Shown one piece after another: positions 1 through 35,407 of a stretch of 35,407 nucleotides of DNA. The notes beneath the pieces were generated by a model, which had not been told where the DNA came from, did not search any database, and was given only the letters and a program-made list of their open reading frames with translations. The translations under genes were made by a program, and so were the position numbers. This DNA is from Heliomicrobium modesticaldum Ice1 (lineage in GTDB: Bacteria > Bacillota > Desulfitobacteriia > Heliobacteriales > Heliobacteriaceae): the NCBI RefSeq assembly GCF_000019165.1, contig NC_010337.2, positions 3,040,001 through 3,075,407 on the forward strand, read 5' to 3'. Positions within the stretch are counted from its first letter, which is position 1. Each line of letters starts with the position of its first letter.

Positions 1-17
1 GCTTCGGCTTGATTCAT
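1..17 (-). CDS. Possible start of a gene running off the left edge
   Basis: On the minus strand an ATG at 17-15 is preceded by TGGAG nine bases upstream, and the reading frame (M-N-Q-A-E) stays open to the edge. Only five codons are visible, so nothing can be said about function. It could equally be chance. Confidence 0.25.
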
Positions 18-249
18 GTCGATTTGCTCCATTCTTGCGATGATGCTTCCGGCAGTCTACACCTTTTTTTATTCTGCCCCACCGCTCAAGATCCTGCACG
101 CACAACCATTTCTCCATTTAGCGCCGAAAACACGACAAAGAGCGCCAAAGAATCTCCATAGCCTCCCGTTACGCCCGATACTACCCCCCGACGGGAAAAA
201 GCCCGCCGCAGCCCTTTTGGATCACGGCGAGCCATATTCAAACCATTTT
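18..249. other. Intergenic region downstream of the EAL gene
   Basis: No convincing gene is seen here. The plus-strand open frame across this stretch runs into the EAL gene in the antisense direction and has no ribosome site. No strong terminator for the EAL gene could be recognised. Confidence 0.4.
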
Positions 250-2013
250 TTACCGCCTCTTTATCCCTTGCCGGGGGTCCAGCTCGGTCGACTCGCTCGC
301 CATATCCTGGGGCAGCGGCGACGGTTCCCCCAGGTAGTAGCCCTGACCATACTCGATCCCCATCTCGCGGATGAGCCGCCAGATACGGTCGTTTTCTACA
401 TACTCGCTGATGGTCCGCTTGCCGAGGGAATGAACCAGTTGATTGATCCCTTTGACCAGCGCGTGGCGTTCAGGATCATGATCGATCGACCGGACGAAAG
501 AGCCGTCGATTTTGATAAAGTCGACCGGCAGTTTGTTCAGGTAGGCGAAGGAAGAGTAGCCGCTTCCGAAATCATCGAGGGCAAAGCGACAACCTAGGCT
601 CCGCAGCTTCTGCACCCACTGTTCCGCCGACATGAGATCCCGAACGGCAGCTGTCTCGGTGATCTCAAAGCCGAGCCGGCCGTGGATCGCCGGCGTGGTC
701 TGGACAATCTCTTCGATGAAATTCAAGATCTCCTTATCGCCCAGGCTTTCCCCCGACAGGTTCACATAGAGCCGCAACTGAGGATTCTTCACCAAAAACC
801 GGACCGCCTCGGCGACGACCCAGCGCTCAATGTCGCCCATAAGTCCAAAACTCTCGGCCACAGGGATAAAGGTGGCCGGCGGAATCAGCTTGCCGTCTCC
901 GTCGCGCAACCGCAGCAGCGCTTCATAATGCTCGACAGCGCCGTCGGAACTGCGCACGACAGGCATGAAAAAAAGCTGAAACCTCCCCTCCCGGTCGGCG
1001 CCGCGGACGATCTGAATCAGGCGGCTCGTCTCTTCCAGGCGGGAAAACATGCGTTCGTTGGCATAGGCGACGACAACCTGGCTGCGCCCCGCCATCTTGG
1101 CCATATGTAAGGCTGCGCCGGCTCGGCTCAGGACCTGGCGGACATCCTGATGACCGTTAATCTCGGCGACACCGATGCTGACGGTGAAGCGCAGATCACA
1201 TCCTTCCAGGACGGGACAAAGATCGCGCTCCTTGACAATGTGGCACAGGTTCAGCGCCACCTTTTCCGCTTCCGCTTCGGCCATCCCATGAAGCAACAGA
1301 CCAAACTCGTCGCCGCTCAGCCGCGCCAGCACGTCATCGCGCCGGATCTGGCTCTTCAACAGCCTTGAAAGGTTGGTCAGCAGTCGGTCGCCCATGTCAT
1401 GATCGAGCAGGTCGTTGACGAGATTGAATTTATCGACATCGATCAGCAGCAGAGAACTGACGGTTCCCTCCTTGGCCAGCCGCCGCGCCCGGGAAAGGGC
1501 GCCGTCAAAGTAATAGCGATTCGGGATCCCGGTCAGGTAGTCGTGGGTGGCGAGGTGCTTCAGGTGTTTTTCTGTCTCTTTCTGTTCGCTCAAGTCCCTG
1601 GCGACGCCGGCCACATAAAGCGGTTCCCCATCGACGCCGCAGACCAGCGAAGCGTTGACGCTGTACCATCGCCAACTGCCGTCAAGCTGCCGCAATCGGC
1701 ACTCGGGACCTGGTCGGACAGTACCCAGGCGCTTGACCTTGCTGATAAAAGCCTTGACGGTTTCGAGATCTTCGGGATGAACCACATCGTTTAACGAACA
1801 GCCCAGCAGTCCGTCGAGATGACTGTTACGCCTGGCGGCGCCGGGCCAGATCCCTGTGAGCACCCCGTCGAGCGAACAGGTAAAAATGGCGTCAAAGGTG
1901 CTTTCCTGTATCGCACGCAATTCTTCTTCCGCAAATTGCACCAAATGACTGCTACCCTTGTTCACTTTGCCTTCAATCATGCGGATCATCCCCGGCAATA
2001 TTATTTGTACCAT
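250..2013 (-). CDS. PAS-GGDEF-EAL cyclic-di-GMP signalling protein
   Basis: This is a cytoplasmic regulator expected to break down, and perhaps sense or make, cyclic di-GMP. An N-terminal PAS domain (about residues 30-145) ends in the usual V-A-R-D-L-S-E-Q-K linker. The GGDEF domain (about 150-310) carries SGDEF at about 232-236 in place of GGDEF, with an RxxD inhibitory site five residues before it. The EAL domain (about 325-570) appears complete: EALLR at about 363, then NLS, EITET, DDFGSG, IKIDGSF and EYVEN, which together supply the metal and catalytic residues of active phosphodiesterases. So phosphodiesterase activity is likely and cyclase activity uncertain. No membrane segment is seen. 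The true start may be M1, M9 or M12, because none has a clean ribosome site. It is divergent from a chemoreceptor, which fits motility or surface-lifestyle control. Confidence 0.88.
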   Translation of the reverse strand: MVQIILPGMIRMIEGKVNKGSSHLVQFAEEELRAIQESTFDAIFTCSLDGVLTGIWPGAARRNSHLDGLLGCSLNDVVHPEDLETVKAFISKVKRLGTVRPGPECRLRQLDGSWRWYSVNASLVCGVDGEPLYVAGVARDLSEQKETEKHLKHLATHDYLTGIPNRYYFDGALSRARRLAKEGTVSSLLLIDVDKFNLVNDLLDHDMGDRLLTNLSRLLKSQIRRDDVLARLSGDEFGLLLHGMAEAEAEKVALNLCHIVKERDLCPVLEGCDLRFTVSIGVAEINGHQDVRQVLSRAGAALHMAKMAGRSQVVVAYANERMFSRLEETSRLIQIVRGADREGRFQLFFMPVVRSSDGAVEHYEALLRLRDGDGKLIPPATFIPVAESFGLMGDIERWVVAEAVRFLVKNPQLRLYVNLSGESLGDKEILNFIEEIVQTTPAIHGRLGFEITETAAVRDLMSAEQWVQKLRSLGCRFALDDFGSGYSSFAYLNKLPVDFIKIDGSFVRSIDHDPERHALVKGINQLVHSLGKRTISEYVENDRIWRLIREMGIEYGQGYYLGEPSPLPQDMASESTELDPRQGIKRR

Positions 2014-2302
2014 CCCATTGACGTTGGCCCTTGCCGAACGACGCTAGTAAAGGCCGATAAAAAAGGACGGTGAAAGGCTAGTAAAAGCGTACCATAGCAT
2101 GCCAGGTTTTGACTATATAATTTGACTATATAAATTAAAACAGCGCTAGCAGGTTTGAAATCTCCCCTTGTCGAATAAAACACCATAAAATGTCGATAAA
2201 GCGAGAAGTGTCGGACATGCGAGTAAAGAAGGTTAACTCACCCCTAGTCGCCGGATGGCACCGCATCACGATATGGCTTGCCTTTTGAGAGGAGCGATGG
2301 TT
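2014..2302. other. Divergent promoter region between EAL protein and chemoreceptor
   Basis: This 289-base AT-rich region drives two divergent genes. It contains a perfect tandem 13-base duplication (2108-2133) with TTGACT and TATATAA elements, and a GCCGATAA string at 2053-2060 that resembles a sigma-D minus-10 box but lacks TAAA at the right distance. No single promoter can be assigned with confidence. Confidence 0.35.
2108..2133. repeat. Perfect tandem 13-bp duplication
   Basis: TTTGACTATATAA occurs twice back to back (2108-2120 and 2121-2133). Each copy holds a TTGACT hexamer, and the second ends in a TATAAA-like box, but the spacing between them (14 bases) is short for a sigma-A promoter. 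Confidence 0.8.
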
Positions 2303-4279
2303 ATGGGATTACGAACACGGTTGTTGCTATTTATCGTACTGCCCGTCATTATTGGGATCGGTTTAATCAGCATCTCCTCTTACTGGGGCGCCAAAACCGC
2401 CTTAGAGCATCAAATCCGCCAGACAATCGCCACGACGACAGAAGACACCAGACATGAGCTACAGGGCTGGCTGTTGGACAAGCAGTCGATCGTCTCAGCG
2501 CTGTCTCAATCCTTCAGCAGCAGCGGCATCAACTTGGAAGAACAGCGGCGTCACCTGGAAAGACTGCGTGCACTCCATCCTGGTTTGCGGGACCTGACGG
2601 TCACCTATGCAGACGGGCGCTTTGTCAGCGCCTCGGGCTGGACGCCCCCTGCCGGATTCGACCCGCGACAACAAGTCTCCTATCAATTAGGCAGCAAAGG
2701 GCAGGGAATCGGCTATACGGACATCTATGACGATGTCAAGACAGAGAGCGTCGTGATCAGTATTGTCGCGCCGATCACGGCTGGGGAACGATTCGTCGGC
2801 GTCGTGGCGGCAGACCTGGATCTAAAGGCCATCTACGCCCTGATCAGCGACAAAACAGTAGGCCAAACAGGCTATCCCTATGTGATCGATCGGAAAGGTT
2901 TTTTCATCGCCCACCCGTCGTTACAGCATACAGACAACCTCTTCACCATAGATGGCGGCGGCTTGGCGGAAGCCGCCAAGAGCTTCCTCGCCGGGGAACC
3001 GACCTTTGCGCAGCGTCCCTATAAGGGCGTAGAAAAGTTTTACTCCTCTTCCCCGATCGAAGTTAACGGCTGGGTGATTGTCACGTCCGTCCCTGTCAAA
3101 GAACTCTTCGCACCCGTCGATGCCCTAGCCGCTCGCACCTTAATGCTGAGCCTCATTACTGTGACCCTGCTGGCGCTGATCATCATCTTTGTTGCCAACG
3201 ACATCACCGCTTTCCTGCGCAAACTGGCTGCCACGATGGAAGCGGTGGCGGCGGGCAATCTCACCGTCGACGAAGGCGAACTGCACCACTCGACAGCAGA
3301 GATGGGGGAACTGAAGAAGAACCTTTACGCCATGGCGGGCCAACTGCGGCAACTGGTCAAGGGCGTGTCTGACCTGGCCCAAGCGGTAGCCGCCTCAGCG
3401 GAAGAGTTGACAGCGAGCGCCGAGCAGTCCTCCGCCGCCGCCAACCAGATCGCCGAGTCGATCAGCGCCATCGCCACCGGCGCCGATGATCAGTTCAATT
3501 CGGTGAAATCGACGACGCACGTCGCCAGCCAGGTGGCCAAGGAGATCCAATCGGTATCCATCCGCGCCAAGACAGTGGAAGAAGCGGCTGAAAAGACGAC
3601 CGTTGCCGCCAAAAAAGGCGGTCGGGCCGTCAAAGCCGTCATCAACCAGATGCACCGCATTGAAAACACCGTCACCGAATCAGGCGCGATGATCTCCAAG
3701 CTGAACGAGCGCTCCCAAGAGATCAACGAAATCGTCGCTACGATCCGCAACATCGCTGAACAGACCAACCTGCTCGCCCTCAACGCCGCCATTGAGGCCG
3801 CCCACGCCGGCGAGATGGGCCGCGGTTTCGCTATCGTCGCCGAGGAGGTTCGCAAACTGGCGGAAGAGTCGAAGGAGTCGACCCAAAAGATCACTGAGCT
3901 GATCCAGGCGATTCAAAAAGAGACGGAAGCCTCGGTGCACGCCATGTCCGTCGGCATCAATGAGGTCCACTCGGGAACGAAGGTCGCCCAGGCGGCCGGG
4001 CGCGAGTTCGGCATCGTGGAAAACCTGATCGACGAAGTGGAAAGCCAGTTCCGGGAGATCGCCGCCACTGTCCAGCAGGCTTCCGCCGGCGGTCAGGAGA
4101 TCGTGGCCCAGATGGAGCATGTCGAGGCCATCGTCCGCGAAACGACGGGACAAACGCAGAACGCCGCTGCCTCAACGGAAGAGCAGTCGGCGTCGATGGA
4201 TCAGATCGCCCTCTCGGCTGAGAGCCTGGCGCGGATGGCCGAAGCGTTGCAGGCGTCTGTGCAGCAGTTTCGGATTTAA
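2303..4279 (+). CDS. Transmembrane methyl-accepting chemotaxis protein, dCache type
   Basis: This chemoreceptor would sense an extracellular small molecule and control CheA. From the chosen start it has TM1 (about residues 6-27), an extracytoplasmic double-Cache-like domain (about 35-275) with a typical Y-x-D-x-Y-D sensor region, TM2 (about 280-302), a HAMP domain (about 300-355), and a long signalling coiled coil. The hairpin tip is highly conserved ([15 protein letters not shown] at about 483-500). The frame is open from an ATG at 2255. GAGAGGAG at 2287-2294 sits eight bases before ATG 2303 but only two before ATG 2297, so 2303 is preferred, giving 658 aa. The ligand cannot be read from the sequence. 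No terminator is visible in the 130 bases before the convergent permease gene. Confidence 0.92.
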
Positions 4280-4411
4280 GTATCCATTCTCTAAAATGAT
4301 CTTTACATTATCCAAAATAATCGTAGAGGGATCGCATCGCCGCTGTCTCCGACTTTTCCAACGTGGGAGCAATGAAAGAAGCGGTCATACAGTTAAAATG
4401 GCAATTTTGGC
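4280..4411. other. Convergent intergenic gap
   Basis: This short gap lies between the chemoreceptor and the convergent ABC permease. No gene is seen, and no hairpin with a T-tract was recognised for either gene. Confidence 0.4.
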
Positions 4412-5626
4412 CTACTCGTACCGCAACGCATCAATCGGATTCAAACTCGCCGCCTTCCGGGCCGGGTACACCCCGAAGACGACGCCGACGAGCATGGAGA
4501 AGAAAAAGGAGAAGAGCACTGGTGTCAAGGTCACTTTCGTCGTTAGGGCGGTAGCGCTGCCGATCAGTTGGGAGCCGCCGACGCCGATGATGATGCCGAT
4601 GATGCCGCCGGCGAGGCTGAGGACGATGGATTCAATGAGAAACTGGCGCAGGATGGCGCCGCGGGTGGCGCCGATGGCTTTGCGGATACCGATCTCGCGG
4701 GTGCGCTCAGTCACTGATACGAGCATGATGTTCATGATGCCGATGCCGCCTACAATAAGGGAGATGGCGGCGATGCCGGCGAGCAATGCGGTCATGATGC
4801 CGGTGATCCCTTGGGCGGTGTTCAGGATCTGGGCCTGGGACGTGATGGAGAAGTCATTGTCTTCTCTGGTCGAGAGATTGTGCTGTATGCGCAGGGTCGA
4901 CGCCACTTCCGCCTGGGCCTGGTCGATGACGTCGGTGGAGTGGGCGGAAACGTAGATGGTGTTGACCTTGGTCATGCCGAAGAGGCGGTTCATAGCCGTG
5001 GTGACAGGGACGAAGACGCGGTCGTCGTTATTGGTCATGCCGCCGCCCTGGCTCTCCAGGACGCCGACGATGGTGAAGGGGATCTGCTTGATCTCGATCT
5101 TCTGGCCGATGACGCCGGCGTCGCGGTCGCCGAAGAGGTTTTCCACTACGTTGACGCCAACGATGGCCACGTTGGCCTGGCCCTGAACCTCATATTTGTT
5201 AAAAAAACGTCCCGCTTTTAGTTCTGTGCGGCGAACGCGGGGATAGTCGGCGCTGGTGCCTTCGACGGTTGCGGCCATATTCTGGTTGCGGTAGACCAGC
5301 TGGGCCTGTCTGGTCACGCTGGGGGCGACGGCGAACACGGTGCGGAGCTTAGCGATGGCGTTGGCGTCTTCCAGCGTCAGGGTGTTCAAAGTGCCGGCGC
5401 CCATGTGGACGCCGCCCTGGGAGGCTTGGCCGGCGGTGACGATGAGGAGGTTGCTGCCGAGGCCCTGGATCTGGTCGGTGATGCTGCTGGAAGCGCCCTG
5501 ACCGATGGCGACGAGGGTGATCACGGCGGAGACACCGATGATGATGCCGAGGGCTGTCAAGAAGGAGCGCATCTTGTTCACCTTGACGCTGCGAAAGGCG
5601 AGGCGGAACGTCTCCCCGATGTTCAC
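4412..5626 (-). CDS. MacB-type ABC transporter permease
   Basis: This is the membrane subunit of a MacB/FtsX-superfamily exporter, which powers extrusion of antibiotics, peptides or lipids by mechanotransmission rather than through a channel. At 404 aa it has one N-terminal TM (about 20-42) followed by a large extracytoplasmic domain (about 50-275) and three C-terminal TMs (about 280-300, 325-350, 370-390). It also has the family signature [14 protein letters not shown], and it ends P-A-R-K-A-A[11 protein letters not shown]. It starts with GTG, overlapping the stop of the ATPase gene by four bases (GTGA). The strong site GAGGAGGTGG lies inside the ATPase gene, so translation is probably coupled. 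Substrate unknown. Confidence 0.93.
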
Positions 5627-6483
5627 GCGCAGGCCACCTCCTCGTTACTGATTTCTCCCTTCTCGACCTTCTGGTGACCGTCCTCACCCTTGCCTGCCTT
5701 CCCAATGCCGCTCTGCCCATTACCGCTTTCCCCGTTGCCGACTTTCCCATTGCCTGCTTCCGCGTTCCCCGTTTCTGCGTTCCCGGCCAAGCGGCGCTGA
5801 GTGACGGGGCTGTCTTCGATGATCTTGCCGTCGAGGAAGCGGACGATCCGCTTGGCATGTTCGGCCACTTCCGCTTCGTGGGTGACGACGATGATCGTCT
5901 TGCCGGCGTCGTTCAGCTGCTGGAAGATGCTCAGGATCTCGATGGTCGTCTTCGAGTCGAGTGCGCCCGTTGGCTCGTCAGCCAGCAGAATGACAGGATC
6001 GTTGGCCAAGGCGCGGGCGATGGAGACGCGCTGCTGCTGACCGCCGGAGAGTTCATTCGGCCTGTTGTGGATACGGTTGGCGAGGCCCACTGCTTCCAGA
6101 GCGGCCAGCGCCCGCCGGCGCCGGTCTTTGGCGCTGACGCCAGCGTAGAGCATAGGCAGTTCCACGTTTTCCACGGCTTCGGTCCGGGCGAGCAGGTTGA
6201 AGCTCTGGAAGATAAAGCCAATCTTTTTGTTGCGGATGTGGGCCAGTTCGTCATCGGAGGCTTGGGAGACGGCTTGACCGTCCAGGTAGTATTCGCCGCG
6301 GGATGGCTTGTCCAGGCAGCCGATGACGTTCATCATTGTCGACTTGCCTGAGCCTGAGGGACCCATGATGGCGACAAACTCACCCTCATGGATCTCCAGG
6401 CTGACGCCCCGCAGCGCCCGGATCTCTTGATCACCGATGCGGTAGTGCTTTTCAATGTCTTCGAGGCGGATGACCGGGTTCAT
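5623..6483 (-). CDS. MacB/LolD-type ABC transporter ATPase with repeat tail
   Basis: This is the ATP-hydrolysing subunit of the export system. All motifs are present: Walker [10 protein letters not shown] (about 40-48), signature L-S-G-G-Q-Q-Q-R-V (about 145), Walker [12 protein letters not shown] (about 165) and the switch histidine V-V-T-H-E (about 200). The core ends near residue 230. Residues about 233-268 then form seven five-residue repeats of the pattern G-N-x-x-x, followed by a charged end. Family members normally stop at 220-240 aa, so this hydrophilic tail is unusual. Two bases separate it from the upstream adaptor gene, with GGAGGGAA as ribosome site. Confidence 0.94.
5680..5784. 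repeat. Seven 15-bp tandem coding repeats (GNxxx) in the ATPase tail
   Basis: Seven consecutive 15-base units (5680, 5695, 5710, 5725, 5740, 5755, 5770) encode, in protein order, [30 protein letters not shown] and GKGED. The period is exact, while the bases vary mostly at one or two positions per codon. Confidence 0.85.
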
Positions 6484-6485
6484 GA

Positions 6486-8381
6486 CTACTTCCCTCCTCC
6501 GGTTTTGGCGGCGGCAGCGCCGTTCGACTTGGCCGCTCCGAAGTTGAAAGCGCCGGTGGAGGTTTTTTTCTCCGTCGAGGTGATGGAGATAGCATAGCGC
6601 TCGCCTTCGCTGAGGCCTGCGACGATCTCCACCCGATCTGTCGAGAAGAGACCGGTGACGACAGGACGGAAGACAGGGGACGTTTTTTTGCTGGCGAGGC
6701 TGTCCTGAGCGGGTTGATCACCGGGATCAACCTGACCGCTCAGCACAGTATCGGGCGACACATAGACGCCGGTGACGCCGTCATGCTCCTTCAAGGCCTG
6801 GGTAGGGACGAAGATGACCTTTTGGTGGGACCCCGTGGTGATGGTGACGTTTGTCGTCATGCCCGGCTTCAGGAGCCCTTCGGCGTTATCGACAGAGAGT
6901 TGCACATTGTAGCTGGTGACGCCGTTGGTCGTGACCGCCTCGGGGTAGACCATGAGCACGGCGCCTTTGAAGGTCTTGTCGGGATAGGTGGAGACGGTGA
7001 ACTCGGCCGGCTGGCCGCTTTGGATCTTGCCTACGTCGCTCTGGCTGATCTGGGCCATCACCTGCAGGTTGTCGCTGTTGGCGTCATTGAGGACGACGAG
7101 AGGCGTCGCAGCGGAGGGCAATTCGCCCACATTGCCGTTCACCTGAGCGACGATGGCGTCGATCGGGGCCGTCAGTTTCAGGTTATTGAGGGCCACCTCC
7201 TGCTGACGGAGCGCAGCCTGAGCCTGAGCGACCGACGCCTGGGCGGCGGTGATGGCGGCGCTGTCCGGCGGGGCCAGGGTCTGGTTGAACTGGGCCACTG
7301 TGGTCTTGTAGGCTGCTTCGGCCTGATCGAGGCTGTTTTTTGCCTGGTCCAGTTGGGCCTTAGCTTGGTTGCGGTTTTCATAGTTCTGCTGAGCATAGGT
7401 CAACGCCTCTTTGGCGGCATTGTGGCTGGCCTGGGCTTGATCGACCGAGGCCTGGGCTTGTTTGACGGTGGCCTGCATCTGGGCGAGGACGTTGGCATCC
7501 GGCCCCGCCTGCAGGTCGGCCAGTTGCTTCTGAGCGTTGGCCAGGTTGACCCTCGACTGATTGTAGGAGGACTGGGCTTGGTGGTAAACCGATTCGGCCT
7601 GGCGAATGACGGCCGTGTTGGCTGTCGGCAACCCATCAGGGCCGATGGGTCCCGGCGTGGCGTAGGCGTCGTTCAACTGAATGCGGGCGTTGTTCAACTG
7701 ATCCTCGGCGATGACCAACAGCCTTTCAGCCGCCTCAACGGCGGTCCGGGCGGCGTTCAAGGTTGCCTCAGATGGTCCGGCCTGGGCGGCGGAGAGTTTG
7801 GCTTGGGCGGCTTCTAAACCGGCCTGGGCGTTGCGCAGTTGGATAGCCGTCGTATCGACCTGGTTCTGGGCGTTGACGACAGCCTGCTGAGCGGCGCTGC
7901 GGTCGTTGTAAAGAATCAATTGGTTTTCATAGGCCTGCTTCGCCCCGTCCCAAGCGGCTTTCGCCTTGTCCAGGTTGGCCTGCTGGAGGGCGATGGCCTC
8001 TGCCGTGGCGCCGCGGCGGGTCTGTTCCAACTTAGCCTGGGCCGAGGCGACGTTGGCCTGGGCGCTGGCGACCTGGGCGCGGGCGTTGGCGTCATCGAGG
8101 GTAGCCATCGTCTGGCCGGCTTGGACGCGGTCGCCCACCTTGACAGCGACGGAAGTCAGCCGTCCGCCGGCGGTGAAGCTCAGTTTGATCTGCTGGGGCG
8201 TCTGAATCGTGCCGGAAGCGGAGACGGTTTCGGTCACATCTCCCCGTTCAACGACGCTGTACTGGACAGCCTGCGCCTTTTCCCGTGCAGCCGACTCGCG
8301 CGCATAGTATCCGTATCCGGCTCCTGAGAAGACGATCACGGCCAGCGCGGCGGCGATCGCCTTTTGTCTCGGTGTGGACAT
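6486..8381 (-). CDS. MacA/HlyD-family membrane fusion (adaptor) protein with very long coiled coil
   Basis: This is the adaptor subunit of the exporter, anchored in the membrane by an N-terminal TM (about residues 8-26) with the rest outside. A biotinyl/lipoyl-like half domain (about 45-95) leads into an Ala/Gln-rich coiled-coil region (about 100-400) with many A-x-A-Q-A type heptads, interrupted by a Gly/Pro-rich turn near 240. A second lipoyl half (L-T-A-P-I-D-A-I-V) and beta-barrel domains follow. At 631 aa it is much longer than usual MacA (about 370-400), because the hairpin is extended. In an organism without a classical outer membrane this may span the thick wall. It is the first gene of the operon. 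Start ATG has GGAG nine bases upstream. Confidence 0.92.
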
Positions 8382-8916
8382 CAGGCATTACTCCTAACTT
8401 TGCTTTCGATTTTGCTTTTGATTTCCTGTGATTTATTGTAATCCCTATCGATACAATGCTATTGTACTATTCGGTGCAATCAGCAGCCAGCGCTGTCTTT
8501 TCGGTAAAACAACCACTGCTCTCCAGGAAAGGAAAACATTATACAGATGGTTGCAAAAGTCACGGCCATTTGTATCCTAAGAAAAACATTGAGATAACCA
8601 GAGAGATTCCTTGCTAGCGGGCAAGAAGCTTGCCTCCGCCTGCGCCGATTGTCTCCAGCAGCCTGAATTCCCCCATCCGACGCTTCCTTGCGCTGTTCCG
8701 TCCATGGAACGGTCCGAAAAAATCGTTTACAATAGGGATTAAGAGCAACCTCGACTCAATACATTGATATCACACTGGTCATTTTGGTTGTTCTTTTATG
8801 ATCCCACTTTGTTGTTCTATCAACGGGCGTACAACGAACTGCTTTGTTCCTTCTCAAGTGCTGGCATCACCGTCGTTGTCCGTCTTCCCCATGGCAAAAG
8901 GAGAGGAAAAAACTAC
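8382..8916. other. Divergent intergenic region, adaptor operon and CDF transporter
   Basis: No gene is supported in these 535 bases. An in-frame open stretch from 8764 leads into the CDF gene but has no ribosome site. The region holds the palindrome at 8452-8466, a hairpin at 8616-8638 (GCGG-GCAAG / CTTGC-CCGC, with no T-tract after it), and a TACAAT box near 8733 that could be a minus-10 for the CDF gene. Confidence 0.45.
8435..8466. promoter_or_regulatory. Operator candidate upstream of the MacAB-type operon
   Basis: TACAAT-GCT-ATTGTA (8452-8466) is a perfect 6-3-6 palindrome about 70 bases before the adaptor start. A further ATTGTA half-site lies at 8435-8440 and a TGCAAT near 8475. This is the size and shape of a MarR- or TetR-type site. 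On the minus strand a TTGCAC box is followed 17 bases later by TTGTAT inside the palindrome, so a bound repressor could block a promoter. No regulator gene is nearby. Confidence 0.45.
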
Positions 8917-10113
8917 TTGGGTAAGCAAGCAGTTGCCTTGCTGAAACAGGCCAACTACACAGCGCTTCAGAGCGCACTCGGAAACTATCTTCTCGCCTTG
9001 CTCAAATGGGTTGCTTTCATGGCGACCGGTTCCACGGCCATGCAAGCCGAAGCGGTCCACAGCTTCAACGATGGTTCCGCCCAGGCGGCCGTCTTCACCG
9101 GATCCGTCTTCGCCGCCCGCAAGCCAACGTCCACCTTTCCCAACGGTTTCGGACGGCTATCCAATCTGATCGTTCTCTTTGTCGCCCTTTTCATGGCCTA
9201 CAACGCCCTGCGCACCATCCAATCGGCCTACGGCGCCATGCTGCACCCCCACCCCGTTTCCGGCTTCTGGTGGAACCAGGCCGTCCTTTTCGCATCGCTG
9301 CTTGTGGATGGCTTCGTCCTCTACCAAGCCATGAAAGACATCGGCCGAGAGGCCGAATCGGATGCCCGGGGCTTCGCCCTGATCCGCCTGTCTTTCTCCA
9401 AGTACCACCTGGCTTCGCCGGAAACGCGCCTCGTCTTTTTTGAAGACCTTCTGGCCACGGTCGCCATCGTCATTGCCAGTTCTGGCATCACCGCCGCACA
9501 CCTTGGCGTCGCCCCGTGGGGCGATGGGTTGGCTGGCCTGTGCATCGGTGTCCTGCTGTTCGGGATCGCCCTAAAGATCGCCTGGGAGAACGTCAAGGGC
9601 CTCATCGGTTATACGGCGCCGGAGGAGGTAGTTGACGAGATCGGCGAGGCGATCATGGAGGTAGAGGGCGTCGAGGATCTCTACGAACTGGACGTCGTTC
9701 AGGAAGGTTCCTACCTTGATGTGGACGGCACGATTGAATTGCCTGAAGACATGTCTGTCTCCGAAGCGGAAGACGTGAAATATGAGATCCAACGCCGCCT
9801 CAAAAAGATCTACCCCAACATCCACAACGTGACCCTGAGCGTTCATGAAAATGACGCCTTGAGCCGCTGGGGATCCCGCGAGTATGTCCGACTGCGCCGA
9901 AAAGTCCATCCAGTCGCGGCGCCCGTTGACGAAGAAACAAATATGCACAATGTGCAACCCTTCAAAAAGCGTGCTTGGAGCGCCAAAACCGCCAGGGCGA
10001 AGGTGCCCCGCCCTTCCGAGACGGCCGGCCTGAAGGTGTCCCCGATGCCTGCCGCCACCGCCTCCGCTGTTTCTAACTGTGAAAACAACAAAGACACCGT
10101 GGCCGCCAGTTGA
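8917..10113 (+). CDS. Cation diffusion facilitator (CDF) family metal efflux transporter
   Basis: This protein would export a divalent metal cation (zinc, cobalt, iron or manganese class) in exchange for protons. It shows about six membrane segments, the TM2 motif H-S-F-N-D, a TM5 with W-G-D-G-L-A-G, and a C-terminal cytoplasmic dimerisation domain (about 260-340) with the D-V-D-G-T-I-E-L fold segment. A basic, Ala-rich tail of about 60 residues lies beyond the family core. The frame is open from 8764, but the first 51 codons look non-coding. AAAAGGAGAGG at 8897-8907 sits nine bases before an in-frame TTG at 8917, followed by G-K-Q-A-V, so I chose TTG, giving 398 aa. It ends in a strong terminator. 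Confidence 0.88.
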   Translation: MGKQAVALLKQANYTALQSALGNYLLALLKWVAFMATGSTAMQAEAVHSFNDGSAQAAVFTGSVFAARKPTSTFPNGFGRLSNLIVLFVALFMAYNALRTIQSAYGAMLHPHPVSGFWWNQAVLFASLLVDGFVLYQAMKDIGREAESDARGFALIRLSFSKYHLASPETRLVFFEDLLATVAIVIASSGITAAHLGVAPWGDGLAGLCIGVLLFGIALKIAWENVKGLIGYTAPEEVVDEIGEAIMEVEGVEDLYELDVVQEGSYLDVDGTIELPEDMSVSEAEDVKYEIQRRLKKIYPNIHNVTLSVHENDALSRWGSREYVRLRRKVHPVAAPVDEETNMHNVQPFKKRAWSAKTARAKVPRPSETAGLKVSPMPAATASAVSNCENNKDTVAAS

Positions 10114-10128
10114 TCTGCTTCCCCCACT

Positions 10129-10165
10129 CGTTCTTCCTGCGCAAGCAGGAGGAGCGTTTTTTTTT
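10129..10165 (+). terminator. Intrinsic terminator after the CDF gene
   Basis: A 12-bp stem (10129-10140 / 10145-10156, with two GU pairs) closes a GCAA loop and is followed by nine T residues (10157-10165), sixteen bases after the stop codon. Confidence 0.9.
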
Positions 10166-10494
10166 GTATTGCCCTTTTCTTTTTTTATTGCCTATTCCAT
10201 CATTGCTTGCGACCGTCGGACCATGAAAGTTTTCTGGAGGACCTTTCCTGCCTTAAAGGGCTGCGCCGGCACATAAGCCTGTTATCAGGAGGTGACGGTG
10301 ATGAAATTTATCGGCAAGGACGGCGCCTACATCGGAAAGCAGGTCCTCTTGCGCAGCCGTGACGACGATAAGCGGCGTCTGCTCTACGATCTCGATGGTG
10401 AGCTGGAAGGCCTTGAAGAAAAGAATCGAGTAGGAGGGGGTGATTAACCCCCGTCCTCTCACACCACCGTACGTACCGTTCGGTATACGGCGGT

Positions 10495-11922
10495 TCATGC
10501 TGGTTGACGATGAGATTGGTATGTTTCGACTAAACTGACTAAGCCCTGTTCCCGCCAGTAGGCGAGGCCAAGGGCTTTATTCATTTGCGGGGTCAAGGAC
10601 AGACGCCAATATCCTTTTCGTGAGCCGCTGATGTTGCATGCCCATTCCTCCGGGATCCCCAACGCCACTAAGTTTCGTCTTCGTGTCTTCGGGCGCTTCC
10701 ATTGCTTGAGCAGGCACATCCGCAGTCGTCGGCGAAGCCACTCATCCAACTCTTTAAGTACGCTTGGCGTGTCAATGAGTCGAAAGTAGCCCATCCAGCC
10801 TTTCAGGTATTGGTTGAGGGTGACCAGTCGGTCCTCCATCGCAATGCTTCGGTTCCGCCCAGTGAACTGGCGGATCTTCTCTTTCACCCGTTTCACCGTT
10901 TGGGGGGCGAGCCGAATCTTTGCTGCCTTATGCCACGTAAATGAAAACCCCAGAAACTTTCGGTTCCAGGGTCGGTCGACTGCGCTTTTCTCCCAGTTGA
11001 CCTGCAGTTTTAACCGCCCCTCCAGAAACTTTGCCATACCCTCCATCACTCGTTGCCCTGCCCGTCGACTGCGGACGTAGACGTTACAGTCGTCGGCGTA
11101 CCGGCAGAAGCGATGTCCCCGGCTTTCCAGTGCCTTATCCAAATCATCCAGGATGATGTTCGCCAGCAAAGGGCTGAGTGGACCTCCCTGGGGTGTTCCT
11201 TCCTCGCTCTTCACACGAATCCCGTTGAGCATGACCCCGGCCTTGAGGTATTCTCGGATCAACTTCAAGATTCGTTTGTCCTTCACCTTGCGCGCTACGC
11301 GCGCCATGAGAATGTCGTGATTGACGCGATCAAAGAACTGGGCCAGGTCCATGTCAACCACCCATCGGTAGCCGTCGGCGATGTATTCCTTCGCTTTCTT
11401 CACCGCTTGGTGCGCACTCTTTCCCGGACGAAATCCGTAGCTGTTCGTGGAAAAGTCAGGGTCGAAGATCGGCATCAGGATCTGGTTCAGGGCCTGTTGG
11501 ATCAGTCGATCGACGACAGTGGGAATGCCCAGCTTCCGTGTTCCGCCTTGGGGTTTGGGAATTTCAACCCGCCGGACCGGTTGCGGTCGATAGGTCCCCT
11601 CCAACAATTCCTGTTTAATGCGCGACCATTCCTCTTTTAGGTACGGGCGCAGGGATTCTAGCCCCATACCGTCGATTCCGGCCGCGCCTTTGTTGGCCAT
11701 GACTCGCTTATACGCTTCCGTCATGTTCCCTCGTTCGACGACTTTCTCCATCAGATCATACGTCTCTTCGCGGGGTTGCTTCGCTTCTTGTGCCGGTAAC
11801 GCGCTCGGCACTCCACCGGTCCCCTGCGGATTCACCGCTTCCTCCCGTTGGCAGTTCCCTTTCGGGATATTCGGCTGTCTCTGCGCGTCACGCGAACGCA
11901 TCGTCGCTTCCCCTTCCATCAT
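10495..11922 (-). CDS. ltrA: Group II intron reverse transcriptase/maturase
   Basis: This multifunctional intron protein (475 aa) helps the intron RNA fold and splice, and reverse-transcribes it at new sites. Reverse transcriptase blocks are in order: N-K-G-A-A-G-I-D-G (about 90), I-P-K-P-Q-G-G-T-R-K-L-G-I-P-T (about 135), the S-Y-G-F-R-P-G-K-S block (about 175), D-L-A-Q-F-F-D, T-P-Q-G-G-P-L-S-P, and the catalytic Y-A-D-D (about 285). A maturase domain X (R-F-x-G-R-N, then L-N-Q-Y-L-K-G-W-M-G-Y-F) follows. There is no HNH endonuclease domain, since the protein ends soon after domain X, so it probably uses nicked or replicating DNA as target. It lies within intron domain IV. Confidence 0.95.
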   Translation of the reverse strand: MMEGEATMRSRDAQRQPNIPKGNCQREEAVNPQGTGGVPSALPAQEAKQPREETYDLMEKVVERGNMTEAYKRVMANKGAAGIDGMGLESLRPYLKEEWSRIKQELLEGTYRPQPVRRVEIPKPQGGTRKLGIPTVVDRLIQQALNQILMPIFDPDFSTNSYGFRPGKSAHQAVKKAKEYIADGYRWVVDMDLAQFFDRVNHDILMARVARKVKDKRILKLIREYLKAGVMLNGIRVKSEEGTPQGGPLSPLLANIILDDLDKALESRGHRFCRYADDCNVYVRSRRAGQRVMEGMAKFLEGRLKLQVNWEKSAVDRPWNRKFLGFSFTWHKAAKIRLAPQTVKRVKEKIRQFTGRNRSIAMEDRLVTLNQYLKGWMGYFRLIDTPSVLKELDEWLRRRLRMCLLKQWKRPKTRRRNLVALGIPEEWACNISGSRKGYWRLSLTPQMNKALGLAYWREQGLVSLVETYQSHRQPA

Positions 11923-12308
11923 GTTCGGTCCTTCATCTGGCCGGACGTCGGGCCAGCCTACTATGACCTCTGCTGACTCCTGCCGGTTCAGCCACGCCTT
12001 TCGGCGTGGTTTCCCAAGTTACTTGGTCCCCCGGCAGGCCTCCCCGGGTAAGAACGTTGCCTTTCCCTCCATCTACCCGCCCCATTTACTCTCGGCAGCC
12101 TTCGGTGACAAGGACTTCGCTTTGTTCGGCAAGCTCATCCAACTGCCGCTAGCCTCACCTGGGGTTCGTGGTCCTCGGGCCGGAGGTTTGCCGCTGGCTT
12201 CCTTCAGATTCCGCCTCGCGGCGGACACCCTTGCCTTAAGCTAACGCCTACTGCCACCTTCGGCGTTCGGGACTTCCACCCTAGAGACAACGCCCATGCC
12301 GGGCGCAC
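11923..12308 (-). other. Intron RNA domains I-III (non-coding)
   Basis: These 386 bases hold no gene. They form the 5' part of the group II intron, with many short GC-rich inverted repeats (for example GTCCGCC / GGCGGAA) and the 5' boundary at 12308. Exon-binding sequences could not be assigned by eye. Confidence 0.7.
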
Positions 12309-12371
12309 CGAATTTCCGCCATCACGACGACGAAGGAAGGATTGCCGAACCAACCAGTCGATAACCATTCC

Positions 12372-12410
12372 CCCCAAGCCGCTATCGGCTTGGGGTCTGT
12401 TGTTTTGTTC
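12372..12410 (+). terminator. Intrinsic terminator of the split small gene
   Basis: CCCCAAGCCG (12372-12381) pairs perfectly with CGGCTTGGGG (12386-12395) around a CTAT loop. It is followed by the T-rich run TCTGTTGTTTTGTT. It begins eight bases after the TAA that closes the second half of the split gene, which supports that reading frame. Confidence 0.9.
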
Positions 12411-12489
12411 GTCTTCATCTCCCTCTGGGGGCGTAAACTTTTCTAAGCCCATTTACATGGCCTGAAGCGCCGGCAGGGAGGCCTTTGCG

Positions 12490-13407
12490 ATGACTTCTTT
12501 CAAAGGCATCTTAGAATCCCGCCTTTTGCTCATCCGACGGAGAAGGCTCTTTCTCGTGATCGGCATCGCTGCTTTGCTGATCGCGATTGTCTGCCTCTAC
12601 GCCCATCTTCATCTCCCCGTTCTCCCGCCGGGGCCAGCGCCGGACAAACTGCCGCTCGAAGGAAAGAAAATCCTGATCGATGCAGGCCACGGCGGGATCG
12701 ACAGCGGAACAAACACCAAGGAAGGCTACCTGGAGAAGACCGTCAACCTGGAGATGTCCATAATCCTAAAGCCCCGCTTGGAAGCGCTGGGGGCCAAGGT
12801 CCTGCTCAGCCGCGAGAGCGATGTCGATCTTAGCGGCTTGGCGCCTGACCACCCACAGCGCTACCGGACTGATCTGGCCAACCGTGTCCGCTGGGCCAAC
12901 GATGAAGAGGGCGATCTGCTCTTGAGCCTGCACATCAATTCGGCCCGCGATCCCCAGATGCGCGGCGCCATCCTCCTCTACCATCCCAAAACACCCTTTA
13001 CGGACCAGTCGAAGGAACTGGCCCACACCCTACAGAAAGAGTTAAACAGCTTTTACGCCCACTATGCCAAAGAGGGCGAGATATACCGCCACCAGCCTTA
13101 TGGCGGCGACTTTTTCGTTCTCGAGTACGTCAAAATGCCGTCGGTTATCGTCGAAATGGGCTTTATCACCAATTACCAAGACCGGGCGCTCTTTCTAAAA
13201 GCCGACTTTCGCAACGCCCTCGCCCAGAAGATCGCCGATGGTGTTGTCAAGTACATCAACCAGGAACTGGTAAAGAAGACCTTCTTTGAATGGTTGTGGC
13301 CGAGACGGGGACATCTGCGCGACGATAGTCCCGGCGAAAGCGCCGCTGATATGGTCTTCGCTCCTGGGCAGCCGGTTCCCATCGCGCAAGACCATGATTG
13401 CCTATAA
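12490..13407 (+). CDS. cwlD: N-acetylmuramoyl-L-alanine amidase, CwlD-like
   Basis: This membrane-anchored zinc amidase (Amidase_3) removes peptides from muramic acid. In spore formers the CwlD branch makes muramic-delta-lactam in the cortex, the mark recognised by germination lytic enzymes. An N-terminal TM (about residues 20-40) precedes the catalytic domain (about 55-260). Zinc ligands and catalytic residues are visible: D-A-G-H-G-G at about 61-66, the glutamate of L-E-K-T-V-N-L-E, the histidine of L-S-L-H-I-N-S, and V-E-M-G-F-I-T-N. A tail of about 40 residues follows. At 305 aa it is longer than B. subtilis CwlD (about 237). GGGAGG lies eight bases before the ATG. The call of CwlD over a general wall amidase is inference. 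Confidence 0.8.
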   Translation: MTSFKGILESRLLLIRRRRLFLVIGIAALLIAIVCLYAHLHLPVLPPGPAPDKLPLEGKKILIDAGHGGIDSGTNTKEGYLEKTVNLEMSIILKPRLEALGAKVLLSRESDVDLSGLAPDHPQRYRTDLANRVRWANDEEGDLLLSLHINSARDPQMRGAILLYHPKTPFTDQSKELAHTLQKELNSFYAHYAKEGEIYRHQPYGGDFFVLEYVKMPSVIVEMGFITNYQDRALFLKADFRNALAQKIADGVVKYINQELVKKTFFEWLWPRRGHLRDDSPGESAADMVFAPGQPVPIAQDHDCL

Positions 13408-13450
13408 ATGGATTATGAATTTCCTCATTGTGATAGAAGGAGCAATCGCT

Positions 13451-13495
13451 ATGCTGTCGAAATATCGTAGAAATAGTCGTGTTGCGCGCCGGTGA
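13451..13495 (+). CDS. Possible 14-codon Arg-rich leader peptide
   Basis: AAGGAG (13437-13442) stands eight bases before ATG 13451. The frame encodes 14 residues with five arginines (M-L-S-K-Y-R-R-N-S-R-V-A-R-R) and stops at 13493-13495, inside the hairpin of a terminator-like element. This is the layout of a leader-peptide attenuator in front of the soluble chemoreceptor gene. It may also be chance. Confidence 0.35.
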   Translation: MLSKYRRNSRVARR

Positions 13496-13513
13496 TGACC
13501 GGTTTGCTTTTTT
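13489..13513 (+). terminator. Weak intrinsic terminator or attenuator before the soluble chemoreceptor
   Basis: CCGGT (13489-13493), loop GATG and ACCGG (13498-13502) form a short GC-rich stem, followed by TTTGCTTTTTT (13503-13513). The ribosome site of the next gene (AAGGAG) starts directly after the T-run. Confidence 0.5.
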
Positions 13514-13528
13514 AAGGAGTGTGAGCCC

Positions 13529-14386
13529 ATGATTCTCACCGAAAAAACAGCGGTGGAGCTTACAGAGTTTATCCACCGGCAGACAGGCTATCACTCGATT
13601 GTCTGTGACACCACAGGCCGCATCATCGCTGATTCCAGCCATACTCGCGTAGGGAATATGCATGCCGGTTCGAAGCGAATCATGACAACCGACATCGATA
13701 CGATCGCCATTACGGAGGAAGATGAGATCAACTCCGGGGGCGCTGTGAAGGTGGGCATCAATCTCGCTGTCAAGGTGGACGGCGTTAAGATCGGCACCTT
13801 CGGCATCGGTGGCAAGCTGGAGTTGGTGACGCCCGTTGCCAAGGTGGCCTCGGGGCTGTTAGCAAAGATGCTTCACGATGAAGAGATGAAATCGACACTG
13901 CAAACGGTCATCGGAGAAATCACGGAGTCGCTGGAACGGGCCATGGCGGCGGTCGAGCAGATCACGGCCTCGTCGCAGGAACTGGCCGCGAACAGCCAGT
14001 CCCTAGCCAACGTCACCGTCGAAACGCTGGAACATGTCAAGGCGACAACCAACATCATCGGTTTCATTCAGCGCATCGCCAACCAGACGAAACTGCTCGG
14101 CCTCAACGCCTCCATCGAAGCGGCCCGGGCCGGCGAGCAAGGGCGAGGATTCGCGGTGGTGGCGAACGAGGTGCGCAAACTGGCTGAGGAAAGCGGCGGT
14201 TCGGCCCGCGAAATCAATGCCCTCTTAAGCCAGTTCAAAGGAAACATTGAAAAGGTTTCCGACGGGGTCATGCAAAACAGCACTGTTGCCGAAGAACAGG
14301 CGCGAGCCACCCAGGACATCGCCGGCATGGTCGAGGTGCTCAATGAAGCCGGAAGAAAGCTCGCCGAATTGGCGGAAAAATTGTAG
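13529..14386 (+). CDS. Soluble chemoreceptor, YfmS-like
   Basis: This cytoplasmic methyl-accepting protein (285 aa) has no membrane segment and no HAMP domain. The N-terminal half (about residues 1-115) resembles the sugar-diacid recognition (CdaR-like) sensor fold: L-T-E-F-I-H, D-x-x-G-R-I-I-A-D-S and a glycine-rich strand F-G-I-G-G. The C-terminal half is a short signalling coiled coil with the receptor tip [17 protein letters not shown] (about 185-200). Length and design match B. subtilis YfmS. It would sense an internal metabolite or redox cue and feed CheA. AAGGAG lies about ten bases before the ATG. It probably has its own regulation, since a terminator-like hairpin lies just upstream. 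Confidence 0.85.
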
Positions 14387-14454
14387 CTCAACGGGCCTGT
14401 CCCGCACCTGAAGAAAGCCTCTGACCGCCCTACCGCAGCGGCTTTCCGGTAACG

Positions 14455-14485
14455 AAAAAGCCGGCTGAGCTGCCGGCTTTTTCTC
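14455..14485. terminator. Bidirectional terminator between convergent genes
   Basis: GCCGGC (14460-14465) and GCCGGC (14472-14477) pair around TGAGCT, with AAAAA on the left and TTTTT on the right. It can end transcription from both the soluble chemoreceptor (+) and the purine/CBS operon (-). Confidence 0.9.
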
Positions 14486-14565
14486 ATCTCGCTGTATTCC
14501 TTTATGAGACTGTTTACGCTTTATTGCAAGGGATTTCGTCATGACCCGTCATATTGATGTAACGT

Positions 14566-14603
14566 CGTGATCCCGGTATCTGTTCGTGATTCCCGTATCT
14601 GTC
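14566..14603. repeat. Imperfect 19-bp tandem repeat
   Basis: CGTGATCCCGGTATCTGTT (14566-14584) is followed directly by CGTGATTCCCGTATCTGTC (14585-14603), with three differences. It lies in the 3' untranslated side of the CBS gene. No function is evident. Confidence 0.7.
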
Positions 14604-14608
14604 CGTCG

Positions 14609-15037
14609 TCACATCGGCCTCGACGGCTCTGAGATTTCACCGAGGGCGTCACCGGCTTCATTGCGGTAGATGTTCGTCACGGCCAGGTCGCCAAGCGAGA
14701 CGATGCCGACCAGCCGGTCGTTTTCAATGATAGGCAGGCGCCGGATCTGCCTGTCTGACATCAAGTCGGCGGCAGCATGGATGTCCATGTCCGGCGTGCC
14801 GGTGATCGGGTCTTTTGTCATCGCGGACTGAATGGTCGTGCCGCGGGGATCCATTCCTTTGGCGACGACGCGTAGGACGATATCCCGGTCGGTGATGATG
14901 CCGACACACTTCTGACCTTCCACGACAGGGACTGCGCCGACATTGAGCCGCATCATGATCTTGGCGGCCTCGATGATGGTTTCGTCAGGCCGCACGGCCG
15001 AGACGCTGCGGGTCATGATCTCACGCAGAGGACGCAA
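14609..15037 (-). CDS. CBS-domain pair protein
   Basis: This cytoplasmic protein of 142 aa consists of little more than two CBS motifs (about residues 8-60 and 75-125), each with the G-I-I-T-D-R-D or G-I-V-S-L-G-D strand-loop that binds adenosine nucleotides. Such stand-alone Bateman modules usually sense AMP, ATP or S-adenosylmethionine. The start is TTG at 15037-15035, with AAGGAGGG eight bases upstream. It follows purD in the same direction and may be the last gene of the purine transcript, where adenine-nucleotide sensing would make sense (inference). Confidence 0.85.
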   Translation of the reverse strand: MRPLREIMTRSVSAVRPDETIIEAAKIMMRLNVGAVPVVEGQKCVGIITDRDIVLRVVAKGMDPRGTTIQSAMTKDPITGTPDMDIHAAADLMSDRQIRRLPIIENDRLVGIVSLGDLAVTNIYRNEAGDALGEISEPSRPM

Positions 15038-15040
15038 TCT

Positions 15041-15080
15041 GCCATCCCTCCTTCGATTCGCTTTCGAAGGTTAGGATGGC
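15041..15080 (-). promoter_or_regulatory. Hairpin that covers the CBS-gene ribosome site
   Basis: On the minus strand GCCATCC pairs with GGATGGC, and inside it CCTTCGA pairs with TCGAAGG around an AAGCGAA loop. The second arms contain the AAGGAGGG ribosome site (15053-15046), so the start region would be hidden when the hairpin forms. On the plus strand the same hairpin is followed by seven Ts, but no plus-strand gene lies upstream. Confidence 0.5.
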
Positions 15081-15189
15081 TTTTTTTGCGGCTTTCATGC
15101 CTGCCAGTTCTTTCGGCCCTTTGGAGCCGGGCAGGAAACAGTCGGGTCCGTCGCTGAACAGACCTTTGTCAGTCGCCGCTGCGACGCCG

Positions 15190-16509
15190 TTATTGCAATC
15201 GTTCCAGGGCGCGGCGTCCGATGTCCCTGCGGAACTGTAGGCCATCAAAATGGATCCGTTCCACCTGTCGGTAGGCCAGGTCGATGGCTTCGCCGATGGT
15301 CGGCCCCTTTGCTGTCACGGCGAGAACGCGTCCGCCTGCCGTGACGATCTGGTCTTCCTTGGCGGCAGTGCCGGCGTGGAAGACCTCGACACCAGGCAGC
15401 GCATCGTCCAGTCCGGAGATGGCCTTGCCTTTTTCGTAGTCCCCCGGATAACCGCCGGCGGCCATGACGACACAGACGGTGGCGTCGCTGCTCCACTCGA
15501 TCGGCTGCTCTTCGAGGCGGTTTTCCAGGATCGCCTCGATGACATCGACCAGGTCGGTCTGCATGCGCATCAGCACCGGTTGTGTCTCGGGATCGCCGAA
15601 GCGGGCGTTGTATTCGAGCACCTTCGGCCCCTGAGCGGTCACCATCAGTCCGGCATAGAGGACGCCGCGGTAGGGCCGCCCCTCGGCTTTCATCGCCTGG
15701 ATGGTGGGCAGCAAGACAGTCTTCTCGACTTCACGCGCCAGTGCTTCCGTGTAGACAGGGGCAGGCGAATAGGCGCCCATGCCGCCTGTGTTCGGTCCCT
15801 GGTCACCATCGAAGATGCGCTTGTGGTCCTGGGCGGACACCATGGGGAGCACATGGTCGCCGTCGGTGAAGGCCAAGATGCTCACTTCTTCGCCTTCTAA
15901 GAACTCTTCGATGACGACGCGCCGTCCGGCGTCACCGAAGGCGTTGCCCTTAAGCATGGAGCGGACGGCCTCCTTCGCTTCGGCCACATCGGCGGCGACG
16001 ATGACCCCCTTGCCTGCTGCAAGGCCGTCAGCTTTAACGACACAGGGGCAGCCTGCTTCGACCGGACGGGCGGCAGCCAGTTTGTCGATAAACTGGAAGG
16101 CAGGCTCGATCTCGGTGAAGACACCGTAAGCGGCTGTCGGGATGTCGTATTTCCGCATCAGATCCTTGGCGAAGGCTTTGGAGCCCTCGATCTCCGCCGC
16201 CTTTTTTGTGGGGCCGAAGATGGGCATCTCGTGGTCATTGAAGACATCGACGATGCCGGCCGACAGGGGCGCTTCCGGTCCGACGACAGTCAAGTCGATG
16301 CGCTTTTCCCAGGCGAAGGTCAAGATGCCGGTCACGTCATCGGCTTTGATGTCGACGCAGTGGGCGATCCGGGCGATCCCGGCATTGCCGGGGGCACAGT
16401 AGACTTCGGCCACGCGGGGGCTCTGTTTCAGTTTCCAGACGAGGGCATGTTCCCGTCCGCCGCCGCCGACGACGAGGACTTTCAATCCAGTGGCTTTTAA
16501 TTGTCTCAC
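15190..16509 (-). CDS. purD: Phosphoribosylamine-glycine ligase (GAR synthetase)
   Basis: This enzyme catalyses the second step of de novo purine synthesis: phosphoribosylamine + glycine + ATP to GAR. It is an ATP-grasp enzyme of 439 aa, slightly longer than usual (about 420-430). The N-terminal G-G-G-G-R-E-H-A-L loop (about 16-24), the ATP-binding G-L-A-A-G-K-G-V (about 160), and D-P-E-T-Q in the metal site (about 307) are visible. It starts at GTG, twelve bases after purH. The extra N-terminal residues before L-K-V-L-V-V-G mean a TTG nine codons later is also possible. Confidence 0.96.
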   Translation of the reverse strand: MRQLKATGLKVLVVGGGGREHALVWKLKQSPRVAEVYCAPGNAGIARIAHCVDIKADDVTGILTFAWEKRIDLTVVGPEAPLSAGIVDVFNDHEMPIFGPTKKAAEIEGSKAFAKDLMRKYDIPTAAYGVFTEIEPAFQFIDKLAAARPVEAGCPCVVKADGLAAGKGVIVAADVAEAKEAVRSMLKGNAFGDAGRRVVIEEFLEGEEVSILAFTDGDHVLPMVSAQDHKRIFDGDQGPNTGGMGAYSPAPVYTEALAREVEKTVLLPTIQAMKAEGRPYRGVLYAGLMVTAQGPKVLEYNARFGDPETQPVLMRMQTDLVDVIEAILENRLEEQPIEWSSDATVCVVMAAGGYPGDYEKGKAISGLDDALPGVEVFHAGTAAKEDQIVTAGGRVLAVTAKGPTIGEAIDLAYRQVERIHFDGLQFRRDIGRRALERLQ

Positions 16510-16521
16510 CTTCAGCCCCCC

Positions 16522-18105
16522 TTAGTGCTTGAAGTGGCGCATCCCGGTGAAGACCATGGCGACGCCAAGACGGTTGCAGGCTTCGATCGATTCAGCGTCA
16601 CGAACCGAGCCGCCTGGCTGGATGATGGCGCGGATCCCATAACGGGCAGCCGTTTCCACCGTATCTTTAAAGGGCAGGAATGCGTCAGAGGCGAGGACGG
16701 CGCCTTGCGCTGGGTTGTTGTGATCGACGCTGTCGCCGCCGAAGGCCCGCGAGGCTTTCGCCTGTTCGAGGGCGATCTGGGCCGAGCCGACGCGGTTCAT
16801 CTGGCCGGCACCGACGCCGATTGCTACGCCGTCTTTGGCGATGACGATGGCATTGGACTTGACGTGCTTGACCACCTTCCAGGCGAAGAGGAGGTCGGCC
16901 AGTTCCCCTTCTTCCGGCGCCCGTTCGGTGACGACCTGGATCTGCTCAGCAGTGACGTCGCCCAGGTCGGCCTCCTGGACGAGGAAACCGCCGCGGATCT
17001 TCTTCACATCGGCTGTCGCCGGGGCGCTGTCAGCGAGGGGCCCTGTTTCCATGATGCGCAGACCTTTTTTCTGCTGAAGGATCTCCAGGGCAGCTTCATC
17101 AAAGGACGGCGCGATGACGGCTTCCATGAAGGTCTTGACGACCTCATTGGCGGTGTCGGCGTCGACGGCGACGTTGAAGGCGATGATGCCGCCAAAGGCG
17201 GAGACCGGATCGGCGGCAAAAGCTTTTTCATAAGCCTCTTTTAATGTGGCTGCGACGGCGACGCCGCAGGGATTGTTGTGCTTGATGATGGCGGCGGCAG
17301 GCCGGTCGAATTCGCGAACCAGTTCCAGGGCGGCGTTCAGGTCGAGGAGGTTATTGAAGGACAGTTCCTTGCCCCAGCGTTGTTTCGCCGTTCCGGCACC
17401 GGCCCCCCGGTAGCCCCTTTCGCGGTAGAAGGCAGCCTTCTGGTGCGGGTTTTCGCCGTAGCGCAAATCCTGCACTTTTTCCACCTTGCCGGGGGCGAAG
17501 ATGCCGGCGAAGGGGTCGTCGTCGCCTGCTTCAGCCGCCAGGTAAGCGGCGATGGCGGCGTCATACTCGGCTGTATGGGCGAAGGCTTCCCGGGCCAAGG
17601 CGCGACGGGTCGCTTCCGAGACGACGCCGTTCTGTTGCAGTTCGGCCAATACGGTGGCGTACCGGTCAGGGTTGACGATGATGGCCACCGACTCGTGGTT
17701 TTTCGCCGACGCCCGAACCATGGCCGGTCCGCCGATGTCGATGTTTTCAACGGCCTCTTCACGGGTTACGCCCGGCTTGGCGACGGTCTCGCGGAAGGGG
17801 TAGAGGTTGACAGCCACCACGTCGATGGGGACGATGGCGTGGGCCTCCAATTGGGCGAGGTGCTCCGGCGTCCGGCGGGCCAGGATGCCGCCGTGAACCT
17901 TGGGATGGAGCGTCTTGACACGGCCGTCAAGGATCTCGGGAAAGCCGGTGATCTCGGTCACATAAGTGACGGGAACGCCGGCGGCCTTGATCGTCTGATA
18001 TGTACCGCCGGTGGATACAATTTCAAAACCGAGATCGGCCAAGCCCCGGGCGAAGTCCACGACGCCGGTCTTATCGGAGACGCTGATGAGGGCGCGACGG
18101 TTCAT
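16522..18105 (-). CDS. purH: Bifunctional AICAR transformylase / IMP cyclohydrolase
   Basis: This enzyme carries out the last two steps to IMP, formylation of AICAR by 10-formyl-THF and ring closure. At 527 aa it is full length. The N-terminal MGS-like cyclohydrolase domain (about 1-140) holds S-V-S-D-K-T-G and the [10 protein letters not shown] loop. The C-terminal transformylase domain (about 200-527) has the catalytic K-H-N-N-P-C-G and D-P-V-S-A-F-G-G. The ribosome site GGGAGG precedes the ATG. 133 bases separate it from purN, and no hairpin of note was seen in that gap. Confidence 0.97.
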
Positions 18106-18238
18106 GGTTTACCTCCCTGATTTCAGTTCAAAAAATATGCCGGAAAGGCTCCCAAAGACTGCAAAGGGATTCGAAGGTTGAGAACAAAGGACTGAACGGG
18201 CCCTGCAGAATGATCTGACCTTGCCAGAAAAACCGGCG

Positions 18239-18844
18239 CTACTCGATGATCACCCGCCGGCCCTCGATCCGTAGCCGGCCTTCGGCCAAAAGTTGCAAGG
18301 CCTCCGGCAGGATACGGTGTTCTTCCTTTAAGATGCGGGCCGCCAGGGTGTCTTCATTGTCGTCGGGGTGAACGGGAACGACAGCCTGGAGGATGATCGG
18401 TCCCGAATCAAGCCCCTCATCGACAAAATGGACGGTGCAACCGGAAAAGCGCACGCCGTAGTCAATAGCCTGGCGATGGCCATGCAACCCGGGAAAGGCC
18501 GGCAACAAGGTCGGATGGATATTGATGATCCGCCCCGGAAAAGCGTCGAGCAACGCTGTCGTGATCAGCCGCATATAGCCGGCCAGCAGCAGCGTGTCGG
18601 CGCCGGCGCTTTTCAACAGTTCCGCCGCCTTGCGGTCATAGTCGAGCCGCTGAGGATACTCCGACGGCGGCAGGTGAACGGCCGGAATGCCCCGCAACGC
18701 CGCCCGCTCCAGCGCCGGAGCGTCCTGACGGTTGGAGAGGACCATGACGACCTGGGCATCGAGGCGGCCGGCATCGATGGCGTCGAGGACGGCCTGCAGG
18801 TTGGAGCCGCGTCCGGAGGCGAGGACGCCGAGCTTCAATGTCAT
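18239..18844 (-). CDS. purN: GAR transformylase
   Basis: This enzyme transfers a formyl group from 10-formyl-THF to GAR, the third step of the pathway. It shows [10 protein letters not shown] near the N-terminus, the catalytic segment [12 protein letters not shown] (about 107-118) with Asn and His, and the aspartate of V-D-E-G-L-D-S-G. The open frame begins at 18865, but ATG 18844 overlaps the purM stop (ATGA), so coupled translation from there (M-T-L-K-L-G-V-L) is preferred, giving 201 aa. Confidence 0.96.
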
Positions 18845-19941
18845 TCGCCCTTCCCCCGCTCCCAAGCCATGAGGCCGCTGTAGACAACGTCAGGCGCGGC
18901 TTCGGCGCCCCGGGCGCTCGGCTCGATCACGCCGATACGGTGACAGGTTTCCCCCATCGCCGCCAAGATATTGACAGCTTGGTCTGCCTCTTCCGGGGAG
19001 ACGACGAGGATGAAGCCAACGCCGCAGTTGAAGGTGCGCAGCATCTCGGCACCGGCTATATTCCCCTTGGCCTGGAGCACGGTGAAGACGGGCGGCACGG
19101 GCCAGCTGCCCAGTTCAATCGCAGCCTGGGTTCCCGCCGGCAGGACGCGGGGGATGTTCTCCGTCAAGCCGCCGCCGGTGATATGGGCCATGCCTTTGAC
19201 GGCCACCTTTTCCAGCAACGCAAGGACCGGTTTGACATAGATGCGCGTCGGCGTCAGCAGTTCCTCGCCGACGGTTTTGCCGAGTTCGGGCAAGAAGGTG
19301 TCGACGCTGTGGCCGGCATGGTCGAAAAAGACCTTGCGGGCCAGCGAGTAACCGTTGCTGTGCAATCCGGACGAAGGGATAGCCAGCATTACGTCACCGG
19401 GACGAATCGCTGAGCCGTCGATCAGCTTTTTGCGATCGGCTACGCCGACGCAAAAACCGGCCACGTCATAGTCTTCTTCGGCGTAAAAGCCGGGCATCTC
19501 GGCCGTCTCGCCGCCGATGAGGGCGCAGCCGGCTTGGCGGCAGCCTTCCGCTACACCAGAGACGATGGCGGCCACCTTTTCGGGAACCAGTTTGCCGACA
19601 GCCAGGTAGTCGAGGAAAAAGAGCGGCTCGGCGCCCTGAACAAGGATGTCGTTAGCGCACATGGCTACACAGTCAACGCCGATCGTGTCATGGCGGTCCA
19701 TCAACATGGCCACGCGCAGCTTGGTGCCGACACCGTCGGTGCCGGAGACGAGGATCGGTTCTTCATACCTGCCGACGTTGAGGGCGAAAAGGCCGCCGAA
19801 ACCGCCGATGTCGGTGAGCACTTCGGGCCGAAAGGTGCTCCGGACCTGGCCTTTCATCAGTTCGACGGCTCGGTTGCCGGCGGTGATGTCGACGCCTGCC
19901 TGGGCGTAGGTCAAGCCTGCCTGTTTTTGTTGCTCCGTCAT
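18841..19941 (-). CDS. purM: Phosphoribosylformylglycinamidine cyclo-ligase (AIR synthetase)
   Basis: This enzyme closes the imidazole ring, converting FGAM to AIR with ATP. The 366-aa sequence is slightly longer than usual (about 345). It has the family strands Y-A-Q-A-G-V-D-I, the ATP-site [11 protein letters not shown] (about 65-75), and G-G-E-T-A-E-M-P-G. The gene starts nine bases after purF, and the purF stop codon is part of its ribosome site TAGGAGG. Its substrate FGAM comes from PurL/PurQ/PurS, of which only PurS is in the window. Confidence 0.97.
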
Positions 19942-19950
19942 GGGTACCTC

Positions 19951-21396
19951 CTAGCAGCCGCAGCCTTCCATGGCGTACTTGTCTAAGCCGATGGGGATTT
20001 CGATGGGGTAACTACCGCAGAAGCAGGCCATACAGTAGTTATCATCGGCGATGTGGGGGTTCTGTTCCGTCATGGCCCGCAGGAGCCCTTCCCGGGAGAG
20101 GTAGTGCAGGCTTTCGGCGCCGATCATCTCGCAGATCTCCTCAATCGTCTTGGTGGCCGCCACCAGTTCCTTGCGGACCGACGTGTCGATGCCGTAATAA
20201 CAAGGGTGGGTGATCGGCGGCGATGAGACGAGCATGTGCACTTCTTTCGCCCCGGCGTGGCGCAGCATTTGGACGATCTTGCCGCTCGTGGTGCCGCGGA
20301 CGATGGAGTCGTCAATCATGATCACCCGCTTGCCTTCCACCGCCTTGGCGACGGCGTTCAGCTTTAAGCGCACCGACTGAGCGCGGATCTCCTGAGTGGG
20401 CTGGATGAAGGTACGTCCTACATAGCGGTTTTTCATCAAGCCCTGGTCAAAGGGGATGCCCGATTCCTGGGCGTAACCGATGGCGGCCGCCGTGCCTGAG
20501 TCGGGAACGCCGATGACGATGTCGGCGTCGATCTTGCACTCCAGGGCCAGTTGGCGGCCCATGGCCCGGCGGGCCTGGTTGACGCTGATGCCGTCGATGA
20601 CCGAGTCGGGACGGGCAAAATAGATGTATTCAAAGATGCAGGCAGCCCGGCGCGGCTGGGTCAGCGCCTTGAGAGAGACGAGGCCATTTTCGTCGATGGA
20701 GATGATCTCGCCCGGCTCGATGTCGCGGACGAAATCGGCGCCCAGGGTATCCAGGGCACAGGACTCAGAGGCGATCACATAGGCGTCGCCCAGGCGGCCC
20801 AGGCAGAGGGGGCGGACGCCGTGGGGGTCGCGCACCGCCAGCAGCCGCTTTTCCGTCATGACCAGCAGCGAGTAGGAGCCTTTGATATCGATCATCGTCT
20901 TGATCAGGGCTTCTTCCAGGGAGGACTGGCCGTAGCGGGCCAGCAGGTTGACGACCACTTCGGTGTCGGTCGTCGTCTGGAAGACGGCGCCGGTGACGGC
21001 CAAGTTGTGACGCAGCTCTGCCGCGTTGGTCAGGTTGCCGTTGTGGGCCACCGCCATCATGCCCTTGCTGTAACGGAAGATCAAGGGCTGGGCATTGGCA
21101 AGCAGGCTCGATCCGGTCGTCGAGTAGCGCACATGGCCGATGGCCACATCCCCTTGCAGTTCCTTGAGCTTGCGTTCGTCAAAGGCTTCCGTGACCAGGC
21201 CCATCCCCTTGTGAAAGAGGATCGCCCGTTCATTGCCTACGGCGATGCCGGCGCTTTCCTGCCCGCGGTGTTGCAGGGCGAAGAGGCCGAAGTAGGCCAA
21301 CCGGGCCACGTCTTTTCCGGGCCCATAGATCCCGATTAGTCCACACTCTTCCTCCATCTTGTCCCAAGGAAGATCGTGGGTGCGTTCATATGACAT
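19951..21396 (-). CDS. purF: Amidophosphoribosyltransferase
   Basis: This is the first committed step of purine synthesis: PRPP + glutamine to phosphoribosylamine. The start at ATG 21396 has GGGAGG six bases upstream. A 17-residue propeptide precedes Cys18, the N-terminal nucleophile (C-G-L-I-G-I-Y-G), which is freed by processing in the Bacillus-type enzyme. The glutaminase domain spans about 18-250. The phosphoribosyltransferase domain carries the PRPP loop [13 protein letters not shown] (about 360-372). C-terminal cysteines (Y-C-M-A-C-F-C-G) indicate the oxygen-sensitive 4Fe-4S cluster of Gram-positive PurF. It directly follows purS, without purQ and purL. Confidence 0.97.
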
Positions 21397-21418
21397 GATA
21401 GGCCTCCCGCCGGTGGTT

Positions 21419-21757
21419 TTAGTTGGACAAGGGTTCAATCTCACAGCTGAAGGCTTCCAAGACCTCATTGATCAACCGCTGGCGGCAGAAGTCTTCCGCC
21501 TGCCGCCTCGCCGCCTCCGCATCATCTGTATCGAGGAGGAACTCGACGTAGCGACCGATCCGCAGGCCGGCAGGTAGGACCGGACTGTTCTGCGCCGATG
21601 ACGGCGCCGTCACAGCCGGCAAGGCCGACTTGCCCGGCGCTGTCGTCTCAAACGCAGCCAGCTTGTCGCCAGCCTCCCTGAGCCGCTGTTCGAGGGCATC
21701 CCTTTGCGGATCGCAAAAGCCGGCTTTGACGGTGATGATGATCTTCGCTTTAAACAT
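21419..21757 (-). CDS. purS: FGAM synthase small subunit PurS, with an insertion
   Basis: PurS is the small scaffold protein of the three-part FGAM synthase (PurL-PurQ-PurS). The ends match the family: F-K-A-K-I-I-I-T-V-K at the start with D-P-Q, then R-I-G-R-Y-V-E-F-L-L-D, and the final helix-strand with L-I-N-E-V-L-E. Normal PurS is about 80-85 aa and this one is 112. The excess, about residues 33-64, is an Ala/Pro/Ser/Thr-rich stretch placed just before the R-I-G-R-Y strand. It starts three bases after purC and ends 22 bases before purF. Its usual partners purQ and purL are not between it and purF. Confidence 0.85.
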   Translation of the reverse strand: MFKAKIIITVKAGFCDPQRDALEQRLREAGDKLAAFETTAPGKSALPAVTAPSSAQNSPVLPAGLRIGRYVEFLLDTDDAEAARRQAEDFCRQRLINEVLEAFSCEIEPLSN

Positions 21758-21760
21758 GGG

Positions 21761-22486
21761 CTACCCCTTCAGCTTGCCCTCCAACCGGTTCAGGATCTCC
21801 CGGTAGGCCTCTTCAAGGCCACCCATGTCGCGGCGGAAACGGTCTTTGTCCAGTTTTTCTCTGGTCCGGCTGTCCCAGAAACGGCAGGTGTCGGGCGAGA
21901 TCTCGTCACCTAGGAGCACCTCGCCATTGTGGAGACCAAACTCCAGTTTGAAGTCGACGAGGTCGATGTTCAAACCGGCCAGGAATTCCTTGAGGATCTC
22001 GTTGACCTTGAGCGCGATGGCTTTGATGACGTCCATCTGTTCCGGCGTGGCCCACTCCATAGCGGCGATGTGGTATTCGTTGATCATCGGGTCGCCGAGG
22101 GCGTCATCTTTGTAATAAAACTCGAGGACCGGCTTGGCCAGCGGCGTGCCTTCCGGCTGGCCGACACGCTTGGCCAATGAGCCGGCAACGATGTTGCGGG
22201 CAACCACTTCGACGGGGATGATCTGCAGGGACTTGACGAGCATCTCCCGGTCGTTGATCAGCTCAACGAAGTGGGACGGAACGCCTTGCTTGGCCAAGTA
22301 TTGAAAAAAGAGGGCCGAGATGCGGTTGTTGAGGACACCCTTGTTTTCGATCTCCGCCTTCTTTTCGCCGTTGAAGGCGGTCGCCGAGTCCTTGTACTCA
22401 ATCCAGTAGATATCAGGGTTTTCGGTCCGGAAGACCTTTTTGGCTTTTCCTTCGTAAATCTGCTCCAGTTTGTTCAATTCGGGCAT
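21761..22486 (-). CDS. purC: SAICAR synthetase
   Basis: This ATP-dependent enzyme joins CAIR and aspartate to SAICAR. From ATG 22486 (GGGGAG eight bases upstream) it is 241 aa, the normal length. Family features are Y-E-G-K-A-K-K-V-F (about 10-18), [18 protein letters not shown] and the [10 protein letters not shown] segment. The open frame extends 30 codons upstream without a ribosome site, so that part is left out. 126 bases separate it from purB, with nothing recognisable in the gap. Confidence 0.96.
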
Positions 22487-22612
22487 GCTCTGAACTCCCC
22501 TTTCTAATTTTTGCGCAACCTTGCCGCCTATTGTCGCTTTTTCTTTGCCGGGCTTATGGGGATACGCTTTTACCACCTTTGGAACCGGGCTTGTTTTTGA
22601 TTGCCGATCGCC

Positions 22613-23905
<1,293 letters not shown>

Positions 23906-23980
23906 CCCTGTACCCTCCCTGATTTCTGCGCCGTCCTGCATCTGGAGAAGACGGTCTTGCCTGTATGGCGCTGTGATTTG

Positions 23981-24049
23981 GCAAAAAGCAAAGCCCGGGC
24001 AGATAGATTCCCGCCTTGCCAATGCAAGGAACCTATCCGCCTGGGCTTT
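23981..24049 (-). terminator. Riboswitch expression platform: intrinsic terminator before purB
   Basis: On the minus strand 24049-24033 pairs with 24006-23990 over 17 positions with one mismatch and one GU pair (AAAGCCC / GGGCTTT at the base). An inner CCTTGC / GCAAGG stem caps it. The transcript continues GCTTTTTGCC. The first arm overlaps the 3' end of the PRPP aptamer, so terminator and aptamer cannot both be complete. Confidence 0.88.
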
Positions 24050-24147
24050 TCTCCCTCCGGTGTAAAAAGGGCAAACATCATCGGTTGACCCCTTTTTGCA
24101 GCGCTCGGTCCAGGCCGTTGCACGCGGAACCCTAAGCTGCACTTCCC
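24028..24147 (-). ncRNA. PRPP riboswitch aptamer (ykkC subtype 2b) in the purB leader
   Basis: Read on the minus strand, the leader contains the conserved ykkC-family blocks in order: GGGAAGT (24147-24141), CTTAGGGTTCCG (24136-24125), CTGGACCGAG (24113-24104), a variable AAAAAGGG / CCCTTTTT stem (24097-24064), ACACCGGAGGGAGAAAAGCC (from 24063) and GGCGGATAGGTTCC (to 24028). The outer GGAA / TTCC pairing is the extra helix of the PRPP subclass. Position before purB and overlap with a terminator fit the known logic: PRPP bound, terminator prevented, purine genes on. Assignment is by recognition of the core; no covariance search was possible. Confidence 0.88.
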
Positions 24148-24184
24148 TCAAGTTTTGAAAAAGGATCGCTCAATCCCAGACTCT

Positions 24185-24190
24185 ATTATA
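24185..24190 (-). promoter_or_regulatory. Minus-10 box candidate for the purB transcript
   Basis: A perfect TATAAT on the minus strand lies directly after the purE stop codon, about 38 bases before the riboswitch. No good minus-35 is found 17 bases upstream (GAGCCG). If real, it gives purB-purD a promoter independent of purE. Confidence 0.4.
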
Positions 24191-24192
24191 TC

Positions 24193-24708
24193 CTAAAAAA
24201 CCGGTCTCGGCTCCCCCAAATTTGCATCTTTCTTTTCGACTTGGCGGACCATTTTTTCCTTATAGGCCTTAAACTTCTCCCGCAGGTGGGGGTGTTTACC
24301 GCCGAGAATCTGGACGGCCAGCAATCCGGCGTTTTTGGCGCCGTCGACGGCCACCGTCGCCACGGGGACGCCAGGGGGCATCTGGGCGATGGAGAGCAGG
24401 CTGTCCCAGCCGCGAAGGGCGCCCGATTGGAGGGGAACGCCGATGACAGGCAGGACGGTGAAGGCGGCGATGACACCGGGCAGGTGGGCTGCCATGCCGG
24501 CGCCGGCGATGAGCACCTCGATGCCGCGCTCTTCAGCCGTCTGGGCGTAGCGGGCGGCGCGATCAGGCGTGCGGTGGGCCGAGGCGACGATCATTTCGGA
24601 CTTGACGCCGAATTCCTCGAGGACTTCGGCGGCGTCTTTCATGACCTTCAGGTCAGAGTCGCTGCCCATGATGATGCCGACGAGGGGTTTGTCGTTTCGC
24701 TGGCTCAT
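24193..24708 (-). CDS. purE: 5-(carboxyamino)imidazole ribonucleotide mutase
   Basis: This enzyme moves the carboxyl group from N5-CAIR to CAIR. At 171 aa it is of normal length. The G-S-D-S-D segment (about 15-19) and the catalytic A-S-A-H-R-T-P (about 43-49) are intact, as is the P-L-Q-S-G-A-L-R-G loop. It resembles class I enzymes, which need PurK to make N5-CAIR. No purK is in the window. GGGAGG precedes the ATG. It is the first gene of the purine cluster but is separated from purB by the riboswitch. Confidence 0.96.
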
Positions 24709-25007
24709 TGGTATCCTCCCTATGTTTGTCGCCCCGGATTGGGGGCGTTAATCGCTTTCATTACAGTTGGTTTTTGCTATTATTTGCAACCCGTCTGCTT
24801 TGTCGCGGGTTGGCCAGGGCCGGGCGCTAAGAGCTCCGCTCAAACCGCGCCCGACCCTAGCCAACCCTGGACGTTCAAAGGGGATTCAATCCTAACCAAA
24901 GGGTTTCAGTACTAACATAAAACCCCACAGCCCAATAGACTCGTCCCTTCGCTTAATCGGTTTTTTCCTATCTCGCTCCCTTATCGCCCACTCACCGGAG
25001 CCAACCT
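24709..25007 (-). other. purE leader region
   Basis: No gene is seen between the permease terminator and purE. The region holds the structured element at 24787-24867. No clear sigma-A promoter, PurBox pair or guanine riboswitch core could be recognised. Confidence 0.45.
24787..24867 (-). promoter_or_regulatory. Structured leader with competing hairpins upstream of purE
   Basis: On the minus strand GGGTTGGC-AGGG-CGGGCG (24867-24848) pairs with CGCCCG-CCCT-GCCAACCC (24826-24807), broken only by single-base mismatches. CAACCCG (24812-24806) can instead pair with CGGGTTG (24793-24787). The two structures share the CAACCC arm and exclude each other. No T-run follows, so if it regulates, it may act on translation or RNA stability. 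Its class is not recognised. Confidence 0.45.
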
Positions 25008-25042
25008 AAGAAAAGGGGCAAGTCCGCTCTTGCTAATGCCCC
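25008..25042 (-). terminator. Intrinsic terminator of the purine permease gene
   Basis: On the minus strand GGGGCA (25042-25037) pairs with TGCCCC (25020-25015), with an alternative inner GCAAG / CTTGC, followed by TTTTCTT. It overlaps the stop codon of the permease gene. Confidence 0.7.
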
Positions 25043-26397
25043 CCTAACGTCACGTACCGCCAGATAACCAGTATCGTCAGCAGGTACATGAGCCAGTGAA
25101 CCTGGCGGGCTTTGCCGGTGACGGCTTTGAGGAGGGTGTAAAAGACGATGCCGGCGGCGATGCCGTTGGCGATGTTGTAGGTGAAGGGCATAAGGGTGAA
25201 AGTGAGGAAGGCGGGGAAGGCGTCGGTGAAGTCATCAAAATCGATGTCACGGACGACGCCGATCATGAGGACGCCGACGATGATCAGGGCCGGCGCGGTG
25301 GCGGCGTCAGGGATGAGGCGGAAGAAGGGTGCCAAGACGAGGGCCAGCAGGAAGAGAATGCCGGTAGTGACGGCGGTGAGGCCCGTCCGCCCGCCTTCGC
25401 CGATGCCGGCAGCCGATTCGACATAGGCGGTGATCGTCGAGGTGCCGAGGAAAGCGCCGAGGCTGACGCCGGCAGCGTCGACGAGCATCGCTTTGCCGAT
25501 CTGGGGAGAGCGCCCTTGTTCATCGAGCAGCCCCGCCCGGCCGGCCGTGCCGACGAGGGTGCCGAAGGTGTCGAAGAGCTCCACGAAGGTAAAGGTGAGC
25601 ACGACAGAGATGAGGCCCAGCTCCAGGGCGCCGGCGATGTTCAAGGAACCGACGGCCAGGTCGTTGAAGGCGGGCCAGGTGAAGGCGAAGTCGCCGATTT
25701 TGGTGACGCCCATCGGGACCCCCAGCAGGGTGGTCGTCACAATCCCGATCAGAAGAGCCCCCCGGACCTGCATCGCCATCAGGATCGCCGTCAGAATCAG
25801 CCCGAAAAGCGCCAGCATCGTGTCCGGTTTCAAGAAACTGCCGATGATGAGGTCCCATTCAAAGTACAGGAGCTGTCCGTAGCCGCCTGAGCCGGTCAGA
25901 TTGCCCAGCGACGGCCCCAGGTGAAGGCTGACCACGGTCAGGTGGGCCAGCTTCAGCCCGATGATGGTGATGAAGAGCCCGATGCCGGCGGTGATCGCCT
26001 TTTTGAGGGAAGTGGGCACCGCCTCGATGAGCAGTTGGCGCACCTGGGTGACGGTGAGCACGATGAAGATGAGGCCCGAGATAAAGACCGCCCCGAGGGC
26101 CACGTCCCAGGGGATGCCGCCCCGCTGGGAGGCGACGACGGCGAAGTAGGCGTTAAGTCCCATTCCCGGCGCGAGGGCGACGGGAAAATTGACATAGAGC
26201 CCCATGGCAATGGTGACAAGCCCGGCGCCGACACAGGTGGCGAAAAAGACAGCGTCCTTGCTCATCCCGGTAGCGGAAAGGATGCCCGGATTGACGGCCA
26301 AGATGTAGGCCATCGTCATGAAGGTGGTGATCCCGGCGGTGATCTCCGTGGCAACGTCGGTCCCTTTGGCTTTTAAGTGAAACAGTTTTTCCAGCAC
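25033..26397 (-). CDS. pbuG: NCS2-family purine permease, PbuG/AzgA type
   Basis: This membrane importer takes up hypoxanthine, guanine or adenine with protons. It has 454 aa and about 12-14 hydrophobic segments. The start (T-E-I-T-A-G-I-T-T-F-M-T-M-A-Y-I), the A-P-G-M-G-L-N-A-Y-F motif (about 75-84), and the central F-V-E-L-F-D-T-F-G-T and G-T-S-T-I-T-A-Y-V-E-S-A-A-G segments are characteristic of the AzgA/PbuG branch. It starts at GTG with AAGGGG about nine bases before it. It lies upstream of the purine synthesis cluster on the same strand, so salvage and synthesis genes are adjacent, but a terminator separates them. Confidence 0.93.
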   Translation of the reverse strand: MLEKLFHLKAKGTDVATEITAGITTFMTMAYILAVNPGILSATGMSKDAVFFATCVGAGLVTIAMGLYVNFPVALAPGMGLNAYFAVVASQRGGIPWDVALGAVFISGLIFIVLTVTQVRQLLIEAVPTSLKKAITAGIGLFITIIGLKLAHLTVVSLHLGPSLGNLTGSGGYGQLLYFEWDLIIGSFLKPDTMLALFGLILTAILMAMQVRGALLIGIVTTTLLGVPMGVTKIGDFAFTWPAFNDLAVGSLNIAGALELGLISVVLTFTFVELFDTFGTLVGTAGRAGLLDEQGRSPQIGKAMLVDAAGVSLGAFLGTSTITAYVESAAGIGEGGRTGLTAVTTGILFLLALVLAPFFRLIPDAATAPALIIVGVLMIGVVRDIDFDDFTDAFPAFLTFTLMPFTYNIANGIAAGIVFYTLLKAVTGKARQVHWLMYLLTILVIWRYVTLGGH

Positions 26398-26447
26398 GGC
26401 GGCGTCCCCTTCTCATTGAGTTTTGGTTCGCCCGCCCTGTGGCTTCT

Positions 26448-26477
26448 ATATTAGCAGAGGCGAAAAATCAGTGTCAA
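26448..26477 (-). promoter_or_regulatory. Sigma-A promoter of the purine permease
   Basis: TTGACA (26477-26472), an 18-base spacer and TAATAT (26453-26448) on the minus strand lie about 50 bases before the GTG start. The minus-35 matches the consensus perfectly. No purine riboswitch core is found in the short leader. Confidence 0.8.
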
Positions 26478-26514
26478 CAAAGGGCAGGCTATTGGTGATG
26501 AAAGGAGGTTGCTG

Positions 26515-27324
26515 ATGCATTGGATCGACTTTTGGACCCTGGGTCGCCCCCTTGTCGCCCTGCGCTACGGCGCCACCGCAGCCGCCGCCGGGTTTATCGA
26601 AGGGGGCGCTGCCATCTCCCTCGCCCTGGCAGGGCTGTCCGGGCTGTTCTTCGTGGCTGGCGTCTATGCCTTCGATGACGTTGAGGACCTGCCGGAAGAC
26701 CGGATCAATCACCCCGAGCGGCCGTTGCCATCGGGACGGCTCTCTGTGCGAGCAGCCCGCACATTCGGAATGATCTGCCTGTTCCTGGCTGTTGCCGCAG
26801 CGTCAGCCCTGCATGACCGGACGGGAGCGATGGCGCTGGCCGCCTTATCCGCCTTTGTGGCCATTCCGCAGACACACCGGCTGACAGCGCGCCACTGGAT
26901 CGGGAGGGGGATATCGGTCTTCGTCTTCGTCTTCTCGGCCTTTCTACTCGGCTCGGCTGCCGCGCCAGGCCCCCTCTCCCCCCGCCTGTTTTTGCTGGGG
27001 GAAGCGATCGGCGTCCTGCACCTGGCGACCAGGATCATCAGCGATGAGCGGGACCTGGAGGGGGACCGGGACCGCCTCCGGACGTTGCCCGCCCTGTCTC
27101 TCGCGAAGGCGCGCCGCTTCATCGGCAATGTCCTCGCCCTCTCGGCAGTCCTGCTTCCGCTCCCCTACTTCTTCGGTTTCAAAGCGCTCTACCTCCTATT
27201 CTCTCTACCGGCTGCCCTTCATATCCTCCAGCAGGCCATCACCTGGAAGATAGACCAAGCAGGGGGGTATCCCGGTCACTGGCTCGCCGCCGTCGTGATC
27301 GTGGGGGCATGTCTCAGCCGGTGA
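26515..27324 (+). CDS. UbiA-family prenyltransferase
   Basis: This integral membrane enzyme (269 aa) is of the type that joins a prenyl diphosphate to an aromatic or polar acceptor. The first aspartate-rich motif is Y-A-F-D-D-V-E-D-L-P-E-D-R-I-N-H-P-E-R-P-L-P-S-G (about 52-75), lacking the usual leading Asn. The second is D-E-R-D-L-E-G-D-R (about 177-185). About eight TM segments are seen. ATG 26515 has AAAGGAGG six bases upstream. The P-E-R-P-L-P-S-G stretch is like chlorophyll synthase, DGGGP synthase and related branches, but the second half is divergent, and no quinone, chlorophyll or lipid gene is next to it, so the acceptor is unknown. It is divergent from the purine permease. Confidence 0.85.
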   Translation: MHWIDFWTLGRPLVALRYGATAAAAGFIEGGAAISLALAGLSGLFFVAGVYAFDDVEDLPEDRINHPERPLPSGRLSVRAARTFGMICLFLAVAAASALHDRTGAMALAALSAFVAIPQTHRLTARHWIGRGISVFVFVFSAFLLGSAAAPGPLSPRLFLLGEAIGVLHLATRIISDERDLEGDRDRLRTLPALSLAKARRFIGNVLALSAVLLPLPYFFGFKALYLLFSLPAALHILQQAITWKIDQAGGYPGHWLAAVVIVGACLSR

Positions 27325-27385
27325 TAGGCGTGACAGGGGCCGCCCCAGGCGATGCTCGCCTCTTCGCATTCTACAGACAAATGCA

Positions 27386-28606
27386 TCAACGTGTAGCCCC
27401 TTGCACCTGAAGGGTCACCTCAAAGGTGACCGGTATCTTGGGAAAGATCTCAAACCAATTCAGGTCACGCCATTCTTGGATGTCGATGGGCCTGACGTAG
27501 CGGCCGATGTGCAGCACATCGGCATTCATTTTTTGCGTCTTTTCCAGCAAGCGATGCATATCGCTGACGATAGCCCGGCTCCCCTGCACACCCATGGCAT
27601 CAAAATCCTCCATGGTATAGCGGACTTGGGGCGGGTTGGCGTCGGAGAGCATCCCTGTCATGTCGATGCGGATCGTCGCCGCATACTGGCCCGGCCCTTC
27701 CCGGCGAACGCGGTAGGAACGCTTGACATCCTGAATACGCACGGTGATATCACTGACCTTGTCATCACGCGCCTCCATCTGGCCTTTCGTCTGAGGGTCC
27801 CGCCCGCCGCCGCCGCCGCTGCTTTGTTCACCGGCTCCGCCCGGCGCTTCGAAGCGATAGGTATACAAATAAGGGGTCCGCTCCTCTGTGATCATGGTGA
27901 GGAGCGCCGTTTCTGAGCCGTTCAATGTGCCGACCATCTTATCATAATGAAAGACGGCGGAACCATTGTAAATAATGCGTCCCCCTTCAGCCCGGATATA
28001 AGGGACGGTGATGCAACCTGTCTTGTCCAGATAGGTCCGGTAGGCATCCCAGAGAAAGGCCCGGGCGATCCCGGCAGAGCGGTTTTCCGCGTTGAGTTGA
28101 CTGACCAAGATATTTCCGCCTTGGGTTCCCTCCAGGGTGATCGTCTTTGACGAAAACAAGGTCTGCAGATCCGATTCCGACACCAGCACATAGGCGTTAT
28201 GGCGCAACTGCGCTTGAAACATGCTCCAGGATAGGAAAGGAAAAATACCCTTCCTCGCTGCCCGTTCGCTGATGACGATCGTGCCGGCCAAGCCGAAATC
28301 CAACAGGCGAGGCATGATCCTTTTGGAGTATTCGATACAATCGTCAATGGTCGTTCCCTCCAGCCGCGGCGAAAGGGTGGGCGGACCGGCCGTTTTCTGC
28401 GGGCTTGGCTGGGTGTTCGATTCAGACTGTTTTGGATTATGGATATCCGGTATCAAGGCGAGTGCTTCTTTTTCACCGAGATCAAAGCCGATGTTCATCA
28501 CCATCAAACGCCGTTCAATGGGCATCTTGTCCCAACAGCCGACAAGGGTAGGCAATAGGCTCAACAGAACCGCCAGCAAGGCCCTTAACGTCCGACGTCT
28601 AACCAT
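27386..28606 (-). CDS. gerC: Ger(x)C-family spore germination lipoprotein
   Basis: This is the C subunit of a GerA-type nutrient germinant receptor, anchored by lipid on the outer side of the inner spore membrane. The signal peptide ends in the lipobox L-V-G-C (Cys at about residue 24), followed by the typical W-D, and I-E-R in place of the usual E-L/I-N. N-terminal domain features (V-M-N-I-G-F-D) and the C-terminal GerC domain (about 230-400) are recognisable. A Gly-rich run near residue 260 is a linker. It starts one base after the gerB stop, with GGAGGG upstream, and is last in the operon. Confidence 0.92.
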   Translation of the reverse strand: MVRRRTLRALLAVLLSLLPTLVGCWDKMPIERRLMVMNIGFDLGEKEALALIPDIHNPKQSESNTQPSPQKTAGPPTLSPRLEGTTIDDCIEYSKRIMPRLLDFGLAGTIVISERAARKGIFPFLSWSMFQAQLRHNAYVLVSESDLQTLFSSKTITLEGTQGGNILVSQLNAENRSAGIARAFLWDAYRTYLDKTGCITVPYIRAEGGRIIYNGSAVFHYDKMVGTLNGSETALLTMITEERTPYLYTYRFEAPGGAGEQSSGGGGGRDPQTKGQMEARDDKVSDITVRIQDVKRSYRVRREGPGQYAATIRIDMTGMLSDANPPQVRYTMEDFDAMGVQGSRAIVSDMHRLLEKTQKMNADVLHIGRYVRPIDIQEWRDLNWFEIFPKIPVTFEVTLQVQGATR

Positions 28607-28607
28607 C

Positions 28608-29717
28608 TTACTCGCCCTCCGTTCCGGCAGATGGCACTGTCTTTTCCCGGCGGAAGCGGGCCAGGATCAACAGGAGGCCCACCGTGGCGATCATAAAAAC
28701 GCCCCATAACGGGCCAAGCCAACGCAGAAACTGTGTCGAGTGTTGGAAGGCTTCAAACCATGGACGGGCGAGCAGGGCGATCACAAAATACACATAGATG
28801 ACAGGATGATAATTGGCCAGATTCAGCCACTGCCCAACAGCCCGCGCCCCTGTGACGATCATGGCCCCCATGGCCGTTATGGTCGGGAACATCCAGAGCA
28901 ACACCAAGAAGATGTCGACCCGTTCAAAAAAGACCATCTGGCGCAGGGTGGTCATCTTTACTTTCAAGGGCTGTTCAAAACTGGAGGCCATCTCCATCCC
29001 CAAGGTTCCGATGATCAAGAAGAGGGTGAATAGCAGATATAAAGCCCCGACGATGGTCACGGCGAGGATCACCCAGTACATTTTTTTGCTGTGACCCAGG
29101 GCGTCATTGAGAAATAAGGGCAGGCTAAAACCAAAAAAAACCATTAAGGAGGCATAAAAATCAAGGCGCCCCCAGTAGGAAAAGTCAAACTGGGTCAGCG
29201 GGAGTGCCAGTTCCGGTCGGATGTCAGCGATGGAGAGATAAAACATGACCACCGTCAAAGGAAAGATGATCACCAGATGCTCGTCGTTGGTCCGCGTGAC
29301 CACCTCCGTCCCCATCAAGGCGAGCCAACAGGCGATGGCTAAAAGGATCGTGGAAAGGACGATGGGCGGCGTCTGATTCAGGTGTACGTCCACAAGCAGT
29401 TCGGCGGCAATCCGAAAAACAGGCCAAGGCAAAGCCAGATGAAAGAGAACCAACGGCAGCGTGATCATGATGCCAAGCCAGCGCCCTGTCAGCTTTTGGG
29501 CGACACCGACGATGTTATCACGAGGAAAGCGGGCGCAAAAACGCCAGGCGAGAGCCAAGGGAATCACCGACAGGGCAACCCCCGACAACAGGGGCGCCCA
29601 TGGATTGTAGGCAACGCTGTGCAGCAAAAAACCGTGGTAATAGAGACCGGCCCCGGAGACGAAAAAGGAGCCCATCAGGAGACCGATCTGGATCATGGAA
29701 ATTTCTTCCCTGTACAC
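28608..29717 (-). CDS. gerB: GerB-family germinant receptor permease subunit
   Basis: This is the B subunit of the receptor, a 10-TM protein of the APC superfamily (369 aa) that binds the nutrient. It begins M-Y-R-E-E-I-S-M-I-Q-I-G, and hydrophobic segments fill its length. It starts at GTG with GAGAGGG close upstream. An in-frame ATG seven codons later is possible. 89 bases separate it from gerA. Confidence 0.92.
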   Translation of the reverse strand: MYREEISMIQIGLLMGSFFVSGAGLYYHGFLLHSVAYNPWAPLLSGVALSVIPLALAWRFCARFPRDNIVGVAQKLTGRWLGIMITLPLVLFHLALPWPVFRIAAELLVDVHLNQTPPIVLSTILLAIACWLALMGTEVVTRTNDEHLVIIFPLTVVMFYLSIADIRPELALPLTQFDFSYWGRLDFYASLMVFFGFSLPLFLNDALGHSKKMYWVILAVTIVGALYLLFTLFLIIGTLGMEMASSFEQPLKVKMTTLRQMVFFERVDIFLVLLWMFPTITAMGAMIVTGARAVGQWLNLANYHPVIYVYFVIALLARPWFEAFQHSTQFLRWLGPLWGVFMIATVGLLLILARFRREKTVPSAGTEGE

Positions 29718-29806
29718 GTTACCCTCTCCAACGCTTCATCTCAAGGATGCACTTGCGATTCTCTTTGCAATCGAGGGCCTCTCTAAGGCTGTTCACAATC
29801 GCCCGG

Positions 29807-31405
29807 TTACACATCATCCATGCTGTCTTCGTTGTATTTCATCGACTTGGTGTCCCAGCGCTGACCGTCTTCTGCCTTGAAGGTGCGCGGACGGTTTGTC
29901 CGCCATTTTGGTGAAAAGAGGTAAATCGTATCGGTCAGGTCGCGAAGGTGGATGGCCGACATCTGGCTGAGGTAAGGAACGCCATAGGATTTCAAGGAAC
30001 CCACATAGGCCAGCACAGTGGTCGCCGCGAATACGACGCCGACGACACCAAAAAAAGACGCCCAGATCATAAAATAGTACTTCAATAGCCGCATCGCCTG
30101 CAGCATGGACAGGTTGGAGACAGTCAGGTTCGTGATGGCTGTGACAGCGACGATGATGACGATGATGTTAGAGGCCAGCTTCGACTGGACGGCCGCCTGG
30201 CCCAGGATCAGGCCGCCGACGATGGTGACGGCACCGCCGACAATGCGCGGAAGCCGCTGACTCGCCTCCAAGATGATGTCCAGCATGAGCAGCATGAGCA
30301 GCACCTCCACCGTCGGAGGGAAGGCGATCCCCTCGCGGGAGGCGGCCATGTTCAAGATCAGTTGGGAGCCGATGATCCCTGTCGGGAATTCGGTGAAGGA
30401 GATGTACAGAGCCGGGAGCATCATGGTCAGGTGATTGCCGACGATCATGCGCAAGATGCGGAAAAAAGTGACCAGGACAGGAGAATAGTAGTAGTCTTCC
30501 GGGGTGCGCCAGAAATCGATGAAGATGGCCGGCACCACCATAGCGGCCGGCGAATTGTCAATGAAAACGGCGATGCGGCCTTCCATCAAGGCAGCCGACA
30601 CCCGGTCTGTCCGTTCGCTCGTCAGGCTGAGGGGAAAGATGTTGAAGGAACGCTTCTGCAGCAACAGCGACAATTCGGCCACATCATGAACCACATCGAT
30701 ATCGAGGCTTTTCAGGTCCTCCTTGACGGCGTCGATCCGCGGCGGGTAGGCGATCCCCTCCACATAGGCCACGACCGCCTTGGTCTTGCTCCGCCGCCCG
30801 ATCGTCATCGACTCGACTCGCAAGCGTTCGTCCTTGATGTGCTTGCGCAACAAGGCCGTATTGACGCGAATGGCCTCGACAAACCCCTCGATAGGGCCGC
30901 GGATCACCTGTTCCGTGATGGGCTCGCCGACTGTCCGGTGTTCGTACTGGTGATTGAAGATGACAAGGCCTGATGACAACCCCTCGGCGAAGAGGAGCGT
31001 GTTACCGTCGAGAAGTTGGCTTTTGGCCTGATCAAGCGTTTTGATCTTCTGCCAGTTGGGGACGGAGATGACCATTTGCCCGAGTATCTCAAAGATATCA
31101 GAAGATTCATCCTGGGGCGGCGCACTCTGCAACGGTTCGATCACATGTAGGGCGAGTTCTTTTTTGTCGATCAGCCCTTCGATGGCGGCGAGGAGAAACT
31201 TCCGGCCCAGCGCTGGATTTTCGATCGGTCGAAAGAAGAGGTCTTTCGGCTCGCCGAGTGCCTTTTTGAGCGCATCCTTCGTCGCCTCCAGCGAGGCCGG
31301 CAGAGCCCGCTCCACCTTCCCGGAACGATCGTCTGGCGGCGGGATCTCATCTTTGCGGTGTTTATAGAGATAGGTTTCCCAAAAGCTCTGTTTATGCTCT
31401 TCCAC
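29807..31405 (-). CDS. gerA: GerA-family germinant receptor subunit
   Basis: This is the A subunit of the receptor (532 aa): an N-terminal soluble region of about 270 residues, then membrane segments carrying the family motif F-P-T-G-I-I-G-S-Q-L and E-G-I-A-F-P-P-T-V-E-V-L-L-M. In known receptors GerA subunits assemble into a channel that releases ions when a nutrient binds. It is first of the gerA-gerB-gerC operon. A forespore sigma-G promoter would be expected upstream, but no convincing one was seen. The ligand cannot be inferred. Confidence 0.94.
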   Translation of the reverse strand: MEEHKQSFWETYLYKHRKDEIPPPDDRSGKVERALPASLEATKDALKKALGEPKDLFFRPIENPALGRKFLLAAIEGLIDKKELALHVIEPLQSAPPQDESSDIFEILGQMVISVPNWQKIKTLDQAKSQLLDGNTLLFAEGLSSGLVIFNHQYEHRTVGEPITEQVIRGPIEGFVEAIRVNTALLRKHIKDERLRVESMTIGRRSKTKAVVAYVEGIAYPPRIDAVKEDLKSLDIDVVHDVAELSLLLQKRSFNIFPLSLTSERTDRVSAALMEGRIAVFIDNSPAAMVVPAIFIDFWRTPEDYYYSPVLVTFFRILRMIVGNHLTMMLPALYISFTEFPTGIIGSQLILNMAASREGIAFPPTVEVLLMLLMLDIILEASQRLPRIVGGAVTIVGGLILGQAAVQSKLASNIIVIIVAVTAITNLTVSNLSMLQAMRLLKYYFMIWASFFGVVGVVFAATTVLAYVGSLKSYGVPYLSQMSAIHLRDLTDTIYLFSPKWRTNRPRTFKAEDGQRWDTKSMKYNEDSMDDV

Positions 31406-31531
31406 TACGCCAGTTCACCCTCCAATAGCTTTTCCCCGAAGGATAAGGTGACATGCCCGTTCATTCAGCAAAAGCAGATGCCAAGACGGTCATAGACCAA
31501 AAGAGCTTCCGGTAGTGATAAACCACACTAT

Positions 31532-31561
31532 CTGTTGTGATGGTTAATTTTTTGTTATAAT
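31532..31561 (+). promoter_or_regulatory. Extended minus-10 promoter for the 188-aa protein
   Basis: TGTTATAAT (31553-31561) contains a perfect TATAAT (31556-31561) with a TGn extension. Minus-35 candidates TTGTGA (spacer 15) or CTGTTG (spacer 18) are weak, as is usual for extended minus-10 promoters. It lies 150 bases before the TTG start. Confidence 0.55.
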
Positions 31562-31710
31562 TTCCGTGACGGCCCTTGAAAGGAAGGCACAGTCGGATCA
31601 ACCGCCCTCGACAATTCCAAAACATTTCCGTTAAAATGGAAACAGGGCGCGCGATATCTGGAAACCCGAGAACAATAGGCATCTACCTGACAAGAGAGGG
31701 GTTTTCCAAT

Positions 31711-32277
31711 TTGACTAGGTCGAAAAAGATCACGTTGGAGCTTTCACCGGAACGGATCCACTGGCTAGAAGGGCAGTCCGATTTGCATGGCGAACCGATT
31801 CCCGAGATCCTTTTGCGATTGATCGATGACGCCATCGCCCGCGATAACTTGGAACAACTCCGTCCCGAACTGGAATCTATGATCAAATCGACAGTGCGCA
31901 ATGTGGTCGAAATGTCGATCACCCAAAAAACGATGGTCGCCGTCAAGCTCTTCGACGAAGCCGTCTCCCCTGCCATGAAGGCCTTCGGCAACCGGGTCAC
32001 GGAAAGCGTCTTTAAGATGGCCGATCGGGTCGAACGCCTGGAAAAACAACTGTATGCCATGAACAAAGGCCAATTCCGCGACGGTGAATTACCTGAAGCA
32101 GAACCGACCGTCCCGAAAATGGCCGCCACCGTTACTGCAGCTGCCGCCTCACCTGTCCTCGACATCGCGTCGGCGCGGGCAGGTGAACCGATCAGCCCTT
32201 CCAGCGAACGCCCCCGCAAGGAAGGTGTCTTGGTCGATTTGCGCGACCATCTCACCGGGGGCAACTGGCCGGAGTAA
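31711..32277 (+). CDS. Unrecognised 188-aa protein, possible ribbon-helix-helix start
   Basis: I do not recognise the family. The N-terminus (S-K-K-I-T-L-E-L-S-P-E-R-I-H-W-L-E, then a helix ending L-L-R-L-I-D-D-A-I) has the strand-helix-helix rhythm of ribbon-helix-helix DNA-binding proteins. A long amphipathic, partly coiled-coil helix (about 45-125) follows, then an Ala/Pro/Ser-rich linker, and a conserved-looking end (V-D-L-R-D-H-L-T-G-G-N-W). The frame is open from 31576, but GAGAGGGG (31694-31701) is nine bases before TTG 31711, so that start is chosen. It is divergent from gerA and ends before a strong bidirectional terminator. Regulator is a guess; a structural spore protein is also possible. 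Confidence 0.6.
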   Translation: MTRSKKITLELSPERIHWLEGQSDLHGEPIPEILLRLIDDAIARDNLEQLRPELESMIKSTVRNVVEMSITQKTMVAVKLFDEAVSPAMKAFGNRVTESVFKMADRVERLEKQLYAMNKGQFRDGELPEAEPTVPKMAATVTAAAASPVLDIASARAGEPISPSSERPRKEGVLVDLRDHLTGGNWPE

Positions 32278-32304
32278 AAAAGGGTCATCGCCATTTTCCC
32301 GGCT

Positions 32305-32367
32305 GCAGCAAAAAAGACCCCCCGATGTTCGTGGACACCACGTATCATCGGGGGGCCTTTTTTGCTG
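32305..32367. terminator. Long bidirectional terminator
   Basis: A nearly perfect 63-base inverted repeat has outer GCAGCAAAAAAG / CTTTTTTGCTGC, a CCCCCCGATG / CATCGGGGGG stem and an inner CGTGG / CCACG. It lies between convergent genes, with A-run and T-run on opposite sides, so it works in both directions. Confidence 0.92.
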
Positions 32368-32421
32368 CCGATTCTTATCGGTATGTTTCCGGCTTTTTCG
32401 CTGACCTCTGCGTAGACGCAC

Positions 32422-34857
32422 TTACTTCGGACGGTAGGTCCCCCGGATCCAGCGGTACAGATCATCATATATCGCTCGGATCTTAGGATCGCTGCTGTTG
32501 CTCACCCGCACAAGGGTTTTCGAGCCGGCGTAGTAGGCGTTGGTCATATCCCCATCGACACCGAGCTGGTGCGCCCTATCCAGTTGCTTGTAAAAAGCGT
32601 TATAGTGGCTGACCGAATCGAAAACCTGGTCGCTGATCTCCAGTTCCATGCCGAGGCGGTACTTCTTCGCCAGCGCCGCCGTCCGGTCCATCCGCTCATC
32701 AGGCTTGATCTCGTCCGCATAGTAGTTGGGTTGCAGAAGCACGTACTCGAAACCGTAAGAGCGCCAGTTTTCATAGCCCTTCGCGCCGTAAAAAGGGATC
32801 CAGTAGAAGTCGCGGTTGTCAGCCCGGACGATGCGCGCAGCCCCCTGCACCAGCTGCGTCTCATCGGGGATGTGGCCGTCGATTGTTTCAGCGTACCAGT
32901 AGATCCCGGCCAGTTCGAGATTATCGAACCTGGCGGCTTGCCAACGCTCGTTCAGCTCCTTATAATACCATTTCAGCGCCGCCAGCCGGTTGGCCAGCGC
33001 CTGTTCGCGACCCACATGGGCGGGATCGAAGGAAAGAGAGGGGCTTTTTTCTGCCAGGTTGCCGAAGTTCCGTTCCTGGCTGTCCGGATAAGGCAGGGTA
33101 AGAATCACCTTCACTGTATGGGCCGTCCCCAGGATACGGTTCATCTCGGCAACCGCCTCGTTGAGCGCGCTCAACTGGATGCCGGGGGTGAAGAGATCGT
33201 CCAGGTAAGCGATCCACTTTTCCTTGACGCTGCCCGTTTCCCTGTAGGGGAGAAAGAGCATCGTGTCAAACATCCGATCCCGGTAGCCCTGGCGGTTTCG
33301 GTAGGCAATCATGGGAAGGAAGTCGTCACTCGTCCAGGTTCCGGCTTTTCCGTGGTGACCTGTGTACACGAGCAGAATGTCGTTGACGCCGGGGATTTGA
33401 AGATAGCCCTTCGCCGTTTTGACGACCTGATCATCGGGGCTCAGCAGCACCGGTTTCGCCGGCGATGGGGCGGCCTCGACGGTCAAGCGCCGCGCAAAGG
33501 TCCAGCCATCGACAGGGAAGCTGAGCTTTATGTAACGCGTATTTAAGGCCGGGAAGCGAAAGCCCAGAACACGCTGTTGCACCGTGCCATCAGAGGGAGA
33601 AAGGCTGTGGCGTACCTCACCCAGGTAAAACCAGTTCTGCCCATCCGGAGAAAGAGCCCCTTGCATGTGCGAAGGCATCTGGATCCCTGCCTGTTTGTCC
33701 TGCAAAAACTCTAAAGAAAGACCGGTCACCGATCGCAATCGCTGCAGGTCGATCAGCACGTCGCGGCCCTCTTGGCGGAGAAAGCCTGTCCAGGTCTCAT
33801 CCGGCGAGGCCAGCCCCCCCTGGGGTCCGGGGTAGTGTTTCGACTCCAGTTGCTGAAAGGCGAGATCGGGCGCATGCTGGCTGACCTGGACAGAAAACGC
33901 GGTGGGTGCCAGCGGTCCCTCACCGGACCTTTTTTCCTCCTTCGCCCGTTCCCCGCTCGCTGGCGGTGTGGTTCTTGGTCTCGACGCCGTGTAGGCGTCA
34001 ACCTCCAAGGGATAACTGGTGAGACCGGCATTGACGGTGACCAAGCCCCGCTTCGCCTGCGGGCCTAGCGTAAAACCGCCATCGCCGGACAAACGGCCGA
34101 GCTTCGGATCATCGACGCCGAAAACAGGCGTAAAACCCAAGGGCACCCCTTTTTCAGGCGTCCACTGCTCCGGGTGACCGGGTGGAAGTTCCACTGCTTT
34201 CATCTCATCCGGCCAAAGGCCAACCTGGCGTTTTGATGTAACGGCGATGGCGCGCAGGGCCTGCGCCTTACGATCCATGCGCAACCTCTCCATCATCCGC
34301 TCTGTTTCAGACAAGGTCAGTCCGTCACAGGGGCGAAACCGTCCCTCTCGGGCCTGCAGCCAGCCTTTTTGAACAGCGTAACGGACGGCCTGTCGGGCAT
34401 AATCGGCGATCTCCCCTTCATCGATCAAAGGATCCCCATAGCCCTGTTCCTGCCGGTCTCCCAAAGCGCGCCAGAGAAGCAGCGCCGCATCCTGCCGGCG
34501 CATCACCTCGTCGGCGCCCAGGCGGCCCGGCGAAATGCCGGAAATCAGGCCGAGGCGGGCCAACGCCTCAACCGCTCCAAAGTCGGGCGAAGTCGGCGTG
34601 ACATCGACAAAAGAGGCTGTTGGCGGAAAGATCGGTAGGACACCGAGCGCATTCGACAGTCGGGAAAAGAAGTCGATCCGCCTGAGCGCGGGCTCTGTCT
34701 GCGCATTTATTGGCAGCGCCGACGGTCGATCCGCCGCCGGTTGCAACAGCGCAGGCTCCGCCTCGCCGGGCGAGGCGAAAGCCACGGTGAGCAGGACCAG
34801 ACCGGAACCTGCCAGAACCCATGCGGCCATACAAGAAGCCAAGAGTTTTCTTTTCAT
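32422..34857 (-). CDS. Secreted DUF4855 protein with SLH-like and discoidin-like domains
   Basis: This is a large exported protein (811 aa from ATG 34857, with GGGGAG about ten bases upstream). A signal peptide (about 1-30) is followed by two SLH-like segments (about 70-180: F-V-D-V then A-V-E-A-L-A-R-L-G-L-I-S-G, and A-V-R-Y-A-V-Q-K-G-W-L) that suggest binding to the cell wall. An F5/8-type-C-like region follows (about 340-460: D-E-T-W-T-G-F-L-R, D-V-L-I-D-L, S-P-D-G-Q-N-W). The C-terminal DUF4855 domain (about 480-805) has L-V-Y-T-G, Y-L-D-D-L-F-T-P-G-I-Q-L-S-A-L, N-L-E-L-A-G-I-Y-W and L-Q-P-N-Y-Y. Its function is unknown. The layout suggests a carbohydrate- or wall-active surface protein. 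It stands alone, convergent with the 188-aa gene. Confidence 0.85.
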   Translation of the reverse strand: MKRKLLASCMAAWVLAGSGLVLLTVAFASPGEAEPALLQPAADRPSALPINAQTEPALRRIDFFSRLSNALGVLPIFPPTASFVDVTPTSPDFGAVEALARLGLISGISPGRLGADEVMRRQDAALLLWRALGDRQEQGYGDPLIDEGEIADYARQAVRYAVQKGWLQAREGRFRPCDGLTLSETERMMERLRMDRKAQALRAIAVTSKRQVGLWPDEMKAVELPPGHPEQWTPEKGVPLGFTPVFGVDDPKLGRLSGDGGFTLGPQAKRGLVTVNAGLTSYPLEVDAYTASRPRTTPPASGERAKEEKRSGEGPLAPTAFSVQVSQHAPDLAFQQLESKHYPGPQGGLASPDETWTGFLRQEGRDVLIDLQRLRSVTGLSLEFLQDKQAGIQMPSHMQGALSPDGQNWFYLGEVRHSLSPSDGTVQQRVLGFRFPALNTRYIKLSFPVDGWTFARRLTVEAAPSPAKPVLLSPDDQVVKTAKGYLQIPGVNDILLVYTGHHGKAGTWTSDDFLPMIAYRNRQGYRDRMFDTMLFLPYRETGSVKEKWIAYLDDLFTPGIQLSALNEAVAEMNRILGTAHTVKVILTLPYPDSQERNFGNLAEKSPSLSFDPAHVGREQALANRLAALKWYYKELNERWQAARFDNLELAGIYWYAETIDGHIPDETQLVQGAARIVRADNRDFYWIPFYGAKGYENWRSYGFEYVLLQPNYYADEIKPDERMDRTAALAKKYRLGMELEISDQVFDSVSHYNAFYKQLDRAHQLGVDGDMTNAYYAGSKTLVRVSNSSDPKIRAIYDDLYRWIRGTYRPK

Positions 34858-35017
34858 AATTGTGCCGTTCTCCCCGTTTGGATTTAGATGATGAAACTGA
34901 CTTCGACATAAAAAAACAAATCCCTTTTCTTTTCCTTTTATTTCAAAATACCGACATGCTCCCACATAGCGGCTGAGCAAATGACACTTTCAAGGGATGG
35001 CAAGCCCATCGCCCCCT
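34858..35017. other. Intergenic region upstream of the DUF4855 gene
   Basis: No gene is seen. The frame of the DUF4855 protein stays open upstream to 34980 but lacks a ribosome site and contains an A-rich leader. Confidence 0.4.
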
Positions 35018-35052
35018 AAAAAAAGAAAAAACCGCTGCGCCATAGGCAACGG
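35018..35052 (-). terminator. Intrinsic terminator after spoVG
   Basis: On the minus strand CCGTTGC (35052-35046) pairs with GCAGCGG (35038-35032), with one GU pair, followed by TTTTTTCTTTTTTT (35031-35018). Confidence 0.85.
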
Positions 35053-35127
35053 TCGGCTCTGTACGACTCGGTGAAACACACCGCGTTCACTGACTGCAAG
35101 GCCATCCTTTCCACGAACGACGCCCTT

Positions 35128-35397
35128 CTAGGCCGTAACGTCTGCCGTAACGCCGTCCTGGCTGGCTTGCGCCACCGCTTCGTTGTAGGCCGCCATGATG
35201 GCCGAAGAGACGACCTCTCTGGCATCGGTGGAGATGGGGTGAAAAATATCGCAGTACTTGCCATCGGGCCGTTTGCGGCTAGGCATGGCCACGATCAGCC
35301 CATTGGGACCCTCCACCACCTTGACGTCGTGGACGACAAAGGCGTTATCGAAAGTCACTGAGAAGATAGCTTTTATCTTGCTGTCCCCATAATGCAT
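35128..35397 (-). CDS. spoVG: SpoVG-family regulator, short N-terminus or partial
   Basis: This small RNA/DNA-binding regulator of sporulation and envelope functions (89 aa as seen) matches the family from [21 protein letters not shown] on, with [10 protein letters not shown] and D-I-F-H-P-I. Usual SpoVG has about 10-13 further residues before this, forming the first strand. Here ATG 35397 has GGAGGAG only three bases upstream, and the frame remains open to the window edge ten bases further on. So the gene is either a truncated variant or continues beyond the window. An acidic/Ala tail ends the protein. A strong terminator follows. Confidence 0.85.
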
Positions 35398-35407
35398 GTC
35401 TCCTCCA

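Follow-up and report, generated by a model that had tools for sequence, protein, structure and literature searches.

What lies between purE and purB on the minus strand of this region of Heliomicrobium modesticaldum Ice1 (the whole stretch of 35,407 nucleotides is referred to here as the window), which ligand does it recognise, and how does its position behind purE compare with that of its relatives? The stretch contains a complete ykkC-family aptamer (24146-24028, minus strand), which is very probably a singlet PRPP riboswitch (ykkC subtype 2b) that switches on transcription of purB and of the purine genes downstream. PRPP is a building block of purines.

Read on the minus strand from position 24147, the leader includes the core ykkC blocks in order: GGAAG (the P0 5′ strand), GCAGCTTAGGGTTCC, CTGGACCGAGCGCTGC, the P2 hairpin, ACACCGGAGGG and AAAAGCCCAGGCGGATAGGTTCC (P3, then the P0 3′ strand). 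At a finer split these become GGAAG, GCAGC, TTAGGGTTCC, CTGGACCGAGCGCTGC, the P2 hairpin, ACACCGGAGGG and AAAAGCCCAGGCGGATAGGTTCC. An earlier note on this DNA had placed ordered ykkC blocks in the purB leader, and they are indeed found there, on the minus strand, which it had not specified. The limits of the PRPP aptamer (24028-24146) and its helices were obtained by aligning seven heliobacterial sequences and deriving an RNAalifold consensus. On the minus strand the consensus includes P0 (24146-24143 with 24031-24028), P1 (24141-24136 with 24102-24097), P1a (24131-24127 with 24111-24107), P2 (24096-24088 with 24072-24064) and P3 (24060-24058/24055-24053 with 24045-24043/24039-24037). The leader as a whole (24150-23975) has a folding energy of -75.6 kcal/mol (z = -3.46), equalled or bettered by none of 200 dinucleotide shuffles. 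The P0-P1-P2-P3 structure is retained in 95.7% of cells over 58 distinct related sequences, and 24 of its 33 pairs show double-sided changes; as the sequences were aligned by fitting them to the model, these counts are biased in favour of the structure. Shifted structures are retained in 28.7–53.5% of cells and 0/500 shuffles match the observed value. P0 joins the conserved 5′ and 3′ ends through GGAA/UUCC pairs, as in the PRPP subclass. Of its cells, 97.4% are paired in the same model-fitted alignment, and its pairs covary (one, for example, is A-U in 27 sequences and G-C in 25), in agreement with the PRPP-type outer pairing proposed earlier.

The element escapes routine annotation. A default Rfam scan of the whole window, using gathering cut-offs, reported no match at the purB leader and only a group II intron elsewhere. 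This intron (10495-12225, minus strand; Rfam D1D4-3 and D1D4-1) carries a reverse transcriptase/maturase with RVT_1 and GIIM domains. The ykkC covariance search suggested in the earlier note did give a match in a permissive scan: Guanidine-I (RF00442, the general ykkC model) aligns with 24147-24036 at 54.3 bits (E 4.5e-9). Together with the consensus structure, this identifies a ykkC core of P1, P2 and P3 with its conserved loops. The score lies below the gathering score of the model (63 bits), which explains why the default scan misses the element. Guanidine-I was the sole model to match the element in the permissive scan, which reported no separate PRPP or ppGpp family, and only one ykkC element was found in the whole genome at E < 0.1. 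The Guanidine-I model alone catches PRPP and ppGpp members here, below its cut-off; in standard annotation they would go unnoticed or receive the wrong label.

Since members of this class share a scaffold, the ligand must be read from individual bases. We transferred the base numbering of the published Thermoanaerobacter mathranii aptamer by spacing (G96, then A, A, G and G at +5, +7, +8 and +9) and used ykkC members from the same class of bacteria as specificity controls. Taken at its name, the only matching Rfam model would make the element a guanidine-I riboswitch. Apart from that 54.3-bit match, which does not reach the threshold, little agrees with this: members from sister species that pass the cut-off score 72–95 bits, those read carry A at the guanidine-defining position (A46), and the window has C (24103, minus strand). 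The position corresponds to C49 in the PRPP aptamer from T. mathranii (PMC6031431), and a C there excludes guanidine specificity. Position 49 is C or T in 52/52 non-guanidine sequences and A in 7/7 guanidine-type controls, several of which precede SugE/EmrE-like carriers. The genes downstream of the window element are purine genes, not guanidine carriers, and a PRPP aptamer is reported to undergo no structural change with guanidine (PMC5912903); recognition of guanidine is thus improbable in the extreme. A ppGpp riboswitch (ykkC subtype 2a), raising purine gene expression in the stringent response, would share the overall fold, the P0 helix and the pyrimidine at position 49, and ppGpp-like members of the same class do occur before branched-chain amino-acid genes, where the controls also have C49. 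Here the discriminating base is position 96, where G is found in more than 97% of PRPP aptamers and not in ppGpp aptamers; the G96A change alone converts a PRPP aptamer to a ppGpp aptamer, with a change in specificity of about 40,000-fold (PMC6031431). It is G in the window (24041, minus strand), in 8/8 heliobacteria and in 31 of 32 other sequences, the exception having no pur gene found nearby, and it is A in seven ilv-type ppGpp-like sequences. In a second control group (n = 5, before citramalate/isopropylmalate synthase-like genes) the tail is shorter and the alignment of position 96 is uncertain. The tail of the window element is AGGCGGAUAGGUUCC rather than GAGCGGAAAGUUCC or CGUGGCAAGUUC, and the genes behind it are purine genes, not amino-acid genes, making ppGpp a very unlikely ligand. 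The remaining positions also fit PRPP. In the published structure A5, G6, A101, A103, G104 and G105 contact or shape the ligand site and the aptamer ends pair as P0 (PMC6031431); in the window, A101, U102, A103, G104 and G105 (AUAGG, 24032-24036, minus strand) form a 3′ stretch whose spacing and identity fit these contacts. A103, G104 and G105 are kept in 8/8 heliobacteria, and in one genus A101 is replaced by U. With C49, G96, A101, A103, G104, G105 and a GGAA/UUCC P0, the window element is of the PRPP type at every position tested.

The aptamer is followed by an intrinsic terminator (23992-24047, minus strand; -37.2 kcal/mol for 24047-23975), and the two overlap extensively. As had been noticed from the sequence, they share a strand: 19 of the 25 terminator pairs use the aptamer 3′ strand, made up of the 3′ halves of P3 and P0 and the ligand-contact stretch, so that the last 19–20 bases of the aptamer double as the terminator 5′ arm and the two structures are mutually exclusive. 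The same overlap, of 18–20 pairs, is present in 8/8 Heliobacteriaceae genomes, and in the genus with the A101 to U change the opposing terminator base has also changed, preserving the pair. The stem is followed by TTGCTTTTTG, with a T run (CTTTGCTTTTTG, 23983-23987, minus strand) that is just five long and preceded by CTTTG, a feature which counts against the PRPP switch. A rival reading, in which the purE/purB gap holds just a terminator or attenuator that needs no ligand, is favoured by the fact that no fold in the leader is stronger than the terminator. However, conservation of the aptamer bases goes far beyond what a terminator arm requires (AAAAGCCCAGGCGG is invariant in the eight heliobacterial genomes), P0 to P2 covary, and a published aptamer mutant loses its response (PMC5912903); a ligand-free element therefore seems highly improbable. 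For the PRPP switch, the following cycle can be proposed. When PRPP is scarce, the aptamer 3′ end (24047-24028) would pair with the stretch ending at 23992, forming the terminator and stopping transcription before purB. When purine synthesis lags, PRPP would build up and keep P3 and P0 paired, leaving no free terminator arm, and RNA polymerase could enter purB. The anatomy, a terminator competing with the aptamer 3′ end, fits the ON switch by antitermination that had been predicted, and its function is taken from the published PRPP-dependent read-through of the purB leader of this organism (PMC5912903).

The genes behind the switch are those expected of a PRPP riboswitch, in line with the earlier reading. 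The first is purB (22613-23905, minus strand), encoding adenylosuccinate lyase (TIGR00928, 572.5 bits against a cut-off of 326.2), and the rest of the run (15190-22576, minus strand; NCBIfam matches for the named genes) comprises purC, a purS-like gene, purF, purM, purN, an open reading frame at 16522-18105 and purD. From its position and N-terminus, this frame (527 aa) is probably purH, and the switch would then head a long purB-purC-purS-purF-purM-purN-purH-purD run. In the PurS-like frame (21419-21757, minus strand), which overlaps the start of the purF frame, the match to the PurS models covers the C-terminal part alone (37.8 bits against a cut-off of 39). PurL is absent from the cluster; the frame that matches it best in the genome (1288 aa, position 2579642) does not reach the cut-off of the 718-position PurL model. 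The genome also includes a type I reaction-centre gene.

The switch is preceded by purE (24193-24708, minus strand; TIGR01162, 215 bits), which lies beyond its direct reach and which we infer to escape regulation by PRPP. A candidate -10 box, TATAAT (24185-24190, minus strand), lies just past the purE stop and could mark the start of a purB transcript. It has no good -35 box and is not listed by a promoter scan. Among relatives, TATAAT is found in two sister species and TAAAAT in two further genomes (G004 and G008), and the box is absent from another (G006), where the gap between purE and the element is only about 15 bases. On its other side, purE is preceded by a hairpin of about 21 pairs (24806-24880, minus strand), with copies at sister-species loci L114 (939-1145 and 1209-1425) and L115 (1158-1350). 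In the two sister species its loop includes a GC-rich core of about 140 bases, lacking in the window copy. This core is an interspersed repeat of heliobacteria, with 24 matches in this genome and 13–28 in four relatives, and it gave no Rfam match in the sister-species loci scanned; it is perhaps a repeat of the MITE-like or structured kind.

The element lies directly before purB in 8/8 Heliobacteriaceae genomes. In six of these purE is upstream on the same strand, and in two Heliorestis-like genomes it is located elsewhere. A model built from seven heliobacterial elements matches 211 of 398 Bacillota genomes, a number which includes ppGpp- and guanidine-type relatives; it recovered elements with variant core letters that a regular-expression search had missed. 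Among the best 26 matches outside Heliobacteriaceae, most precede purE then purB and others precede purD or a permease. Relatives outside Heliobacteriaceae show the order switch-permease-purE-purB (L034 and L037) or switch-purE-purB (L041 and L042). Since the switch is mostly found before purE in other Bacillota, the heliobacterial order purE-switch-purB appears as a local shift. The position had been described earlier as an unusual one inside the pur cluster, leaving purE outside. It does differ from that in most other Bacillota, but the switch leads the long purB-purD run, with purE on the outside. A tentative explanation, drawn from gene order and somewhat less than an even bet, is that in heliobacteria the switch moved from before purE to the purE/purB gap; neither PurE nor the purine permease before it would then be subject to PRPP control, and the switch may be fed by one or two transcripts, from purE read-through or from a promoter just past the purE stop. 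Two PRPP-type aptamers with G96 are also found outside the usual pur operon: one (L175, 1501-1619, minus strand) lies before a glyA-like gene and behind pyrE- and purE-like genes, and the other (L158, 1501-1622, minus strand) precedes a gene for a BMP-type substrate-binding lipoprotein.

The element itself is already known, having been published in 2018. Sherlock et al. (eLife 7:e33908, PMC5912903) used as a test case the ‘purB singlet PRPP riboswitch of H. modesticaldum’. In their study, PRPP relieved termination of the purB leader in vitro (T50 of 40–90 uM) and an aptamer mutant was unresponsive to PRPP. In vivo, lacZ came on in B. subtilis delta-purF, and with the terminator mutated it was on in either strain (PMC5912903). 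The organism and the gene are the same and there is a single ykkC element in the genome, so that the window element is almost certainly the published copy; we infer that the published construct corresponds to this stretch base for base. The observation is confirmed and its interpretation supported. The anatomy, subclass bases, shared strand and family conservation are established here; binding of PRPP by this leader is predicted, with read-through reported in the published study (PMC5912903). With the element and its function in the literature, the finding in itself matters little. Its value is that of a positive control: a validated riboswitch, along with its subclass and mechanism, was recognised from raw sequence at a place where the default Rfam scan was silent. 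What is new is confined to the position behind purE, a candidate for a small lineage-specific rewiring.

Comparison with known systems places the element closest to that published H. modesticaldum purB singlet (PMC5912903), which shares its organism, gene, singlet state, a terminator forming only without PRPP and ON-switch behaviour; on these described features the two showed no difference. A tandem guanine-PRPP riboswitch was considered and rejected: the purine model (RF00167) found no guanine aptamer in the window, where it would lie directly upstream, or in the genome. The absence noted earlier is therefore correct, but it is not unusual, since 127 of 257 PRPP aptamers have a guanine aptamer as tandem partner (PMC5912903) and the remainder, about half, are singlets. 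The tandem riboswitches, such as Bacillus megaterium codA, have the PRPP half and the terminator logic in common with the window element and differ in their guanine aptamer. The T. mathranii PRPP aptamer (Knappenberger et al. 2018, PMC6031431) resembles it in P0, C49, G96, A101, A103, G104, G105 and the four-way junction, but comes from another organism, and its crystal construct is the aptamer alone, without an expression platform. The guanidine-I (RF00442) and ppGpp (ykkC 2a) riboswitches share the scaffold, the former differing at base 49 and the latter at base 96.
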